A stretch of 64,000 nt of DNA from Terriglobia bacterium (lineage in GTDB: Bacteria > Acidobacteriota > Terriglobia > Terriglobales > Acidobacteriaceae). Shown one piece after another: positions 1-64,000 of this stretch. The stretch covers positions 1-64,000 of the forward strand of contig JAIQET010000013.1 of assembly GCA_020073645.1 (NCBI GenBank), in the 5' to 3' direction. The notes beneath the pieces are model-generated. The model was not told where the DNA came from. It made no database searches and was given only the letters and a program-made list of their open reading frames with translations. Position numbers and translations under genes: made by a program. Numbering within the stretch: the stretch's first letter is position 1; every line of letters starts with the position of its first letter.

Positions 1-145
1 GTTGAGCCAGCCCAGCAGCGCGATCACCGCGACGATCGATGGCGGCATTCTGGGCATTGTGCGAAGCGCAGTAGCTGTCCCCAGCGGCGTTGCACACGAC
101 TACGGCGACCATGAACTTGAGCGCCTTCGGCACTTCGGGGAGGTC
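1..145 (-). pseudogene. possible remnant of an AhpD/carboxymuconolactone-decarboxylase-like gene
   Basis: The minus frame is open from the window edge up to an in-frame TGA at 146-148. Its translation contains a hydrophobic stretch followed by YCASHNAQNA, which resembles the Cys-x-x-His region of AhpD-like peroxidase-related proteins. There is no start codon with a ribosome binding site, and the frame is closed by stops on its 5' side, so it looks like a decayed fragment. The resemblance is short and could be chance. Nothing else convincing is coded in bases 1-319. Confidence 0.22.
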
Positions 146-319
146 TCATTGAAGCTGCGATCATGACTTTCCCGCAGCACCGTATCAAAGAGTGTGGTAG
201 AAATACGGTGTTTGTGCCATTGCGGCTGAAGGCGTTTGAAAAGGCGCGAACGACTAGAAGACGAGTAGCTGTGCTGGTCGGGGGCGCATATCATGGTTTT
301 AATCGGGAGGAGAAGTGTC

Positions 320-907
320 ATGTTCGAAACGGCGGAAATGTTCAAGATTTTCCAGCGGTATCGCGGCGACGCCATTGTGGTTCCGGGTCGAGGCGGTCGT
401 CACTGGACTGAGATCAGCACGCGGCCGAACCGGGATGTCCCTCTGGGTGACCCGGCAATGGGGGGTCACGCGTCCTTTGCTTTTGGTCTGGCGATGGCGC
501 GGCCGGACCAGAAGGTGGTCGTTTTCGATTCGGAAGGCGACTTGCTGATGGGGCTGGGGGTTTTGGCGACCGTTGCCGAACTGCAGCCGAAAAACTTCTA
601 TCACTTCCTGCTCGACAACGGTTGCTACGCGACTACCGGAGGCCAGCCGGTCCCTAACGCCAAAAACATTTCCTACGATGCCTTCGCGCGTGGCGCCGGT
701 TATTCACATGTTTTCGCCTACGACAACCTCGAGGGATTTTCAATCGACATCGAGCGCATACTGGCCCAGCGCGGCCCGGTATTCGTCGCGATGAAGGTTG
801 TTCCTGAGATCATGAACGATCCCATAGGCCGGCGCAAACGATGGCAGACCCGCAGTCGGGAGCAAGTGCTGAAAGACCTGCAGCTGGAGCTGGGGGTCAC
901 AATCTGA
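320..907 (+). CDS. TPP-binding subunit, sulfopyruvate/phosphonopyruvate decarboxylase-like
   Basis: This 195-residue protein corresponds to the C-terminal (PP) half of thiamine-diphosphate decarboxylases, as in the beta chain of sulfopyruvate decarboxylase or phosphonopyruvate decarboxylase. A GDPAMGGHASFAFGLA segment is followed by the cofactor/magnesium motif, a GDLLMG stretch and then LDNGCYATTGGQ about 25 residues later. I chose the ATG at 320 because AGGAG lies a few bases upstream; the in-frame ATG at 293 has no such site. The N-terminal PYR-type partner needed for an active site is not upstream in the window. An MFS transporter follows after 29 bases and may carry the substrate or product. 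The exact substrate cannot be read from the sequence. Confidence 0.75.
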   Translation: MFETAEMFKIFQRYRGDAIVVPGRGGRHWTEISTRPNRDVPLGDPAMGGHASFAFGLAMARPDQKVVVFDSEGDLLMGLGVLATVAELQPKNFYHFLLDNGCYATTGGQPVPNAKNISYDAFARGAGYSHVFAYDNLEGFSIDIERILAQRGPVFVAMKVVPEIMNDPIGRRKRWQTRSREQVLKDLQLELGVTI

Positions 908-936
908 GCGTATTCAGGCGCCGGGAGTAAAGGCGA

Positions 937-2073
937 GTGGCGATCAATCTAACGCTTGCCTTGACTTTTTTCAGCTTTGTCGGCTCGAGCGCGGCGCGCG
1001 TGTTGCTCACGCTCTACGCGCTCACGCTGGGCGCGCAACCTTCCACAGTCGGGGTGCTTGGGGGCATGTTCTATTTGTTCCCCCTGCTTCTCTCGTTGCC
1101 GATCGGCTCGCTGGCCGATCGTTACGGCTCGCGCTGGCTCCTGATGATCGGCGCGCTTTGCGGTGCTTCCGCGCTGCTGCTTCCGTATTTCGTGCATGCA
1201 ATACCTGCGTTCTATGTCGCAGCGGCGCTGAGCGGCCTGGCGCTGGCGTTCTTCCACGTCACGCTGCAAAACCTCATGGGCATTTTGAGCCGGCCGGATG
1301 AACACGCGCGGAACTTCAGCAACTTCAGCCTGGTCGGGGCAACGACCAATTTTGTCGGGCCGCTGGTGGCTGGATTTTCGATCGACTACGCAGGACACGC
1401 CGTCGCGTGCCTCTACCTTGCCGCGCTGTCGCTGATAGCGATCGTACTGCTGCTGGTCTGGGGCCACCTGCTGCCCGGCGGCAACCGCGCGGCGGTGGGC
1501 GGCACTGGAACGCTCAAGTCGCTGGCGGATCGCGAGGTATTGCGCATGCTCGCCACGAGCGGCCTGGTGCAACTCGGCACCGATCTGTTCCAATTCTACC
1601 TGCCGATTTACGGGTATGCGAAAGGACTGTCGGCCTCGGCCATCGGTGCTGCGCTTGCGGCCTTCGCCGGCGCCTCGTTCGTCGTGCGGCTCTTCCTGGC
1701 GCGCCTCGTCAAGCACGTGTCACCGGAGAAGCTGCTTGCCTGGTCGTTTTACGCGGGCGCGATCGGCTTCTTGCTGGTGCCGTTCTGCCGCAACGCCCTC
1801 ATGCTGGGGGCGGTCGCTTTCATCTTCGGGCTCGGCATGGGTATCGGCACGCCACTTACCGTGATTCTGATGTTCAGCCATTCGACGGAGGGACGTTCAG
1901 GCCAGACGCTCGGGCTGCGCCTGACCGCCAACAATTTCGTGCGCGTGGTGGGCCCGATGCTATTCGGGGCGGTCGGATCGGCGTTGGGATTGCCTCCAGT
2001 ATTCTGGATCAACGCGCTGATGATGGGATCGGGCGGGCTGATGTCGCACTCGCGTGCAAAGCGGTCTCGATAG
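937..2073 (+). CDS. MFS transporter
   Basis: This 378-residue membrane protein of the major facilitator superfamily has about 11-12 hydrophobic segments. A motif-A-like loop, GSLADRYGSRWLL, lies between segments 2 and 3. It starts at a GTG with a weak purine-rich site upstream, only 29 bases after the TPP-enzyme gene, so co-transcription is likely. The length is at the short end for the family (usually about 400) and the C-terminus ends abruptly in SRAKRSR. Substrate unknown. It converges with another, unrelated-looking MFS gene across a 16-base gap. Confidence 0.8.
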   Translation: MAINLTLALTFFSFVGSSAARVLLTLYALTLGAQPSTVGVLGGMFYLFPLLLSLPIGSLADRYGSRWLLMIGALCGASALLLPYFVHAIPAFYVAAALSGLALAFFHVTLQNLMGILSRPDEHARNFSNFSLVGATTNFVGPLVAGFSIDYAGHAVACLYLAALSLIAIVLLLVWGHLLPGGNRAAVGGTGTLKSLADREVLRMLATSGLVQLGTDLFQFYLPIYGYAKGLSASAIGAALAAFAGASFVVRLFLARLVKHVSPEKLLAWSFYAGAIGFLLVPFCRNALMLGAVAFIFGLGMGIGTPLTVILMFSHSTEGRSGQTLGLRLTANNFVRVVGPMLFGAVGSALGLPPVFWINALMMGSGGLMSHSRAKRSR

Positions 2074-2089
2074 TTCTAGCAAAAGCCGG

Positions 2090-3304
2090 CTACGTCATCC
2101 GCTGTTGCTGCGCCGCCAGCGCTCGGTTTCTGATGCGCGCGAGGACAAATGCCAGCATGATACCGACCACGCATGCGACGCTGATGCCGACAAAGCCCCA
2201 GGTGAACGTTCCCGCCCTGTCTTTCACTACGCCGAGAGCGTAGGCGAACGTCAGGGCGCCGATGTTGGCGAAGAGATTGCTGAACCCGGTGGACATGCCC
2301 GCGATACGCAGGCCGAGCACCTCGACGGGCACAAAGAACAGAGCGCCAAAATAGAACTGCAGGAACATCGAGTTAATTGCGATCACGACGAGCAGCAGCG
2401 GGATCGAATGTACGAGCACCAGCAGTGTCGAAGTGCAGGCGATAACGGCCAATGATCCGCCGATCACCAGCGGCGGATTTCTCAGGCGGTCCGACACGTA
2501 GCCGCCCATTACGTTCGACAGTACCGTAAAGGCAGCGCCCATCGCGACAACGAAGCCCGCCTCCTGAATTGAGAGTCCGCGGTCTGCCACCAGCAGGGAC
2601 GGCAACCAGAAATTGATCCCGACCACGACGCCCAACCGAATGAATTGGATGGCGCCGCATACCCACATGATCTCGTACTTGAACAACCGGAACGCATCGA
2701 GCATACCCACCCGTTGCCGGGACCCCTCGCGGGGTTTTTCTTTGCCAAACGCCAGATACAGAAGCGCGGCGCCTATTCCCGCGATCGAAAAGAACACAAT
2801 CGTAAACCGCCAGCCATATTGGTTCACCAGCAGCGGGCCAACCAGGGACAGGAAGATGTTGCCGGAGAAGCCGCCCACCACGTAGAGGCCCATGGCCGTG
2901 GCCCTGCGCTCCGGCGGGAACCACGAAGCAAGCAGTGCGAGGCCAGGCGCGAACATCAACGCCCGGAACACTCCTGTGACAAGCTGGTTGATTACCGCGA
3001 ATTGGAACGTATGGATAAGGCCGAAGTTGAGCGACAGCAGGGTTGAACCCAGGATGCCAATGAAGAACAGGCGCTTGGGACCGAACCGGTCCGAGAGGAA
3101 ACCCGCCGGAATCTGCCCGAGCGCATAGGTCAACGTCGAGGCGGCGGACAGCATTCCGGCCTGCGCGAAGTTCATCTGCAAGTCGGCGCGAATCAACGGC
3201 AGGAAGAGCGCTATACCGCCGAAAGTCAGCGCGGGGGTGTGCTGCGCAATCACCAGGCAGGAGAACAAGACCAGCGACAGAAACAGGACGCTGCGCAATT
3301 TCAT
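2090..3304 (-). CDS. MFS transporter
   Basis: This 404-residue major facilitator superfamily protein has a typical motif A (GFLSDRFGPKRLFF) after the second membrane helix and the usual two six-helix halves. I chose the ATG at 3304, which gives an N-terminus MKLRSVLFLSLV; the upstream extension is not plausible as protein. Organisation suggests the anion:cation symporter/hexuronate-like branch, but the substrate is not identifiable. It is transcribed towards the preceding MFS gene and divergently from the foldase gene. Confidence 0.8.
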   Translation of the reverse strand: MKLRSVLFLSLVLFSCLVIAQHTPALTFGGIALFLPLIRADLQMNFAQAGMLSAASTLTYALGQIPAGFLSDRFGPKRLFFIGILGSTLLSLNFGLIHTFQFAVINQLVTGVFRALMFAPGLALLASWFPPERRATAMGLYVVGGFSGNIFLSLVGPLLVNQYGWRFTIVFFSIAGIGAALLYLAFGKEKPREGSRQRVGMLDAFRLFKYEIMWVCGAIQFIRLGVVVGINFWLPSLLVADRGLSIQEAGFVVAMGAAFTVLSNVMGGYVSDRLRNPPLVIGGSLAVIACTSTLLVLVHSIPLLLVVIAINSMFLQFYFGALFFVPVEVLGLRIAGMSTGFSNLFANIGALTFAYALGVVKDRAGTFTWGFVGISVACVVGIMLAFVLARIRNRALAAQQQRMT

Positions 3305-3623
3305 GAGGAGACCCTGTGGCGAAAAGTAAGAATGCAATGGCGCTCCATTATGCCGCACCGGGGCTGAGGATGGGGTTCGAGGGCATACCAAGAAGCTTAA
3401 TAACACGTTTTAATGATACGTTTCAATGTACCGGGCTTGGCCTTGGGAAATCGCGCTGCAGCCGGGACCAGCTCCCGGTTCACAGTGGTCCGGCTTCTCC
3501 TCTTGCAGATTGCGATCTTTGCGGTGGCCAGCGCGACCCTTCGACTGCGCTCAGGGCAGGCTCTGGCGCTGCTGCCTGGTTTATAATCATCAATTCTGCC
3601 GTATATCCTGGAGTGACAAGAAG
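3305..3623. other. divergent intergenic region
   Basis: This 319-base gap lies between the divergent MFS and foldase genes. It contains one copy of palindromic repeat family A at 3536-3563. A TATAAT hexamer at 3582-3587, about 36 bases before the foldase start, could be its -10 box; I do not see a convincing -35. No coding signal was found. Confidence 0.5.
3536..3563. repeat. palindromic repeat family A, copy A1
   Basis: The core CCTTCGACTGCGCTCAGG matches other family A copies in the window (near 12977, 13346, 13495 and 35903). It sits in the leader of the foldase gene. Confidence 0.7.
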
Positions 3624-5612
3624 ATGATTCGATTTCTGCAAACCCCTGGGCCCCTGAAGAAGATTATTCTCGGAGGGCTGCTGCTGATTATTTGTGCGGC
3701 CATGGTGATCACGCTGGTGCCCGGCGGGGTCGGCTCGAGCTTCGGTTTTGGCGCCCCAGGACGCGGGGTGGTGGCCAACGTGGCCGGTGAGGAAGTGACC
3801 ACGGTCGAGGTGCAGCGGGAGGCCCGGCAGATGCTGCGCCAGCAGTTTCCCCGGGGCAGTGCCATGGCGGCGCAATTGCTCCCCTTCTTTGCCAGCCGCG
3901 CAGCCGAGGAACTGATCACCCAGAAGGCGGTGCTGGCGGAAGCCGACCGCCTGGGTCTGCATGTGAGCGACGAAGAGCTGCGGGATGAGTTGCAACATGG
4001 CCGCTACGCCGCGGCCTTCTTCCCCGGCGGCACTTTCATTGGCGAGGACGCGTACGAGGCCAGGATCCAGCAGGCCGACATGACCGTGCCGCAATTCGAG
4101 CAAGGAGTGAAGGAGCAGATCCTTTTCGACAAGCTGCGCAACCTGGTGGCGGGCAGCGCCTTTGTGACCGACGCCGAAATCCGCCAGGAATTCGTACGCC
4201 GCAACACCCAGGTCAAGTTTGACTACGCCGTACTGCGCAAAGAAGACATTGCCAAGGAAATCCACCCCAGCGATCCTGAACTGAAGGCGTACTACGACAG
4301 CCACCTGGCCAACTACAACAACTCCATTCCCGAGAAGCGTAAAGTCCAGTATGTCCTGATCGACACGGCGAAGCTCCAGTCAGAGGTCCAGGTCACACGC
4401 GAAGATTTGCAGGCGTATTACGATCAGCACCGTGACGAGTATCGTCTACCCGAGCAGGTGAATGTGCGGCAGATCCTGATCAAGACCCCTCTGCCCGGTG
4501 CCGATGGGAAGGTGGACCAGAAGGGTGTTGACGAGGCTCGTGGCAAAGCCGAAGACGCCCTCAAGCAGCTCAAGGCGGGGGCGAGCTTCGAAGACCTGGC
4601 CAAGAAGTACTCCGAAGATCCCAGCGGCAAGACTGGCGGCTCGATCGGGTGGATTCGCCGCGGCGGCTTTCCGGTTCCTGAGGTGGACACGGCTGCGTTT
4701 TCCTTGCCCAAGGGCGGGACTAGCGACGTAATCAACGCGGGCTATGCATTCGTCATTCTTCACATCGATGACCGTCAGCCGGCTCACATGAAGACGCTGG
4801 AAGAGGTCAAGGACCAGATCGAACCCGCCATCAAGCGGGAGAAGGCTTCGCGCGCCGCTGACGCGGCGGCCAGCAGCTTGCTCAGCCAGGCCCGTGCCAA
4901 CGGTCTTGACAAGGCGGCTGCTGCCAAAGGGATGACGGTCGTGAACACCGACTTCATCAGCCGCGGCGACGCGCTGCCCGGGATTGGTCCCTCCCCGGCC
5001 TTCATGGATGCAGTGTTCAATGCGCGAGAGAAGGCGCCGCCGGATGAAGCGCAGTTGCCGCAGGGCTTTGCGGTGTTCCAGGTGCTGGCGGTCAAGCCTC
5101 CGGCCACGCCTACGTTCGAAGAAATCCGCAGCCAGGTGGAGACGCAGTTCAAGAACGAACGCACCACCGCTCTGCTTACCCAGAAGACGCAGGAGCTTTC
5201 CGACCGCGCCAAGGCCGGGCATGACCTGAAGAAAGCGGCCAAGGAACTGGGCGCGACCATGAAGACCAGCGATTTCGTGCTGCCTGACGGGCAGGTGCCC
5301 GATATCGGCTCGATGGGGGGCGCCGCGTCAGGGGCGTTTTCCATGAAACCGGGCGAGATCAGCGGGCCTATCGACAATGGCAATACCGGCGCGGTACTGC
5401 AAATCCTGGAGAAGCAGGATCCGTCGGACCAGGACTTTGCCGCGAAGAAGGACCAGATTCGCGATTCGCTGCTGCAGAACAAGCAGGGGGAATTGTTCAA
5501 TCTGTTCGTGGCCAACCTGCGGGACCAGATGCAGAAGGCCGGGAAGATCAAGATCAACCAGGAAGAGATGAAAGGTCTGACCCGCGGCCAGGGCAGCGAA
5601 GAGGGCGAGTAA
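3624..5612 (+). CDS. SurA/PpiD-like peptidyl-prolyl isomerase
   Basis: This 662-residue periplasmic folding factor is anchored by one N-terminal membrane helix (about residues 14-31), as in PpiD. An N-terminal SurA-type chaperone region is followed by one clear parvulin domain at about 278-382, which carries GGSIGWIRRGGFPVPE and the FSLPKGGTSDVI stretch. The C-terminal half looks like a second, degenerate chaperone/parvulin region. The start is the ATG at 3624, preceded by GGAG; an in-frame upstream extension runs through a repeat and is not credible. It probably assists outer-membrane protein folding. It stands alone, with malQ 121 bases downstream. Confidence 0.85.
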   Translation: MIRFLQTPGPLKKIILGGLLLIICAAMVITLVPGGVGSSFGFGAPGRGVVANVAGEEVTTVEVQREARQMLRQQFPRGSAMAAQLLPFFASRAAEELITQKAVLAEADRLGLHVSDEELRDELQHGRYAAAFFPGGTFIGEDAYEARIQQADMTVPQFEQGVKEQILFDKLRNLVAGSAFVTDAEIRQEFVRRNTQVKFDYAVLRKEDIAKEIHPSDPELKAYYDSHLANYNNSIPEKRKVQYVLIDTAKLQSEVQVTREDLQAYYDQHRDEYRLPEQVNVRQILIKTPLPGADGKVDQKGVDEARGKAEDALKQLKAGASFEDLAKKYSEDPSGKTGGSIGWIRRGGFPVPEVDTAAFSLPKGGTSDVINAGYAFVILHIDDRQPAHMKTLEEVKDQIEPAIKREKASRAADAAASSLLSQARANGLDKAAAAKGMTVVNTDFISRGDALPGIGPSPAFMDAVFNAREKAPPDEAQLPQGFAVFQVLAVKPPATPTFEEIRSQVETQFKNERTTALLTQKTQELSDRAKAGHDLKKAAKELGATMKTSDFVLPDGQVPDIGSMGGAASGAFSMKPGEISGPIDNGNTGAVLQILEKQDPSDQDFAAKKDQIRDSLLQNKQGELFNLFVANLRDQMQKAGKIKINQEEMKGLTRGQGSEEGE

Positions 5613-5733
5613 CGCCAGGGTATTGCGGGGGAGGCATCCAGGTCCCCGGCCCATAGTTTTTCTCTGTGTTGTTCCTCACGGGCAGAGTCAGAGAGGAGTT
5701 CCCATTAACGCTCAGCCATCATAAGAAAGAACC

Positions 5734-7266
5734 ATGGTTTTTCCCCGCGCGACAGGAATTTTGCTGCATCCGATCTCACTGCCGTCGCGTGGCGGCATCG
5801 GGGATTTTGGCCCGGCGGCTTATGAGTTCGTAGATTTCCTGGCCAGCGCTCGCCAGGGTTTGTGGCAGGTCCTTCCCCTGGGCCCGCCTGCGGCTGGAAA
5901 TTCTCCCTACTCCTCGACCTCGGCATTTGCCGGCAATCCGTTGCTCATCAGCCTGGAGCGTTTGGCAGAGCGTGGCTGGATCGAGCCCGCGCAGTTCACG
6001 GGTCCGCCGGAGCACGTGGGCATGATCGACTACGACGAGGTGAGCCGTCACAAGCTGCCGCTGCTGGCCCAGGCCGCGCGCAATTTCCTGGAGCATGCTC
6101 CTGCCGCGGCACGCGGCCGCTTTGACCGCTTCTGCAGCGACAACGCCTGGTGGTTGGAGGATTTTGTCCTCTTTGATGCCTTGCGCGAGCGCTGCAACGG
6201 CCAAGTCTGGAAGCACTGGCCACGGGACCTGGCCCGCCGCGAGGCGACGGCGCTGGAGGCCGTGCGCCGGGAGCTGGCATCGGAAATGGCGCTGCGCCGT
6301 GTGATCCAGTTTGCCTTCTGGGAGCAGTGGCGGGCCTTGCATCGCTACTGTGCGCAGAAGTCTATTCGCGTGGTCGGCGACATCGCCATTTTTGTGGACT
6401 ACGACAGCGCCGATGTCTGGAGGTGTCGCGATCTCTACCGCTTGAGAGACGACCTTGAGCCCGAGGTGGTTTCCGGAGTGCCTCCCGACGCGTTCAGCGC
6501 CACCGGCCAGCGTTGGGGCAATCCGCTCTACAACTGGGACGCCATGCGCGCCCGCGGCTACGAGTGGTGGATCCAGCGCCTGCGCTGGGCCACGCAAACC
6601 TGCGACTACATCCGTCTCGACCACTTTCGCGGATTCGATCAGTTCTGGGAGATTCCTGCCCACGAGCCTACGGCAATGAACGGACGCTGGGCGGATGGGC
6701 CCAAGGACGACCTCTTCAACCAGGTTCGCGACGCCCTGGGCGGGCTGCCGTTCTTTGCCGAAGACCTGGGCTACATCACGCCCGAGGTGCACGCCCTGCG
6801 GGAGCGCCATCACATTCCCGGGATGGCGGTGCTGCAGTTTGGCTTCAGCAATCCGGGCGCACACGTCTATTTGCCGCATCGGCTTACACCCGACCGGGTG
6901 GTGTACACCGGCACCCATGACAACGACACCACGCTCGGTTGGTGGAACTCGGGCGTGAGCGAAGAGGAGCGTCGTGCCGTGCGGAATTATGTGGGAGCCT
7001 GCGAAGATGGGATCAACTGGGGTTTGATTCGCCTGGCCCAAGGCTCGGTGGCCAGCCTGTCAGTGGTTCCATTGCAGGATGTGCTGGGGCTGGGCAGCGA
7101 AGCCCGCCTGAATGTCCCCAGCGTGAAGGATGGTAATTATCGCTGGCGATTCCAGCCCGGAGCCCTCAAGCCAGAATTGGCACAGCGTCTGGCAATCTTG
7201 GCTGAGGTCACGGATCGGCTGCCACCGCCGGTGCCGGAGCGGCCACAAGAAGACTTCGCGGCATAG
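5734..7266 (+). CDS. malQ: 4-alpha-glucanotransferase (amylomaltase, GH77)
   Basis: This 510-residue cytosolic enzyme transfers 1,4-alpha-glucan segments between maltodextrins. Family GH77 hallmarks are visible. The N-terminus carries GILLHPISLPS and WQVLPLGPPAAGNSPYSS. The nucleophile region is IRLDHFRGF at about 290-298, the acid/base region is FFAEDLGYI near 340, and the stabilising aspartate lies in TGTHDNDT near 391-398. Length matches the family (about 500). It suggests glycogen or maltodextrin turnover; no glycogen gene is adjacent. Confidence 0.95.
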   Translation: MVFPRATGILLHPISLPSRGGIGDFGPAAYEFVDFLASARQGLWQVLPLGPPAAGNSPYSSTSAFAGNPLLISLERLAERGWIEPAQFTGPPEHVGMIDYDEVSRHKLPLLAQAARNFLEHAPAAARGRFDRFCSDNAWWLEDFVLFDALRERCNGQVWKHWPRDLARREATALEAVRRELASEMALRRVIQFAFWEQWRALHRYCAQKSIRVVGDIAIFVDYDSADVWRCRDLYRLRDDLEPEVVSGVPPDAFSATGQRWGNPLYNWDAMRARGYEWWIQRLRWATQTCDYIRLDHFRGFDQFWEIPAHEPTAMNGRWADGPKDDLFNQVRDALGGLPFFAEDLGYITPEVHALRERHHIPGMAVLQFGFSNPGAHVYLPHRLTPDRVVYTGTHDNDTTLGWWNSGVSEEERRAVRNYVGACEDGINWGLIRLAQGSVASLSVVPLQDVLGLGSEARLNVPSVKDGNYRWRFQPGALKPELAQRLAILAEVTDRLPPPVPERPQEDFAA

Positions 7267-7276
7267 TCTGGTGGTT

Positions 7277-7305
7277 GTGTTTCTCCGTGCCTCTGAGTCT
7301 CCGTG
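7277..7305. repeat. octad word array (CTCYGWGN), copy D1
   Basis: Three consecutive 8-base units beginning CTCCGTGC share the reverse-complement consensus of arrays D2, D3 and D4 (CACAGAGN). It lies just after the malQ stop. Confidence 0.6.
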
Positions 7306-7321
7306 ATGAAGCCTCCGGCCA

Positions 7322-7351
7322 AGAAAAAGCCGGGATCCGAAGACCCCGGCT
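7322..7351 (-). terminator. rho-independent terminator for the XRE regulator gene
   Basis: Read on the minus strand, the stem AGCCGGG pairs with CCCGGCT (7328-7334 with 7345-7351) and is followed by a TTTTTCTT tract. It lies about 95 bases after the stop of the gene at 7447-7986. Confidence 0.75.
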
Positions 7352-7446
7352 GCAGTTGGCTGGTTGCCCGGATAAAACTTGTGTGCACGCGGGCGCTCTC
7401 GCCCACGCAGCCTCTAACGAACCTATCGGCGGCGCGCTCCGCGACT

Positions 7447-7986
7447 TTACGCGCTGCGTCGCGGCCGTACGGTCAAGTCCCGCACCTGCGCCAGGATGCT
7501 CGACATCTGCAAGCCGTTCAGTTGCGAGAGGAAGGGCATCAGCTCGGCGATAAACGGGTCCTGCAGCAGTTCGCGGACTTCCTCCTGGCGGCTGCGTTCG
7601 CCGCCCGAGAGCAGTTCAGGCACGGTCACCTCCAGTGCCCGCGCCAGCCGCTCCAGCGAGGAGAGGGTGGGCGTGGCCTTCTCGTTTTCGATCTTGGACA
7701 CGTAGGTGCGCGGCACCGACATACGGGCGGCCAGTTGCCGCTGGCTAAGCCCGTTGCGCAGGCGCAACGAACGGATGGATGCAGCCAGGTTCAGGTGCCC
7801 GCGCCCATTGCCGTTCGAGGGCGCCACTGGTGGCAGTGGCAGAGTTGCGACAATTTCCGGCTCGTCCTCGTCTAATGAGCCATGGCAGCGGCGGCAAAGG
7901 TTGTTGGTGGTACGGAATTGGACCAGCAGGCAGCGGTCGCAACGAACGACTTCCCTGGAATCAACCGGGGCAAGGGTCGTGGCCAT
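7447..7986 (-). CDS. XRE-family transcriptional regulator with N-terminal zinc ribbon
   Basis: This 179-residue protein has two CxxC pairs at its N-terminus (CDRC near residue 16 and CRRC about 15 residues later), which look like a zinc ribbon. A linker follows, then a helix-turn-helix of the XRE/HTH_3 type (LRNGLSQRQLAARMSVPRTY, then SKIENEKATPTL). A C-terminal helical tail may oligomerise. The ribbon plus HTH arrangement is less common than a lone HTH. It is convergent with malQ and has its own terminator. The target is unknown. Confidence 0.8.
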   Translation of the reverse strand: MATTLAPVDSREVVRCDRCLLVQFRTTNNLCRRCHGSLDEDEPEIVATLPLPPVAPSNGNGRGHLNLAASIRSLRLRNGLSQRQLAARMSVPRTYVSKIENEKATPTLSSLERLARALEVTVPELLSGGERSRQEEVRELLQDPFIAELMPFLSQLNGLQMSSILAQVRDLTVRPRRSA

Positions 7987-8167
7987 TTAGGTTTGGGAGT
8001 TGCCAGAGCGGAGGCTACTCCGGAACCGGGGGATATGTTCCAATCTCCACGGTAATCTGCGCGACAACACCTGTGGATGTCAAGCAAAATCTGGGGTGAA
8101 ACGCGAAATATCTTGTGGGAAAGCCAAAACAAAAGGGCGAAAACCAGGAGAAAACAGGTAAGAAACC

Positions 8168-8746
8168 ATGAATGAGCGCGAAGCGGCGTGGGGTTTACTA
8201 ACTGAGTTCACCCAATCGGAAAGTTTGCGCAAACACGCGCTGGCGGTGGAGGCATGCATGCGCGCCTACGCCCGCAAACTGGGCGGAGACGAGAACCTGT
8301 GGGGCGTGGTGGGATTGATCCACGACTTCGACTACGAGAAGTGGCCCAGCCCGGAGGAGCACCCGTACAAGGGAAACGAAATCCTGAAGGAGCGCGGGTA
8401 CTCGGACGAAATCCGCCGCGCCATCATGTCGCATGCCGAGTACTCCGGCGTACCGCGGGAGACTCCCATGGAAAAGGCCCTGTTCGCCTGCGACGAGCTG
8501 GCGGGATTCATCACGGCCTGCGCGCTGGTGAAGCCAGGGAAGTCGCTAGCCGAAGTCGAGGCCAAGTCGGTGCGAAGAAAGATGAAAGACAAAGCGTTTG
8601 CGCGGAGCGTGAATCGGGAAGATATTGTGAACGGAGCGGCGGAGCTGGGGGTGGAGTTGGAGGAGCACATCGCGTTCTGCATTGAGGCGATGAAGGGAGT
8701 GGCGAGGGAGTTGGGGTTGGATGGGAGTGGGGCGAAGACTTCGTAG
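8168..8746 (+). CDS. HD-domain hydrolase
   Basis: This 192-residue protein is of the HD/HDIG type. The metal-binding HD lies in GLIHDFDYEKW (about residue 50), with further histidines in the EEHPYKGNE and MSHAEYSG segments and an aspartate in ACDELAGFITA. This matches the small HD phosphohydrolases often annotated as hydrolase or phosphodiesterase. The substrate is not known. The ribosome binding site AGGAG lies in an A-rich leader that stands out from the GC-rich surroundings. Confidence 0.8.
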   Translation: MNEREAAWGLLTEFTQSESLRKHALAVEACMRAYARKLGGDENLWGVVGLIHDFDYEKWPSPEEHPYKGNEILKERGYSDEIRRAIMSHAEYSGVPRETPMEKALFACDELAGFITACALVKPGKSLAEVEAKSVRRKMKDKAFARSVNREDIVNGAAELGVELEEHIAFCIEAMKGVARELGLDGSGAKTS

Positions 8747-8765
8747 AGAAGGCGGTCTCCGGGAC

Positions 8766-10001
8766 CTACGTGTGGATGTAATGCTTAACTGCGGTCATTT
8801 GGTCGAGAATCAAGTTCGGAAATTTTCGTTGCAGGATGTTCATGACTGCGTTGGTCAATTCAACGACTTCGACTCGCGAGTCGATGGTGGCCATCCATAC
8901 GTCCGGGAAATACCGGGACAACATACCCAAGCAGTAGGCAATAACCAGCATCGATGCGGGTTCTGCCAGATAGGTTTCTGGCTGCGCGATAAAATACTTT
9001 CGTCCATAGAGATCCTCCACAATATCCGGGTAGTAGCCTAGGGTCTGCTGCTCGCCCGCTTTCGCTTCCACCCTGAGCTCAAGGTAGAGGTTACTCGGAA
9101 ATTGATCGACCAGTCGTATTCCTGGGTTCTTGTCACAGAGAGATAAGAGGTTTTTCTTCTCCGAATCCAACAAACGGTTGATGCGGAAGCTGTGGATCTC
9201 GACGACCTTCTCCAGTGGTCGGTTGGCAGTAGGAGCGCTATCATTCGTTGCGCTGATTGGTACAGAGGCATAGTGGTTCACAATGTGACGGCTTGCCTCG
9301 CCGGGGTGGACGGTGGGTCGGAAGCCTAGCTCAGTCAAGCTGCCGTAAAGGTCCGGCAGAGATCTAAGCAACTCCCAACAACTAAACGGCTGATCGGCGA
9401 TCTTCTGAAGGGGTTGCAGGTCGGCACAAGGAAAGGGAAAATCACGTTCTACGTATGTGGGCCTCCCGTGGTCGTGGATTTCGGCATGAACAATGCACGC
9501 AGACGGCTGAAGGCATTCATAGACCAAGGGAAAATGCCCAGCCGGAGTGCCACCAGAACTTTTGTAGCATCGGCATTGAATAGCGGAGAAAAAATCTTGC
9601 ACTGTCTTGGCCCTGACCGCGGTCTCAGCCAAGCCCTTGTCTAGGTCCAAGCCGTGGTGATTGTGTTTGCCGGACCTACGGGCGGCGTCTAGAGAGAATG
9701 TTCCATCCCGCTTCATGAGCACTAGTGCTGCGGAAAGGGCAACACTCCCGTAGTAGAGCAGCAGAGGCCGCGTCGCAAGGTCGACCTGCTCTGATGCCAG
9801 GAAATACTGCTCAGCTTGTCGGACACAGTAGCCAATCTGGCGAGCTTGCTTCTTTAGATTTGCCTCGTGCTTGCCCTTCGGGACATTGTGAATTGATCTT
9901 AGTCGCTCAATCGTGCGCTCGACGCTCAAGAACAAACGAAGATACTTCCACACCTCACGGGAGGGATCATGGGACACTACTTCTCTCACTTCGCTTATCA
10001 T
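8766..10001 (-). CDS. YaaC-like protein
   Basis: This 411-residue protein matches the pattern of the YaaC-like family. A helix with PLLLYYGSVALSAALV follows a QAEQYF segment, and near the C-terminus comes AYCLGMLSRYFPDVW. The family is of unknown function and is found singly in firmicutes and scattered in other phyla. Its base composition is visibly less GC-rich than its neighbours, and it stands between unrelated genes, so acquisition by transfer is plausible. No partner gene is adjacent. The identification comes from remembered family motifs and is not verified. Confidence 0.6.
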   Translation of the reverse strand: MISEVREVVSHDPSREVWKYLRLFLSVERTIERLRSIHNVPKGKHEANLKKQARQIGYCVRQAEQYFLASEQVDLATRPLLLYYGSVALSAALVLMKRDGTFSLDAARRSGKHNHHGLDLDKGLAETAVRAKTVQDFFSAIQCRCYKSSGGTPAGHFPLVYECLQPSACIVHAEIHDHGRPTYVERDFPFPCADLQPLQKIADQPFSCWELLRSLPDLYGSLTELGFRPTVHPGEASRHIVNHYASVPISATNDSAPTANRPLEKVVEIHSFRINRLLDSEKKNLLSLCDKNPGIRLVDQFPSNLYLELRVEAKAGEQQTLGYYPDIVEDLYGRKYFIAQPETYLAEPASMLVIAYCLGMLSRYFPDVWMATIDSRVEVVELTNAVMNILQRKFPNLILDQMTAVKHYIHT

Positions 10002-10076
10002 CCGCCTAGACCCTAACTCGAAATCCCGCAGCTAGCCTGAGCACTATTAGTCTACGTCAGAAGGGGGAAGGTGGGA

Positions 10077-11657
10077 CTAGCGAAGCGCGTCTGCCAGCTT
10101 GCCGCTCGCGATTACCTCCGCGATGCGCGCGAAGTCCTGGTACATCACGCGATCCTTGTCCATGGTCGGACACACCGCGCGGATCGCGGCGTGGGCCTGT
10201 TGCAAGTGCTTGGAGGTCTTGAGCGGGGCGAGGAAATCCAGGGCTTGGGCGGCGGCCATGGCTTCAATCGCCATCGCATTGCGGGTGTTTTCGACGATCC
10301 GCTTCAGCTTCAGCGATGCCCCCATTCCCATGGAGACAAAATCTTCCTTGTTGCCGGAGGTGGTGATCGAATCCACCGACGCGGGATGCGCTAGCACCTT
10401 GTTCTCGCTGACCAGCGCAGCGGCCGTGACCTGCGGCATCATGAAGCCGGAATTGAGACCGGCGCCGGGAGCGAGAAACGGCGGCAGGCCTTCGCTCAAG
10501 GTGGGGTTCACGAGTCGCTCCAGGCGGCGCTCCGAGATTCCGGCCAGGGCGCTGAGGGCGATGGCAAGAAAGTCCAGAACGAAAGCCACCGGCTCGCCGT
10601 GGAAATTCCCTCCGGAAAGGATGTCCCCGTCGCTTTCAACGGAGCTTCGCTCCTCGGGACGGGCGGGGGCGCCCGTCCCCACACGGGCCTTGCCGCTGGC
10701 AGGGAACACCAGCGGGTTATCCACCGCGGAGTTGGTCTCGGTTTCCATCACCTCGCGGCAATGGGTCAGGGTGTCGCGCACCGCACCGTGGACTTGCGGC
10801 ATGCAGCGCAGGGAATATGCGTCCTGCACGCGGTCACAATTGCGATGCGACTCGCGAATCTGGCTGCCTTCGAGCAGTTTGCGCAGGTTCTCGGCGGTCT
10901 TCAATTGACCCGCGTGTGGACGTGCCCGGTGAATACGAGCGTCGAAGGCGACGTCGGTGCCCTTCAGAGCATCAAGGGTCATGGCGCCGATCACGTCCGC
11001 GGAATCCACCAGCGTCTCCGCGGCGAGCAGTGCCAGGATTCCGACGCCCAGCATGCCTTGCGTGCCGTTGATCAGCGAGACGGCTTCTTTGGCCTCGAGC
11101 ACCAGCGGTTTGACTTGCGCCCGCTTCAGCGCTTCGCCGCTGGAGATGCGCGCGCCCTGGTCGTCCAGGCACTCGCCTTCGCCGATCAGCGCCAGCGCCA
11201 GATGTGCCAGCGGAGCCAGATCGCCGCTGGCCCCTACGCTGCCCTGCGACGGCACCATGGGTGTGACCCCGCGATTGAGCATCTCGCACAAGGTGTCGAT
11301 GATCGCGGCCCGGACGCCGGAGTAGCCCTTGGAAAGGGAGTTAGCGCGCAGCAGCATCATGGCGCGGGTTTCGGCGATGGAAAGCGGCTCGCCCACACCC
11401 ACGGCGTGCGAGCGCACCAGGTTGATCTGCATTTCGCGGATCTGCTCGCCGCCGATGCGGACATCGCTCAGCTTGCCAACGCCGGTGGTGATGGCGTAGG
11501 AAACCTTGTTGTTGGCGACCAGGGCGTTCACCACCGCGCGAGCCCGGTCCACGGCCGCACGAGCGTCGGGATCGAGCAGCACCGGACGGCGTTCGACGGC
11601 TACTTCGCGCACCGCTTCGAGCGTCAGATCGTTGCCGTTGATGTGGAGAGCTTTCAT
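10077..11657 (-). CDS. hutH: histidine ammonia-lyase
   Basis: This 526-residue enzyme deaminates histidine to urocanate. The autocatalytic MIO cofactor triad Ala-Ser-Gly is at 143-145 within GSVGASGDLAPLAH. Other family segments are TGVGKLSD, SLINGTQ, NPLVF and SGGNFHGEP. The family usual is about 505-510 residues; the excess is an extra segment between NPLVF and SGGNFH. Its core (about 326-339, GTGAPARPEERSS) is encoded by a family C palindromic repeat. No other hut gene is nearby. A heptad repeat separates it from the upstream thioesterase gene. Confidence 0.93.
   Translation of the reverse strand: MKALHINGNDLTLEAVREVAVERRPVLLDPDARAAVDRARAVVNALVANNKVSYAITTGVGKLSDVRIGGEQIREMQINLVRSHAVGVGEPLSIAETRAMMLLRANSLSKGYSGVRAAIIDTLCEMLNRGVTPMVPSQGSVGASGDLAPLAHLALALIGEGECLDDQGARISSGEALKRAQVKPLVLEAKEAVSLINGTQGMLGVGILALLAAETLVDSADVIGAMTLDALKGTDVAFDARIHRARPHAGQLKTAENLRKLLEGSQIRESHRNCDRVQDAYSLRCMPQVHGAVRDTLTHCREVMETETNSAVDNPLVFPASGKARVGTGAPARPEERSSVESDGDILSGGNFHGEPVAFVLDFLAIALSALAGISERRLERLVNPTLSEGLPPFLAPGAGLNSGFMMPQVTAAALVSENKVLAHPASVDSITTSGNKEDFVSMGMGASLKLKRIVENTRNAMAIEAMAAAQALDFLAPLKTSKHLQQAHAAIRAVCPTMDKDRVMYQDFARIAEVIASGKLADALR
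10641..10687. repeat. palindromic repeat family C, copy C1, inside hutH
   Basis: The sequence matches intergenic copies at 23671 and 31441: a GAGCTTCGCTC arm, then GGGACGGGCG paired with CGCCCGTCCC, then CACA. Here it is in frame and translated within histidine ammonia-lyase. Confidence 0.8.
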
Positions 11658-11746
11658 GAGTTAGGTCTCAGGTCTCAGGTGATAGGTCCCAGGTTGTAGG
11701 TCGAGGTTCACTGACACCTGGAACCTCACACCTGAGACCCGAGACC
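11658..11746. repeat. mirrored heptad-word palindrome, H1
   Basis: Six consecutive 7-base units of the form NNAGGTY run from 11661 to 11702. After a short loop, about four units of the complementary word (NNNNACC) run to 11746. The two arms pair with very few mismatches. The element fills the whole gap between the thioesterase stop and the hutH start. Confidence 0.85.
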
Positions 11747-12190
11747 TTATTTTCCTGCCGCTGCCCGGAACGCCGTCAGGTACTTCTGCGGCATCGGGGT
11801 GATCTTCATTTCCCGATCGATCACGATGTGCGTGGTCTCGCCCTCGGCCAGCAGCGTGCCGTCTGCGGCCCGCAACAGTTCGTAACCGAAATGAATCAGG
11901 GACTCGCGAATATTCTTCAGGTGCGTGCGCACGATGATCTCTTCGTCGTAACGCGCCGGCGCCTTGTACCGGCAGCGCGCGTCCACCACCGCTATGTGGC
12001 AGCCGTCCGCGCGTTCCATCTCTTTGTACGTGAACCCCAGCTGGCGCAGCAATTCTACGCGCCCGACTTCAAACCAGATGAAATGATTGGAATGATAGAC
12101 GATGCCCATCTGATCGGTCTCGGCGTAGCGCACGCGCAGGCGGGTTTCGCAGACCACGGGATGTCCGTTGCCGGTCACTTTCCGCTCCAT
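11747..12190 (-). CDS. YbgC/4-hydroxybenzoyl-CoA-type acyl-CoA thioesterase
   Basis: This 147-residue hot-dog-fold thioesterase has the family active-site segment VRYAETDQMGIVYHSNHFIW, containing the catalytic Asp/Tyr region. I chose the ATG at 12190, which overlaps the end of the upstream hydratase gene by 16 bases and gives the expected length (about 130-150); longer frames only read back through the hydratase gene. The overlap suggests translational coupling. It would hydrolyse acyl-CoA thioesters, fitting the branched-chain acyl-CoA cluster. Its stop codon coincides with the end of the H1 repeat arm. Confidence 0.88.
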   Translation of the reverse strand: MERKVTGNGHPVVCETRLRVRYAETDQMGIVYHSNHFIWFEVGRVELLRQLGFTYKEMERADGCHIAVVDARCRYKAPARYDEEIIVRTHLKNIRESLIHFGYELLRAADGTLLAEGETTHIVIDREMKITPMPQKYLTAFRAAAGK

Positions 12191-12957
12191 TGCGGCTTGC
12201 GTTTTTCGAGGAATGACGAGATGCCCTCCCGGAAATCGGCCGTGGTGCGGATGTGGGCGTTGTCTTCGATTGCCGTGGCGATCTGCTGGTCGAGCTGGCC
12301 GGCGATGAAGCTGTTGATCAGCTTCTTGGTGGCGCGTACCGAGGACGGGCTGTTCTCCAGGATCTGAGCAGCCAAATCGCGCGCGCGTGGCAGCAGGCGC
12401 TCCGGTGCGACGACCTCGTTGACTAGGCCGTAGCGATGGGCCTCGGTGGCATCGAACAGGCGTCCGGTGAGGAGCAGGTCGCGGGCAATCTTGTGGCCCA
12501 CCTGCCAGACCAGGATGGAAGAGACGATTGCCGGAACGAATCCGATGCGAACCTCGGTGTAGCCGAACTTGGCTTCGGGCACGGCGAGGGTGAAGTCGCA
12601 CATCGTCGCCAGGCCGGTGCCGCCGGCGATAGCAGCGCCGTTCACTGCGGCAATGGTGGCCCGGGGAAATTCATAAAGCCGGCGGAAGATGCGCGCCACG
12701 CGAGCGGAATCTTTCACATTCTCATCGTGGGTCTTGCCCAACAGCGACTTCAATTCGTCCAAATCCAGACCGGCGCAAAAGGCCTTGCCGGCCCCGGTGA
12801 GGATGACAACCTGCGCGGGAGAGCGCTCGATCTCGTCCAGAGCAGCCAGAAGTTCCTCCAGCAACTGAAAGCTGATGGCGTTGCGCTTGTCGGGGCGATT
12901 GAGAGTGATGGTGGCGATGCCGGCGTCAAAGGCGAGTTGGAGAGTTTGGTAGGTCAT
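12175..12957 (-). CDS. enoyl-CoA hydratase, probable methylglutaconyl-CoA hydratase
   Basis: This 260-residue crotonase-fold protein has TLNRPDKRNAIS near the start and the oxyanion-hole segments FCAGLDLDEL and NGAAIAGGTGLATMCDF. It lies between the thioesterase and HMG-CoA lyase genes, with a carboxylase beta subunit beyond. From this I infer the methylglutaconyl-CoA hydratase step of leucine breakdown (LiuC type). The start ATG at 12957 follows an AGGG. The frame is open upstream without a stop into a GIY-YIG nuclease domain, so a longer fused product is possible in principle. Confidence 0.85.
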   Translation of the reverse strand: MTYQTLQLAFDAGIATITLNRPDKRNAISFQLLEELLAALDEIERSPAQVVILTGAGKAFCAGLDLDELKSLLGKTHDENVKDSARVARIFRRLYEFPRATIAAVNGAAIAGGTGLATMCDFTLAVPEAKFGYTEVRIGFVPAIVSSILVWQVGHKIARDLLLTGRLFDATEAHRYGLVNEVVAPERLLPRARDLAAQILENSPSSVRATKKLINSFIAGQLDQQIATAIEDNAHIRTTADFREGISSFLEKRKPQWSGK

Positions 12958-13338
12958 CTTGACCCTATTAACATGCTTGTCATCCTGAGCGCAGCGAAGG
13001 ATCGGCTTTCCTTCGGTGCTTGCCGGGATGAGGGGCGTGAGTGGCTTGATCTCGCCATACCAGTCTTCACTCAAATCCTCCCAGGTGGAGTTCAGCGACT
13101 CGATTAAAGCAACTTTTTTCCCTCGCAGCCATCCCTTGATGGTCTTCTCCCGGGCAATGGCATTGCCCACATACTGGAAGGTCTCAAAGTATACAAGGCG
13201 GTGCACTCGATAGTCGCTTGTGAAGCCGGGGAGTTTGTCGTGCTTGTGCTCCCACACCCGACGATGAATGTTGTTGGTGACTCCGGTGTACAACACCCGC
13301 GACTTGCTCGCCATGATGTAAACGTAGAAGTGGCGCAT
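12958..13338 (-). CDS. GIY-YIG nuclease-domain protein, stop codon lost
   Basis: A small GIY-YIG domain of the YhbQ/UPF0213 kind starts at the ATG at 13338. FYVYIMASKSRVLYTGVT provides the paired YIM/YTG motif, NNIHRRVWEHK the next segment, and REKTIKGWLRGKK the conserved C-terminal part. Related proteins end about 95 residues in, after the WEDLSEDW segment. Here no stop occurs: the frame runs through repeat copy A2 (read as ILRCAQDD) and joins the hydratase frame. The domain is flanked by inverted family A repeats (A2 and A3). Whether a 387-residue fusion is made is unknown. Confidence 0.75.
12977..13002. repeat. palindromic repeat family A, copy A2
   Basis: The sequence GTCATCCTGAGCGCAGCGAA and following bases is a typical family A copy. 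Its orientation is opposite to A3 on the other side of the GIY-YIG gene. Confidence 0.8.
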
Positions 13339-13345
13339 GCCGAAG

Positions 13346-13380
13346 CAGACCCTTCCCCTTCACTTCGTTCAGGGTCAGGA
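13346..13380. repeat. palindromic repeat family A, copy A3
   Basis: This variant copy (CTTCACTTCGTTCAGGGTCA) lies 8 bases upstream of the GIY-YIG start, inverted relative to A2. About 14 of 17 core positions agree with A2. Confidence 0.65.
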
Positions 13381-13494
13381 CGAAAACTCCTATAGGAGAG
13401 CCGAGATTCATGAGAATGTCTGTGCCAGTCGTCACAACAAGGGCTTGTGGATTGTGGTGTTCCCCCAGCGGTTAGCCGGTTCAATGGAAAGCAG

Positions 13495-13520
13495 GTCCTT
13501 CGCTTCGCTCAGGATGACAA
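13495..13520. repeat. palindromic repeat family A, copy A4
   Basis: The sequence CCTTCGCTTCGCTCAGGATG followed by ACA is a canonical copy, 18 bases beyond the HMG-CoA lyase stop. The stretch 13381-13494 shows no coding signal. Confidence 0.75.
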
Positions 13521-13537
13521 TTCAGCGGCAGAGGACA

Positions 13538-14416
13538 CTAATCGGCGGCCGACGAATTCGTATACCGTAGTCCAAGCTCCGTCGTCACTCGCAGCAGTGT
13601 ATCCAGCGGCTTCAGCGGCGGCAATGCTGCGCCCCGCTGCTGCAAGGCTTCAATCACTTTCTCCGTCGGGATGTTTCCCACCAGCGCGTCCTGCGCGAAT
13701 GGGCACCCGCCCAATCCACCCAGCGCGGAATCAAAGCGGCGGCAGCCGGCGTCGTAGGCCGCCAGAATCTTATCAACTGCCTGATCGGGACGGCTGTGCA
13801 GGTGGACTCCGATGTCGATGTAGTCGTACTTGCCCAGCACCCCGGAAACCAGATCACCGATCTGACTGGGCCCGGCCAGCCCAACGGTGTCGGCCAGCGA
13901 AATCATCTTGATGCCGGACGACTCCAGCAGATCGACGGCGTCCACCACCTCGCCGACGTTCCAAGGATCGCCGTAGGGGTTGCCGAAGGCCATGGAAATG
14001 TAGACCACTACATTCAATCCCGCCTCGTCGGCTTTCTTCTCGATCTTCTCCAGCTCCTCGATGGCTTCTTCCAGCGTCTGATGCTGGTTGTTACGCAGGA
14101 AGGTCGGCGAAACCGAGTAGGGGAAGCCCAGGGTGCGCACGGCGCTGGTGTTGATAGCTCGTTGCGCGCCTTTTTCGTTGACCACGATGCCGATGACCTC
14201 TACGTCATCAGGCGGATCGAGTTCCTTCAGCACGTCTTCCGAGTCCGCCATCTGCGGCACGGCTTTGGGCGAGACAAACGACACCGCGTCGATGTTCTTG
14301 AATCCCGCGCTGATCAAGGCTTTCAGGTAGTCCGCCTTGATGTAGGTAGGGACCTGCCCCTTGAGGCCTTGCCAGGCATCGCGGGGACACTCGATCAGTT
14401 TGACGGAATCAGGCAT
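13538..14416 (-). CDS. mvaB: hydroxymethylglutaryl-CoA lyase
   Basis: This 292-residue TIM-barrel lyase of the HMGL-like family cleaves HMG-CoA to acetoacetate and acetyl-CoA, the last step of leucine degradation. Visible hallmarks are the N-terminal ECPRDAWQGL (the family more often has PRDGLQ), the metal-binding HLH in IGVHLHSRPDQ, and the GLGGCPFA loop with the catalytic cysteine. I chose the ATG at 14416; the upstream in-frame extension is repeat-derived. The carboxylase beta subunit lies just upstream, and heptad element H2 fills the gap. Confidence 0.9.
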   Translation of the reverse strand: MPDSVKLIECPRDAWQGLKGQVPTYIKADYLKALISAGFKNIDAVSFVSPKAVPQMADSEDVLKELDPPDDVEVIGIVVNEKGAQRAINTSAVRTLGFPYSVSPTFLRNNQHQTLEEAIEELEKIEKKADEAGLNVVVYISMAFGNPYGDPWNVGEVVDAVDLLESSGIKMISLADTVGLAGPSQIGDLVSGVLGKYDYIDIGVHLHSRPDQAVDKILAAYDAGCRRFDSALGGLGGCPFAQDALVGNIPTEKVIEALQQRGAALPPLKPLDTLLRVTTELGLRYTNSSAAD

Positions 14417-14429
14417 ATCGACGTGCAAT

Positions 14430-14503
14430 TTTAGATTGCAGATTTCAGATCTCAGATTTTCTGACGAGCCCAATTCTGCAATCTGAAATCTTCAATCTGA
14501 AAT
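14430..14503. repeat. mirrored heptad-word palindrome, H2
   Basis: Three units ending in CAGA (TTGCAGA, TTTCAGA, TCTCAGA, 14436-14456) are followed by an 18-base loop. Four complementary units (TCTGCAA, TCTGAAA, TCTTCAA, TCTGAAA) run from 14475 to 14502. TTGCAGA/TCTGCAA and TTTCAGA/TCTGAAA are exact reverse complements. It fills the gap between carboxylase and lyase genes. Confidence 0.85.
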
Positions 14504-14509
14504 CCATTC

Positions 14510-16210
14510 CTAGGTTTGCAGCACTCCTACCTTAAACTCCGCCACATCCGGGTTCAGCGCTGCCGCTTCGAGCGCCTGCGTGATGGCCTCGCGGGTCTCG
14601 ATGGGATCAATGATCTTGTCAATCCACAGTCGCGCCGCTCCATATCGCGGGTCAGTCTGCTCGTCGTAGGTGCGCTTCACCGACTCGTAGAGTTCTTTCT
14701 TTTCTTCGTCGCTCAGTTTCTTGCCGCTGCGTTCCAGTTGCTTGATCTTGATTTCGACCAGCGTTCCCGCCGCCGAGTCTCCACTCATTACGGCATAGCG
14801 GGCGGTGGGCCAGGCGAACATGAAGCGCGGATCGTAGGCCTTGCCGCACATGGCGTAGTGTCCGGCGCCGAACGAGCCACCCACGATCACCGTAATCTTG
14901 GGCACAACCGAGTTCGACACCGCATTCACCATCTTGGCTCCCGCCTTGATGATGCCGCTCCATTCGGCGTCGCGTCCCACCATGAATCCGTTCACATCGT
15001 GGAAAAAGATCAGCGGGATCAGGTTCTGGTTGCAGTCCATGATGAAGCGGGCGGCTTTTTCGGCGGACTCGGTATAGATCACACCGCCGAACTCGATGCG
15101 CTTGTGGCCTTCGTGGTCGGTTTGATGGGCGTGCAGTTTCTGGTTGGCAACGATGCCCACGGCGAAGCCACCGATCCGGGCGTAGCCGCAGAGCACGGTC
15201 TTGCCGTATTCGGCCTTGTACTCGTCGAAGCGGCTGCCATCCACAATGCGCGCCAGAATTTCTTTCATGTCGTATGGACGGCCGGGCGATGAATCGTAGA
15301 TGCCGTAGATCTCTTCGGCTGCCAGCGTGGGATTTTCCGGTTTCTTGCGGTCCCATGGAGACTGCCGGCGGTAGCCCCATTTCTCGACCATGGAGCGAAT
15401 GCGCGCGATGCAGGCTTCGTCGTTGGGTTCGTGGAAGTCGATGGTGCCGCTGATGGCGGAATGCATGGTTGCGCCGCCCAGTTCCTCGGCAGAAACCTTC
15501 TGCCCAATCGCTGCCTGTACCAGCGCTGGTCCGGCGAGAAACAGGCCGCTGCCGTCGGTCATGAGCACGTTGTCGCACATGACTGGCAGGTAGCCGCCGC
15601 CAGCCACGCACATGCCCATGATGGCGGCGATCTGGGAAATGCCCATGGCCGACATCACAGCGTTGTTGCGGAAGACGCGCCCGAAATCGTCGGTGTCGGG
15701 GAAGACATCTTCCTGCAGTGGCAGGAACACGCCCGCCGAGTCCACCAGGTAAATGGTGGGGATGCGGTTCTCGATGGCGATGTTCTGGGCGCGGATGACC
15801 TTCTTCGAGGTCATGGGGAAAAACGCGCCCGCCTTCACCGTGGCGTCGTTGGCGATGATCATCACCAGCCGGGTGTGAATGCGTGCCAGCCCGGTAATGA
15901 CACCGGCCGCGGGCGCACCGCCCCATTCCTCGTACATGCCGTAGGCAGCGTAGCTCCCCAGTTCGAAGAAGCTTCCGGGATCGGCCAGCAGGTTGATGCG
16001 CTCGCGTGCCGTCAGCCGCCCCTGCGCGTGCTGCCTCTCGATGGCCTTGGGCCCGCCACCCTCGCGGATTTTTTCTTCTTCGTTATGGATTTGCGACACC
16101 AGGTCAGCCATGAAGCGCATGTTGGCTTCAAAGCGGGCGGAAGTTGCGTCTACACGCGAGGTGAGAACGTTCGACGCTGGAAGCGTGCTGGATTCGGTAC
16201 GGTCGGCCAT
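14510..16210 (-). CDS. acyl-CoA carboxylase beta (carboxyltransferase) subunit, probably methylcrotonyl-CoA
   Basis: This 566-residue biotin-dependent carboxyltransferase has two crotonase-like lobes. Family segments include GRLTARERINLL, GGGYLPVMCD, and the glycine-rich GGSFGAGHYAMCGKAYDP near the C-terminal lobe. Its neighbours, an enoyl-CoA hydratase and HMG-CoA lyase, point to methylcrotonyl-CoA as substrate. A propionyl-CoA role is also possible given the methylmalonyl-CoA mutase genes nearby. The biotin-carboxylase alpha chain is not in the window. It is the upstream member of the lyase-hydratase-thioesterase run. Confidence 0.88.
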   Translation of the reverse strand: MADRTESSTLPASNVLTSRVDATSARFEANMRFMADLVSQIHNEEEKIREGGGPKAIERQHAQGRLTARERINLLADPGSFFELGSYAAYGMYEEWGGAPAAGVITGLARIHTRLVMIIANDATVKAGAFFPMTSKKVIRAQNIAIENRIPTIYLVDSAGVFLPLQEDVFPDTDDFGRVFRNNAVMSAMGISQIAAIMGMCVAGGGYLPVMCDNVLMTDGSGLFLAGPALVQAAIGQKVSAEELGGATMHSAISGTIDFHEPNDEACIARIRSMVEKWGYRRQSPWDRKKPENPTLAAEEIYGIYDSSPGRPYDMKEILARIVDGSRFDEYKAEYGKTVLCGYARIGGFAVGIVANQKLHAHQTDHEGHKRIEFGGVIYTESAEKAARFIMDCNQNLIPLIFFHDVNGFMVGRDAEWSGIIKAGAKMVNAVSNSVVPKITVIVGGSFGAGHYAMCGKAYDPRFMFAWPTARYAVMSGDSAAGTLVEIKIKQLERSGKKLSDEEKKELYESVKRTYDEQTDPRYGAARLWIDKIIDPIETREAITQALEAAALNPDVAEFKVGVLQT

Positions 16211-16275
16211 AGGCGGTGGGCCCGAAACTATTTACGGTATATCAGCGGAGCGGGAGAGGGCAAACCGGGATGTTT

Positions 16276-16305
16276 CGCCACAGGGACACAGAGGCGCGGA
16301 GAAAG
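16276..16305. repeat. octad word array, copy D2
   Basis: Three 8-base units (CACAGGGA, CACAGAGG, CGCGGAGA) abut the stop codon of the enoyl-CoA hydratase gene at 16306. Confidence 0.6.
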
Positions 16306-16947
16306 TCACAAATCTGAAGGCAGAACCAAGTCACTTCCGGATGCCCGATTCAGGAGGCGACGCACCGCCTCGGCTACCGGATCTTCCACCACTGCGTCCA
16401 CCAGCCCGATCCGAAGCGCCTCAGCAGCGTGGAGCTTCTCCGCGGCCACCAACATCTCCAGCGCCTTCGCTTTCCCCACCAGTCGGGGCAGACGCTGGGT
16501 TCCGCCCCAGCCCGTGATCAGGCCCAAGGCGGCGCCGCGATGTCCAAAGATGGCATGTGGCGAGGCAATCCGCCGATGGCACGCCAGGGCCAGGTCCAGT
16601 CCTCCCCCCATGCAATAGCCGTGAATCGCCGCGTAGACGGGCGCAGGATATCGTTCTACGACATTCATAAACTCCTGCCCCATGCTTGCAAAGGCCGGGG
16701 CTTCCGGACCGCCCAGTTGAGATATCTCGTTCAAGTCCGCGCCCGCCGAAAAAGCTGGGTCTCCCGAGATCACCAGTGGCAGAACAAGGTCGTTTCCGGA
16801 CGCCAGGTTTCGGATTTCTTCGGTTAGGGCGTTGATTTTCTTGCGAGTCAACCGGTTGGTTCCGTCGGGCGAGACGAGGGTGAGGAAGAAAATTCCACCA
16901 TCATGTCCAAGGGTGAAGTCGGGATGATTTTCGTGCGACTCTGCCAT
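16306..16947 (-). CDS. enoyl-CoA hydratase/isomerase family protein
   Basis: This 213-residue crotonase-superfamily protein is shorter than the usual 250-260. Oxyanion-hole segments FSAGADLNEI and HGYCMGGGLDLALACHRR are present, followed by GLITGWGGTQRLPRLVG with a Trp-Gly-Gly-Thr loop typical of hydratases. The C-terminal helical region is truncated and ends in repeat-adjacent sequence. It lies in the acyl-CoA cluster on the same strand. The substrate cannot be assigned. Confidence 0.82.
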   Translation of the reverse strand: MAESHENHPDFTLGHDGGIFFLTLVSPDGTNRLTRKKINALTEEIRNLASGNDLVLPLVISGDPAFSAGADLNEISQLGGPEAPAFASMGQEFMNVVERYPAPVYAAIHGYCMGGGLDLALACHRRIASPHAIFGHRGAALGLITGWGGTQRLPRLVGKAKALEMLVAAEKLHAAEALRIGLVDAVVEDPVAEAVRRLLNRASGSDLVLPSDL

Positions 16948-16962
16948 CGGGAAAGTCTGCGC

Positions 16963-17682
16963 TCACGCCCTCTCAATCCACTCCGCCAGGTCGCATCCGT
17001 CTTCGCTGAGCTCAAAGGCGCCCATGCGGACGCCATCGCCAATCAGCCGGTGGGAGGCTGGGTCTCGCGCGACTCGGGAAATCCATTGGCGTCCGACGTC
17101 ATATTGGTTAGCAGTGAACCAGCGTTGCGGCAGGACCTGGACCAAGCCGGCTTGCGGATAGAGCACGTGGAGGTTGCAGGCCGCGCCATCGCGGTTCTTG
17201 GCCGAGCGCGAACTTACCAGCAGCAGTTCGTCGAGCGAGCGGAACTCTTCGGGCACTTCGATCTTGTGGGTTCCGCCGGCAAGCCGGGTGCTGACCTCAA
17301 ATTCGGCCAGCGGCGCGGTGGCGGCATAAACTTTGTCGCTGGAGTTCTTGAACCAGCCTACGATCTCGGCGAATGAGAAGCTCGCGAGTTGGTCGGGATC
17401 AAAGCACATGACCCGCAGGGCTCCGGGCTCGGGACACCAGACTCCCAAGCGGTTTGGTGGGATCTGAAACGGCACGCAGTGGGTGTTCAGCGCGAGCCGC
17501 GGCTTCGAGGGTTCCTGCCTCAGGCCGAGGGTTGCAAGATAGGCGAGTTCGCCCTCGTTGCCGTGATAGGTCCAGACGAAATCTTGGCCAGACGCCCCGC
17601 GTACCGGGGGAAAGGTTTTCCAATACCAGGGAGACGGCCCAGCGGTTTTTTCGAGAAGGGCCAGGCGCTTGTCGGAGGGCAT
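16963..17682 (-). CDS. uncharacterised protein coupled to the mutase B12 subunit
   Basis: This 239-residue protein has no motif I recognise. It is soluble, with mixed alpha/beta character and conserved-looking aromatic runs (GPSPWYWKTFPPVRG and QRWFTANQYDVGRQW). The start is fixed by a TGATG overlap: the ATG at 17682 shares one base with the stop of the B12-binding subunit gene, so translation is very probably coupled. The next gene, an enoyl-CoA hydratase, starts 15 bases downstream. Position suggests an accessory role in methylmalonyl-CoA or acyl-CoA metabolism, but that is inference only. Confidence 0.7.
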   Translation of the reverse strand: MPSDKRLALLEKTAGPSPWYWKTFPPVRGASGQDFVWTYHGNEGELAYLATLGLRQEPSKPRLALNTHCVPFQIPPNRLGVWCPEPGALRVMCFDPDQLASFSFAEIVGWFKNSSDKVYAATAPLAEFEVSTRLAGGTHKIEVPEEFRSLDELLLVSSRSAKNRDGAACNLHVLYPQAGLVQVLPQRWFTANQYDVGRQWISRVARDPASHRLIGDGVRMGAFELSEDGCDLAEWIERA

Positions 17683-18104
17683 CAACCGGCTGCCGGGACG
17701 CCGCGCGGCTTCACGTTGGCGCGAATGAATTGCACGATATCATCCATGGCCGTGCCCGGTTGGAAAATGGCGGCCACGCCGGCTTTCTTGAGGGCATCCA
17801 CGTCCTGGTCGGGAATGATGCCACCCACCAGCACCAGGATGTCGTCGACATGGTGCTGCTTGAGCAGGTCCATGACGCGGGGCACGATGGCGTTGTGCGC
17901 GCCGGAGAGGATCGAGAGCCCGATGACGTTGACATCTTCCTGCAGAGCGGCGTTGACGATCATCTCCGGAGTCTGGCGCAGGCCAGTGTAGATGACCTCC
18001 ATGCCGGCATCGCGCAGGGCGCGCGCGATGACCTTGGCGCCGCGGTCGTGGCCATCAAGGCCGGGCTTAGCGACCAGTACGCGGATCTTGCCTTCATTCA
18101 CCAT
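17682..18104 (-). CDS. methylmalonyl-CoA mutase, cobalamin-binding subunit
   Basis: This 140-residue Rossmann-like B12-binding domain has the diagnostic motif [11 protein letters not shown], whose His ligates cobalt. [11 protein letters not shown] and [18 protein letters not shown] follow. It is the separate small chain of a split mutase; the catalytic chain is encoded at 20385-22181 on the same strand. Together they isomerise methylmalonyl-CoA to succinyl-CoA. Its stop overlaps the start of the next gene. Confidence 0.92.
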
Positions 18105-18140
18105 CTACCTAATTTAACCACAAAGGGCGGGGAGGGTCAC

Positions 18141-18200
18141 GAAGATCGGATGATCGGGCCATTGTTGGGTTTTCAATGACCTGATGACCCGATCTCCCGA
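18141..18200. repeat. mirrored octad-word palindrome, H3
   Basis: An arm beginning GATCGGATGATCGGG at 18145 pairs imperfectly with an arm of 8-base units (ATGACCTG, ATGACCCG, ATCTCCCG, ATCACTCA) ending near 18210. It fills the gap between the glycosylase stop and the start of the B12 subunit gene. Confidence 0.65.
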
Positions 18201-18803
18201 TCACTCAATTGTTTTGATGTCCATGCTCCGCCACAAATACCAGCAGGCCACCGTGCGATAAGGCTCCCAGGGCCGGGCGATCTTCTCCATTTGCGCGGGC
18301 TTGGGGAGCTTGCGCTTACGGTAATGTTTGCGGATGGCCATCTGGATTCCCAGATCGCCTACCGGCAGCACATTAGGGCGCCGTAGCGAGAACATGAGAA
18401 ACATGTGGGCGGTCCACACGCCGATGCCCTTGATTTGCGTGAGGTGCTTGATGACTTCGTCGTCGGAGAGGTCGGGAAGCCGCGCAAAGTCGACTTCTCC
18501 GCCGTGAGTTTTGGCCGCCAGGTCGCGCAGGTAGCTCAGCTTCTGCTTGGAGAGGCCAACGCCGCGCATCTGCGCCTCGGAGAGCTTGAGAATCCCCTGC
18601 GGCTTGAGCGGCAGGCCGGTGAGGTCGGTCAGGCGCTTGAAGATGGTCGCCGCCGCCTTGCCATGAAGCTGCTGGTAAACGATGGCCTCGGCCAGGCTGG
18701 CGAAGGCGGGCTCGTCATAGTTAATTTTGTACGGCCCCACGTGCTCGATGATGGCAGACAGGACAGGGTCCGCCTGTTTCAGATGGTAGATGGCTTTGCG
18801 CAT
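18201..18803 (-). CDS. DNA-3-methyladenine glycosylase II (AlkA type)
   Basis: This 200-residue HhH-GPD base-excision glycosylase carries the helix-hairpin-helix LTQIKGIGVWTAHM and, about 20 residues later, the catalytic aspartate in LPVGDLGIQMA. It removes alkylated purines. I chose the ATG at 18803 (MRKAIYHL) because the extra N-terminal residues of the longer frame are encoded by octad repeat D3. It lacks the N-terminal TBP-like domain of E. coli AlkA and resembles the shorter bacterial and yeast MAG-type enzymes. Confidence 0.9.
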   Translation of the reverse strand: MRKAIYHLKQADPVLSAIIEHVGPYKINYDEPAFASLAEAIVYQQLHGKAAATIFKRLTDLTGLPLKPQGILKLSEAQMRGVGLSKQKLSYLRDLAAKTHGGEVDFARLPDLSDDEVIKHLTQIKGIGVWTAHMFLMFSLRRPNVLPVGDLGIQMAIRKHYRKRKLPKPAQMEKIARPWEPYRTVACWYLWRSMDIKTIE

Positions 18804-18816
18804 GGCGATATTGGAT

Positions 18817-18846
18817 TCACCACAGAGGCACAGAGACACAGAGAAG
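18817..18846. repeat. octad word array, copy D3
   Basis: Three units (CACAGAGG, CACAGAGA, CACAGAGA) form a clean 8-base period directly upstream of the glycosylase gene. Confidence 0.7.
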
Positions 18847-18885
18847 TTTTGCTCACGTGGGGACAGCAAGAACCACGTGGCGACG

Positions 18886-18932
18886 GCCGCCTCGGCCGTC
18901 CACCGAGCGAAGCGAGGCCCCGGGCCACCGGG
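18886..18932. repeat. GC palindrome related to family C
   Basis: GACGGCCG pairs with CGGCCGTC around a 3-base loop, followed by CACCGAGCGAAGCGAGGCC. It lies in the divergent region between glycosylase and sulfotransferase genes. Confidence 0.5.
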
Positions 18933-19032
18933 TTGTTATGGAATAGCGTTGTCGCCTCCCACTCCGCCAAGCTCCCGCTTCGCGAAACGCGCGCGGAGTG
19001 TTTATACTGCAACATTCATTCCCAAAGCACTC

Positions 19033-19605
19033 ATGATCACCATCGTTTCCGGCTTGCCCCGCTCGGGTACTTCTCTGATGATGCAAATGCTCGCGGCTGG
19101 CGGCATGCCCATTCTCTCCGACGGCGAACGCAAGGCCGACACCGATAACCCAAAAGGCTACTTGGAGTGGGAGCGCATCAAGCAGCTTCCCAAAGAACCA
19201 GCTCTGATTGCCGAAGCCGAAGGCAAGGCGGTGAAAGTGATCTCGCAGCTTCTGCTTTCACTTCCTCCCTCCTACGAGTATCGTGTCATCTTCATGCAGC
19301 GCCCCCTGCCCGAGGTGATGGCGTCGCAGGACGAAATGCTGCTGCGGCGCGGCACCTACGATGCGGCGGTAGATACGTCTGCGGTAACCCGTGCCTTCCG
19401 TGACCATCTGTACGACGTCCACACCTGGCTCAACGGCAAACCGAACCTGGCGGTGCTCCGCGTGAACTACCACCAGATACTGCGCGAGCCCCGGGAGACG
19501 GCGGAGAGCGTCGCCAAGTTCTTGGGGGTTAAGTTGGATGTCGAGGCCATGACGCGGCAAGTAGACCAGGCGCTTTACCGGCAGCGGCAGAAGCAGGAGG
19601 GGTAG
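19033..19605 (+). CDS. sulfotransferase-like P-loop protein
   Basis: This 190-residue protein begins with IVSGLPRSGTSLMMQMLAAGG, the 5'-phosphosulfate-binding loop of PAPS-dependent sulfotransferases. A later segment, NLAVLRVNYHQILREP, resembles the family's second motif region. It is shorter than most sulfotransferases (250-300), so it may be a minimal version. The start ATG at 19033 places the P-loop at the N-terminus as expected. Acceptor unknown; it is monocistronic. Confidence 0.75.
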   Translation: MITIVSGLPRSGTSLMMQMLAAGGMPILSDGERKADTDNPKGYLEWERIKQLPKEPALIAEAEGKAVKVISQLLLSLPPSYEYRVIFMQRPLPEVMASQDEMLLRRGTYDAAVDTSAVTRAFRDHLYDVHTWLNGKPNLAVLRVNYHQILREPRETAESVAKFLGVKLDVEAMTRQVDQALYRQRQKQEG

Positions 19606-19620
19606 GTATAACGCTCGCGA

Positions 19621-19687
19621 AATTGTCATCCCGAGCGAAGCCCGAGTCGCGCGCTCGCGCGAGGAGGGCGAGTCGAGGGACCTTGTG
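19621..19687. repeat. long variant of palindromic repeat family A, copy A5
   Basis: TTGTCATCCCGAGCGAAG is followed by a self-complementary CGCGCGCTCGCGCG core and GAGTCGAGGGACCTTGTG. It lies between two convergent genes. Confidence 0.65.
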
Positions 19688-19771
19688 TTCCACTCGGCGC
19701 GGGCTCAGGGCCGTTGCAGGCATGATGCGCAGTGCTCGGCACAGCGTAAAGTGCCGTCCGTACGGGGCTCG

Positions 19772-20314
19772 TCATCTCGATTGCCCTTTCCGCTGCTCTC
19801 CCCAATCGTCTCGGATGATCTCCAATTGCGTTTCGGAAGTGGCTCGCGGCAAACACGCGATTGTGTACCCCGACCATGCGTCGCTTGTCGCAACCTGAAG
19901 AGGAGAGGGGCAGCGTCGTCGCCAGACGGAAACGTAGTGGTTCCAGACGTCAAAAGAAACTTCGTACGCAGTACCGTCAGGGCTGCCAATAACCCCGGTG
20001 ACACCGCAAGAATCAATTCCGCAAAAATCGGCGCGGAGCTGAAAGCCACGGTGTTGGCGCGAGGCGTTTGCTATGCAAGCCGGGATTGTCGTATCGCCTC
20101 GTACCTGGGCCGAGCAGTCAATGGGATTGTATCCGGCAATATGGCGTCTTTGTGTGTCGAAGGGGTCGCCGAAGTGGTGCCACCACCATTTGCGCGTTTC
20201 TACTCTGTAACGCGGATAGGCCCATTGCAGGGTTGCGTAATTCCACCAAATGACAGACGTGGCAACTGCACAAAGCAGGCTTACGCCCACGAGAATGGCA
20301 TAAAAGCGTCGCAT
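19772..20314 (-). CDS. secreted or membrane-anchored protein of unknown function
   Basis: This 180-residue protein has an N-terminal hydrophobic segment (LVGVSLLCAVATSVIWW) that reads as an uncleaved anchor or signal. An aromatic-rich stretch with WKWWWHHFGDP-like tryptophans and histidines follows. Cysteines (about five in the exported part, in pairs such as CGIDSCG) suggest disulfides. Base composition is lower in GC than neighbouring genes. No family recognised. It may be a transferred orphan. Confidence 0.6.
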   Translation of the reverse strand: MRRFYAILVGVSLLCAVATSVIWWNYATLQWAYPRYRVETRKWWWHHFGDPFDTQRRHIAGYNPIDCSAQVRGDTTIPACIANASRQHRGFQLRADFCGIDSCGVTGVIGSPDGTAYEVSFDVWNHYVSVWRRRCPSPLQVATSDAWSGYTIACLPRATSETQLEIIRDDWGEQRKGQSR

Positions 20315-20384
20315 ACAGGAATAGACACCACATTATGTGCCTGAAGCTCGGCCGGGCAGCTGAGGACACCTGCCCCTACGCAAT

Positions 20385-22181
20385 TTACGTGATGCTCACT
20401 TCCGTATACGTCCCATACACTTCCCGCAGCGCCTCGCAGATCTCGCCAACTGTGGCGTAGGCGCGCACCGCGTCGATGATGTACGGCATGGTGTTGGCCT
20501 GGGAGATGTTGCCGTTGCTCCCGGCTTGGGGTGTTCCGGCTGCGGCTTTCTTCAGCGCGTCCAGACGGCGCTTCACTTCTTCGTTGGAGCGGCGGGCTCG
20601 CAGGGCTTTCAGTTTGGCGGACTGGTGCTTTGCAACCGTCTCATCGATGTAGAGGGTGTTGGGCGGCTCTTCTTCGATTTGGAACTCGTTGACGCCGACA
20701 ATGATCTTTTCATTCGCTTCGGCGGCGCGCTGGAATTGGTAGGAGGCTTCAGCGATTTCTTTCTGCGGGTAGCCGTGCTCGATGGCTTTGACCATGCCTC
20801 CCATAGCGTCGAGCTTGCCGAAGTAGTCGAAGGCGCCTTTTTCCATGTCGAGGGTCAGGCGCTCCAGGAAGTACGAGCCTCCCAGCGGATCGACGGTTTG
20901 GGCTACGCCGCTCTCGTATCCGATGATCTGCTGAGTGCGCAGGGCGATGCGGGCGGCGGCTTCGGTGGGCAGGGCCAGGGCCTCGTCGTAGCCATCGCAG
21001 TGCAGCGACTGGGTTCCTCCCAGCACCGCGGCCAGCGCCTGGATGGCCACCCGGGCGATGTTGTTCATGGGCTGCTGGGCGGGGAGCGAGACTCCGGCGG
21101 TCTGGGAGTGGAAGCGCAGCAGCCAGGTGCGCTCTTTTTTCGCGTGGAAGCGGTCCTTCATCAGGCGATACCAGATTTTGCGGGCGGCGCGGTACTTGGC
21201 AATCTCCTCGAAGAAATCGTTGTGGGCGTTGAAGAAGAAACTCAGGCGCGGGCCGAACTCGTCCACGTCGAGGCCGCGGCGGCGGGCCCATTCGACGTAC
21301 TCGACTCCGTCGTAAACGGTGAACGCCAGCTCCTGGAGCGCAGTCGAGCCGGCTTCGCGAATATGGTATCCGCTGATGGAAATGGTGTTGAATCGCGGCG
21401 TGAACTTCGACCCGAACTCGAAGGTGTCGATCACCAGCCGCATGCTCGGCGCCGGAGGATAGATGTATTCCTTCTGGGCGATGTATTCCTTGAGAATGTC
21501 GTTCTGAATCGTGCCGGAAATTTTTTTCCAGTCGGCGCCCTGCTTCTCGGCGACCACCAGGTACATGGCCCACAGCACTGAGGCGGGAGAGTTGATGGTC
21601 ATCGAAGTCGTGGTCTTTTCCAGGTCGATTCCGTTGAAGAGGATTTCCATGTCCTCGAGCGAGTCGATGGCGACGCCGCATTTGCCAACCTCGCCCTCGC
21701 TGGCGGGATGGTCGGAGTCGTAGCCCATCAGCGTGGGCAGGTCGAAGGCTACGGAGAGGCCTCCGCCTCCGTGCTCAAGGAGATATTTGTAGCGCTGGTT
21801 GGTCTCCTCGGGCGAAGCAAAGCCGGAAAACTGGCGCATGGTGAAGAGCTTGCCGCGGTATCCCGAGGCGTGGATGCCGCGAGTAAAGGGCGGCTGCCCG
21901 GGATAACCCAGGTACTGGTCGTAATTCCAATCTTCGGGAAGGTCGGCCTGGGTGTAGAGGCGGCGCACGGGGACGCCAGAGATCGTGGTGAAGCGGGCGT
22001 GGCCTTGCTCGTCGAGGTTGACGCCACTCGCCGCGCCAATGGGCTTTTCAGGTGCCTTCTCCAGCGTGGGTGCGAGCGTCTTCTCCGCCCACTCTTTTTC
22101 GCTGGGCGAGGGATGGCGGCCCTCAAAGACATCGGAGATCGGGCTTTCGGCGACAGTAGGCTTCGGCTTGTTTTCCGGCAT
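20385..22181 (-). CDS. methylmalonyl-CoA mutase, catalytic subunit
   Basis: This 598-residue catalytic chain has the segments [66 protein letters not shown] and [14 protein letters not shown], all typical of the substrate-binding TIM barrel. The B12 domain is absent and is supplied by the gene at 17682-18104. The ATG at 22181 is preferred over a GTG two codons upstream because GGGGTG lies at a suitable distance. It converts methylmalonyl-CoA to succinyl-CoA in propionate, valine and isoleucine breakdown. No MeaB-type chaperone gene is in the window. Confidence 0.95.
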
Positions 22182-22220
22182 GGTCACCCCGTCGATCTAA
22201 CCTGCCATGATAAGGCATAT

Positions 22221-22249
22221 TCACCACAGAGTCACAGAGACGCAGAGAT
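22221..22249. repeat. octad word array, copy D4
   Basis: Units CACAGAGT, CACAGAGA, CGCAGAGA lie in the divergent gap between the mutase gene and the tRNA-binding protein gene. Confidence 0.65.
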
Positions 22250-22365
22250 GAAAAATGGTTCATTCACGGGAGCGATTTCGGGCATCAACGGCCAGACCGC
22301 CTGGGCAGGGACCCGTCGTATGAGGGCGAAAGGCTCTGTTGCCCGGCTGGTTCTAGAATGCCTGC

Positions 22366-22718
22366 ATGACTCCTGCTGCCATCAAGCCGGCTGTATCGCT
22401 CGATGTCCTCAACCAGGTTGATATTCGCGTGGGCACGATTCGCTCCGTGGCGGATGTGCCCGGTTCCGACAAACTCGTCCAGATGCGCGTGACCTTTGGC
22501 GACCATGAGCGGACAATTGTTGCGGGGATGAAGCAGGAGCGCGCCGATCCCCGCGATATCGAGGGGCGGCAGGCCCTGTTCGTAGTGAACCTAGAGCCGC
22601 GGAAATGCGCGGCGTGGTGTCGGAGGGGATGTTGTTCGACATTGGTTACGCCGACGGAGTGCGGCCGGTGCTGGCGGTGCCCGAGGGGCCGGCCCCGGAT
22701 GGGACGCGGGCAGGGTAG
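22366..22718 (+). pseudogene. CsaA/tRNA-binding-domain protein with a one-base frameshift
   Basis: The first 79 codons encode the OB-fold tRNA-binding domain (VDIRVGTIRSVADVPGSDKL, then FVVNLEPRK). The expected continuation, MRGVVSEGMLFDIGYADGVR to a TAG at 22716, is in the -1 frame. The two frames join exactly at the AAA at 22603-22605, where family members have Lys then Met/Ile. One missing A would restore a 117-residue protein. This may be a real mutation, a sequencing error or recoding at the A run. Family members bind tRNA or act as export chaperones. Confidence 0.8.
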
Positions 22719-22793
22719 CCGTAGCGCCGCCGTCTCGGCGGCCACCACGGGTTCATGCCCTCAGGGGGCCGGCGAGACGCCGGCGCTACGGCT
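22719..22793. repeat. palindromic repeat family B, paired copy B1
   Basis: Two hairpin lobes face each other: GCCGCC with GGCGGC, and GCCGGCG with CGCCGGC. They are bounded by GCCGTAGCGCC and its inverse. The pair overlaps the stop of the glycosyltransferase gene and abuts the stop of the tRNA-binding gene, as in the BIME arrangement of enterobacterial REPs. Confidence 0.8.
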
Positions 22794-23628
22794 TCTTCCT
22801 TTCTGGGCTGCGCGACAGTTCCCAGGCTTTGGCGTATTTCCACGAAACGTAGACAGCGTGGTAGAGGTGCAGCAGCAGACCTTCGCGGCCGTCGAGGAAG
22901 CCGAGGCGAAAGAAATAGTTGTAGATGAACGTAAGCAGAGGCCGGACAGCGATGTTGATCACGCTGAAGCGCACGGGACCCTTGGCCACCACCATCTCGG
23001 CGCCGAGCGAGGAGTAGCGGTTCATGTGGTCGAGGTAGTCGGAGAGGGTGGGATAGGAGTGGTGGAGAAGGGTACCGCTCAGACGACCCGTTTGGCCTTG
23101 CAGTTTGATGTCTTCATGGACAAGGCGATCTTCGAACACAGCAACACCGCGGCGGAAAATGCGGAGCTTAGGGTCGGGCCAGAAGCCGCCGTGCTTGATC
23201 CACCGGCCGAGGAAGAAATTCTTGCGGAACACGGCAAATCCATCGCAGGTATTGGCATTGAACGAGACCCGATCATGGACCCAGTTCGCCTCTTCACGTG
23301 GAAGGTCGTTCCCAGCACGCCACGTCAGGACAAGATGAATCATCCGCGCGAGTTCCGGTTCCACCTCCTCATCCGCGTCCAGACTCAGAATCCAATCCCC
23401 CGCTGCCTTCTCAATCGCCGAGTTCTTCTGCGCAGCGTAGCCTTTCCATTCCTCGACGAACACTTTCGCGCCGAAGGATTTCGCGATCTCGACCGTACGG
23501 TCGGTGGAGCCGGAATCCACGACGATGATTTCGCCCCTGCCGTCACGCACGAGCGGTACCACGCTTTCGAGCGTGCGCGCGAGGTTGGTTTCTTCGTTGT
23601 AGGTGATGATGACGACCGAGAGGGTCAC
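22786..23628 (-). CDS. glycosyltransferase family 2 (WaaE/KdtX-like)
   Basis: This 280-residue GT-A glycosyltransferase begins with LSVVIITYNEETNLARTLES, followed by VVDSGSTDRTVEIA and the metal-binding LSLDADEEVEPEL. The overall pattern fits the lipopolysaccharide-core WaaE/KdtX-like branch. It is peripheral to the inner membrane and lacks clear membrane helices. Its TAG stop lies within the family B repeat. No other envelope-sugar gene is adjacent. Confidence 0.88.
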   Translation of the reverse strand: MTLSVVIITYNEETNLARTLESVVPLVRDGRGEIIVVDSGSTDRTVEIAKSFGAKVFVEEWKGYAAQKNSAIEKAAGDWILSLDADEEVEPELARMIHLVLTWRAGNDLPREEANWVHDRVSFNANTCDGFAVFRKNFFLGRWIKHGGFWPDPKLRIFRRGVAVFEDRLVHEDIKLQGQTGRLSGTLLHHSYPTLSDYLDHMNRYSSLGAEMVVAKGPVRFSVINIAVRPLLTFIYNYFFRLGFLDGREGLLLHLYHAVYVSWKYAKAWELSRSPERKKP

Positions 23629-23670
23629 GGGAAGAGGATAGCGGTTTCCGCGCCGCGTGGGAATGCACTG

Positions 23671-23751
23671 CCGAGCTTCGCTCGGCGGGACGGGCGAGGG
23701 CGCCCGTCCTCCACACCAGCCCGGTGGCCGGCGGGACGCCGGCGCTACGGC
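23671..23751. repeat. adjacent family C and family B repeats (C2, B2)
   Basis: C2 (23671-23715) has the GAGCTTCGCTC arm and the GACGGGCG/CGCCCGTC hairpin. B2 (23724-23751) has GCCGGCG/CGCCGGC and ends CGCTACGGC. Together they occupy most of the 124-base gap between cysE and the glycosyltransferase gene. Confidence 0.8.
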
Positions 23752-23752
23752 T

Positions 23753-24466
23753 TTATATTCCGGCGCCGTCGGAGACGGAGTCCCAATCTTTGTCGATGTC
23801 CAGGTCGGGTTCGGGGGCTAGGACTGCTTGCGTGTGTTCCTGCAGCTTCTCGCGGAGTTCGTGGACTTCGGCGGCGAGTCTTATGAAGACGTCGGAGAGT
23901 GGGTCGCTGATGTCCTTGGGATCGGTGATGACTACGCGTTTGCCGTGGCGTAAGACGATATGGCCGGGGACACCGACGATGGTGGAGTTGTCCGGCACCG
24001 AGCGCAGCACGACCGAACCTGCGCCCACGCGAGAGTTTTCGCCGATGGTGATGTTGCCCAGCAGCTTGGCGCCGGAGCCGATGCTCACGTTGTTGCCGAT
24101 GGTCGGGTGGCGCTTGCCGTGCTCTTTGCCGGTGCCGCCGAGGGTCACACCCTGAAAGATGGTGACGTCGTCGCCGACGATGCTGGTCTCGCCTATCACC
24201 ACACCCATGCCGTGATCGATGAACAGGCGGTGGCCGATCTGGGCGCCGGGATGGATCTCGATGCCGGTAAACAAGCGCGCCCATTGCGAGAAAAATCTTG
24301 CCGGGAAGCGCATGCCGTGGCGCCATAGCCAGTGATTCACTCGGTGGAACCAGAGCGCGTGCAATCCTGGGTAACAGAGCAAGACTTCCAGGTAGGAACG
24401 GGCGGCGGGATCGCGCTCGAAGACTGCTGCGATGTCCTCGCGGACTGATTTGAAGAAGCGAATCAT
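23753..24466 (-). CDS. cysE: serine O-acetyltransferase
   Basis: This 237-residue enzyme makes O-acetylserine from serine and acetyl-CoA, the first committed step of cysteine synthesis. An N-terminal helical domain is followed by a left-handed beta-helix of hexapeptide repeats. It contains [20 protein letters not shown], with the catalytic His/Asp pair, and [17 protein letters not shown]. The start overlaps the cysK stop in an ATGA, so the two are translationally coupled. The C-terminal tail probably contacts CysK. Confidence 0.95.
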
Positions 24467-25434
24467 ACCGGCACGGCGGCCGTGGCCATCTGCTGGGCTT
24501 GGTTGCGCAGTCCCTCGAACAGTATAGTGCTCAGGTAGCGCTCTCCGAAGTCGGGCAGCACGACGACAATGAGCTTGCCGGCGTTTTGGGGACGCTTCGC
24601 CACTTCGATGGCAGCGTGGGCGGCGGCCCCGCAGGAGATTCCTACCAGCAGACCTTCTTCGCGGCCCAGGCGGCGGGCCATGTTCACCGAGTCGTCGGTG
24701 TTGACGGTAATAACTTCGTCAATGAAATCTGTGCGCAGAATTTCCGGCACGAAGCCAGCGCCGATGCCTTGAATTTTGTGCGGGCTAGGCTGGCCGCCTG
24801 AAAGCACGGGGCTATCGCTGGGTTCGACGGCGATCACCTTGAAGCTCGGCTTCTTCGGGCGGATGTATTCGGTGACTCCGGTCAACGTGCCTCCGGTTCC
24901 TACGCCAGAGACGAAAATGTCGACTTTGCCGTCGGTGTCGTCCCAGATTTCCGGGCCGGTGGTTTCGCGGTGGATCTTGGGATTGGCGGGATTGGCAAAC
25001 TGCTGTGGCATGTAGGCGCCGGGTGTGGCGGCCACCAACTCTTCGGCTTTGGCAATGGCGCCCTTCATACCCTTGGGACCGGGCGTGAGCACGATCTCTG
25101 CGCCCAGGGCCATCAGCAGCACGCGGCGCTCCATGCTCATGGTGTCGGGCATGGTGAGAATAAGACGGTAGCCTTTGACAGCAGCTGTGAAAGCTAGGCC
25201 GATGCCAGTGTTGCCGCTGGTGGGCTCGATGAGCACGGTTTTGCCGGGATGAATCTTGCCTGCGCGCTCGGCTTCGACAATCATGCTGACGCCAATGCGG
25301 TCTTTCACGCTGTTGCAGGGGTTGAAACTCTCCAGCTTGGCGGCGACCTTGGCAGGGCATCCGGCGGCGACTCTGTTCAGGTAAACCAGAGGGGTGCGGC
25401 CGATAAGCTCGGTAACGTCTTGGGCAATTTTCAC
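24463..25434 (-). CDS. cysK: cysteine synthase A
   Basis: This 323-residue PLP enzyme converts O-acetylserine and sulfide to cysteine. The PLP lysine is in [11 protein letters not shown], the substrate loop in PTSGNTGIG, the phosphate loop in [10 protein letters not shown], and a conserved [11 protein letters not shown] near the end. It starts with GTG at 25434 after AGGAGC. First gene of a two-gene cysK-cysE operon. Confidence 0.95.
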
Positions 25435-25442
25435 TGGTGCTC

Positions 25443-25480
25443 CTAGGTAGTCGTCAGTAGTCGGTGGTCAGCAATCTGCT
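25443..25480. repeat. single-arm heptad word array, H4
   Basis: Units such as AGTCGTC, AGTAGTC and GGTGGTC repeat with a 7-base period just upstream of the cysK ribosome binding site. No second arm was found. Confidence 0.5.
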
Positions 25481-25534
25481 GAACTCGCCAGCTGAAGCCT
25501 AAATGTTCGATTCCGTTCGTTCGCGAGCAGGTTC

Positions 25535-25574
25535 AAAAACAACAAGCCCTGCTGCACGGGAAAGGCAACAGGGC
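25535..25574 (-). terminator. rho-independent terminator for the TolC gene
   Basis: Read on the minus strand, GCCCTGTTGC pairs with GCAGCAGGGC (one G-U wobble) around a 9-base loop and is followed by TTGTTGTTTTT. It lies 21 bases after the TolC stop. Confidence 0.85.
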
Positions 25575-25594
25575 CAAATTGTATGTCAACTAGG

Positions 25595-27673
25595 TTAGTT
25601 CGTCTGCGGTTGGTCCGCCTGCGGTGGCTGCGGCGGATTGGTCTGGGGCTGCGTCTCCTGGCGCGGGGCAGCGTAGGGGACTTTGGGCATTTGCGTCACT
25701 TGACCGCTGACGGCATCGTTCAGAAGGATGCCGTTTTGGGTGAGGGTCAGACCGGTAGAGCGGTCCAGTTCCACCCGCGATTTCTCGTAGGCCGCCTTGG
25801 CAGCCACCAAGTTCGACTGCGCCTGCGTCAGGTCGCGCTGTGTTTGCAGCACCAGGGTGGTAGTGGACGCGCCTAGAGCGTACTTCTTCTGTTCGGCATC
25901 CAGCGATTGCTTGGCCAACTCGACCGCAGCCTCGCCGGCTTCCACGTTGGCCCGGTTCTGCTGCACCGAGAATTGGGCATTGCGGACCTCTATGCGCACC
26001 TGGTTTTCGAGCTGCTGCAAGCGCATCTGGGCTTGGCGGTATTCCAGTTCGGCGCGCACCTGGGTGGCTTGCGCAGCGCGGTTGCGAATGGGAATGTTCA
26101 ACTGCACGCCGACGCCTTTGTCAGGGGCGGTCCCGTCCACGAGCTGGCTCAGGGTATCGCCGTAGCCGTTCGTCGCAAATGTTGCCTTCGTTTGGCAGAA
26201 GTTCATATTCGACCCCGGATTGCCGCAAATGGAGGCCGGATTCTGGGCGCCGCCCAATCCGGAGCCACCGTAGTAAGCAAACAGGCTCAGGCTGGGCAGA
26301 AGGGCATTCGTGGCAGTCTTTTTGGTGAGGTCGCGGTTAGTAAGGTCAATCCGCGATTCCGCCAGCTCCGCGCGATGGTTGAGTGCGTCGTTGATCAGGT
26401 CTTGAATCGGCACCACGGGTTCATTGGCCGGAATGGCCATCGTCGAAGTGGGGATCACTTCCGCTTCGGCCAGCGCCGGGTCGACGAGAGTGCGGCTTAG
26501 CGCGTTCTTGATGAGTAACTGCTGCAACTGAAGATTGGTTTGAGCCACGATCAGGGACTGCTGATTGGTGGCGACGACGCTCTGAGCGCGTACCACCTCG
26601 ATAGGCGCCAGGGTGCCGATCTGCACCTGCTTCTTGTTGTCCTCGAGCGTCTTCTGGGCCAGTGCGAGCGAGTCCTGCTGTACTCTTACGTTCTCGTAGG
26701 CGCTCACCAGGTCCCAGTAGATGTTCTCGATCTGGTTCACGCTGGTGATGACCTGCAGGCGGAAGGCCACGTCGGAAATCTCGCGGTTGTTCTTGGCGAT
26801 GCGGATGAAACGGGTGTTGGAGGCAAACCCCAGCCCCTGCAGCAGAGGCTGGCTCAGGGTGAAGCGGAAACTGGAGGTGAGGTCCGGGCTGGCGGTGGAG
26901 AATGGAGAGTTGGTTGTGGCACGGGTGTTGTTGAAACCCACTGACATATTCATGCCCCAGTGGAAGCCCTGGTTGTAAGCAAAATTTGCGGTGGTAGTGT
27001 TCTGATTTGCGTTCGCAACGAATGCACTCGCACTCAGAACATTGTTGCGGTCGAACTGCAAGGTTCCGGTAATGATGGGATCGAACGAGGGGATGGATGA
27101 TCCCGCACCCACGGTGGAAGTCACCAGACCCGAACTGCCGGTACCGGCACCGCCAGCGCCCGCAGTGGTGCCGCCAGCCCCGCCGCCCTGGGAACCGGTG
27201 GTGGAGGTCCCACCGATGCCGCCTACGCCGCCGCCGGGCGTCCCTTGCACCACGCCGGTGTTGACGCCGCGGATTGACTGGCCGGCATTGGACAGCATGA
27301 TGTCGGTGTCGGCGATGGGCAGGTTATAGCGTGCGATCGCGATGTCGAGGTTATTCTCCAAAGCCAAGGCAATGGTGTCGTCGAGCGACAGGTACAATTT
27401 GCCATCGCGCATTAGCTGGTCAATGCGCGGGGTATTCGCCAGGTTCGGAGGCGAAACCGTACGCGGGGAGTAGGGACCGACTGGGTTGGGAAAATATCCC
27501 TGCGGCTTGGAGTAGTCGCTGAACGGGTAGGGCGTCTGCAGCTTCTGGGTCTGCGGCGCTGGGTTCTGAGGCGGTTGCGCGGAAGTTTGTGCCCAACCGC
27601 TAATACACAGCACGCCCGCCAGCATAACTGCGGCCACACAACGGGCAGAGGAATTCAAACGAGGCACATGCAT
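25595..27673 (-). CDS. TolC-family outer-membrane efflux protein
   Basis: This 692-residue protein has a signal peptide ending about residue 29 (SGWAQ). The two halves of an OEP repeat follow, with long alpha-helical stretches (AQKTLEDNKKQVQIGTLAP; EAGEAAVELAKQSLDAEQKK). It is considerably longer than TolC (about 470). Extra material includes a Gly/Ser-rich segment around residues 145-195 and a Pro/Gln-rich C-terminus. It would form the outer-membrane duct of a tripartite efflux pump or type I secretion system. No pump or adaptor gene is adjacent. Its own terminator indicates a single-gene unit. Confidence 0.88.
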   Translation of the reverse strand: MHVPRLNSSARCVAAVMLAGVLCISGWAQTSAQPPQNPAPQTQKLQTPYPFSDYSKPQGYFPNPVGPYSPRTVSPPNLANTPRIDQLMRDGKLYLSLDDTIALALENNLDIAIARYNLPIADTDIMLSNAGQSIRGVNTGVVQGTPGGGVGGIGGTSTTGSQGGGAGGTTAGAGGAGTGSSGLVTSTVGAGSSIPSFDPIITGTLQFDRNNVLSASAFVANANQNTTTANFAYNQGFHWGMNMSVGFNNTRATTNSPFSTASPDLTSSFRFTLSQPLLQGLGFASNTRFIRIAKNNREISDVAFRLQVITSVNQIENIYWDLVSAYENVRVQQDSLALAQKTLEDNKKQVQIGTLAPIEVVRAQSVVATNQQSLIVAQTNLQLQQLLIKNALSRTLVDPALAEAEVIPTSTMAIPANEPVVPIQDLINDALNHRAELAESRIDLTNRDLTKKTATNALLPSLSLFAYYGGSGLGGAQNPASICGNPGSNMNFCQTKATFATNGYGDTLSQLVDGTAPDKGVGVQLNIPIRNRAAQATQVRAELEYRQAQMRLQQLENQVRIEVRNAQFSVQQNRANVEAGEAAVELAKQSLDAEQKKYALGASTTTLVLQTQRDLTQAQSNLVAAKAAYEKSRVELDRSTGLTLTQNGILLNDAVSGQVTQMPKVPYAAPRQETQPQTNPPQPPQADQPQTN

Positions 27674-27955
27674 TCGCTCATCTCCATGGATAAGGGCTGT
27701 TCTCTGTCAAAAAGCCTGCGAAAGCTCCTGGGTCACCACAGTGGTACGCACGCGGCCCCCAGCAGGTTTCACTTTTCTGGCGCGTGCGCAGCGGAACCAC
27801 TGCTCATCCGACCTGCGCAATACGGGAAGTCAAATAGTATAGCTGACATGGCGCTTGCTTTCCGCGACGGAAAGCGAGACCAGCGCGTAAAAGTTTGTAA
27901 AGATTGCAAAGACATTAGATGAGCGGCTGCGGGTCGAGGAACCGAAGGAATCGGC

Positions 27956-28708
27956 ATGCGAAATCTCAAACTGGTCTTGGCCTATGACGGCTCGGAGTTT
28001 TCCGGCTGGCAGGTGCAGCCGGACGCTGCCACTATCCAAGGCACACTGGCCTCAGCTATTGGACGGGTGACGGGAGAAAAGGTATTGCCGCAAGGCTCGG
28101 GACGCACCGATGCCGGGGTGCACGCCCTCGCCCAGGTGGCCACCTTCAGCACCGAATCGCCCATCCCGACGGAGAACTTGGTCAAGGCCCTGAATGACAT
28201 TTTACCGGCTGCGATTCGGGTGCTCGAGGTTGGCGAGGCTGCGGCGGATTTTCATGCCCGAAAGTCGGCGCGGGCGAAAACCTATCGCTATCGCATGTAT
28301 CGCGGGACTATTTGCCCGCCCTTTCTGGCGCGCTACGTGTGGCACTACCCGTACCCGCTGGACGAGGATGCGATGCGGGCGGCGGCCGGTTTGGTAGTGG
28401 GGGAACATGATTTCACTTCGTTTGCTGCGCTCGATCCGGAACGCGGGCGGGATGAGGGGGAAGTCACGAACGTGCGGCACATTTTTCGTTCGAGCTGGCA
28501 GCGGGATGGAGACGAACTGGTGTACTCCGTGCGCGGGAGCGGATTTCTGCACCACATGGTGCGCAACCTGGTGGGCACATTCGTGCTGGTGGGGAAGGGG
28601 ACGTTGAAGGCCTCGGATATCGAGCGGATTTTGGAAGCACGCAACCGCTCGGCGGCGGGGGCCACTGCGCCAGCGAGTGGACTTTATCTGGTGGGCGTGG
28701 AGTATTAG
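27956..28708 (+). CDS. truA: tRNA pseudouridine(38-40) synthase
   Basis: This 250-residue enzyme modifies uridines 38-40 of the tRNA anticodon stem. The catalytic aspartate is D52 in GSGRTDAGVHALAQ. Other family segments are AYDGSEFSGWQVQP, FHARKSARAKTYRYR and FLHHMVRNLVGT. Length is normal. It is divergent from the TolC gene across 282 bases that hold no coding signal or recognisable repeat. Confidence 0.96.
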   Translation: MRNLKLVLAYDGSEFSGWQVQPDAATIQGTLASAIGRVTGEKVLPQGSGRTDAGVHALAQVATFSTESPIPTENLVKALNDILPAAIRVLEVGEAAADFHARKSARAKTYRYRMYRGTICPPFLARYVWHYPYPLDEDAMRAAAGLVVGEHDFTSFAALDPERGRDEGEVTNVRHIFRSSWQRDGDELVYSVRGSGFLHHMVRNLVGTFVLVGKGTLKASDIERILEARNRSAAGATAPASGLYLVGVEY

Positions 28709-28756
28709 TTGCTCGTGTGGCGCGGGCGCCCCAGCCCAAGTAAACTCTGAACAGGT

Positions 28757-30331
28757 ATGGCTACGGACATCCAGATCGCGGTTCGCAAGGTGGTTTCCGT
28801 TAACCCAGCGACCGGAGCGGTTTTGCGCGAACTCGAATGCGCCAGCGATTCAGAGGTTCAGGCAGCCGTTGCCCGGGCCCGCGCGGCGCAGTTGAAGTGG
28901 TATGAGATCGGCATTCCCAAGCGGGTCGCCATCCTGCGCAAGTTTCAGCACTGCCTGCACGAAAAGAAATCCGAGATCGCGCGCCTGATCACACAAGAGG
29001 CCGGGAAGCCCTACGTCGAGGCGCTGCTAACCGAAGTGCTGGTGGTCTTGGATGCCGCCGGTTTCCTGGCGAAAAACGCCTATGGTTTGCTGCGAGAAGA
29101 GGTAGTGCCGCACGGCAACTTGGCGATGAAATCCAAGGCAGGCCGCATTGTGCGCGAACCGTACGGAGTGGTTGGGATTATCTCGCCGTGGAATTATCCC
29201 TTTTCGATTCCTGCCACCGAAAGTCTGGCTGCGCTGGTCGCCGGAAACACGGTGGTGGTGAAGCCGTCCGAACTGACCTCGCTGATGGCGCTGGAACTGG
29301 CGTCACTGCTGTACGCAGCGGGTGTGCCCAGGGATGTTTTCCAGGTGGTGGTGGGCGATGGTGCAACCGGCGCGGCGCTGATCCATTCCGAGATCGACAA
29401 ACTGATCTTTACCGGGAGCGTGCCTACGGGCAAGCGCATTGCGCAGGCGGCTGCGGTGCGGCTGCTTCCCGTGGTGCTCGAACTCGGTGGAAAAGATCCC
29501 ATGCTGGTGCTCGACGATGCCGATGTCGAAGTGGCCTCCAGCGGAGCGGTCTGGGGTGCGTTCGTGAACGCGGGGCAGGCTTGTCTGTCGGTCGAGCGCT
29601 GTTACGTGCACCGCAGCCTGTACGAACCGTTCCTCGAAGCTTGTGTGAGCAAAGCCAAGCAACTGCGGGTGGGCGATGGGATGGATGCCGAGACCGATGT
29701 CGGGCCGATGATCCACGAGCGCCAGGTGCGCAATGTGGAAGCACAAATGGAAGATGCAATGGCACGCGGGGCGCGGCTGCTGGTTGGTGGTGCCCGAGTG
29801 GGCCGAGGTGCGTCTAACTTCTATGCGCCGACGGTGTTGGCCGACGTCACTCACGAAATGCGCATCATGCGGGAGGAGACGTTCGGGCCGGTGCTTCCGG
29901 TGATGGCGTTTGACAAGGATGACGAAGCTGTCTGGCTGGCCAACGATTCTGAGTATGGTCTGGCTGCCAGCGTATGGACGCGGGACCGCACCCGCGGCGA
30001 AGCGCTGGCCGCGCGCATCCACGCGGGCACGGTGATGGTGAACGATACCGTGTCCTGTTTCGGCATCAGTGAGGCGCCGCACGGAGGCGTGAAAGCCAGC
30101 GGCATCGGGCGGACCCACGGTCGCTTTGGGCTGGAAGAGATGGTGCGGATCAAGTACGTGGGTTCGGACCGCTTGCCGGGCATCAAGAAAATCTGGTGGT
30201 ACGGGTACGGCGCAGCGTTTGTGCGGCAGATGGAAGGGTTCCTGGATCTGCAGTTTGGGCGGGGCCTGGGACGGCGGGTGCGCGGCGCCATGCGGTCCGC
30301 GGGAGTGTATGTGCGGAAGGGGAGAGTGTAG
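28757..30331 (+). CDS. aldehyde dehydrogenase
   Basis: This 524-residue NAD(P)-dependent aldehyde dehydrogenase has the catalytic base E242 in VLELGGKDPML and the nucleophile C276 in NAGQACLSVERC. The cofactor segment GIISPWNYPFSIP is present. It carries about 40 extra C-terminal residues (IKKIWWYGYGAAF onward) rich in aromatic and basic residues, which may associate with the membrane. It closely follows truA (48 bases) but is functionally unrelated. Substrate unassigned; the long tail is reminiscent of fatty-aldehyde dehydrogenases. Confidence 0.88.
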   Translation: MATDIQIAVRKVVSVNPATGAVLRELECASDSEVQAAVARARAAQLKWYEIGIPKRVAILRKFQHCLHEKKSEIARLITQEAGKPYVEALLTEVLVVLDAAGFLAKNAYGLLREEVVPHGNLAMKSKAGRIVREPYGVVGIISPWNYPFSIPATESLAALVAGNTVVVKPSELTSLMALELASLLYAAGVPRDVFQVVVGDGATGAALIHSEIDKLIFTGSVPTGKRIAQAAAVRLLPVVLELGGKDPMLVLDDADVEVASSGAVWGAFVNAGQACLSVERCYVHRSLYEPFLEACVSKAKQLRVGDGMDAETDVGPMIHERQVRNVEAQMEDAMARGARLLVGGARVGRGASNFYAPTVLADVTHEMRIMREETFGPVLPVMAFDKDDEAVWLANDSEYGLAASVWTRDRTRGEALAARIHAGTVMVNDTVSCFGISEAPHGGVKASGIGRTHGRFGLEEMVRIKYVGSDRLPGIKKIWWYGYGAAFVRQMEGFLDLQFGRGLGRRVRGAMRSAGVYVRKGRV

Positions 30332-30392
30332 GGCCCGCCAGATGGTCGCGAGCTCTAAGGTGTAACGGCGAGAACGCTACGCAAGCAGTGGG

Positions 30393-30418
30393 GTGGCCGG
30401 CGGGACGCCGGCGCTACG
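30393..30418. repeat. palindromic repeat family B, copy B3
   Basis: A single lobe with GCCGGCG/CGCCGGC and CGCTACG lies directly upstream of the ribosome binding site of the DinB-like gene. Confidence 0.75.
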
Positions 30419-30432
30419 ATAAGGAGAGACGT

Positions 30433-30912
30433 GTGAGCAACGATCCCAGCCGCGAAATGCTGCGTCACACCCTGGCCACACTGGCTTACCGGGGAGGCAA
30501 GGCGGTGCGCAATGCGCCAGAGTCATTCGGCGATTTTGGTGCGGCCGAAGGCGTGAGGACGCCGGGGCAAATCCTGGCGCACATTGGAGACCTGATGGAC
30601 TGGGGCCTGTCGATGGCCAACGGGCAAAGGAAATGGCAGGACTCCAAGCCGCTGCCGTGGAAGCAGGAAGTGGAGCGGTTCTTTGGCACGCTCCGGGCCT
30701 TCGATGAATACCTCGCGTCCAACCAACCGCTGCACGCTCCGGTCGAGAAACTGTTTCAGGGGCCGGTGGCGGATGCCTTGACGCATGTAGGGCAGATCGC
30801 CGTCCTGCGGCGCATGGCGGGGGCACCGGTGCGAGGAGAGAATTACTTCGTCGCAGATATTACCGCGGGCCGCGTGGGGCCGGATCAGGCCGCGCCAAAA
30901 CGCGAATTCTGA
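30433..30912 (+). CDS. DinB-like four-helix-bundle protein
   Basis: This 159-residue protein starts with GTG after AAGGAG. The segments TPGQILAHIGDLMDWGLSMA and DALTHVGQIAVLRRMAGAP place histidines as in the metal-binding triad of DinB/YfiT-type proteins. These are often thiol-dependent transferases or of unknown function. Expression may begin close to the family B repeat. Confidence 0.7.
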   Translation: MSNDPSREMLRHTLATLAYRGGKAVRNAPESFGDFGAAEGVRTPGQILAHIGDLMDWGLSMANGQRKWQDSKPLPWKQEVERFFGTLRAFDEYLASNQPLHAPVEKLFQGPVADALTHVGQIAVLRRMAGAPVRGENYFVADITAGRVGPDQAAPKREF

Positions 30913-31028
30913 TCTCGGGAAGCAAGGCTCTCGCCTCGCGATTCAGGTTTCCCGATTACTTCGAGTAAAATGAACGGTTCTGAGCCGAATCTGGCGGCTT
31001 GCGAGCCGCAGCGACGAGGATCACCGCA

Positions 31029-31367
31029 TTGGCCACGACCGAAACCGCAACCTCCACGCAAACTCCTCCCCAGCTTCCCCATCACAAAGTGAAGATCAAG
31101 AAGCTGGGACAGCGCTCCTGCAACGAGAAGGACGACAAGGGCAAGTTTTGCGGCGGGCATCTGAAGCGCTGGTACTACATGAGTGACGCCGTGGAGCAGG
31201 CGTGCGGCGACGTGGAGAAGGCCTGGGGGCCGAACGCCGAGGTTTATCGCTGCGAGTTCTGCAAGACCCTGTATTTGCCCAACCCGGAGGATGTGCGTGG
31301 CATCAATGTGGCGGGGAAGGGACGAACCTCGGTGTTCGGATTGACGGTTCCGACGAAGGAGAAGTAG
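31029..31367 (+). CDS. small zinc-ribbon-like protein
   Basis: This 112-residue hydrophilic protein has cysteines at SCNEKDDKGKFCGGH, ACGD and YRCEFCKTLYLP. The C-terminal CxxC with the earlier cysteines suggests a zinc-binding fold. I chose the TTG at 31029 because GAGGA lies 8 bases upstream; an alternative start at 30999 is possible. The body is lysine-rich. No known family is recognised. It precedes the LeuA-like synthase by 129 bases with a family C repeat between. Confidence 0.6.
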   Translation: MATTETATSTQTPPQLPHHKVKIKKLGQRSCNEKDDKGKFCGGHLKRWYYMSDAVEQACGDVEKAWGPNAEVYRCEFCKTLYLPNPEDVRGINVAGKGRTSVFGLTVPTKEK

Positions 31368-31440
31368 CAGCGAGAGCGAGGCTTTGGTCCTTGGGGAAGG
31401 GCGGCGCGTGGGGCGCTTACCCGACATCATCAAAACCTGC

Positions 31441-31484
31441 CGAGCGGGGCTCGGCCCGGACGGGCGAGGTCGCCCGTCCCCACA
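31441..31484. repeat. palindromic repeat family C, copy C3
   Basis: CGAGCGGGGCTCG arm, then GACGGGCG/CGCCCGTC hairpin and CCACA. It ends 12 bases before the GTG start of the next gene. Confidence 0.8.
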
Positions 31485-31496
31485 TATGCATTCATC

Positions 31497-32747
31497 GTGA
31501 AAGTTTCTGAGCTCATCTACGACTGGAACCAGATTCATCCCGCGTCGCTGCGGCCGTCGGGGCATGTTCTGCTCAACGACGAGACCTTGCGCGACGGGCT
31601 GCAGTCGCCTTCGGTGCGTGATCCCTCGATCGAAGAAAAGATCCACATCCTGCACTTGATGGAGGCGCTGGGGATCAACTCGCTCGACCTGGGTTTGCCG
31701 GGCGCGGGTCCGCGGGCGGTGGAGCACACGGAAGCGCTGGCGCGCGAGATCGTGCAGCACAAGATGAAAATCCGCGCCAATTGCGCGGCCCGCACGCACC
31801 AGAACGATATTCGGCCGGTTGCCGAGATCGTGCAGCGCACGGGACTCAACATTGAGGCCGCTACGTTTCTTGGGTCGAGTCCCATCCGCCGCTATACCGA
31901 AGGCTGGACCGACGACTTCCTTTTGCAGACCACCGAGAGCGCGGTGAAATACGCGGTGTCCCTGGGGCTCGAGGTCATGTACGTGACCGAAGACACCACG
32001 CGCTGCGATCCGGAGATGGTGAAGCGGCTCTACTCCGCGGCCATCAATTGCGGCGCCCGTGCGATTGTGGTCTGCGACACCGCGGGACACGCGACGCCGA
32101 TGGGCACGTTCGCCCTGGTGCGGTTCATCGTGGATGAAGTGGTGAAGCCTTCGGGGGAGAAAATCCGGGTGGACTGGCATGGTCATTGCGATCGTGGCCT
32201 GGCCATTGCCAACTCGATGGCGGCATTGGTGGCGGGAGCCGAATGCGTGCATGCCTGCGCGCTGGGCCTCGGAGAGCGCGTGGGCAACACCCAGATGGAC
32301 CAGATGCTGGTCAACCTGAAGCTGATGGGCATTCCCCCGTGGGGCGAGCAGGACCTGACCAAGCTGAAAGACTATTGTCAGGCGGTGTCGCGGGCCACGG
32401 GCGTTCCGATTCCAGCGAACTACCCGGTGGTGGGCGAGGACGCTTTCCGCACCGCGACCGGAGTGCATGCGGCGGCGGTGATCAAGGCGTACAAGAAGAA
32501 CGACATCGAACTGGCGAACACGGTCTATTCCGGTGTGCCTTCGCACGTGTTCGGTCTGGAGCAGGTGATTGATATCGGCCCCATGAGCGGCAAGTCGAAC
32601 GTGCTGTTCTGGCTGGAGCGCCACGGCCTGCCCGTGGCCGACGATATTGTGGAGCGCATCTACAAGCGCGCCAAGGCGTCGAACCATACCTTGAGCCACG
32701 CCGAGATTTTGGAGTGCGTGCAGACGGCGGGGGCCGCGTCTGACTGA
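31497..32747 (+). CDS. isopropylmalate/homocitrate synthase-like (HMGL-like) enzyme
   Basis: This 416-residue TIM-barrel Claisen-condensing enzyme has the N-terminal NDETLRDGLQSP motif and the metal ligands in VDWHGHCDRG. A C-terminal helical part contains GVHAAAVIKAYKK. It lacks the LeuA dimer/regulatory domain, so it resembles homocitrate/re-citrate synthase-like or 2-isopropylmalate-synthase-like proteins. It starts with GTG at 31497. The ribosome binding site is poor because the family C repeat lies immediately upstream. The keto-acid substrate is not determined. Confidence 0.8.
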   Translation: MKVSELIYDWNQIHPASLRPSGHVLLNDETLRDGLQSPSVRDPSIEEKIHILHLMEALGINSLDLGLPGAGPRAVEHTEALAREIVQHKMKIRANCAARTHQNDIRPVAEIVQRTGLNIEAATFLGSSPIRRYTEGWTDDFLLQTTESAVKYAVSLGLEVMYVTEDTTRCDPEMVKRLYSAAINCGARAIVVCDTAGHATPMGTFALVRFIVDEVVKPSGEKIRVDWHGHCDRGLAIANSMAALVAGAECVHACALGLGERVGNTQMDQMLVNLKLMGIPPWGEQDLTKLKDYCQAVSRATGVPIPANYPVVGEDAFRTATGVHAAAVIKAYKKNDIELANTVYSGVPSHVFGLEQVIDIGPMSGKSNVLFWLERHGLPVADDIVERIYKRAKASNHTLSHAEILECVQTAGAASD

Positions 32748-32755
32748 TGGGCGCT

Positions 32756-32777
32756 GAGACGCAGCAAGCTGCGTCTC
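32756..32777. repeat. CAAG-loop hairpin
   Basis: GAGACGCAG pairs perfectly with CTGCGTCTC around a CAAG loop, 9 bases after the synthase stop. There is no T tract, so it is not a classical terminator. The same loop is seen in the hairpin at 35919-35950. Confidence 0.65.
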
Positions 32778-32896
32778 TAGAGCGAATCCAGCCAACGGAC
32801 CTCGGGGTAATCGTTACCGTCCGGGCGTAATCCACGGTCGTCGCTAAAGCCAATCCCAAGTTCCCGGTTGCGTTGTAATATGACGAATTAACTTCG

Positions 32897-34159
32897 ATGG
32901 CCCTCACTCCCCGCGCCGAAGTGTCGGAAGGTTTTCCCAACGTGCAGCAGGAGGTTGCGCGCCTAGCGGTGCTGGCGGAGGTCCGTTCGGCGTTTGCCTG
33001 GCTGCGCGCCCAGGAAGCGCAATTCGCCCACTGGCAACTGGAGCTGGCGCGCGTCGCGGCGCCCCCTTTTGGGGAGGCAGCGCGCGGGGCATGGCTGGCG
33101 GAAAAATTCCACGAGTTGGGGCTGGACAACGTGCACAGCGACGATGTGGGCAATGTGTTCGGCATTCATCCCGGCTACGGAAAAAGTTACGTCGCGCTCA
33201 GCGCCCACATCGACACGGTTTTCCCCGCAGGCACGCCGCTGAACATTCGGCAGCAAAGCGGACGCCTGTACGGGCCGGGCGTCTCCGACAACGGGGCGGG
33301 AGTGACGGCCATGCTGGCGATTGCGGCCCTGCTGCAAGCCGTGCGGGTTCGTCATGCCTTGCCATTCGTGTTTATCGGAAATGTAGGCGAGGAAGGCGAG
33401 GGCGACCTGCGCGGTATGCGCCACATTTTTTCCACCCCGCGCTGGAGAGATTCCATCCTTTACAGCCTGGTGCTGGACGGAGCGGGGTCGGACACGATTG
33501 TGGCGGAGGCCCTGGGCAGCCGCCGCTTCGAAGTGATCGTGCGCGGCCCCGGAGGACACTCCTGGAGCGACTTCGGCGCCCCCAATCCAATTCTGGTGCT
33601 GGCCCGTGCCATCCACACGTTCTCGCAGACGCCGGTGCCCCCGTCGCCCAAGACGACCTTCAACATCGGCGTCATCCGGGGCGGGACTTCGGTGAACTCC
33701 ATCCCGGAGTCGGCCAGCATGCGGGTGGATATTCGCTCTACCTCGATGGCGGAGATGGAACGGTTGGAGAGCGCGCTGCGCCTGGCGCTCGACCGCGCAG
33801 TCGAAGAGGAAACGCTGGTCGCGGAAGCGCGGGCCACCTCGCAGCGGCGGCCCTTTGGGCTCAGTACTGAAATCGTGGTGATCGGTAATCGCCCGGCAGG
33901 AGAACTGGGTTCGGACGCCCATATCCTGCAGGTGATTCGCGCGGTGGACGCGCAGTTGGGGAACTCGGCCCAAATTCAGCGCGCCTCCACCGACGCCAAC
34001 ATCCCATTGTCGCTGGGCCGCGAAGCCATTGCCATCGGCGGCGGAGGCATCGGCGGGGGAGCGCATACCCTGCAAGAGTGGTTCGACTGCAGTGGGCGCG
34101 AGTTGGGACTGAAGCGTATCCTGCTGGCCCTGCTCGCTCTTGCGGGAGTAGGCGGATGA
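32897..34159 (+). CDS. M20-family metallopeptidase
   Basis: This 420-residue zinc aminoacylase/peptidase resembles PepT. Visible metal ligands lie in LSAHIDTVFPAG, GVSDNGAGVTA, NVGEEGEGDL, VLDGAGSD and GGGAHTLQEWFD. A dimerisation-domain segment, VIVRGPGGHSWSDFG, is present. No signal peptide, so it is cytosolic. It is coupled by an ATGA overlap to the following amidohydrolase, suggesting the two hydrolyse related amide or peptide substrates. Confidence 0.9.
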   Translation: MALTPRAEVSEGFPNVQQEVARLAVLAEVRSAFAWLRAQEAQFAHWQLELARVAAPPFGEAARGAWLAEKFHELGLDNVHSDDVGNVFGIHPGYGKSYVALSAHIDTVFPAGTPLNIRQQSGRLYGPGVSDNGAGVTAMLAIAALLQAVRVRHALPFVFIGNVGEEGEGDLRGMRHIFSTPRWRDSILYSLVLDGAGSDTIVAEALGSRRFEVIVRGPGGHSWSDFGAPNPILVLARAIHTFSQTPVPPSPKTTFNIGVIRGGTSVNSIPESASMRVDIRSTSMAEMERLESALRLALDRAVEEETLVAEARATSQRRPFGLSTEIVVIGNRPAGELGSDAHILQVIRAVDAQLGNSAQIQRASTDANIPLSLGREAIAIGGGGIGGGAHTLQEWFDCSGRELGLKRILLALLALAGVGG

Positions 34160-35880
34160 ACTTGAGGGCCCTCCTGTTTGCGGTGTTCACGATTTCCATC
34201 ATGCAAGCGCAGAATCAGCCTACCCAGCCGAAACCCGACCTCATTCTTCTCCACGGCAATATCTACACCGGAGTGGCGGTAACGTCGTCATTCCACGAAA
34301 TCAAGCGCGCCCAGGCGATGGCGGTCAGCGGCGAGCGGATTGTGGCCGTGGGCGAGGACGCGGACATTCTCAAGCTGAAAGGGCCCGGGACCCAAGTCAT
34401 TGATCTGGGCGGACACTTCGTCATGCCGGGCTTCAACGACTCTCATCTGCACCTGGCAGAGGCCGGTTTCGAGCGGCTGACGGTGGACCTGACCGGGGTG
34501 AAATCGCTGAGCGAGTTTCGCGAGCGCATCCGGGCACGCGTGGAAACGACGGCGCCGGGCGAGTGGATCGTGGGCGGGGGTTGGGACCAGACTCGATGGC
34601 CAGTGAAGGAACTGCCCACGCGGTGGGATATTGACGAGGTCACGACCGATCATCCGGTCTTTGTGCAGCGCGTGGACGGGCACATCGCCGTGGCCAATAC
34701 CCGGGCACTGCAACTGGCCAACATCACCATCGCCAGCAAAGACCCGGCCGGCGGCCACATTGATCGGGACTCTACCGGGGAGCCCAACGGGATTCTGCGG
34801 GAAACCGCACGCGACGCCGTGTTTGCGGTCATCCCGCTGCCCACGCATGACAAGCGGCGGCAGGCGATCGAGGCGTCGCTGCAGGAGCTAGCGCAGTCGG
34901 GCATTACCTCGGTACAGGACAACTCCGATGCCGAAGCTCCCGCATCGTGGGAAGACTTTCAGATCCTGGAAGAGATCGAGCGCGATGGCAAACTCACCGC
35001 ACGGGTCAGCGAATGGCTGCCCTTCAATGCTCCGCTGGACACCTTGCAAGCGCACCGTGCGGCCCATCCGCAGTCCGACAACATGCTGCATACCGGCATG
35101 CTGAAGGCTTTCATGGATGGCTCGCTGGGTTCCCGCACGGCTGCTCTGCTTGAGCCTTACGCGGACGATCCCAAGAACTCGGGGCTGCCGCGCTATGACC
35201 AAGCGAAGCTGATCGAGATGGTCATGGAGCGTGCCGAAGCTGGGTTCCAGCTGGGGTTCCACGCCATCGGAGACAAGGGTGTGCAGATGGCGCTGGACAC
35301 GTTTGCGGCTGCGGAAAAAGAGGCGGGCGAGAAGAAAGTGAAGGCGGCGAATGGCGGCGATGACTATCGCCTGCGCATTGAACACGCGCAGGTAACTACT
35401 CCCGCGCAGATTGCGAAATTCAAGGAGCTCAAAGTCGTAGCTTCGATGCAACCCGGGCATGTGCTGAGCGACATGAACTGGGCGTTGGACCGATTGGGTC
35501 CCAATCGCGCCGCGAATTCCTACGCATGGGCGGAATTCCAGAAAAGAGGCGTGAAGCTGGCGTTTGGCAGCGACTATCCCTACGACCAACTGTCGCCGTT
35601 CCGCGGGTTATATGCTGCCGTCACCCGCAGGAGCGAAGACGGCAAGAAAGAATATTTTCCCGAGCAGAAGGTGACCATGGAGCAGGCCATCGCCGCCTAT
35701 ACCACGGGATCGGCCTTCGCCGAGTTCGCCGAGAAGGAAAAAGGGACGCTGGCGCCGGGGATGCTGGCGGACTTCATCGTGCTGGATCGCGACGTTACCG
35801 CGGTTCCGCCGGCAAGAGTGCTCGAGACCAAGGTGCTGCGCACAGTGGTGGGCGGCAAGACGGTGTACGAGGCGAAGTAG
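34156..35880 (+). CDS. YtcJ-like amidohydrolase, exported
   Basis: This 574-residue metal-dependent amidohydrolase has a signal peptide (ALLFAVFTISIMQAQ) and then LILLHGNIYTG. The metal-binding GFNDSHLHLAEAGFE is followed by a later FHAIGDKG histidine, EHAQVTTPAQI and AFGSDYPYDQLSP. This matches the YtcJ/NfdA branch (N-substituted formamide deformylase-like). The start at 34156 overlaps the peptidase stop in ATGA. It probably acts in the periplasm. Confidence 0.9.
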   Translation: MNLRALLFAVFTISIMQAQNQPTQPKPDLILLHGNIYTGVAVTSSFHEIKRAQAMAVSGERIVAVGEDADILKLKGPGTQVIDLGGHFVMPGFNDSHLHLAEAGFERLTVDLTGVKSLSEFRERIRARVETTAPGEWIVGGGWDQTRWPVKELPTRWDIDEVTTDHPVFVQRVDGHIAVANTRALQLANITIASKDPAGGHIDRDSTGEPNGILRETARDAVFAVIPLPTHDKRRQAIEASLQELAQSGITSVQDNSDAEAPASWEDFQILEEIERDGKLTARVSEWLPFNAPLDTLQAHRAAHPQSDNMLHTGMLKAFMDGSLGSRTAALLEPYADDPKNSGLPRYDQAKLIEMVMERAEAGFQLGFHAIGDKGVQMALDTFAAAEKEAGEKKVKAANGGDDYRLRIEHAQVTTPAQIAKFKELKVVASMQPGHVLSDMNWALDRLGPNRAANSYAWAEFQKRGVKLAFGSDYPYDQLSPFRGLYAAVTRRSEDGKKEYFPEQKVTMEQAIAAYTTGSAFAEFAEKEKGTLAPGMLADFIVLDRDVTAVPPARVLETKVLRTVVGGKTVYEAK

Positions 35881-35902
35881 GAAAGCTCAACGCAGAGGAG
35901 TA

Positions 35903-35966
35903 GGGATCCTTCGACTCCGCAACGCCCATTCGCAAGCGAATGGGCGTTGCTGCGCTCAGGATGACA
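35903..35966. repeat. family A repeat split by a perfect hairpin, copy A6
   Basis: The two halves of a family A copy (GGATCCTTCGACTCC and GCGCTCAGGATGACA) flank a perfect 14-bp stem with a CAAG loop (35919-35950). Confidence 0.75.
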
Positions 35967-36032
35967 GATTTTGAGTGGGTTCATGCGGCGAAGCCGGAGT
36001 CCTGGGCCGGGGAGGTTTGCTACCCTAGTCGG

Positions 36033-36995
36033 GTGTCCCGGTCGCTCAAAGCGCACGTCCTGCTGGTGCTAATGACGCTGGTCTGGGGCGCGACCTTTGT
36101 CGTCATCAAGAATGCGCTGGTGGATGTGTCGCCGCTGTTCTTCAATGCGGTGCGCATGAGCTTGGCAGCGTTGGTGCTGGCCGCAGTGTTTCATCGCGAA
36201 CTGCCGCGGATCACGGCGGGTGCGGTGGGTTCAGGAGTCCTGGTCGGCGTCTTCCTGTGCGTGGGGAACGAACTGCAGACATCTGGGCTAAAGTACACCA
36301 CGCCTTCGAAATCGGCCTTCCTGACCGGGGTTTCGGTGGTGCTGGTGCCGTTGTTCCTGGCCTTTTTCTGGAAGCGGGGTATCAACCGCTGGAGCGCAGG
36401 GGGTGTCGGCCTGGCGTTTATCGGCCTGTATCTACTGACCGTGCCGGCGTCGACCGGCGCGGGCCTGAACCTGGAGAGCATGAATCGCGGCGACCTGTAC
36501 ACGCTGGGCGCGGCGGTGGTGTTCGCGTTTCACATCATCTTCATCGGGCACGTGACTAAGGAACACCGCTGGCAGCAGATCACCGTGATCCAGGTGGCGG
36601 TGACGGCGACCCTGATGATCCTGACCGTGCCGGTTGCGGAAAAGGTGCAGGTGATGTGGTCGCCGCGGGTGGTCTGGGGGATCGCCATTACCGGCTTCTT
36701 CAGCCTGGCACTGGCATTTTCGGTGCAGGCCTGGGCGCAGCAGTTCACGCCACCCACTCACGCAGCGCTGATCTTTTCGCTGGAGCCGGTGTTCGCCTGG
36801 GTCACCTCGTTCCTGTTCCTGGGGGAAAGGCTGGGCGGGCGGGCTGGGGTGGGTGCGCTCTGCATCCTGGCGGGAGTTCTGATCTCGGAAGAGAAGGGAA
36901 GTACTGAATCCATGGCAGTTTGCCCGGATCATGCGGGCGTGCCCACCGCAGAGGTGCAGGGGGCTGAGTTCAGCATCAAAGCTGAGGAGGCTTGA
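36033..36995 (+). CDS. DMT-superfamily (EamA) transporter
   Basis: This 320-residue inner-membrane protein has ten hydrophobic segments in two EamA repeats. The first starts HVLLVLMTLVWGATFVVIK; the second ends with SLEPVFAWVTSFLFLGERLG, a hallmark of the family. I chose the GTG at 36033, which places the first helix near the N-terminus; longer frames start inside repeat A6. The ribosome binding site is not clear. The substrate is unknown (metabolite exporter type). A hydrophilic tail of about 30 residues follows the last helix. Confidence 0.82.
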   Translation: MSRSLKAHVLLVLMTLVWGATFVVIKNALVDVSPLFFNAVRMSLAALVLAAVFHRELPRITAGAVGSGVLVGVFLCVGNELQTSGLKYTTPSKSAFLTGVSVVLVPLFLAFFWKRGINRWSAGGVGLAFIGLYLLTVPASTGAGLNLESMNRGDLYTLGAAVVFAFHIIFIGHVTKEHRWQQITVIQVAVTATLMILTVPVAEKVQVMWSPRVVWGIAITGFFSLALAFSVQAWAQQFTPPTHAALIFSLEPVFAWVTSFLFLGERLGGRAGVGALCILAGVLISEEKGSTESMAVCPDHAGVPTAEVQGAEFSIKAEEA

Positions 36996-37063
36996 GCCCA
37001 ACAACACTTTTCTGATGTTCTGCGTCTAACAGGAGGGAGAGTGTCGACCCGCCGGGCGGCAGG

Positions 37064-37093
37064 TTGGTACCTGCAATTAGCGAAAGGTATAAT
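37064..37093 (+). promoter_or_regulatory. sigma70-type promoter of the DegQ gene
   Basis: TTGGTA (37064-37069) and a perfect TATAAT (37088-37093) are separated by 18 bases, 36 bases before the protease start. Confidence 0.6.
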
Positions 37094-37128
37094 CCTACTG
37101 TTCTGATATTGCTGAAGGAAGGTTATCT

Positions 37129-38703
37129 ATGGATCCGCGCGCAAGCGCCTTTTGGGTGCGCCTGAGGGCCAACCGAATGGCGTACACCCTGACTATCCTG
37201 GCCACATTGGCCGTCGGTATCTTGATTGGGACTGTGATCTCGGCCGGAGTGAAGGGCCAGGATAAGAAAAGCGCCTCGGACGCGACGCCGCTGACCGTAC
37301 CGTCGCCACAGCAACTGTCCAACCAGTTTTCCCAAATCTCCAAGCAGTTGGAACCCAGCGTGGTCAACATCAACACCGAGTCGACCATTAAGAACCCGCA
37401 CCGGCGCCGTGGCGGATCTTCCGGCGGACCGGATGACGACAATCCCTTTGATGACTTCTTTGACCGTTTCTTCGGCGGCCAGGGCGGCCAGGGGCCGGGT
37501 GGCGGCACCATCCGCGAGCGCTCCCTTGGCTCCGGAGTCATTGTGGATCCCAAGGGCTACATCGTCACGAACCGGCACGTGGTGGAGAAAGCCGACCGGG
37601 TGCGGGTGCAGTTGCAGGACGATCCACCCGGCGTACAGCACGACGCCAGGGTGATTGGCAGCGACCAGGAAACCGATCTGGCGGTGGTCAAGATCGATGT
37701 CGATCATCCCTTGCCCGCGGCCAAGCTGGGCAATTCCGACAGCATGCAGGTGGGCGATTGGGTGCTGGCGATTGGCAGCCCCTTCAGTTTGCGGGAGACA
37801 GTTACGGCGGGCATCGTTTCGGCCAAGGGTCGCAACATCGTGCCCAACCGGCAATTCCAGTCCTTCATCCAGACCGATGCGGCCATTAACCCGGGGAACT
37901 CGGGTGGGCCGCTGGTGAACATGCTAGGGGAAGTGATCGGCATTAATACCGCGATCCTGACCGATACCAACGCCTATGCAGGGGTGGGATTTGCAATGCC
38001 CTCCAATACGGTGGCGCAGGTTTACAACCAGCTCATCGGTCCCGACCACCGGGTAGCGCGCGGCTCGATCGGCATTGAGTTCAATGCCCAGGAAAATCCC
38101 GCCATCGCGCGGGTCTACGGCGTGAACCAGGGCGTGACCATTTCCAACGTGGTGGCGGGCAGCCCCGCCGACCAAGCCGGCCTCAAGGTGGGCGACACGA
38201 TTATCTCGGTGGACGGCAAGCCGGTGAAGAACGGTGACGAACTGGTAGCGGACATCGCCAGCCGCCGGCCGGGCAGCAAAGTTAATCTGGGCTTTGTTCG
38301 CAACGGCAAGAAGCAGGAGAGCGCGGTTACGGTGGCGGACCGCGCCAAGCTGTTTGCCGCCCGCCTGGGCCAGGAGGAGGAAGGCAACGACGAAGCCCAG
38401 CCCAAGGAGAGCAAACTGGGACTCAATGTGCGCTCCCTTACCCAGGACATGGCGGACCGGCTGGACGTGCCGGTGAAGGGTGTGATCGTGCAGGACGTGA
38501 AGCCGGGCTCGTTCGCCGACGACGTAAGCTTGCAGCGCGGCGATGTGATCCTGGAGATCAACAAACAGCCGGTGAACAGCGAGGACGACTTCAACCGCGT
38601 CGCCTCCACCTTGAAGAGCGGGCAGGACGTGGTATTCCTCGTGCGCCAGCGAGGCGCCGGGCGCCAGGACGGGACAGTGTTCCTGGCAGGTACACTTCCG
38701 TAA
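37129..38703 (+). CDS. DegP/DegQ-type serine protease
   Basis: This 524-residue periplasmic protease is anchored by an N-terminal helix (about residues 20-40). The catalytic triad is H150 (VTNRHVVEK), D183 (ETDLAVVKID) and S258 (NPGNSGGPLV). Two PDZ domains follow, at about 300-400 (NVVAGSPADQAGLKVGD) and 430-520 (DVKPGSFADDVSLQRGD). A Gly-rich loop at 118-126 matches the LA loop region. It degrades or refolds misfolded envelope proteins, complementing the foldase encoded at 3624. Confidence 0.95.
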   Translation: MDPRASAFWVRLRANRMAYTLTILATLAVGILIGTVISAGVKGQDKKSASDATPLTVPSPQQLSNQFSQISKQLEPSVVNINTESTIKNPHRRRGGSSGGPDDDNPFDDFFDRFFGGQGGQGPGGGTIRERSLGSGVIVDPKGYIVTNRHVVEKADRVRVQLQDDPPGVQHDARVIGSDQETDLAVVKIDVDHPLPAAKLGNSDSMQVGDWVLAIGSPFSLRETVTAGIVSAKGRNIVPNRQFQSFIQTDAAINPGNSGGPLVNMLGEVIGINTAILTDTNAYAGVGFAMPSNTVAQVYNQLIGPDHRVARGSIGIEFNAQENPAIARVYGVNQGVTISNVVAGSPADQAGLKVGDTIISVDGKPVKNGDELVADIASRRPGSKVNLGFVRNGKKQESAVTVADRAKLFAARLGQEEEGNDEAQPKESKLGLNVRSLTQDMADRLDVPVKGVIVQDVKPGSFADDVSLQRGDVILEINKQPVNSEDDFNRVASTLKSGQDVVFLVRQRGAGRQDGTVFLAGTLP

Positions 38704-38856
38704 CCTTAGGGTTGACACCACTGGGACTGGCACTGCGGCCCCGAATGGGGGATCATTTCTGCAGCGCCGGTTCAGTGGGTGGTTTGTGGTACATTGTCCC
38801 TCCCACTTGCCGGGAGAGGATTTCCCCGAAAGCCAGCCTGGGGGACTTCTCATTGC

Positions 38857-39402
38857 TTGAGGTGCAATTTGGGTTTGCGTGGAGACTGGCCGGAAAAACT
38901 CGTTGCTGTGGGGTGCGCCCTGCTCCTGGCGGGGGCGCTGACCCAGGCTCGGGCGACCACCAAGAAATCTACGAGTAAAGCCGCCTCCGGCGCGACCAAG
39001 GCCGCCACCCATTCCTCAGGCAGCGCCAAGGGGGCGAAGACCCCGAAGCATACAAGTTCACAAAAAGGAAAGCGCTCGAAGAAGACAGCCGGTTGGCGCA
39101 AGCGCGGCCAGCAGAAGATTGACGGGCAGCGCGCCCGGGAGATCCAGGAAGCCCTGATCCGCGAACATTACCTGGACGGCAAAGCTTCCGGGGTCTGGGA
39201 CGACGCCTCGCAGAACGCCATGGAGCGCTACCAGGCCGACAATGGCTGGCAAAGCAAGACGGTTCCGGACTCGCGGGCGCTGATCAAACTCGGTCTCGGC
39301 CCTGACCACGAGCACTTGCTGAACCCGGAGAGCGCCATGACCACCGTACCCACTCCGGGTCCCACCAAGGACGCCGCTAGCAGCAGCCCACCACAGAAAT
39401 AG
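38857..39402 (+). CDS. secreted peptidoglycan-binding-domain protein
   Basis: This protein of about 181 residues has a predicted signal (LVAVGCALLLAGALTQARA) and a Ser/Thr/Lys/Ala-rich linker. A PG_binding_1 domain follows (AREIQEALIREHYLDGKASG, then AMERYQADNGWQ). The start is uncertain: the TTG at 38857 gives a normal signal peptide, and an upstream GTG at 38779 is also in frame. A Pro/Ser-rich tail ends at a TAG that belongs to heptad array H5. It probably attaches to the cell wall. Confidence 0.7.
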   Translation: MRCNLGLRGDWPEKLVAVGCALLLAGALTQARATTKKSTSKAASGATKAATHSSGSAKGAKTPKHTSSQKGKRSKKTAGWRKRGQQKIDGQRAREIQEALIREHYLDGKASGVWDDASQNAMERYQADNGWQSKTVPDSRALIKLGLGPDHEHLLNPESAMTTVPTPGPTKDAASSSPPQK

Positions 39403-39492
39403 GCTCTGGACGTTAGGCGCTAGGCTCTGGGCTAGAGCTCGTTCACTATATGAATTACACACCCATAGTCCAAAGCCTATAGCCTGGAGCCC
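39399..39492. repeat. mirrored heptad-word palindrome, H5
   Basis: Five 7-base units with core TAGGC/TGGRC (39399-39433) and four units with core AGYCY (39465-39492) flank a short AT-rich loop. The arms provide the stop codons of both convergent genes. Confidence 0.8.
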
Positions 39493-40229
39493 GAGTTCTT
39501 CATCACGGGATCGGGAAAATAGGGCAGGGACTGGCCACTGACGATGGCGCGAGGGTTATCGTCGACCAGAGCGCGTGCGACTTCCTGGCTGCAGAATTCT
39601 TCGGCCGCAGCGCGCGCCGCGGACAACAACGGCTTGCGGTGCTGAACGTCATGGGCGTCGCTGGCCAGCACGTGTACGGCATCGCGCTCGAGCAACCACT
39701 TGGCAGTCCGCCACGCCCGTTCGCCCCATGACCCGGTGAGCGTCGACGCTGTGACCTGCACCACGCAACCCTGCTCCACCCACTGCAACACCCGTTGGGG
39801 GCCCTGTTGGAGAATAGGATTGCGCTCGGGATGGGTAATCACCGGGGTGATGCCAATATCGCCCAGCTTGGTGAAACACTCGTTGATCTGCACCGGGATG
39901 CCGTAGTTGCTCAGCTCCACCAGCAAATACCGGCTGCCCTCAATGGTGTAGCGCTCCGGGCGCGAGAGGACATCCTGCAGGTTGTCGTAGGAGAAGTGGA
40001 AATCGCAGCCCAGGCTCAACCGCGGAACGCCTCCTACCAGTTGGCGCAAGTGCTCCAGAGCTCCAACCAGATACTCGCGGTCGTAGCCGTAACGCTCGTT
40101 GGCGTGAGGAGTGGCGACAATGTGCTCGATTCCGTCGGCGACCGCCATGCGGCACATCTGCTGCGATACGTCCCAGGACTTGGGCCCGTCGTCCACCTCG
40201 GGGAGGATGTGGCAGTGGATGTCGATCAC
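39477..40229 (-). CDS. CpsB/CapC-type PHP-domain tyrosine phosphatase
   Basis: This 250-residue protein begins with MIDIHCHILPEVDDGPKSW, the PHP metal site of the CpsB/CapC/YwqE manganese-dependent protein-tyrosine phosphatases. It continues with IVATPHANERY, ITHPERNP and VLASDAHDV. Such enzymes dephosphorylate the tyrosine kinases that control capsule or exopolysaccharide export. No kinase or polysaccharide gene is adjacent. Its last residues (SGSRL) are encoded by heptad repeat H5. Confidence 0.9.
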   Translation of the reverse strand: MIDIHCHILPEVDDGPKSWDVSQQMCRMAVADGIEHIVATPHANERYGYDREYLVGALEHLRQLVGGVPRLSLGCDFHFSYDNLQDVLSRPERYTIEGSRYLLVELSNYGIPVQINECFTKLGDIGITPVITHPERNPILQQGPQRVLQWVEQGCVVQVTASTLTGSWGERAWRTAKWLLERDAVHVLASDAHDVQHRKPLLSAARAAAEEFCSQEVARALVDDNPRAIVSGQSLPYFPDPVMKNSGSRL

Positions 40230-40285
40230 GGTGGTTAGAGCGATTTAAGCAGATTCTCGGGGAAAGAAAAGGAAAAAAAATCTTG

Positions 40286-40325
40286 GACCGCAGAGGCCGC
40301 TGAGAAAATCCGCGGAGGTCGCACA
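40286..40325. repeat. degenerate octad/nonad array, D5
   Basis: CCGCAGAGG and CCGCTGAGA units lie between the CpsB start and the toxin-antitoxin promoter. The resemblance to D6 is partial. Confidence 0.4.
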
Positions 40326-40395
40326 GAACAGCGATTGACGAGACCCCGCGCGGTGTTGCCGGGAATCCTATTAGAGGAACGATGGATTATTGTAC

Positions 40396-40436
40396 TTGCA
40401 TGAATATGAAATATGAATCATACTGAAAAATATGAA
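40396..40436 (+). promoter_or_regulatory. promoter and putative operator of the toxin-antitoxin pair
   Basis: TTGCAT (40396-40401) and CATACT (40419-40424) are spaced by 17 bases. Two tandem ATATGAA heptamers fill the spacer (40404-40417), and a third covers the start codon (40430-40436). Transcription would begin at or next to the ATG at 40432, giving a leaderless message. The AT-richness contrasts sharply with the surroundings. Confidence 0.65.
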
Positions 40437-40662
40437 AATCGGCGAACGAGGGCAGGTCACGATTCCCAAGCCGCTGCGCGAACGCTTTGGCCTGGGTCCG
40501 GAGACCGAAGTGGAATTTCGTGTGGTTCGCAACGCTATCGTCCTGCAGAAAAAGCCCAAGCCGCTGGATCTCAGGAAATGGAAGGGACAGTGCCGGCGCA
40601 GTTTTGAAGACTTGGGCTATTCCTCGGTGGACAAATTCATGGATGACGTGCGCGGCCGATGA
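40432..40662 (+). CDS. AbrB/MazE-type antitoxin
   Basis: This 76-residue protein has the swapped-hairpin AbrB DNA-binding domain at its N-terminus (MKIGERGQVTIPKPLRERFG, then EVEFRVVRNAIVLQKK). A C-terminal tail of about 35 residues is expected to wrap the toxin. It overlaps the PIN toxin gene by four bases (ATGA). No ribosome binding site precedes it, consistent with a leaderless transcript. It should repress its own promoter. Confidence 0.88.
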   Translation: MKIGERGQVTIPKPLRERFGLGPETEVEFRVVRNAIVLQKKPKPLDLRKWKGQCRRSFEDLGYSSVDKFMDDVRGR

Positions 40663-41075
40663 TCACCGCCGTGGACACCAATGTTCTGCTCGACATTCTC
40701 GTGCCTAACGAGGATTTCTTTGCGCGCTCGCATCGGGCTCTGGAAAATGCCTGGGCCGCAGGTGCGCTCGTGGCCTGCGATCTGGTTTATGCGGAGCTCA
40801 CCGTTCATTTTTCAACCCGGGAAGAATGCGATGCTTTCCTCGACGAAACCGGTATTCGGGTTGAGGGTTTGAGTCGTGAAGCCAGTTTTCTGGCGGGGCG
40901 GGCATGGCGGAGCTATCGCCGGCAAGGCGGGAAGCGAAACCGCATTCTCACCGACTTTCTGGTAGGGGCCCATGCTCAAGCACAGGCGACACGCTTGCTC
41001 ACGCGTGACCGCGGATTCTATCGGGAGCTGTTTCCGGCGCTCCATCTGCTGGACCCAAGCACCCTTCCGGCCTGA
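40659..41075 (+). CDS. PIN-domain ribonuclease toxin (VapC type)
   Basis: This 138-residue protein begins ITAVDTNVLLDILVP, the first acidic site of PIN nucleases. The second acid is in VYAELTVHF, and the last acids are in ILTDFLVGAHAQAQ and LLTRDRGFY. All expected catalytic acids appear intact. It is coupled to the AbrB antitoxin gene. It ends 8 bases before the convergent aminotransferase gene. Confidence 0.9.
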   Translation: MITAVDTNVLLDILVPNEDFFARSHRALENAWAAGALVACDLVYAELTVHFSTREECDAFLDETGIRVEGLSREASFLAGRAWRSYRRQGGKRNRILTDFLVGAHAQAQATRLLTRDRGFYRELFPALHLLDPSTLPA

Positions 41076-41083
41076 GGCAAAAT

Positions 41084-42292
41084 CTAGCGGTAGCGTTCTC
41101 TCATGAAGTCGCCGATGGCAGCGTAGGCGCTGGCGAGCGTCTTTTCGTCGGGCAAAAAGACAATGCGGAAGTGCTTCGTTCCGGGTTTCTGTCCGAAGCC
41201 GGAGCCGTGCACGACCAGCACATGCTTTTGGAGCAGCAGCTCTTTCACGAAGGCATCATCGCCTTCGGGGATGTCCAGCCGTGGGTAGGCGTAGAACGCG
41301 CCGCGCGGGGATACGCAACTCACGCGCGGGGTTGAGTTGCACCAGTTCACCGTGAGGTCGCGCCGCGCGCGCAGCTTCTTACGGACTTCGATCAGGTGGT
41401 CCTGCGGCCCTTCCAGCGCGGGTTTGATGGCGTACTGCTCGGGATGATTGGCGCACAGGCGCGCGCGCAGCAGCTTGCCGATGCCTTCGACGTAAGGCTT
41501 GACCATGGCGGCGTCTCCGCTAACGACGCCCCAGCCGATGCGCCAGCCGGGAGCGAGATAATTCTTTGACAAACCTCCAAAAGTCACGATCGGAACGTCT
41601 GGAGCGACGGCCGCGAGGGAGATGTGCTGGTCGTCGTCCAGGATCAGCTTGTCGTAGATTTCATCGGCGAAGATCACCAGGTTGTGTTGGCGAGCCAGTT
41701 CAGCGATGTCTTCCAGCATCCTGCGCGAGCAGACCGAGCCGGTCGGATTATTCGGATTGATGAGCACGATCCCGCGGGTGCGCGGGGTGATCTTGCGCTT
41801 GAGATCGTCAAGGTCAGGCTGCCAGCCGTCTTCTTCGTTCAGGTAGTAAGTGTTGAGTCCGATGTCGAGCTTGGCCAGAACGGCGGAATACAACGGATAG
41901 TCGGGGCAGGGAGTAAGGATGTCCTCTCCGGGGTTCAGCAGCGCGGTGAGGCAAATGTCCACACTCTCGCTGACGCCCGAGGTGACGAATACGTCCCGAA
42001 TGTTGGTGATACCCTTGCGCACCGCCTCGCCACGAATGGCGTCCAGCGCTTCCTTGATGCCGGCCGACGGAGCATAGCCGTTCTTGCCGTCCTTCATTGC
42101 CTTGTACACCGCTTCAATCAAGTGGGCGGGCGTCACAAAGTCAAAGACGTTGGGATCACCAATATTGAGCGGCAAGATCCTATGGCCTTGCAGGCTCACT
42201 TCATCGGCTACACAAGCCAGATCACGAATGGCGTAACGAACGTTTTCCAGACGGGCGGCAGCGGCGATTTCACGGGTTTGGGCTAGGGGCAT
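41084..42292 (-). CDS. class I aminotransferase (alanine-transaminase-like)
   Basis: This 402-residue PLP enzyme of fold type I has the PLP lysine in FGGLSKNYLAPGWRIGW. NPNNPTGSVCSRRMLEDI and IFADEIYDKLILDDD are also present. The sequence pattern is close to AlaA/AlaC-type alanine-pyruvate transaminases, but other amino acids are possible. The start ATG at 42292 gives the expected N-terminus. The upstream gap holds the nonad palindrome D6. Confidence 0.88.
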   Translation of the reverse strand: MPLAQTREIAAAARLENVRYAIRDLACVADEVSLQGHRILPLNIGDPNVFDFVTPAHLIEAVYKAMKDGKNGYAPSAGIKEALDAIRGEAVRKGITNIRDVFVTSGVSESVDICLTALLNPGEDILTPCPDYPLYSAVLAKLDIGLNTYYLNEEDGWQPDLDDLKRKITPRTRGIVLINPNNPTGSVCSRRMLEDIAELARQHNLVIFADEIYDKLILDDDQHISLAAVAPDVPIVTFGGLSKNYLAPGWRIGWGVVSGDAAMVKPYVEGIGKLLRARLCANHPEQYAIKPALEGPQDHLIEVRKKLRARRDLTVNWCNSTPRVSCVSPRGAFYAYPRLDIPEGDDAFVKELLLQKHVLVVHGSGFGQKPGTKHFRIVFLPDEKTLASAYAAIGDFMRERYR

Positions 42293-42325
42293 GCTGAACT
42301 CCGGCCCTGCGGTTTCAACGCCTCA

Positions 42326-42433
42326 AACGCAAGGCTAACCGCAAAGCTCGCAAAGAACGGCCGCAAAGGTCGCGAAGAAACCCATTTGCTTCCTTTGCGT
42401 TCTTAGCGGCCTTTCGTTGCGTCCTTTGCGGTT
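42326..42433. repeat. mirrored nonad-word palindrome, D6
   Basis: Units containing CGCAAAG or CGCGAAG spaced by 9 bases (one step of 13) are followed after a short loop by CTTTGCG/CTTTCG units with the same 9/13 spacing. The arms are complementary. It lies between the aminotransferase start and the aldehyde dehydrogenase stop. Confidence 0.7.
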
Positions 42434-42471
42434 CGAAAATTTTTCATCGCTCGCGAGCATAGCGGGCGAGC

Positions 42472-44010
42472 CTAATCCACCCTGTCAATCTGCGCCTTCT
42501 GCAGCTTGTCCGAGTAGTCCACATAGATCGACTTCCACTCAGTATAGAAATCGATGGCGCCCAGGCCGCCCTCGCGGTGACCGTTGCCTGTGGCCTTCAC
42601 TCCGCCGAAAGGCAGGTGCACTTCCGCGCCGATCGTTGGGGCGTTGATGTAGGTAATTCCAGCATGCAGGTCGCGCATGGCGGTGAACGCCTTGTTCACG
42701 TCTTTCGTATAGAGCGCGGATGACAAGCCGTACTCGATGTTGTTGGCAATCTCGATGGCATTCTCCAGGTTGTCGCACGGAATGATGGAGACCACCGGCC
42801 CGAAGATTTCTTCCTGGGCGATGCGCATCTTGGGATCGACGTCGATGAATACGGTCGGCTCCATGAACCAGCCGTACTGGTGATCGCCCTTGTCGAGGCG
42901 ATGGCCGCCGCACTTCATCTTGGCGCCCTCGGATTGGCCGATTTCCACGTAGCTGAGATCGGTCTTGAGCTGGGCTTCGTTGATTGCCGGACCCATCTCC
43001 ACAGTCTCATCTAGGCCGTTGCCGACCTTGAGCGCCTTGGCGCGCTCCACGTAACGCTCCACGAACTCACTGTAGATGCCTTTTTGCACGATGATGCGGC
43101 TGGTGGCGGTGCAACGCTGTCCGGTCGTGCCGAAGCCGCCCCACAAGCCGCCGTCGATGGCGAGGTCGAGGTTGGCGTCGTCGAGCACGATCATGGGGTT
43201 CTTGCCGCCGAGTTCGAGCGAGCAATGCTTGAAGCTCTTGGCGGCGGTGGTGCCTACAATCCGGCCCACATCGGTGGAGCCGGTGAGAGAGATGGCGCGC
43301 ACTTCGGGATGCTCCATCAGCGGAGCACCGATGCGCGAGCCGAAGCCCGAGACAATGTTGATCACGCCCTTGGGCACGCCGGCGTCACTGAGAGTGCGAA
43401 CCAAGTTGAACGTCGAAAGCGGAGTGTCCTGCGCCGGCTTGATCACGCAGGTGTTGCCGCAGACGATGGCGGGCAGCAGCTTCCAGGAGGGAATTGCCAT
43501 GGGGAAATTCCACGGCGTAATCATGGCGCAGACGCCCAGAGGCTGCCGGACAGCCATGGCAAACTTGTTGGGCAGCTCTGACGGCGTGGTGGGGCCGAAC
43601 ATGCGGCGACCTTCCCCGGCCATGTAGTAGGCGGTGTCGATGGCTTCCTGCACGTCGCCGCGAGTTTCCTTGATGATCTTGCCCATCTCGCGGGTCATGT
43701 CGCGGGAGTACTCTTCCTTGCGCTCCATCAGCATTTCGGCAGCGCGATAGACGATTTCGGCGCGGCGGGGAGCGGGCACCAGGCGCCACTTGGCGAAGGC
43801 GCGATTGGCGGCATCAATGGCGGCGTCGACGTCCGGCTTGCCGGACTTCTGGAAGATGCCGACCACGTCTCGGGTGTCGGCGGGGTTGCGGTCTTCGAAG
43901 GTTTCTCCGGTTGAGGACTCGACCCACTCGCCGTCGATGAAGTTCTTGAAAACCCGGGTGCGGGTAGCAGTGCCCAGGATGGTCGGGCCGGTAAGGGTAT
44001 CAGTAGCCAT
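42472..44010 (-). CDS. aldehyde dehydrogenase
   Basis: This 512-residue NAD(P)-dependent dehydrogenase has the catalytic base in [15 protein letters not shown] and the nucleophile in [13 protein letters not shown]. The cofactor loop [14 protein letters not shown] and the C-terminal [17 protein letters not shown] are present. The C-terminal pattern is close to alpha-aminoadipic-semialdehyde or succinate-semialdehyde-type enzymes. I chose the ATG at 44010 because TAGGAGG lies directly upstream. Confidence 0.92.
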
Positions 44011-44174
44011 AAGGCCTCCTAAGAGATGCTGCAAACTATCTATGCTACAGGCCGGGCAGAGGCCGGGCAAGCGAGAGGGATCACACGCAATTGTGGCTCC
44101 GCGGATGCAGGGGCCTAGGCGCGGACTTCCCCAGGCGGAGATGGGAAACGCCGACCACGGGTCCTGCCTGACCT

Positions 44175-47100
44175 TTACGGACCTTGCTTCAAAATTGAAA
44201 CAGTATTCGAAGCTGTGTTGAGCACTGCCAAGTCGGGTTTGCCGTCGCCATCGAAGTCACCAATGACCAAGGCGCCCGGGGCAAGTCCGGTGGCGAAATC
44301 GAGGTGCAATTGGAAACGGGCGCTCCCGCTGCCGAGCAGCAGGGAAACGGTGTTGGAGCCCGCATTCGCGACGACCAAGTCCATAATACCGTCGCCATTG
44401 AAATCGGTGGCACTCAACGAACTTGGGCTGGAGCCAACCCCGTAGTCGGCGTGGCTCTGAAACGTCCCGTCACCATTCCCCAGCAAGACGGAGACGCTGT
44501 TGTCGGCTTGGTTGGCGCTGACCAGATCAAGCTTGCTGTCGGCATTCAGATCGCTCACAACCAGCATGACGGGCGCAAGCCCCGTGCCCACTATCACCCC
44601 TGGGGTGAAGGTGCCATCGCCTTTGCCGAGAAGCACGGAAACAGTGTTGTCGGTGCGATTGGCGATCGCCAAGTCGGCATTGCCATCTCCATTGAAGTCT
44701 CCGACGGCCACAGACATTGGCCCATTGCCCACGACCGGACTTGAGATGGTGTGGAAGGTTCCATCGCCTTTGCCCAAGAGGACAGAGACGGTGTTTTCGA
44801 GGTTGTTGACTACGGCCAGATCAAGCCGGCCATCTTTATTGAAATCGGCGGCCGCGATGGCGAGCGGAGCGGTGCCGGTCGGGGGAGAGTCAGCAGTGGC
44901 GGCAAAGGTGCCGTCGCCGTTGCCCAGCAAAATGGAGATCGTGTTGTCCACGCTGTTGGCGACAGCCAAGTCGGGCTTGCCATCGGAGTTGAAATCACCC
45001 GCTACGACCGCACTCGGCCCTCGGCCCGTGCTCGGCGTTGGAGCGTAGGTGAACGTACCATCTCCCTTGCCGGAGAGGATGGCGACAGTGTCGTCGTTTT
45101 GGTTGGTGATAGCGAGGTCGAGCCGGCGATCGGCGTTGAAGTCACCCATGGCGACGGCAGAAGGGTGCGACCCAGTCGCCAGTTGCGGGCCGGTAAACGA
45201 CACCGATGTAATGCGATTCATGATTGCGAGATAAGCGAGATTCGAGGTGCCACCGCCCGGGCTGGGGTTCACCACCGTGACCGCCGCTGTTCCTGGGCTG
45301 ACTATGTTGGCCGCGGGAACCGTAGCCTGCAGCTTCTTGCTGGTGAAAAACGTTGTCGCCAGCGAGTTGCCGTTCCACTGGACAACGGCAGAAGAGAGAA
45401 AGCCCGTTCCATTTACGGTCAGCGTAAAGGTCGCTCCGCCCGGCGCTATGCACGCGGGTACCAGGGGCTGATTGATGAGGGGAACGGAGTTGGCAATCCC
45501 GGTGCCCGCCAGGCTCACCGACTGCGGGCTGGTGCCCTCCTCGGAATCAAAAACAAGAATTGATCCAGGTTTCGAGCCCGTTCCCGTGGGCGAAAACGAA
45601 ATGCTGAAATGGCAGGTGACTCCCGGGTTGACGGTCGTGCCGCAGGTATTGATCTGGACATAGTCGTACGCCGGCTGGTTGATGCTGCCCAGAATCGAAA
45701 TGCCGGAAATCGTTAAGGGTTCGCTGCCTTTGTTGGTCAGGTTCAAGGTCTGCGGAGTGCTGGTAGTCCCCACTGCCTGGCTGGCAAATGTGAGTTTGGA
45801 TGCGGACAGCGTAATGCCAGTTCCTACTCCGGTGAGGTTCAGGACGTGCGGGCTGGCCCCGTCGCTGTCGGTGATGGTGACGCTGCCGTAGCGAGTCCCG
45901 GTGGCCTTTGGGTTGAAGGTGGCGCTGATCACGCAACTTCCCCCTGCCGGCAAGCTACCTCCGCAGGTATTGGTCTGGGTGTAATCCCCGCTGGCGACCA
46001 TGCCGGAAATCGTCAGGCCATTGCTGCCTTGATTCTTGAGAGTCGCCGTCAGCACCTTGGCAGGTCCGCCCAGGGTGCGAGTGCCAAAGTTCAGAAGGGT
46101 GGGCGATAAGGTCACACTCGTCCCTGTACCTGTGAGATTGACGACCTGGGGACTGGTGACGTCGCTATCCGTGATCGTGAGCGTCCCGGTTCGCACTCCG
46201 GTTGTGGCCGGACTGAAGGTAATGGTGACGGTGCAGCTTTTTTTGGCTTTCAGGTTGCTAGGGCAGCTGTTGGTCTGGGAGAAATCCCCACCTTTCAGAA
46301 CAATGCTGGAGACGGTCATGGAAGAGGTTTCTGAAAAATTCTGCAAGTAGACAGTCTTCGCGGGACTGATGGTGCCCACGGTCTGCGGAGGAAACGCCAA
46401 GACGGTGTTGGACGCCGGGGAACAAGTGCGTGCTGATAGAACCAGCGGAGGCAGGGGCGTTTGGTTGAAATCAAAGGTGTCCAGCATGTCGTTTGCCGCC
46501 GCGTCTCGATTTGTCAAGGAGGACAGGCCAAAGCGGTTTTCGACGATCTTCAGGAACGAAGAAAATTCATACGGAGCGCGGGAGATGTACCCGGCTTTGG
46601 TGAAAGGAGAAATGATCAGCATGGGTACCCGCGGGCCAAAACCTAACTGGTCCAGGTCCGGCGGCGGTGGGACGTGATCGTAGAACCCACCCCAATCGTC
46701 CCATACCACAAATATGGCTGTGGTGGCCCAGTCCGGTCCCTGCATCACGGCATTGATCTGCTTTACCGTCCAATTCTCACCCTGGCAGGAACTGTTGGGA
46801 GGGTGTTCGCTGTACAAGGAGGGTGGAACCAGCCAGCTCACTGCCGGCAACTCGCCGGCTTGCGCATCGCTGACGAACTGGGATTGGTCGACGACCCGCT
46901 GTGTCCACAAAGATGTGTTGCGGATGTGAGCAATCGCATCCAAAGCGTTCCAGTTGCTGCCAGGCAGGGAGTAGTAGGTCCAATTGATGCCGACATTGTC
47001 CAGGGAATCGCCGAGAATCGGGAATTCGAAACAGGGATATTGGTTGGTGACATTGCCCTGGTTGTCAATGACTTCAACCGTGGCGGTCGCCGACGCATCG

Positions 47101-47678
47101 CAGCCCCACTTGTCACCGTTAATAAAGTTTCCGACCGCACCTCCCGACTGGGCAGCGATAGCATAGAGGTGATTGGGGAAGCTGGGACCATGCAACGACA
47201 CGAACATGTGATCGGCGAGCGCGAAATGGCTGGCGTATGCCCAATAGTTGGGAATGTCAGCTTGAGTGAGCTGAGAATAAGACAGATAGTCGTTATTGAT
47301 ATTGGCATCCTTGGTCTGGTCAAAGCGGTCCATCCTGCCGTGGTCAATGGCGATAAAGCCATCCAGCCACTGGTATCCGGTACTGCGGGGCATTGCGTCG
47401 GGACCATGACTGAGGGGAATCACCTGCCCGGTGGAAATAGTGCCGCTGGTGGCGCCTTCGGCTCCGGGAAAGGTTCCGAAATAAGTATCGAAACTGCGGT
47501 TCTCTTTGACAATCAGCACAAAATGTTGAATGGCGCTGAGGTCAGATGGATGTGAGGCATCACGCCCTGTAGGTGGCGTGTCTTGTGCAAACGTGCTCAC
47601 CAGCAGGATTCCTGAAGAGACAAGGGCCAGAGTCACTCGCCAGACGCCAGCGGCGCTCGGCTGACCTATGAATCGCAT
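44175..47678 (-). CDS. giant secreted phosphoesterase with anchor-D, TIG and seven FG-GAP/VCBS repeats
   Basis: This 1167-residue exported protein has a signal peptide ending near residue 32. The phosphoesterase domain of the phospholipase C/acid phosphatase type spans about 45-410 ([51 protein letters not shown]). Three choice-of-anchor-D beta-sandwich repeats span about 428-730, and a TIG/IPT domain about 731-830. Seven FG-GAP/VCBS repeats follow from about 834 to the end, each with a DxNxDGxxDL calcium loop. Seven repeats fit a closed seven-bladed propeller. A role in extracellular phosphate release is likely. Many Acidobacteriota have this architecture in pieces. It is transcribed divergently from merR. 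Confidence 0.88.
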
Positions 47679-47801
47679 GGCACGCCTCCGTGGCAGAAAA
47701 ACAGTTCACGATGGGGCCGGTTTGCTGCGAAGCAACTGCAGCCGTTTCCTTGGCGTCAGCAGCTCTGCTGCTTATTGATCGTGGGTTCGATCCCGGGGAA
47801 T

Positions 47802-47916
47802 AAGCGGCGCCCTGGGGCTCGGGCGGAGAGTGAACTCGTGATGGCCGTGTGGTGGTACCGGGTCTGAGCGGACCCGGTTCACCCAAGGTCCGTAGCACCC
47901 TCCCAGGGCGCCGCTT
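47802..47916. other. large structured palindrome in the phosphoesterase leader region
   Basis: AAGCGGCGCCCTGGG at 47802-47816 is a perfect 15-base inverted match to 47902-47916. Inside it, ACCGGGTC/GACCCGGT (47857-47864 with 47871-47878) forms a second hairpin, and GTGAAC/GTTCAC (47830, 47877) could pair alternatively. The element lies in the 412-base divergent gap between the phosphoesterase and merR genes. It could be an RNA element of the phosphoesterase leader or a miniature transposable element. The rest of the gap holds no coding signal. Confidence 0.55.
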
Positions 47917-48052
47917 TGGAAACACGTCAGATTAAGGGTGGAGCTCTGTTTTGTCTGTGATGCGGTCGCTATTGCATTGTGATCAGCGTCACGGGCCGTG
48001 CCAAGCCGGCCGCAAGCCGGGGGCTTACAGCGCATCCAAGGTAAGAAATCGC

Positions 48053-48084
48053 TTGACTCTGGAGCAAGTTCCGGGGTCTACACT
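48053..48084 (+). promoter_or_regulatory. MerR-type promoter with 20-base spacer
   Basis: TTGACT (48053-48058) and TACACT (48079-48084) are separated by 20 bases. The spacer holds an imperfect dyad, ACTCTGGA against CCGGGGT. Over-long spacers with such a dyad are diagnostic of promoters activated by metal-sensing MerR proteins (as at the E. coli zntA promoter). Confidence 0.75.
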
Positions 48085-48090
48085 GAAGCC

Positions 48091-48594
48091 GTGGCCGTGG
48101 GGACCAAGTCATCGTTTCGTTCCGGAGATCTCGCCAGGCTCGTCGGGGTCAGTCCTGACACGCTGCGACTCTATGAGCGCAAAGGGCTGTTTGCGCGTCC
48201 GCCGCGTTCTGCGAGCGGCTATCGTTCTTATCCGCCGGAAGTGGTGGAGCGGGTGCGCCTGATTCGGGCAGCACTTTCCATCGGCTTTACCATCGACGAA
48301 CTTGCGGAAGTGCTGGCTCTGCGTGATGGCGGCGGCGCACCGTGCCTGCAGGTGCGCGACCTGGCAGGAGCGAAGGTAAAGAACCTTGAGCGGCACATCC
48401 ACGAACTCGTGGAGCTGCGCGATGAACTGCGCAAGGTGCTCAAGCAATGGGATGCAGCGCTCAAGAAGACGCCGGCCAGCAAGCGCGCCGGACTGTTAGA
48501 AGCCCTGGCGGCTGCTCCACATGCACCACCTAGCCCCAACTTGCGCGCACATCTTTACTCATCTCTTGCAGGGAAGTCTTTCCACAAGGAGTAA
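48091..48594 (+). CDS. MerR-family regulator
   Basis: This 167-residue regulator has a winged helix-turn-helix (SGDLARLVGVSPDTLRLYER) and the SGYRSYPPEVVERV segment. A long dimerisation helix (VKNLERHIHELVELRDELRK) follows. The effector region retains one cysteine (GAPCLQVRDLA); the second metal-ligand cysteine usual in ZntR/CueR is not seen. The start is a GTG at 48091 or 48097, with no ribosome binding site. The promoter would start transcription about here, so a leaderless, autoregulated message is likely. The next gene begins 4 bases after the stop. Confidence 0.85.
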   Translation: MAVGTKSSFRSGDLARLVGVSPDTLRLYERKGLFARPPRSASGYRSYPPEVVERVRLIRAALSIGFTIDELAEVLALRDGGGAPCLQVRDLAGAKVKNLERHIHELVELRDELRKVLKQWDAALKKTPASKRAGLLEALAAAPHAPPSPNLRAHLYSSLAGKSFHKE

Positions 48595-48598
48595 GACC

Positions 48599-49132
48599 AT
48601 GAACACGAATCGCAAGCTACGCTGGTCTGTGATTCTCGCGGCGCTGGTATGGGTCGCGCTGGCGAGCGCACAGGAAGCAGATGGTCATCATCAGGCCCAG
48701 AGCCAAGCTGCGCACCAGCAGTGCCCCATGATGAGCACGAAGGACCGGGCGGACAAGGGAATGGGTTTTGACCAGGCGAAGACCACGCACCATTTCCTGC
48801 TGAGGCCGGACGGCGGTGTGATCAGCGTCGAGGCCAATGACGCCAAGGACACGGAAAGCCGGGACCAGGTCAGGATGCACCTGGCGCACATCGCCAAAGC
48901 CTTCGCTGAGGGCGACTTTGATATTCCCATGGTGGTGCACGACCAGACGCCGCCCGGCGTGCCGCTGATGAAAGCCAGGAGAGACCAGATCCGGTATCAG
49001 TTTGAGGAGACGGAAAACGGGGGCCGGGTGGTCATTTCCAGCGGCGATGCGGACGCGCGGATCGCCATCCACGAGTTCCTCGCCTTCCAGATTCGCGAGC
49101 ACAAGACCGGGGACAGCCTCACGGCTCAGTGA
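48599..49132 (+). CDS. exported His-rich protein in an operon with MerR
   Basis: This 177-residue protein has a signal peptide (SVILAALVWVALASA) and a mature N-terminus rich in His, Gln and Met (DGHHQAQSQAAHQQCPMM), with one cysteine. The remainder is a soluble domain with no recognised family. AAGGAG precedes the ATG, and the gene lies 4 bases downstream of merR. Together with the metal-type MerR promoter, this suggests a periplasmic metal-binding or metal-resistance role (copper-like His/Met/Cys ligands). That is inference. Confidence 0.72.
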   Translation: MNTNRKLRWSVILAALVWVALASAQEADGHHQAQSQAAHQQCPMMSTKDRADKGMGFDQAKTTHHFLLRPDGGVISVEANDAKDTESRDQVRMHLAHIAKAFAEGDFDIPMVVHDQTPPGVPLMKARRDQIRYQFEETENGGRVVISSGDADARIAIHEFLAFQIREHKTGDSLTAQ

Positions 49133-49353
49133 GACCTTCTCCACCGCCAGGGCCACCGGAATCACGCCACGGCAGCGCCCGCAGCCGCATTCCCGGGCGG
49201 CGTCCATGTGCCCTGGGAGGCTAGTCCTTCCGCGACCCAATTACTTCCGTAATGGGCCCCCTTTGTGACCCAAGTTGATTACCTGTGTCCGCCCGGTTAA
49301 GCTTGTGATAGGGTTGAAATTACCCCATATTCTCTAAGTTTGGCGGGTTCGCA

Positions 49354-50646
49354 TTGGCCTTGGTGTCCTCGAAGCGCAGGACGGAAATCCACATTGCGTG
49401 GAAAACTGTTACCTACCGCAGTGTGGCATTGACGATTTTGGCCATACTGCTGGTGTTCTTCATCGGCCTGCATTTTGCATTTCCGCAGTTCACCGAGAAT
49501 GGGATGAAGGCGGCCGGCAGCCTCGCCAGCCACGTCCTGGAAGCGGTTGCGGGGGCGGCGGGGAGTCCGGCTAAGGCCGGACCGATGAATTCCCAGCAGG
49601 CCCACATCACCGCGCTGGACGGCACCGTGCGGGTGAAGAAGGCGAACGGCAACAGCTGGGTGACAGCCGATTACAACGTGCCGCTGGAAAAAGGCGACGT
49701 GGTGCAGACCGGCTCGGAGGGCATGGCCAAGATCGTCTTCAACGACGGCACCAACTACACGGTAAAGCAGGACTCCCTGATCGTAATCGAAGAAAACTCG
49801 GCCAACGAGCAGCAGCAGACCACCGTGGCGGTGGCGGTGAGCACCGGTACGGTGGACCTGACGACTGCAACCTACGTACAGGGTTCCAAATCGCAGGTCA
49901 TCGTGGCGGGGGCTACGGCCTCCCTGGCGCCGGAGAGCGCGGCCATGGTGCACAACGATCCCAAGGCAGACCAGCACGAGATTCTGTTGAAAAAAGGCAC
50001 GGGCGAAGTCACCCGCAACGGCGAAGTGGTCAACCTGTCGAACTGGGAGAAAGTGAGTTTTGCGACGGAAGCGCCCAAGATGGACAAGTTGAAGGAGATT
50101 GGCCCCCCGACGCCGATTTCCCCGGCCAACATGATGCCGATTTTCACCTCCGACGACGCCAAGGCGATCGAATTCTCCTGGACCAAGATGCCCAATGCCG
50201 TAGGATACCGTCTGAGAATTTCGCGCAATCCGTACTTCTCCTCGACCATCGTGGACCGCAAGGTAAACACGGCGGACGTCGAGGTCTCCGGGCTGCCGGA
50301 AGGGGCGTATTACTGGCTGGTGCAGTCCTACGATGCCCAGGGCAAGGAGTCGGTGGAAAGCGAAAAGAACCGGTTTACCCTGATTCCGAAGGAGACCAAC
50401 ACGGAGGCCATCAACCTGGAGCTGGATCCCTTTATCCAGCACGGGCATGTGCTGGAGCTGACCGGGAAAACCGAGGTGGGGGCCCGGGTGATGGTCAACG
50501 GCCGGGAAGTGCCGGTGATCGGGACGGATGGCAAGTTTCATTACTTCATGCCGCCCTTGCCACCCGGGGAAAGCGTGATTACCATCACGGCGCAAAACGC
50601 TAAAGGTGGGGTGAACACGCTGCAGAAGAAAGTGGTGATGCAGTAA
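49354..50646 (+). CDS. FecR-domain membrane-anchored protein
   Basis: This 430-residue protein has one N-terminal membrane helix (LTILAILLVFFIGLHF). A FecR-type beta domain follows (ALDGTVRVKKANGNSWVTAD, then FNDGTNYTVKQDSLIVIEE), then a fibronectin-like segment (AVGYRLRISRNPYFSS) and a C-terminal Ig-like domain. Such proteins sit in the periplasm and often belong to envelope stress or surface assembly; no sigma factor is adjacent here. It starts with TTG at 49354 after GGCGGG. It lies 163 bases upstream of mreB. Confidence 0.8.
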   Translation: MALVSSKRRTEIHIAWKTVTYRSVALTILAILLVFFIGLHFAFPQFTENGMKAAGSLASHVLEAVAGAAGSPAKAGPMNSQQAHITALDGTVRVKKANGNSWVTADYNVPLEKGDVVQTGSEGMAKIVFNDGTNYTVKQDSLIVIEENSANEQQQTTVAVAVSTGTVDLTTATYVQGSKSQVIVAGATASLAPESAAMVHNDPKADQHEILLKKGTGEVTRNGEVVNLSNWEKVSFATEAPKMDKLKEIGPPTPISPANMMPIFTSDDAKAIEFSWTKMPNAVGYRLRISRNPYFSSTIVDRKVNTADVEVSGLPEGAYYWLVQSYDAQGKESVESEKNRFTLIPKETNTEAINLELDPFIQHGHVLELTGKTEVGARVMVNGREVPVIGTDGKFHYFMPPLPPGESVITITAQNAKGGVNTLQKKVVMQ

Positions 50647-50809
50647 GAAGACGATCCCGGCTGTAGACTACTGAGGGGCAGGAACTTTCGTTTAAAGTAG
50701 GGACCGGGATTATCTCATAGAATAAAGACAGATTTCGCTGTCACACGAAGGAAAGAGCGGGGCGCGTTCCGGAATCGCGGCCCGAGAGACCAGAGAGAGA
50801 ATTAGGGTT

Positions 50810-51874
50810 ATGTCATCCAACGGCTTTCACTCCAGCGGTACGCGCTGGCACAACCTGCGGTCGCTGTTCAGCCTTTTCTCCAGCGACCTGGCCATTGACC
50901 TGGGCACCGCCAACACGCTGGTGTACGCGCGCGGCAAGGGGATCGTGGTCAATGAACCTTCCATCGTGGCCCTGAACAAGAACACCAATGAAGTGGAAGC
51001 GGTGGGCAAGGAAGCCAAGGAGATGCTGGGCCGCACGCCGGGCAACATCGTGGCGATCAAGCCCATGAAGGATGGCGTCATCGCCGACTTCAAAGTCACC
51101 GAGAAAATGTTGAACTACTTCATCCAGAAGGCGCACAACCGCAAAATGCTGGTGCATCCGCGCATCGTGATTGGCGTGCCTTCCGAGATCACCCAGGTGG
51201 AGAAGCGCGCCGTCATGGACTCGGCGTATCGCGCCAAAGCGAGCGAAGTGCACCTGGTGGAACAGGCCATGGTGGCGGCGATCGGCGCGGGCCTGCCCAT
51301 CACCGAACCCAGCGGCAACATGGTGGTGGACATCGGCGGCGGAACGACTGACATCGCGGTGATCTCGCTGAGTGGCATCGTTTATTCGCGTTCCGTGCGC
51401 ATGGCCGGCAACCAGATGGACGAAGCCATCATGAATTACCTGAAGCGGAAATATAATCTGCTGATCGGCGAGCGCACCGCGGAACAGATCAAGATTGAGA
51501 TCGGCAGCGCTTATCCGCTGGACAAGCCGCTGACCATGGAGATCAAAGGCCGCAACCTGATCGAGGGCGTGCCCAAGACCATCACGGTGGACGACAGCGA
51601 AGTTCGCGAGTCACTGAGTGAATGTGTTTCGACGATTATGAACGCCATTCGGGTAGCACTGGAGCGGACGCCGCCGGAGCTTTCGGCCGACATCAGTGAC
51701 CGCGGCATCGTGCTCACCGGGGGCGGCGCGCTGCTGAAGAATTTGGACAAGCGCATCCGGGAAGAAACCGGGTTGCCGGTTTCGATCGCTGATGACCCGC
51801 TGTGCAGCGTAGTGCTGGGCACGGGCAAGATGCTCAGCGACTTCAAGCTGCTGCGAAAGATTTCGATCGAGTAG
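50810..51874 (+). CDS. mreB: rod shape-determining actin homologue MreB
   Basis: This 354-residue protein polymerises under the inner membrane and guides lateral cell-wall synthesis. The phosphate-1 loop DLAIDLGTANTLVY, phosphate-2 loop VVDIGGGTTDIAVI and adenosine-binding LTGGGALLKNLD are all present. The N-terminus carries about 15 extra residues before an amphipathic FSLFSSD stretch that could bind membrane. First gene of the mreB-mreC-mreD-mrdA-rodA-rng block. A heptad palindrome separates it from mreC. Confidence 0.97.
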   Translation: MSSNGFHSSGTRWHNLRSLFSLFSSDLAIDLGTANTLVYARGKGIVVNEPSIVALNKNTNEVEAVGKEAKEMLGRTPGNIVAIKPMKDGVIADFKVTEKMLNYFIQKAHNRKMLVHPRIVIGVPSEITQVEKRAVMDSAYRAKASEVHLVEQAMVAAIGAGLPITEPSGNMVVDIGGGTTDIAVISLSGIVYSRSVRMAGNQMDEAIMNYLKRKYNLLIGERTAEQIKIEIGSAYPLDKPLTMEIKGRNLIEGVPKTITVDDSEVRESLSECVSTIMNAIRVALERTPPELSADISDRGIVLTGGGALLKNLDKRIREETGLPVSIADDPLCSVVLGTGKMLSDFKLLRKISIE

Positions 51875-51880
51875 AAAAGC

Positions 51881-52023
51881 AGTCGCTGGTCGTCGGTCGC
51901 CAGTCGTTGGCCAAGACCGCTCCAAACTGTGGCGCCACTGAGTGGTAAACCGCAAACTAGCGTCCGCGAACTGAAGTCGGCGTTGGCTAGCGACTAACGA
52001 CCAACGACTAACGACTAACGACG
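51881..52023. repeat. mirrored heptad-word palindrome, H6
   Basis: Four units RGTCGYY (51881-51908) and five units AACGACT-like (51989-52023) are reverse complements. The arms are separated by about 80 bases. The right arm ends 11 bases before the mreC start, and no clear ribosome binding site is left there. Confidence 0.85.
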
Positions 52024-52034
52024 GTTTTGGTGTC

Positions 52035-53369
52035 ATGGAAAACCTCATCACCCGCTACCGCAACGTCACCATCCTGGTGGCGGTCTTGTTTGCGCAGGTG
52101 CTGGGGTTGGCGGTGCAGGTCAAGCGCAGTACGGAGAATGAGCCCACCCGCCTGATCCGCATCTGGGCGGTCAATGCAGTCACTCCCTTCGAAAAGGTCA
52201 TCGTCTGGTGTCAGCACGGCACGGCCAGTCTGTGGCACAACTACTTCTACCTGCGGGGAGTACGGCAGGAAAATCGCGATTTGAAGGCGGAGATCCAACG
52301 TCTCCGTATCGAGCAGGTGCGCTTGAGCGAGGATGCCGAGCAGGCGCACCGGTTGCAGGCGTTGCTGGCCTTCAGGGAACAGTTCATCTCGAAGACGGTG
52401 GCCGCGCAGGTGATTGGTTCCAGCGGCAGCGAGCAGTCGCGCTCCATCTACATCGATAAGGGTGCTGGCGACGGGATCAAGGCTGACATGGCGGTGATCA
52501 CCTCTGACGGAGTGGTGGGCAAAGTGCTGCGCGTGTACAACAGCAATACTGCGCAGGTACTGCTGATCGATGACCAGACCAGCGGAGTGGGAGCGATTCT
52601 GGAAAAGTCGCGCCTGCAGGGAGTGCTGCGGGGTACACCCGCCGGCGAGGTGGTGCTCGAGAAGGTGATGTCCGACGAAGCCGTGCAGCCTGGAGAAGCG
52701 GTGCTGACCAGCGGCGGCGACCGCATTTTTCCCAAAGGCTTGCCGGTGGGCACGGTGAGCAAGGTCTCTCCGGGATCGGATTTCTTTCTTAACATCCGGG
52801 TCAAACCGGCTGCGAATCTGAGCAAGCTCGAGGAAGTGCTGGTCGTGACCAGCGTGGAGGAGAAAGAACCTGCCGTGAATGAGGCGGGGCCGATGCGCGC
52901 GGCGGACATTCTGGCGCAGCGCTTGCCCTCAGTGCCGGAGAAGCCGGCGACGGACGCTAGCAAACCTGGTGCGACGGCGGGAGCAGCGACGATCGTGCAG
53001 CCCCCGCCCAAAACCGCCAAGCCGGGAACCGCAGGAACTACGAACCCGAAACCCAGTATGGCAGGTGCGACTCAGAGCCCAGCCGGCGGTCCCACTGCCA
53101 AGCCCAAGGCGAATGATGCAACTGTCGCCGCCAGACCCGCAAACGCCGCCCCGGTGACGACCAAGCCAGCCAACGGTACAACTCTGAAACCGGAAAACGG
53201 TGCGGCCATCAAGCCAGCCACAGAGCAGAAGCCTGCGCCTCCACCGGTGAAGGTGTCAGACCAGATGAAGGCCGCGGGGAATAAGGCGGAGCCCACGCTT
53301 CCCAAACCCAAGCCGCAACCCGCAGAGCCGCAGTCCGAGCCAGCCCCACCGGAGGACAAGCCTCACTAG
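52035..53369 (+). CDS. mreC: rod shape-determining protein MreC with Pro/Ala/Lys-rich tail
   Basis: This 444-residue bitopic protein has a membrane helix near residues 8-28 and a coiled coil (QENRDLKAEIQRLRIEQVRL). The periplasmic MreC beta-barrel domain runs to about residue 280 (SDGVVGKVLRVYNSNTAQV; SGVGAILEKSRLQGVLRG). The last 160 residues form a low-complexity tail rich in Pro, Ala, Lys and Thr, absent from short MreC proteins (about 280-330). MreC scaffolds MreD, PBP2 and RodA in the elongasome. Confidence 0.95.
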   Translation: MENLITRYRNVTILVAVLFAQVLGLAVQVKRSTENEPTRLIRIWAVNAVTPFEKVIVWCQHGTASLWHNYFYLRGVRQENRDLKAEIQRLRIEQVRLSEDAEQAHRLQALLAFREQFISKTVAAQVIGSSGSEQSRSIYIDKGAGDGIKADMAVITSDGVVGKVLRVYNSNTAQVLLIDDQTSGVGAILEKSRLQGVLRGTPAGEVVLEKVMSDEAVQPGEAVLTSGGDRIFPKGLPVGTVSKVSPGSDFFLNIRVKPAANLSKLEEVLVVTSVEEKEPAVNEAGPMRAADILAQRLPSVPEKPATDASKPGATAGAATIVQPPPKTAKPGTAGTTNPKPSMAGATQSPAGGPTAKPKANDATVAARPANAAPVTTKPANGTTLKPENGAAIKPATEQKPAPPPVKVSDQMKAAGNKAEPTLPKPKPQPAEPQSEPAPPEDKPH

Positions 53370-53370
53370 C

Positions 53371-53889
53371 GTGCCCATCACTTACACATCGCAGGAGCAG
53401 GTGGAGGTCTACCGGTTCAGTATTCCGGCGGCGATCCTCATTCCCCTGATCGCGGTCTTTTTGCAGGCCTTCGTGCCGTTGAAGCTGGCCTTCTTCTCCA
53501 TCTTCGACTTGCCGCTGCTGGTAGTGATTTTCTTCGCCGTGGCCCGGCGCAGCCAGGTGACGGGACTGCTGACCGGGGCCGCCATCGGCCTGCTTCAGGA
53601 CTCGCTCACCCACCAGCCGATCGGCGTCTACGGCATCGCCAAGACCGTGGTGGGGTACGGCGCATCCTCACTGGGCGTAAAGCTGGACGTGGAGAACGCT
53701 GGCTCCCGCTTCCTGGTGACGCTGTTTTTTTATATCGTTCACGAAATTGTGTATTTCCTGGTGGCCCGCGGGCTGGTGGGGTTAACGCTGCAGTGGAGCT
53801 GGCTGCACGAGTTGGGGTCTGCCCTGGCGAATGCCCTGTTGGCGGTGGCCTTGTTTGCCCTGCTGGACCGGTTCAAGCAGCGGACGTGA
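53371..53889 (+). CDS. mreD: rod shape-determining protein MreD
   Basis: This 172-residue inner-membrane protein has about five to six hydrophobic segments. Its pattern (LTGAAIGLLQDSLTHQPIGVYG) is typical of MreD. It starts with GTG one base after the mreC stop, so it is tightly coupled. Its stop is followed within a few bases by heptad array H7a. Confidence 0.9.
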   Translation: MPITYTSQEQVEVYRFSIPAAILIPLIAVFLQAFVPLKLAFFSIFDLPLLVVIFFAVARRSQVTGLLTGAAIGLLQDSLTHQPIGVYGIAKTVVGYGASSLGVKLDVENAGSRFLVTLFFYIVHEIVYFLVARGLVGLTLQWSWLHELGSALANALLAVALFALLDRFKQRT

Positions 53890-53893
53890 AGGC

Positions 53894-53921
53894 AGGTCTC
53901 AGGCGTCAAGCCTCAGGTGGC
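53894..53921. repeat. heptad word array, left arm H7a
   Basis: Four units (AGGTCTC, AGGCGTC, AAGCCTC, AGGTGGC) follow mreD. The complementary arm is H7b, 770 bases away, on the other side of the PilZ gene. Confidence 0.75.
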
Positions 53922-54285
53922 AGGGCCCGCGAGGACTATCTAGTCCTGGAGCCGGGTTCGCGCTTACAGCTGCTATCTCTCGCCCCAAGCACTCCTTCCA
54001 GGGGCACTCCTCGTTCTTGAGCTTGTGCACGGCGACCTGGATCTTGCGATCAGTGCCCGAATCGCGCAGCCACACCACGCGAAAGCGGGCTTTGCGGTCG
54101 CCGTAAGCGACGCCGATCAGATCACCGGTTCTCAGATGCTGCTCAATCCCGCATAGCAGTGCTCCACTGACGCTGATGTTGCGAGCGACAGCGTCTTGCA
54201 CAAAGAGTGCGCCTTGGGCATCGATGCCCCAGACGCGCACGGCAAGATCGGCTTGGGTTCGCGGCTCTTTCCGACTCTGCTTCAT
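53899..54285 (-). CDS. PilZ-domain protein
   Basis: This 128-residue protein begins KQSRKEPRTQADLAVRVWG and has NISVSGALLCG and LIGVAYGDRKARFRVVW. These are the RxxxR-like and D/NxSxxG parts of a PilZ c-di-GMP-binding domain. It is encoded antisense inside the cell-shape operon, between mreD and mrdA. The C-terminal residues and stop are encoded by heptad array H7a. Binding competence cannot be judged from sequence alone. Confidence 0.75.
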   Translation of the reverse strand: MKQSRKEPRTQADLAVRVWGIDAQGALFVQDAVARNISVSGALLCGIEQHLRTGDLIGVAYGDRKARFRVVWLRDSGTDRKIQVAVHKLKNEECPWKECLGREIAAVSANPAPGLDSPRGPCHLRLDA

Positions 54286-54690
54286 GGACACCGTTAGTGG
54301 CTCGAAGAAAAGCGATGTGGGACTCCCTGATTATCCGAAAGCCGATCGAGAGACTCTGTGATGTGGCCCGCTTTTTCGCAAGCGAAGGTAACCCAAGCAG
54401 AATTACAGGAGTCATCGTTCGGTCACACTGGAGGGGAGGGGATGCCGGGTGCCCTGGCCGGCCCGGGAGAAGCCTGGCCCAGGATGAATCGCGGACTGTG
54501 GCAAGGGCGCTGGGAGGCAACCGGTGGCACCCGCCAATGGGATCTTCTGGTCGGCGTCTCCCGGCGTCTATGCCCTTCCGTCACTGAAGACACAATCCCC
54601 CTCACCAACTCGAAGGGTTACAATACAGTTAACTTCCCGAAAGGACTGCCTGGCCGTGGGAATCCACCGCTGCAATGTATCGCCAAGGGC
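54286..54690. other. non-coding stretch before mrdA
   Basis: About 400 bases between the PilZ start and arm H7b. A GC hairpin-rich stretch (for example CGCTTTTTCGCAAGCG at about 54370) is present. I see no credible gene, and none of the riboswitch signatures I know. Confidence 0.4.
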
Positions 54691-54718
54691 TGACGCCCGG
54701 GGCCTGAGGTCCGACGTC
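54691..54718. repeat. heptad word array, right arm H7b
   Basis: Units TGACGCC, CGGGGCC, TGAGGTC, CGACGTC end 3 bases before the mrdA ATG and are complementary in type to H7a. Confidence 0.7.
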
Positions 54719-54720
54719 TA

Positions 54721-56688
54721 ATGTTTGGCCGTGACGAAAAAGTATCGCCCATCCGCCTGACCGCGGTGCAGTACATCGTCCTGGGCATCTTCCTCATTCT
54801 GGCTTACGGACTGTGGCGGCTGCAGGTGGCGCAGAGCGACATGTACGCCACGCTGGCGGAAAAGAACCGCATTCGCAACGTGCCCATCCTGGCGCCGCGC
54901 GGCAAGATTCTTGATCGCGAAGGCCGCACCATCGTCGACAACTATCCCTCGTTCACGGCGCTGCTGTTGCGCGACTCCTCGCGTGATCTCGCGGGCGATG
55001 CCGATCTCATTGCACAAGGCCTGCACCTGGATGCGAAAGAGGTGCGGGAACGCATCCGGAAGTTCGCCTCCATGCCGCAATACCAGCCGATCTATCTCAA
55101 AGACGACATCACGCCGGATGAACTGGCGTTTATCGAAGCCCACCGCAACGAGTTGCCGGAGTTGGACACCATCATGGCGCACCGCCGCCTGTATCCGCGC
55201 AACGGATTTATGGCCCACCTGGTTGGCTACGTGGGCGAGGTCAGCGAGGAAATGCTCAACTCGCCGCGGTGGGAGCTGTACAACCCGGGAGATGTGGTGG
55301 GGCAGTCGGGAGTGGAACAGGAGTACAACCAGATCCTGATGGGCAAGAACGGATTCCGGCGCGCGGTGGTGAACAGCCACGGCAAAGAAGTCGGACGGTT
55401 GGATGAAACCCCCGCGGAACCCGGCCGGCAACTCAAGCTCACGGTAGACATCGATCTGCAAATCGCCGCCGAGCAGGCGTTGGAAGGGAAGAACGGAGCG
55501 ATTGTCGCGATGGACCCGCGGACGGGCGAAATCCTGGCCATGGTGAGCCGCCCGGCCTTCGATCCCAACGATTTCGCGGTGCGCATCTCGCGTGAAGAAT
55601 GGACCAAGCTGGTCAACGACGAGAACCATCCATTGCTGAACAAGGCCATTCAGGCACAGCTGGCGCCGGGCTCGGTGTTCAAGATCATCATGGCCACCGC
55701 AGGCCTGCAGGAAGGCATCGCGCAGACCATGCACGTGACCTGCAATGGGGGCGCGGTGTTTTACGGACGTTATTTCAAGTGTTGGGTAACAGCGGAGCAT
55801 CGCGTCCACGGCCTGGTGGATATCCGCAAGGCGATTTACCAGTCGTGCGACGTATTCTTTTACACCCTCGCGGAAAAGCTGGGCATCGATCGCATCGCCA
55901 AGTACGCGATCATGTTGGGACTGGGGCAGAGGACGGGGATCGATCTGCCGCAGGAGGTCACTGGAGTGATGCCTTCGGAGGAATGGAAAATCCGTAACTT
56001 CAAGCAGAAGTGGTACGCGGGAGAAACCATTTCGGTCGGCATCGGACAGGGCGCGGTCGCCACCACACCCATTCAGTTGGCGCGCGCCATCGGCGGGATT
56101 GCCAGCGGGGGCGTGTTGCGCCGTCCGCATGTCGCGTTCCCCGATCTATTGCCCGCCAACATTCGGCCCGTCTCGGACGGGTTGGGCGAAGTGAACATCG
56201 GGCTCGATCCCAGCAACTGGGAATTGATCACCGATGCCATGGCTGCGGTGGTGAACCCCGGGGGAACCGCTCCCAGCGCGCACCTGCAAGGCATCGATTT
56301 TGCTGGCAAGACCGGCAGCGCGCAGACCATCAGCAATGTGGCCAAGGCCCGGCTGGCGAACGGGAAATCGAAGTTCAAGGACAACGGCTGGTTTGTGGGA
56401 GTGGAGCCCCGACGCAACCCGGAGATCGTCGTGTGCACCCTGCTCGAAGAAGGCGAGCACGGATACCTGGCGGCGCGCGCGACTGCGCAGGTGATCAAGG
56501 CATACGTGGACAAAGAGCGCCGGCAACCGACCAAGGTCGCCCGCAGCGACGGCAAAGTGGACGTGGGCGCGGTGTGGAATGTTTCCGACGAAGACGATGG
56601 CCACGAAACGGTGCGCGGCGGACACTTCCTAATAAACGTTTCCAAGAAGCGCTTGCCGCTGGCGACAGCTGCGCCGGGAGTGAATTAA
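54721..56688 (+). CDS. mrdA: penicillin-binding protein 2
   Basis: This 655-residue class B transpeptidase of the elongasome has an N-terminal membrane helix and a pedestal domain (APRGKILDREGRTIVDNYPS). The transpeptidase domain has S318 in APGSVFKI, the SxN-position motif as SCD in YQSCDVFFY, and KTG at 530-532 (FAGKTGSAQT). It crosslinks peptidoglycan together with RodA. The heptad arm directly upstream leaves little room for a ribosome binding site. Confidence 0.95.
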   Translation: MFGRDEKVSPIRLTAVQYIVLGIFLILAYGLWRLQVAQSDMYATLAEKNRIRNVPILAPRGKILDREGRTIVDNYPSFTALLLRDSSRDLAGDADLIAQGLHLDAKEVRERIRKFASMPQYQPIYLKDDITPDELAFIEAHRNELPELDTIMAHRRLYPRNGFMAHLVGYVGEVSEEMLNSPRWELYNPGDVVGQSGVEQEYNQILMGKNGFRRAVVNSHGKEVGRLDETPAEPGRQLKLTVDIDLQIAAEQALEGKNGAIVAMDPRTGEILAMVSRPAFDPNDFAVRISREEWTKLVNDENHPLLNKAIQAQLAPGSVFKIIMATAGLQEGIAQTMHVTCNGGAVFYGRYFKCWVTAEHRVHGLVDIRKAIYQSCDVFFYTLAEKLGIDRIAKYAIMLGLGQRTGIDLPQEVTGVMPSEEWKIRNFKQKWYAGETISVGIGQGAVATTPIQLARAIGGIASGGVLRRPHVAFPDLLPANIRPVSDGLGEVNIGLDPSNWELITDAMAAVVNPGGTAPSAHLQGIDFAGKTGSAQTISNVAKARLANGKSKFKDNGWFVGVEPRRNPEIVVCTLLEEGEHGYLAARATAQVIKAYVDKERRQPTKVARSDGKVDVGAVWNVSDEDDGHETVRGGHFLINVSKKRLPLATAAPGVN

Positions 56689-56703
56689 TAGCTGTCACCG
56701 CGT

Positions 56704-56737
56704 ACCGAGCGAAGCCATCCTTCACTTCGCGGAAGGC
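56704..56737. repeat. degenerate family A repeat, copy A7
   Basis: CCGAGCGAAG and CATCCTTCACTTCGCGGAAG resemble family A halves, between mrdA and rodA. Confidence 0.45.
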
Positions 56738-56765
56738 GACAGATTGTTGAACGAACGAGGAAAGC

Positions 56766-56793
56766 TAACGACCGACGACCGACGACCGACGAC
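56766..56793. repeat. single-arm heptad word array, H8
   Basis: TAACGAC followed by three identical CGACGAC units ends 2 bases before the rodA ATG (56796), where a ribosome binding site would normally lie. Confidence 0.8.
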
Positions 56794-56795
56794 TG

Positions 56796-57881
56796 ATGTC
56801 TAGATACGTTTCATTCCGTGACTTTGACTGGCTGCTGCTGGTGTTTGTGCTGCTCATTTGCGCTGTGGGTGTGGTGGAAATCCGCAGCGCAACGGCGCAC
56901 ACCAAGTTCGCGGGCGCGCACATCAAGCAACTCTACTGGATCGCGGGCGGCTTGGCCGGCATGTTTCTGATGAGCCTAGTCAACTACCAGGTGCTGCTCG
57001 ACCGGGTGCACTGGTTTTACATCGTGGCGATCGCTTCCCTGATGTCGGTGATGATTTTCGGGCAAAAGTATCTGGGTGCGCGCCGCTGGATCAAGATGCC
57101 CGGAGGTCAGCACTTTCAGCCCTCGGAGTGGGTGAAGCTGATCCTGATCCTGGCAGTCGCCAAGTACTTCGCCGACCTGCACCAGAAGGAACTTTCCTGG
57201 GGAGACTTCGTCAAAGCGGGAGCCATTGTCGGCGTCCCCATGCTGATGGTCCTGGCCCAACCCGACCTTGGGACTGCGCTCACCTACATTCCGATTGCGG
57301 TCATGGGTTTGTTCCTGGGTGGGCTACGGGCGAAGCAGGCCCTGGTCGTGGTCCTGCTCGCTGGATTGATGATGCCGCTGGCCTGGCACGTACTCAAGCC
57401 TTACCAGCGCGATCGCCTGACCGCCTTCCTGGAGCCCGAGGCTGACCCTCAGCATACCGGGTACCAGGTGATTCAATCGCTGATTGCGGTGGGTTCGGGG
57501 GGACTTTGGGGTAGCAGTGCCGGGTCGCAGACCCACTTGGCCTTCCTGCCGGTGCCCCAGACCGACTTTATTTTTGCGGCGTTCGCGGAGGAACACGGAT
57601 TTGTAGGTGCATTGGGGGTGATGCTGTTATACTTCATAGTGCTGATGCGTTTGACCCAGAACGCGCAAACGGCGCCCGACCGCGCTGGCACGTTCGTGGT
57701 AATGGGGGTGGTGGCTGTGCTTAGCTTCCACGTCCTGGTCAACGTCGGCATGGTGGTCGGCTTTATGCCGGTTACCGGAATTCCTTTGCCTTTAATGAGT
57801 TATGGCGGGTCTTCCGTCCTGTTCATGTTTTTGGCGCTGGGTATTGTGATGAATGTTCGAATGCGTCGCTTCGTGAACTGA
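56796..57881 (+). CDS. rodA: rod shape-determining SEDS glycosyltransferase RodA
   Basis: This 361-residue polytopic membrane protein polymerises lipid II. SEDS-family segments include VVEIRSAT in the first loop, GARRWIKMPGGQHFQPSEW, LVLAQPDLGTALTY and a C-terminal GFMPVTGIPLPLMSYGGSS. About ten membrane helices. It pairs with PBP2 encoded just upstream. Translation start is the ATG at 56796 immediately behind heptad array H8. Confidence 0.96.
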   Translation: MSRYVSFRDFDWLLLVFVLLICAVGVVEIRSATAHTKFAGAHIKQLYWIAGGLAGMFLMSLVNYQVLLDRVHWFYIVAIASLMSVMIFGQKYLGARRWIKMPGGQHFQPSEWVKLILILAVAKYFADLHQKELSWGDFVKAGAIVGVPMLMVLAQPDLGTALTYIPIAVMGLFLGGLRAKQALVVVLLAGLMMPLAWHVLKPYQRDRLTAFLEPEADPQHTGYQVIQSLIAVGSGGLWGSSAGSQTHLAFLPVPQTDFIFAAFAEEHGFVGALGVMLLYFIVLMRLTQNAQTAPDRAGTFVVMGVVAVLSFHVLVNVGMVVGFMPVTGIPLPLMSYGGSSVLFMFLALGIVMNVRMRRFVN

Positions 57882-58266
57882 AGCAGGAGGAAGAAGGCAA
57901 GGAGAGTCGCCGCGCTTGCCAGATGCGGCAGAAAACGAGATCAAGATTACGATCGCCCTCGCGTAAAGAGGGCACTCACCGGCCGGAATGCAGTTGGAGG
58001 CCGGGCAGGATTGAAGCCAGACGCGACCAGGCGGGTAACGGCCCCCTCCCTATGGAGAGAGACGGTCACAAACCTGGGTAGCGCCAATGCGATAAGTGCA
58101 AAAGATTCCCAAGCTTGTGCAACGGGTTCGGCTCCGGAGGGAACTCCGAGGCCCGGGTCGTCCCTTGTTCGGAACGGCCATCGCGACGCTCCATCCTCCC
58201 TGTTTTTGCCTGCCTCTGGACCGGTGAAACCTGTGACCGCTTGACGGCGCAGAAACCGGAGTCCGC
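57882..58266 (+). other. long leader between rodA and rng
   Basis: 385 bases without a credible open frame. It contains several short GC stems, for example GAGGGA/TCCCTC-type pairs around 58050 and ACCGGTGAAACCTGTGACC near 58222. Ribonuclease E genes in other bacteria have long autoregulatory leaders, so a similar role is possible. There is no direct evidence here. Confidence 0.35.
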
Positions 58267-60972
58267 ATGACAAGAGAATTATTTGTGTCTTCTACCCCGC
58301 ACGAAACCAGAGTGGGGCTAGTGGAAGACGATCAGTTAGCCGAAATTTACCTGGAACGTGAGAACGAGTACACCCTGGCAGGATCCATCTACAAGGGACG
58401 GGTCACCCGGGTGCTTCCCGGGATGCAGTCCGCCTTCGTTGACATCGGCTTGGAGCGCGATGCGTTCCTGTACGTTTCCGACTTCATGGAAGTAGAAGAA
58501 GGGGACGAAGTCGAAGAAGTGCCCACCAATCGCCCTGCTGCCCCAGAACCGAGACGCCAGGCGCCACCCCAGGCACAACCCCGGGCCGAGGGGCAGTCGT
58601 TTGTGATCGAGGGCCCGGACTTCCCCGAGGAAGCCGAAGCTGCGACCGAACAACCCGCACAGTCGGCTCCGCCGAACCCGGAGAGCCGCGAGGCGTCGAA
58701 CGATGGGGATCAGAGAGACAATCGCGGAGGCTGGCGCGGCCGCCGTCGTCGCCGCGGGCGCCGGGGGGAACGTTTTCCGGAATCGAAGTTTGCCCGGCCA
58801 TCTGCGGAAGCGCCGCGTGAGGCGCCGCGCAGCGAACGTTCCGAGCGCACGGAACGCAGCGACTATGGTCCGCCGCCCGGGTACCAGCCCATTCTTTTGC
58901 CGGGAGAGTCGATTTCCAAGTACCAGCGCCTGGCGCAGGCGCCGGCCGTTTCAGACGAGCGCCACCAGGAACCGTCCAGCCCGTCAAACGACCGCCAGGA
59001 CGTGCCTGGCCCAGTCGCCCAGACTTTTCCCGAGGACGAGCCTCTCTTCGCCTCTGCCGCTCCGGGAAGTCAAGAGCCGGAAGAGCGCCGTGAAGAGCAG
59101 CGTGCCGAAGCGCACAGCGAGACTGCGGAAGAGGCGTGGGACCGGGAGCAGAAGCGGTTGCACCAGATGAACGTAGCGGCAGTTTTTGGCGGGGAGGTAG
59201 CCGAAGAAGAGGACATCGAGGCAGATGACAAGCTAGCTTCTGAACCCGAGCATTCAGACCAGGCCCCGACCGCTTCTTCTGCGGGCACGCTTGAGGAAGA
59301 AGAGATTGATGACGAGGAAGCCGATCTCGCCCATTACGTAGAAGATATCGAGGAAGACTCTGCCTTCGAAGAGCTCGAAGAAGAAACCCGCGCCGCAGAG
59401 GATTACCGGGAACATGGCGGCCAGGAAATCGCCGCCTCGGGAGAACCGGTCGGCGAAGCGCAGGCGGCCAGCGCAGATGCGCTTTCCGCGGAAGCCACCG
59501 AGACCGAAGAAGTGGTCGACGAAGCGGCTGAAGAAGCTGCCGCCGAGGAGGAAGAGGAAGCCGAACTCGAGGAGGCCCAGGCCGAGGCTGAAGCCATTCT
59601 CGATGCCGAAGCTCGGGGCGACGGGACGGTAGATGCCCGCGCGGAAGTCCGCGCTCCCGCGGGCACGGCGGCTTACACCCAACGCGCGGCGCGTCCGGCG
59701 TTCGATCGCCGCGGCCGCGGCCGGCGCGGCGGAGGACGTCGTTTCCCGCGTCGCCGGGAACCGCAGCAGATTCCACAGATCACCGACTTGCTGAAGGAAG
59801 GCCAGGAAATCCTGGTGCAGATCGCCAAGGAGCCGATTGGCAAAAAGGGCGCGCGCATCACCAGCCACATCGCGCTGCCCGGCCGCTTCCTGGTGTACAT
59901 GCCAACCGTGAACCACACCGGCGTGTCGCGCAAGATCGCGTCGGAAGAGGAACGCCAGCGGCTGAAGCGCATCATCCAGAGTGAGCGCGAAAACGGGCAC
60001 GGCGGCTTCATCGTGCGAACTGCGGCCCAGGGCGCCAACGAAGAAGAGTTGCGCGCCGACATCCGCTTCCTGAAGGGTCTGTGGATCGAAATCAAGAACC
60101 GCGCGGAGAGCGGCAAGGCCCCGGCGCTGATCTATCACGACCTGAACGTGGTCGAGCGCGTGCTTCGCGATCAGGTCACCTCCGACTTCTCCGCCATCTG
60201 GGTGGACACCGAACAGGAGTACGAGCGCATCCTGCGCTTTGCCAACCGCTTCCAGCCTGCGCTGGTGCGGAGAGTGAAGCTCTACACCAAAGAGACTCCG
60301 CTCTTCGAGCAGTTCGGATTGAAGGAGGAAATTGACAAGGCGCTCAAGTCGAAAGTCTGGCTGAAGAGCGGTGGCTACATCGTGATCAACCAGACCGAGG
60401 CGCTGGTTGCGATTGACGTGAACACCGGCAAGTACGTGGGCAAGACGGCGCGGCTGGAAGACACGATCGTCAAGACCAACGTGGATGCCATCAAAGAGAT
60501 CGTGCGGCAGATTCGGCTGCGCGACCTGGGCGGCATCATCATCATCGACTTCATCGACATGGACGAGCGTCGCAACCGGCAGAAAGTGATGCAGGCGCTG
60601 GAAGAAGCCCTGCGCAGCGACCGTGCGCCCTCAAAGACCCTGCAGTTTAACGACTTCGGGCTGGTGGCGATCACCCGTAAACGGGTGAAGCAGTCGCTCG
60701 AGCGCACGATTGGATCCCCTTGTCCGTACTGCCAGTCCACGGGATTCGTGAAGTCAGTCAACACGGTGTGCAACGAGATTTACCTGGAGATGCGCAAGAT
60801 CGCCAAGCACCTGGAACATGCCGACGTCATGTTGCGGGTGAATCCCGAAGTGGCCAAGACGCTGAAGGGCAACAACGGCCGCGCGCTGACCGAGATGGAA
60901 GAACTGACCAAGCGCACGGTGATCGTGAAGAGCGATCCGGCCCTGCACCAGGAGCAGTTCGACATCACATAA
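58267..60972 (+). CDS. rng: ribonuclease E/G with a 420-residue insertion in its S1 domain
   Basis: This 901-residue endoribonuclease processes and degrades RNA from 5'-monophosphate ends. The S1 domain opens at about 36-78 (SIYKGRVTRVLPGMQSAFVD, FLYVSDFM) and resumes at about 500 (ITDLLKEGQEILVQIAKEP). The intervening 420 residues are low-complexity: Arg/Gly-rich clusters at both ends and a strongly acidic Glu-rich middle. The 5' sensor follows. The catalytic DNase I-like site is ALVAIDVNTGKYVG (about 712) and IIIDFIDMDE (about 756), and the zinc link is CPYC at about 818. There is no C-terminal scaffold like that of E. coli RNase E. A terminator follows. Confidence 0.93.
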   Translation: MTRELFVSSTPHETRVGLVEDDQLAEIYLERENEYTLAGSIYKGRVTRVLPGMQSAFVDIGLERDAFLYVSDFMEVEEGDEVEEVPTNRPAAPEPRRQAPPQAQPRAEGQSFVIEGPDFPEEAEAATEQPAQSAPPNPESREASNDGDQRDNRGGWRGRRRRRGRRGERFPESKFARPSAEAPREAPRSERSERTERSDYGPPPGYQPILLPGESISKYQRLAQAPAVSDERHQEPSSPSNDRQDVPGPVAQTFPEDEPLFASAAPGSQEPEERREEQRAEAHSETAEEAWDREQKRLHQMNVAAVFGGEVAEEEDIEADDKLASEPEHSDQAPTASSAGTLEEEEIDDEEADLAHYVEDIEEDSAFEELEEETRAAEDYREHGGQEIAASGEPVGEAQAASADALSAEATETEEVVDEAAEEAAAEEEEEAELEEAQAEAEAILDAEARGDGTVDARAEVRAPAGTAAYTQRAARPAFDRRGRGRRGGGRRFPRRREPQQIPQITDLLKEGQEILVQIAKEPIGKKGARITSHIALPGRFLVYMPTVNHTGVSRKIASEEERQRLKRIIQSERENGHGGFIVRTAAQGANEEELRADIRFLKGLWIEIKNRAESGKAPALIYHDLNVVERVLRDQVTSDFSAIWVDTEQEYERILRFANRFQPALVRRVKLYTKETPLFEQFGLKEEIDKALKSKVWLKSGGYIVINQTEALVAIDVNTGKYVGKTARLEDTIVKTNVDAIKEIVRQIRLRDLGGIIIIDFIDMDERRNRQKVMQALEEALRSDRAPSKTLQFNDFGLVAITRKRVKQSLERTIGSPCPYCQSTGFVKSVNTVCNEIYLEMRKIAKHLEHADVMLRVNPEVAKTLKGNNGRALTEMEELTKRTVIVKSDPALHQEQFDIT

Positions 60973-61000
60973 TTGGCATGGATGGTGTGGGGACAGATTG

Positions 61001-61027
61001 TGTGGGGACGGGTCTCCGACCCGTCCC
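61001..61027. repeat. palindrome related to family C, copy C4
   Basis: GGGGACGGGT pairs with ACCCGTCCC around TCTCCG. It precedes the rng terminator. Confidence 0.55.
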
Positions 61028-61028
61028 G

Positions 61029-61055
61029 GCCGGGCGAAAAGCCCGGCATTTTTTT
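61029..61055 (+). terminator. rho-independent terminator of the cell-shape operon
   Basis: GCCGGGC pairs with GCCCGGC (61029-61035 with 61041-61047) around a GAAAA loop and is followed by ATTTTTTT. It lies 56 bases after the rng stop. Confidence 0.9.
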
Positions 61056-61160
61056 CTAGCAGGCTGCGGGAAAAGCCGCTTTTGAGTTGCGGAGCAATTC
61101 AGCCCTGCCGATGAGCGCATCCCACCGGTGTCTGGTTTTCGTTTTTCCGCAGTCTCCTAG
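61056..61160. mobile_element. 105-base MITE-like inverted-repeat element
   Basis: CTAGCAGGCTGCGGGAAAA at 61056-61074 is matched by the inverse of 61142-61160 (16 of 19 positions). Both ends carry CTAG, a palindrome that could be the target site. The right end supplies the TAG stop of the next gene on the minus strand. No transposase is inside. Confidence 0.55.
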
Positions 61161-62659
61161 GAGTGGGACGCCCAGTCGCGCGCCAGCATGCGCTCCACTA
61201 AATCTGATCGATCCCGCAGTTTTTCCAGAGAGGTCTTGATGGCTTCGGCTTGCTCGGAACAGCCTTGCTCGTTTGCCAGGGCAACCAGCCGTTGCGCATT
61301 TTCCGACTGAGTGGCGGTGATCTGGAGAAGGACGAGCAGCGAGTTCGCGTGGAGCTTGCAGAGAGAAATGAGGTTCTCGTCGCGCTTGAGTTCCTCCAGT
61401 TCCGTGGTGATGCGCGCCACCAGCGCCACCAGGCGCAGCAGCAGACGAGCCACGTCGGCGCGCAGACTGTTCTCCTCCAGGTAGTCGGCGCAGTAGGCGC
61501 TGGCCTCCGCAGGAGTCAAGGTCAGATTGAAAAAGCGCATGGGCACGACCTGGCGGAACTTGGGATCGGCCACGCGCACGAAGACGCGAATGGATTCCTC
61601 GACCTTGCGAAGCTTGGTCTCTTCGACCCTGGTCTCCTGCGGGGTAACCGCGGCCCGCATGGCCTGGAGGTCAAACACCGGAGGCCGGGCCGTAGCGGGT
61701 GCGCTGGCAGCCACTCTGCCGCTTGCCGCCGCAGCTGCGGTCATCGCCATCGGACGCAGCGCGCGACCCATGGGCGGCTGACGCTCCAGGGTTCGTTTGA
61801 GCTGGGAAACACGGCGAAATTTCTCTAGAGCTGTGCTGTAGTCAATCTTCAATAGTTCAGCGTCTTCCATGGCGGCCACGTGTTCCACGGTGACATCTAC
61901 ACCATCCACCGTGCCCAGAATGCTCCCACCCTGCTCCTGCAACTCTTGCGCAAAGCTTCTGATTTCGGCGGTGGCCGCGTGGAACAGCGTGTCGAACTTC
62001 CTGCCGAATGCGGCATTGTAGGGCGCGACCGTGGCCAGAACTCCGGGGTGATAAAACGACTCATCCAGAGACCGCTTCAGTTCGCGTACCCGCGGAATGA
62101 TGCCGGAGTCGAGCAGGGCGTTGAGATCCTGGAAGCTCTGCGCCTCTTCACGCAACGAATCAAAGCGGTGGAGCAGTTGGACGTCCTCTTCGGTAAGCGC
62201 GGGCGCGTCGCTGTCGGCCAGGATCTCAAGCAGCGCGATCTCAAAAGGGGGAAGTGGTATGGAACCGTCGAGCCCGTAGCCACGGCGCTCCCACTGCCCG
62301 GGTACTCGGGGATGGCGGTAGAGAAAGGTCGCTACCAAATCGGTTTTATCGCGATTGGCGTCGCTGAGGTCCTTCTTGCGAACCAGATAGCGCAGCAAGG
62401 ACTCGGCAATTTCGGGATCGGTATCGGAGGTTAGCCCACGCCGCATCATGGCAGGCGTCGTGGCCATGTCGAGCAACCGCAGCCAGCGCCGCATTCTGGC
62501 CAGAGTGTCATACGCGTCGCCGTCACTCTGCTGCAGTGAAATCGCTTCCAGCCCCTGCGGAACCGGGAGTTCTCCCTGGACGTAGTCCTGCAGGAGCTTC
62601 TCACTGAAGCCCTGTACCGTGGCAAGGATGGCCAGGTCCCACTTCGGATCTTCCGCCAC
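61157..62659 (-). CDS. large helical protein of unknown function
   Basis: This 500-residue soluble, predominantly alpha-helical protein has no membrane segment or signal peptide. I fix the start at the GTG at 62659 because AGGAG lies five bases upstream; the longer frame has no such site. An Ala-rich linker around 320-345 separates two helical halves. The second half contains RLLLRLVALVARITTELEELKRDE. No catalytic motif recognised. The stop lies in the MITE-like element. Function cannot be proposed from the neighbours. Confidence 0.7.
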   Translation of the reverse strand: MAEDPKWDLAILATVQGFSEKLLQDYVQGELPVPQGLEAISLQQSDGDAYDTLARMRRWLRLLDMATTPAMMRRGLTSDTDPEIAESLLRYLVRKKDLSDANRDKTDLVATFLYRHPRVPGQWERRGYGLDGSIPLPPFEIALLEILADSDAPALTEEDVQLLHRFDSLREEAQSFQDLNALLDSGIIPRVRELKRSLDESFYHPGVLATVAPYNAAFGRKFDTLFHAATAEIRSFAQELQEQGGSILGTVDGVDVTVEHVAAMEDAELLKIDYSTALEKFRRVSQLKRTLERQPPMGRALRPMAMTAAAAASGRVAASAPATARPPVFDLQAMRAAVTPQETRVEETKLRKVEESIRVFVRVADPKFRQVVPMRFFNLTLTPAEASAYCADYLEENSLRADVARLLLRLVALVARITTELEELKRDENLISLCKLHANSLLVLLQITATQSENAQRLVALANEQGCSEQAEAIKTSLEKLRDRSDLVERMLARDWASHS

Positions 62660-62819
62660 GCTGACTCCTGCAGACCCCTCCCTCCGGAAGCCTGGATATA
62701 GGAGGTAAGAGCGGTAATCCAGTAAAACTAACACGGCTGGCGCTCAGGCGTGTTCGCTACTGTGGTTACTAAAGTGATCGGCTAACGAGGAATCGGGGCC
62801 CTGCGCCTCGGAGTTGATC

Positions 62820-62843
62820 GTGGCCGGCGGGACGCCGGCGCTA
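62820..62843. repeat. palindromic repeat family B, copy B4
   Basis: GCCGGCGGGACGCCGGCGCT with the CTA that forms the TAG stop of the oxidoreductase gene. Confidence 0.75.
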
Positions 62844-64000
62844 CTTCTTCAGATCTTTCAGTATTTCGCGGGCGGCATTGGCGCCGGAGCCTCCGGTTAA
62901 GCCAGCGCCGGGATGCGTGCCCGAGCCGCACAGGTACAAATTTCGAATCGGGGTGCGGTAGCGTGCCCAGTCGAGCAGCGGACGCATGGTGAAGAACTGG
63001 TCGAGGGCGAGTTCACCGTGGAAGATATGGCCTCCAGTGAGCCCATAGGTGTCTTCCAGATCCTGTGGAGTGATGATCTGGTGGGTCAGGATCAGTTCGG
63101 GCAGGTTGGGCGCGTACTGCGCGATGGTCTTGACTACGGTGTCGCCTAACGCCACGCGCTGGCTCTCCCAATCACTGTTCTTCAGCTTGAAGGGCGCGTA
63201 CTGCACGTAAATGGACATGACGTGCTTGCCCGGAGGCGCCAGCGAGGGATCGGTCAACGAGGGGATGGCGATGTCCAGATACGGCTGGCGCGAAAAGTTG
63301 CCATACTTGGATTCGTCGAAGGCGCGCTCGAGGTAGTCAATCTCTGGGCCGATGTGAATGCGGCCGCTCAGCGCGTCGGTGCTTCCGTTCAGCGCAGTGA
63401 ACCGGGGCAGACCGGAAAGCGCCAGGTTGACCTTGGCCACCGTGCCCGGCGTGCGGTAATGCTGGAGCTTCATGACGAAATCAGGCGTGAGGTGGATGGG
63501 ATCGACCAGCTTGAGCAGGGTGCGCTTGGGATCGGCGTTGGAGATGATGGCCTTGGCGCTGATTTCTTCGCCGGTGGAGAGCACGACACTGGTGGCGGCG
63601 CCGTCCTTCACACGGACTTCAATCACTTCGGCGCTGGAGCGGATTTCGGCACCGGCCTGCTTGGCGGCGGCGGCCATGGCTTGCGTCACCGAGCCGATTC
63701 CGCCGGCAGCGAAGAAGGCTGAGCCCGCAGGATGCTCGTCGCCGGCAGCGCGGATGAGAAGAACCAGGCTGCTGCCGGCGGACCACGGTCCGAAGAACGT
63801 GCCGAAAATACCGCGCGCGGCGATGGTGGCGCGCAGCAGTTCAGTCTCGAAGAATTCCGCGACCAGATCGGCAACCGCCATGGGGCCCCAGCGCAGCAGG
63901 CGGTACATATCTTTCTTGCCCAGCTTGCGAATGGCGCGCCCGGTCTGGAGCATGCCCCAGAGGTCGCCTTTGCTGGGGTTATCGATATTTGGGGGGACAA
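62841..64000 (-). CDS. FAD-dependent phytoene-desaturase-like oxidoreductase (5' end outside the window)
   Basis: The frame is open to the window edge, so the N-terminal FAD-binding Rossmann motif lies outside; at least 386 residues are present. The segments AAGGIGSVTQAMAAAAKQAG and KAIISNADPKRTLLKLV, and the C-terminal NLYLCGSGTHPGAGLTGGSG (FAD-contacting), identify a phytoene-dehydrogenase/PYROXD2-like flavoprotein. Its reaction is not known. The stop codon lies in family B repeat B4. Confidence 0.88.
   Translation of the reverse strand, partial: VPPNIDNPSKGDLWGMLQTGRAIRKLGKKDMYRLLRWGPMAVADLVAEFFETELLRATIAARGIFGTFFGPWSAGSSLVLLIRAAGDEHPAGSAFFAAGGIGSVTQAMAAAAKQAGAEIRSSAEVIEVRVKDGAATSVVLSTGEEISAKAIISNADPKRTLLKLVDPIHLTPDFVMKLQHYRTPGTVAKVNLALSGLPRFTALNGSTDALSGRIHIGPEIDYLERAFDESKYGNFSRQPYLDIAIPSLTDPSLAPPGKHVMSIYVQYAPFKLKNSDWESQRVALGDTVVKTIAQYAPNLPELILTHQIITPQDLEDTYGLTGGHIFHGELALDQFFTMRPLLDWARYRTPIRNLYLCGSGTHPGAGLTGGSGANAAREILKDLKK

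What the first reader, a model, noticed from the sequence alone, without database searches (positions are those of the whole stretch)
10641..10687. Palindromic repeat translated as a peptide insertion within HutH
Family C copy C1 lies in frame inside histidine ammonia-lyase and encodes GTGAPARPEERSS between NPLVF and SGGNFH, where other HutH proteins have only a few residues. The protein is about 20 residues longer than usual, as predicted. This resembles the palindromic elements inserted in Rickettsia proteins. The site would have to be a tolerant surface loop.
Basis: partly seen in the sequence, partly recalled or inferred. Interest (0 to 1): 0.75.

Follow-up and report, generated by a model that had tools for sequence, protein, structure and literature searches.

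The report
Translated palindromic repeat inside histidine ammonia-lyase
A short, scattered DNA hairpin element sits in frame inside a histidine-degrading enzyme of a soil Acidobacterium and is read as part of the protein; the same kind of element has entered the same loop in several related lineages, and loops of many other housekeeping enzymes, a habit best known until now from Rickettsia.

Summary
HutH (window 10077-11657, minus strand, 526 aa, above curated cut-offs) carries a 48-nt two-hairpin repeat, read as RVGTGAPARPEERSSV between NPLVF and SGGNFHG, where P. putida HutH has 22 residues fewer. A covariance model of the element finds at least 83 copies in this genome. The sister species has an identical insert with different flanks. 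Relatives with short or different loops are interleaved with carriers on a HutH tree built without the loop: at least 7 changes, and a single carrier clade is rejected by the AU test. So the site was entered repeatedly, once in reverse orientation.

HutH is not unique. About 15-17 of 60 copies examined here, and 47-63 of 206 over the genomes sampled, lie in frame inside genes such as uvrC, recG, mutS, nrdJ, pcrA, selD and gyrB. The recG and selD loops were also hit repeatedly. Sense copies favour one reading frame (36 of 42), although another frame is open equally often.

This is a new variant of a known kind (intragenic REP/RPE-like elements), apparently undescribed in Acidobacteriota. The mobilising enzyme was not found. 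Function of the peptide is untested; neutral tolerance is most likely.

The parts
10077..11657 (-). hutH, histidine ammonia-lyase, 526 aa, with the translated insert
   Evidence: ORF; NF006871 686 bits, TIGR01225 665 bits; residues Y54, H84, the ASG triad, N197, Y281, R284, F352 and E418 are invariant in 43 homologues
10638..10685 (-). 48-nt two-hairpin element, 16 codons, read as RVGTGAPARPEERSSV (HutH residues 325-340)
   Evidence: covariance model R1, 68.6 bits, E 8.1e-11; codons
10656..10679 (-). hairpin 1 of the element (10-bp stem GGGACGGGCG/CGCCCGTCCC, 4-nt loop)
10641..10653 (-). hairpin 2 of the element (GGAGC-GAA-GCTCC)
   Evidence: read directly; helix 2 has double-sided changes in 5 of 6 pairs among copies
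10679..10682 (-). GTGG tag 5' of hairpin 1 (GTGG in 100 and GTAG in 83 of 206 copies)
23669..23715 (-). second copy of the element, between a glycosyltransferase-like ORF (ends 23628) and a serine-acetyltransferase-like ORF (starts 23753)
31438..31486 (-). third copy, between ORFs 30999-31367 (+) and 31497-32747 (+)
18874..18919 (+). diverged copy of the element
   Evidence: R1, 35.1 bits
60999..61048 (+). diverged copy with a different hairpin 2
   Evidence: R1, 42.4 bits

Best explanation
A dispersed, non-autonomous, REP-like element of 48 nt (GTRG tag, hairpin 1, hairpin 2) inserted in frame into the tip of a beta-hairpin loop of HutH. Its frames are usually open and its length is a multiple of three, so it adds 16 or more residues without breaking the gene. 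Insertions that hit this permissive loop survive; others are purged. The same filter explains the copies in loops of other housekeeping enzymes. The hairpins decay later while the frame is kept, which suggests that the peptide is tolerated rather than required. Shown: the insert is the repeat, it is in frame, it is absent in many relatives, carriers are not one clade, and the same occurs genome-wide with one favoured frame. Inferred: mobility by a transposase acting in trans (not identified), selection on the peptide as the cause of the frame bias, translation and enzyme activity.
For: Repeat identity and copy number. The sister species G001 has 42 of 42 identical nt in the element, while the rest of hutH is 88% identical and the flanking loop differs. 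Ten loci carry the element forward in one frame and one carries it reversed; most relatives have loops of 9-14 aa. Tree without the loop: at least 7 presence/absence changes; sister pairs carrier/non-carrier L059/L063, L136/L108, L005/L177; carrier L179 nested among 12-aa loops; AU test rejects one carrier clade, p 7e-41. In-frame copies in uvrC, recG, mutS, mutS2, nrdJ, pcrA, ubiD, rsmI and other HMM-identified genes. The recG loop varies from 14 aa to 68 aa with forward, reverse and tandem copies; the selD loop behaves likewise. Frame: 36 of 42 sense copies in one phase, with 191 of 206 copies open in that phase and also in a second phase. Loop predicted disordered between strands 316-318 and 345-347.
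Against: No Y1/RAYT gene examined in nine carrier genomes (43 loci) is flanked on both sides by this element; several carry their own, different REPs. Coding calls outside the HMM-checked genes rest on a codon-usage model trained mainly on HutH. The perfect identity of the insert between two species 12% apart (P about 0.005) is unexpected for neutral decay by descent and may point to conversion or constraint. AlphaFold confidence is low over the whole region 316-352, not only the insert.
Confidence: 0.85

Rival explanations
1. One ancient insertion in the ancestor of this group, inherited by descent and deleted many times; the same frame and orientation reflect common origin.
For: All ten forward hutH copies share frame and orientation at nearly the same place; the frame coincidence is unlikely for random independent events if there is no selection on the peptide.
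Against: AU test rejects one carrier clade, although losses are not themselves excluded by it. L179 sits alone inside a clade of 12-aa loops. Loops of non-carriers such as L063 (VKNLKQADGQGDVL) match the 14-aa type of other clades, so absence looks ancestral there. A reversed copy exists. The same frame is favoured in many other genes.
Confidence: 0.07
2. Recurrence by recombination: once a copy is in the loop, gene conversion with the many genomic copies, or exchange of small hutH fragments between species, refreshes, flips, duplicates or transfers it, without new transposition.
For: Identical insert in two species 12% apart; tandem, nested and two-orientation copies in recG.
Against: The exact L001 loop variant (GGGG) appears only once in its own genome among the near-perfect copies; fragment exchange would have to carry almost only the loop. 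It cannot explain first entries.
Confidence: 0.25
3. The peptide is a selected functional addition to HutH (for example a regulatory or oligomer contact), and the element is retained for it.
For: Strong preference for one reading frame; intact insert in the two closest species.
Against: Close relatives lack it; decayed copies (L096, L062) keep the frame but not the sequence; the same peptide occurs in unrelated enzymes, so a HutH-specific role is unlikely.
Confidence: 0.08
4. Chance resemblance: an ordinary long loop that happens to look like the repeat.
For: The loop is naturally variable; deep relatives have KKVGAP... loops of 18-23 residues with VG at a similar place.
Against: 48-nt match with two hairpins at E 8e-11.
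Confidence: 0.01

Closest known systems
Rickettsia palindromic elements (RPE; Ogata et al. 2000, 2002, as summarised in PMC10969869 and PMC3733652)
   Same: Dispersed palindromic repeats inserted in frame in many unrelated genes, adding a peptide to proteins that probably still work.
   Different: About 150 bp in Rickettsia versus 48 nt here; RPE-4 and RPE-6 carry a CGTC tag, this element GTRG; different phylum; here the same loop is entered in several lineages.
GTAG-tagged REP elements, including intragenic REPs of O. terrae, Thauera and others (Di Nocera et al. 2013, PMC3733652)
   Same: Short hairpin with an unpaired GTAG-like tag, spread over the genome; some copies in ORFs, often DNA repair genes (uvrA, uvrD, recB); X. 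campestris and X. oryzae recB are hit at about the same site.
   Different: A unit of two unlike hairpins; GTGG more common than GTAG; no RAYT found flanked by it; repeated entry shown on a tree and one strongly favoured frame, not reported in the passages read. For Acidobacteria that paper mentions only transposase genes in the passages found.
Histidine ammonia-lyase of Pseudomonas putida (1b8f, 1gkm)
   Same: Same fold and conserved sequence.
   Different: Lacks the 22-residue loop extension, which falls about ten residues before Phe329 (a residue mutated in 1eb4 and 1gk2).

Membership tests
Rickettsia palindromic elements (RPE) | In-frame insertion in many unrelated protein genes | tested here: met
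   At least 15 of 60 copies examined in this genome; HMM-identified hosts
Rickettsia palindromic elements (RPE) | Size (~150 bp) and, for RPE-4/-6, the CGTC tag | tested here: not met
   48-nt unit with conservation falling off at its borders; tag GTGG/GTAG (RPE sizes and tags from PMC10969869, PMC3733652). No direct sequence comparison with RPEs was made
GTAG-tagged REP elements | Unpaired GTAG at one end of the hairpin | tested here: inconclusive
   GTAG in 83, GTGG in 100 of 206 copies
GTAG-tagged REP elements | Flanks a cognate RAYT (Y1 transposase) gene | tested here: not met
   43 Y1 loci from nine genomes; none flanked on both sides, several have other REPs. Many Y1 loci in those genomes were not fetched
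GTAG-tagged REP elements | High copy number, mostly between genes | tested here: met
   83 or more copies; the larger part of those examined did not pass the coding test
CGTC-tagged REP elements | CGTC tag not involved in pairing | tested here: not met
   The CGTC in this element lies inside the stem
Known structured RNA (Rfam) | Match above a family's gathering score | tested here: not met
   No match in window 10000-32000
Histidine ammonia-lyase | HutH profile above cut-off and catalytic positions intact | tested here: met
   roles of the positions from general knowledge of the family
Histidine ammonia-lyase | Enzyme activity | not testable with these tools
   needs expression and assay

The most novel reading that the evidence does not exclude
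A lineage-wide, protein-coding palindromic element whose favoured reading frame is itself under selection for a loop-compatible peptide, so that the element acts as a recurrent source of new loop segments at a few permissive sites in housekeeping enzymes across the Terriglobia.
Probability: 0.4. Interest if true: 0.8.

Novelty: new variant of a known kind. Interest (0 to 1): 0.68.

Why it matters
In-frame palindromes were first called unique to Rickettsia (title of Ogata et al. 2002), and later seen as scattered intragenic REPs. Here an apparently soil-dwelling group shows them in many genomes, with empty sites, reversed copies and repeated hits in the same loops of HutH, RecG and SelD. That turns 'do mobile repeats supply new protein segments?' into a question that can be tested by comparing close species and by assaying enzymes with and without the loop.

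Tried and rejected
Chance match: rejected by the model E-value and copy number. Single ancient insertion: disfavoured by the tree and AU test. A cognate RAYT: looked for in 43 Y1 loci, none flanked on both sides by this element. Rfam: no match. An early label 'ThiL' for the AIR-synthase-like host was wrong; from its TDITGFG motif and Pfam domains I call it SelD, which was not checked against an equivalog model. L105, L011 and L003 were considered as decayed copies; none could be shown to be one, and the genome of L105 (G149) has no match to the element model. The first look scored at most 150 candidates per genome. A first attempt at the SelD alignment failed on a wrong motif and was redone.

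Full report
What is there. The window lies in a genome assembly of 4.4 Mb in 123 contigs, close to Terriglobia/Acidobacteria metagenome-assembled genomes. HutH is encoded on the minus strand at 10077-11657. Between NPLVF and SGGNFHG it holds PASGKARVGTGAPARPEERSSVESDGDIL. Residues 325-340 are encoded by a 48-nt repeat (10638-10685, minus) made of a GTGG tag, a 10-bp hairpin with a 4-nt loop and a second, smaller hairpin with a GAA loop. Two good copies (23669-23715 and 31438-31486) and two diverged copies are elsewhere in the window, the good ones between genes.

The family. A first pattern scan showed many copies with paired changes in the stem. A covariance model from 11 copies found at least 83 matches in this genome and 26 to 121 in most genomes whose HutH carries the insert. 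Genomes without it in HutH vary: few in some (8 to 22), but 114 and 52 in two others, and none in three genomes tested. Both helices vary by double changes; since the structure was drawn on these rows, that test is supportive rather than independent. Over 206 copies conservation runs for about 48 nt and falls off on both sides, and the tag is GTGG or GTAG in 183.

HutH in relatives. In 119 HutH proteins the loop is 9-14 residues in most, about 18-23 of another kind in deeper clades, and 25-29 in carriers. The sister species has the identical element with different flanking codons; the element shows 42 of 42 identities while the rest of the gene is 88% identical. Ten loci carry it forward, all in the same frame; L112 carries it reversed. 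On trees without the loop columns, presence changes at least seven times; carrier and non-carrier are well-supported sisters three times, and L179 lies within a large clade of short loops. Holding carriers together costs 204 log units, p-AU 7e-41. In L063 the short loop matches the ordinary 14-residue type, which argues that it never had the element. I conclude repeated entry, with some role for recombination not excluded.

Where it sits in the protein. Against P. putida HutH the extra 22 residues fall between about chain residues 319 and 320, some ten residues before Phe329 (mutants F329A and F329G named). AlphaFold gives mean pLDDT 75.9 with the loop below 50 between strands 316-318 and 345-347; the model matches solved HutH structures. 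Low confidence covers neighbouring parts too, so 'surface loop' is supported, not proven. The known catalytic positions are intact (their roles from general knowledge of the family).

Beyond HutH. Of 206 distinct copies, 63 (47 at a stricter threshold) lie in ORFs whose flanks on both sides look coding in one frame; 15-17 of 60 in this genome. Hosts identified by curated models include UvrC, PcrA/UvrD, RecG, MutS, NrdJ, RsmI, Tgt, a UbiD-type decarboxylase and a molybdenum hydroxylase in this genome (MutS2 by its domains), and MnmG, CarB, GyrB, PurH, SelA and a SelD-like protein in relatives by Pfam domains. The RecG loop between the DEQHRFGV and TATPIPRT motifs is 14 residues in two genomes (counted from the start of KLMKK) and up to 68 in others, with sense, antisense, tandem and nested copies. 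The SelD loop is bare in about eight genomes and holds the element, in the same frame, in about twelve.

Reading frame. Sense copies in genes: 36, 2 and 4 in the three phases; antisense 6, 5 and 10. Stop-free baselines over all copies are 191, 191 and 120 for sense. The favoured phase gives p 2.6e-10 over all, 2.6e-4 with one copy counted per named host gene family at the stricter threshold. A target-site effect would be expected to fix the antisense phase too, which it does not; protein-level selection for the VGTGALARPAERSSA-like peptide, which lacks Cys and Trp and is nearly neutral, is my inference.

How it probably moves. Several Y1 transposase genes here are flanked by other REPs (GTAG-CCCGGCG type), so REP/RAYT systems exist, but none of 43 loci examined is flanked on both sides by this element. 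The GTRG tag and hairpin suggest mobilisation in trans by such an enzyme; this is not shown.

Against the literature. In the library held, intragenic REPs and RPEs are described (PMC3733652, PMC10969869), including DNA-repair genes and one pair of species hit at about the same site in recB. Nothing was found on such elements in proteins of Acidobacteriota; most subscription papers are not held, so this is not proof of novelty. I file it as a new variant of a known kind, working like RPEs but not shown to be a member of them.

Noticed in passing
window 22765-22799, 23724-23758, 30393-30427, 62820-62854: A second palindromic family (GTAGCGCCGGCGTCCCGCCGGCCAC, GTAG-tagged) is scattered in the window and sometimes stands next to the element studied here.
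   Followed up: no
L160-L163 (own genome): Four strong Y1 transposase genes, most flanked by GTAG-CCC(G/A)GC hairpins: apparent RAYT/REP units of a different REP family.
   Followed up: partly
L360 (G001), recG: The sister species' recG region was reported with one internal TAA; its loop holds nested partial copies (VGTASSATSTHVGTGHVGTGASPVPSERSER). Not resolved whether the stop is at an end or a real break.
   Followed up: no
L375 (G116) and L376 (G169), recG loop: Loops of 68 and 67 residues built from several element copies, one with both orientations: apparent stepwise growth of one loop.
   Followed up: partly
L398, L400, L389 selD loops: Besides the element, stretches like ACGACCAACGACCAACGACC (peptide NDQRPTTND) occur in the same loop: another repeat type filling the same site.
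   Followed up: no
L076, hutH loop: A non-carrier has a 29-residue loop made of a tandem KKNDA repeat, so this loop also grows by ordinary tandem duplication.
   Followed up: no
window 35919-35950: A perfect 14-bp stem hairpin (GCAACGCCCATTCG-CAAG-CGAATGGGCGTTGC) outside this family.
   Followed up: no
G000:C42:2379-3866: A second, distant ammonia-lyase homologue in the same genome (about 43% identical to HutH).
   Followed up: no

Follow-up and report, generated by a model that had tools for sequence, protein, structure and literature searches.

Genes and sequence elements at the mreD-mrdA junction

The 64,000-nucleotide stretch of DNA analysed here (the window), part of the draft genome of a soil acidobacterium, carries a cell-shape gene cluster whose Pfam matches give the order mreB-mreC-mreD-mrdA(PBP2)-rodA. 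Between mreD and mrdA lie two arrays of seven-base words (heptad arms), a PilZ-like gene on the opposite strand and a promoter-like region. The features are listed below, together with two other heptad loci of the same cluster that serve for comparison.

53371-53889, plus strand: mreD, the upstream junction gene (PF04093, E 1.3e-9)
53893-53928, plus strand: heptad arm H7a, with the words AGGTCTC AGGCGTC AAGCCTC AGGTGGC
53899-54291, minus strand: PilZ-like gene (RKEPR and NISVSG motifs; PF07238 match below the cut-off; homologue alignment; dN/dS)
53930-54564, no strand: DNA absent from short-junction relatives (body of the PilZ-like gene and the region upstream of it); limits approximate, set by eye
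54565-54584, plus strand: block CGTCTATGCCCTTCCGTCAC, similar to blocks that precede mrdA in relatives (GTGAC-N4-GTCAC in some of them)
54619-54624, plus strand: TACAAT box (-10-like), lying 102 nt before mrdA begins
54684-54719, plus strand: heptad arm H7b, of complementary type, abutting the mrdA start (TAATG)
54721-56688, plus strand: mrdA (PBP2), the downstream junction gene (PF00905, PF03717)
51881-52022, plus strand, for comparison: mreB-mreC heptad pair of GTCGTTA-type words (fully GTTTCGA-type in G049, the genus mate of the window genome)
56763-56795, plus strand, for comparison: heptad array of CGACGAC type before rodA; no partner found in the window

The original prediction placed one array just after the mreD stop and an array of complementary type just before the mrdA start, and both are indeed present. 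Specifically, H7a starts 3 nt past the last base of mreD (53889), and the PilZ-like ORF runs into it with its 3′ end. Its lag-7 self-match of 16/27 (53895-53928) is reached by 0/5000 shuffles, and that of H7b is 15/26 (54687-54719; p 0.002). The two arms also share one word type, as predicted: CAGGTCTCAGGCGTCAAGCCT in H7a matches the reverse complement of H7b at 16 of 21 bases with a spacing of 772, the complementary cores lying at 53893-53913 and 54686-54706. Taken alone, this complementarity is weak, being equalled by 0.015 of shuffles, by 0.022 of random window segments with the spacing kept, and by 0.096 of cross-genome arm pairs. Tandem Repeats Finder at score 30 lists neither array. The arms of the window are real but weak, and their credibility comes from comparison with relatives.

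An antisense PilZ gene had been proposed between the arms. The minus-strand ORF exists, but the PilZ assignment is sub-threshold, and the final codons and stop of the ORF lie inside H7a (the ORF of G049 stops earlier). PF07238 matches the window protein with E 0.014 and 16.2 bits, which is below the Pfam gathering threshold of 22.5. The RxxxR and [DN]xSxxG sequences are the c-di-GMP motifs of the PilZ domain, and the window protein resembles PilZ domain proteins in carrying motifs of both types (RKEPR and NISVSG), with R7, R11, N38, S40 and G43 invariant in the three junction proteins described below. In an alignment of 15 homologues that includes the window protein, eight of the others match PilZ at E<=0.01, the strongest at 4.8e-5. 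It further differs from PilZ domain proteins in that a profile search of the PDB matched no PilZ chain. NCBIfam gives no PilZ match for any of the three junction proteins. An AlphaFold model, built from 3 sequences only, has a mean pLDDT of 43.6, and neither it nor the profile search confirms the PilZ fold. The protein is 75% identical to its counterpart in G049 and 59% identical to that in a third genome, G077. Between the window and G049, whose PBP2 proteins are 95% identical, dN/dS is 0.23 for the PilZ-like gene, 0.03 for mreD and 0.06 for mrdA; the PilZ-like gene is thus under purifying selection. Homologues are common in the family (68/200 genomes at E<=1e-15), where they reside elsewhere in the genomes.

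At the far end of the spacer, an ORF at 54524-54721, considered as a leader peptide, ends in a TAATG overlap at the mrdA start. Of the 82 junctions compared below, TG precedes the start codon (a TGATG overlap, at positions corresponding to 54719-54723) in 29, and TA precedes it in four, the window included.

The junction in relatives and the history of the insert

PBP2 was found in 186 of 200 family genomes. The junction was viewed in about 80 of these, beginning with the nearest PBP2, such that distant genomes are under-represented, and further named records were added. The comparison covers 82 distinct mreD-mrdA junctions of at least 70 bp. Left out were shorter junctions (e.g. L020, L022, L024, L083, L088, L100, L101), duplicates, loci with no mreD in the ~1.7 kb covered upstream (L077, L086, L089, L094, L095, L096, L099, L102, L105), and eight loci in which mreD is not upstream (L035, L036, L037, L038, L041, L042, L045, L048). 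In the last eight, mreD is absent from the ~4-10 kb upstream of mrdA, and mrdA has apparently moved out of the mre cluster or been separated from it.

Most junctions are short, with 62 of the 82 measuring 100-400 bp and 14 measuring at least 600 bp. In many of the short junctions, heptad arms sit flush against the mreD stop and the mrdA start with a TACAAT box between them and no PilZ-like gene. Thus, the short, armed and PilZ-free junction that the original prediction expected in related genomes was found. The PilZ-like gene is present at this position in only three junctions: those of the window, G049 and G077. In a tree of MreC, MreD and PBP2, where an overlap between two sets of loci makes certain genomes occur twice, these three genomes group with a support of 0.945 and are nested among PilZ-less relatives. 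A tree of PBP2 alone does not group them, joining the window with G049 (1.0) and G077 with G045, with a support of 0.64 at the node between. Since the three form one clade among PilZ-less relatives with short junctions, the PilZ-like gene is a derived insertion into an armed spacer, a reading that is well supported by these comparisons, and it was most simply gained once.

Other genes occupy the same junction in other lineages. Examples are a PIN-domain protein accompanied by a small partner in G177, a similar pair in G092 that by eye is VapBC-like, a HigB toxin and its HTH partner in G186, a di-haem oxidoreductase in G109 and a GIY-YIG protein in G024. Such unrelated inserts often lie in junctions without detectable arms. 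The junction is thus a site at which genes can settle.

The element that persists through these changes is the TACAAT box. It occurs in 43 of the 82 junctions (shuffles: 2.65), and its distance from mrdA is similar in most of them; 10 of the 14 long junctions retain a TACAAT-like box no more than 330 nt from mrdA. A GTGAC-type block upstream of mrdA is found in 25 of the 82 junctions, compared with 0.2 in shuffles. In 15 junctions, and in no shuffles, the block upstream of the box is the palindrome GTGAC-N3to5-GT[CT]AC, which resembles a Crp/Fnr-type site; the window (54565-54584) has only its right half. A scan with the sigma-70 consensus found no promoter. We infer that the TACAAT box is mrdA's own promoter, and the eight genomes in which mreD does not adjoin mrdA are consistent with mrdA being able to stand alone.

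These observations alter two parts of the original prediction. About 400 non-coding bases had been noted, and a stretch of this kind does lie between the PilZ-like ORF and H7b, but it is not empty, holding both the TACAAT box and the GTGAC-type block. The proposal that a c-di-GMP receptor had been placed in the elongasome operon is not borne out: the PilZ-like ORF runs convergently towards mreD, from which 9 bases separate it, and diverges from mrdA, which keeps its promoter-like box. A role for the PilZ-like gene as an operon member, as a gene linked to the elongasome or as a c-di-GMP receptor is not supported by the sequence comparisons.

In a separate part of the window, a 5.5-kb segment (3231-8757), whose ORFs were judged by eye to be SurA-like, MalQ-like, HTH and HD-like, is 98% identical to G049, while most other aligned blocks are 80-91% identical. 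This segment looks like the product of a recent transfer or recombination.

Complementary heptad arms as a class

Across the 82 junctions, the two edges of the mreD-mrdA spacer are more complementary to each other within a genome (23.65) than across genomes (14.51), a difference reached by 0/20,000 permutations, although this test overstates independence in that related genomes have words in common and independent replacements are far fewer than 82. Inner control segments give 11.0 within and 10.8 across genomes. The lag-7 match is 0.39 and 0.43 in the arms versus 0.25 inside the spacer, so the period is confined to the edges. The same within-genome match is observed at mreB-mreC (49 genomes; 0/20,000 permutations) and, more weakly, at mrdA-rodA (33 genomes; 16/20,000 permutations). 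In armed junctions of the three operon spacers, the distance from the stop to the first base of the upstream arm has a median of 3 nt, and the distance from the last base of the downstream arm to the start has a median of 5 nt.

The spacing of the arms had been described as 15-80 bases elsewhere. This range roughly fits the other pairs of the window (11-68) but not the mreD-mrdA junction of relatives, where the median is 133 (5th-95th percentile 78-189; 32 armed junctions) because the promoter-like box lies between the arms.

The words themselves change wholesale, even between members of one genus. Between the window and G049, they differ at both mreB-mreC and mrdA-rodA despite flanking coding DNA that is 86-91% identical; around mrdA-rodA, G049 carries CTAGGCT-type arms that match each other. 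H7b is nearly unchanged between the two genomes, while the words at the other two spacers have been replaced. Genus g7 has at least four arm word classes in seven genomes around a similar promoter core. Among the 20 pairs of armed junctions with the most similar loops, cross-complementarity (30.2) nearly equals that of the junctions with themselves (36.5).

Such arrays are not restricted to the cell-shape cluster. A 398.5-kb sample of the window genome has 36 lag-7 arrays, of which 27 are non-coding, compared with six in shuffled DNA, and 11 of those 27 are matched by a complementary array at a level exceeding the 99th percentile of controls. Three genome samples of ~0.4 Mb each contain 31-41 arrays versus 1-5 in shuffled DNA. 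Arrays are rarer in divergent spacers, which hold 7 of the 77 spacer-assigned arrays (1/27, 5/26 and 1/24, the five being those of G049) yet make up 158 of the 782 spacers of at least 20 bases; convergent spacers hold 15 of the 77. Genes in these surveys were called by a simple ORF picker, and distances to starts are therefore rough.

Other designs are also seen. The mreB-mreC spacers of L044 and L167 have another inverted repeat, with TTGTCATCACGAGCG-type arms and no 7-base period, and the mreD-mrdA junction of L052 has arms built of an 8-base word (AGTCTGTC).

Origin of the arms and comparison with known systems

The history that best fits these data would begin with a short ancestral spacer that had the mrdA promoter-like box in the middle and complementary arms of 7-base period at the edges, forming a quasi-palindrome. 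The ancestor of the window genome, G049 and a third species would then have acquired a PilZ-like gene, oriented against its neighbours, in the stretch that separates the upstream arm from the promoter box. This site presumably tolerates inserts because mrdA has its own promoter, and other genes have settled there in other lineages. Arm complementarity may be kept while words change through copying between the arms at the DNA level (template switching). Slippage of 7-base units could spread a variant along a tandem array and, combined with template switching, rewrite both arms. A large insert would slow this copying, such that H7a and H7b could be a frozen, eroding pair. We give this account as a whole a probability of roughly 0.6.

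Could the two arrays instead be low-complexity sequence that arose by chance and is mutually unrelated? Each is degenerate, and they pair weakly in the window genome, as such an origin would predict. However, the lag-7 periodicity of each exceeds that of shuffles, and clear matching arms stand at the same position in many relatives, including the PilZ-bearing G077 (score 30), making coincidence very improbable. Still harder to credit is that the arms form the termini of a cassette system, mobile or recombinogenic, that brought in the PilZ-like gene as cargo, even though both this gene and the VapBC-like pair of G092 sit between matching arms. Many relatives have arms but no cargo (at score 26, 28 of the 62 junctions between 100 and 400 bp), inserts are also found in junctions without detectable arms, and the PilZ-like ORF overlaps H7a instead of ending inside the arms. 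Furthermore, the ten insert ORFs scanned include no recombinase or transposase, the only candidate being a GIY-YIG domain in an armless junction. Because arms occupy the edges of the spacer, any insert will fall between them, and bracketing needs no recombination by the arms. Of the original proposal that a cassette entered the loop of a heptad palindrome, one half therefore stands, namely that a PilZ-like gene entered an armed junction, whereas a part for the arms in its capture is not supported. The edge position of the arms, the armed junctions that are empty and the inserts without arms all count against insertion mediated by the heptads, a reading that we reject. Rather than mobilising the PilZ-like gene, the arms would bracket it simply by occupying the spacer edges.

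A different possibility is that selection maintains the arms because they form an RNA stem in mRNA that reads through the junction, bringing the mreD stop near the mrdA start and thereby coupling or insulating the two genes, and that this stem is absent from transcripts made from the internal promoter. The placement of arms within a few bases of stop and start, the stop-start overlap (TG|ATG) at the end of 29 of the 82 junctions and the rarity of arrays in divergent spacers (7/77) all speak for such a stem. A stem formed by the sense-strand RNA would tolerate GU mismatches and avoid AC mismatches, whereas a process acting on DNA predicts that the two are equal. In 54 armed junctions, GU-type and AC-type mismatches are about equally frequent (93 and 80; p 0.36), which favours DNA-level copying over selection of an RNA stem. 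Moreover, arrays are found in convergent spacers, where coupling would be senseless, and there is no Rfam match: the scan returned only a sub-threshold 2dG-II match (E 0.16) that we take as chance. On balance, selection for an RNA stem seems unlikely. Regardless, DNA copying accounts neither for the edge position nor for the scarcity of arrays in divergent spacers, two features that may point to a connection with transcription or translation, and it also leaves the choice of seven bases unexplained.

Within the account based on DNA copying, the near constancy of H7b between the window and G049, against new words at the other two spacers, fits freezing by the insert. Arms scoring at least 26 occur in 1 of the 14 long junctions and in 28 of the 62 junctions of 100-400 bp (p 0.013), a contrast that comes from a tiny sample and depends on a threshold chosen afterwards (p 0.15, 0.038 and 0.013 at scores of 22, 24 and 26). 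The same contrast may arise if inserts prefer unarmed junctions. The arms of G077 still match well (score 30) across 3 kb, which counts against freezing.

More tentatively, Terriglobales may carry a class of self-renewing intergenic quasi-palindromes, placed flush with gene edges at orthologous positions in many species, in which both arms are rewritten together by DNA copying, the position being kept while the words are not, and in which an insert freezes the word. We consider the heptad arms to be a larger result than the PilZ-like insertion, and they deserve their own study. When two pairing arms change in step, this is normally taken to prove that an RNA structure is under selection. Heptad loci could offer a natural experiment on whether covariation can be mimicked by DNA copying on its own, because the arms match within genomes and differ between them, yet their GU and AC mismatches betray no preference for the RNA strand. 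Likewise, the inserts at mreD-mrdA, the PilZ-like gene among them, offer a way to ask whether the distance between arms stops rewriting.

Searches of an open-access library, in which most subscription journals are missing, brought to light neither paired heptad arms in Acidobacteria nor a PilZ gene in an mre operon. The closest system they yielded is that of the TAACTGA heptamers, direct repeats of Beggiatoaceae, some Cyanobacteria and Bacteroidetes that use one fixed word and in many cases lie just upstream of start codons (MacGregor, 2015; PMC4679880). Both are tandem intergenic repeats of 7 bases, and near-identical words such as TAACTGC occur among the arrays studied here (L208). However, the TAACTGA repeats have one word, no partner array and no predicted structure, whereas the Terriglobales arms employ many words per genome, form complementary pairs at both spacer edges and are replaced between species (PMC4679880).

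Template-switch mutation creates and repairs the inverted repeats of quasi-palindromes, altering several bases at once (Monttinen and Loytynoja, 2022; PMC8794818). The heptad arms resemble such quasi-palindromes in that their arms change together and their mismatches are strand-symmetric, and the same mechanism is proposed for them here. Unlike the heptad arms, those quasi-palindromes are not built of 7-base units in tandem, nor do they keep to a set place beside genes (PMC8794818). The GTAG- and CGTC-tagged REP elements are likewise short intergenic palindromes present in many copies per genome, and they form one-sequence families, each with a 4-base tag (PMC3733652). Whereas a REP family has one sequence, heptad words vary by locus and by species, and the arms have only their arrangement in common.
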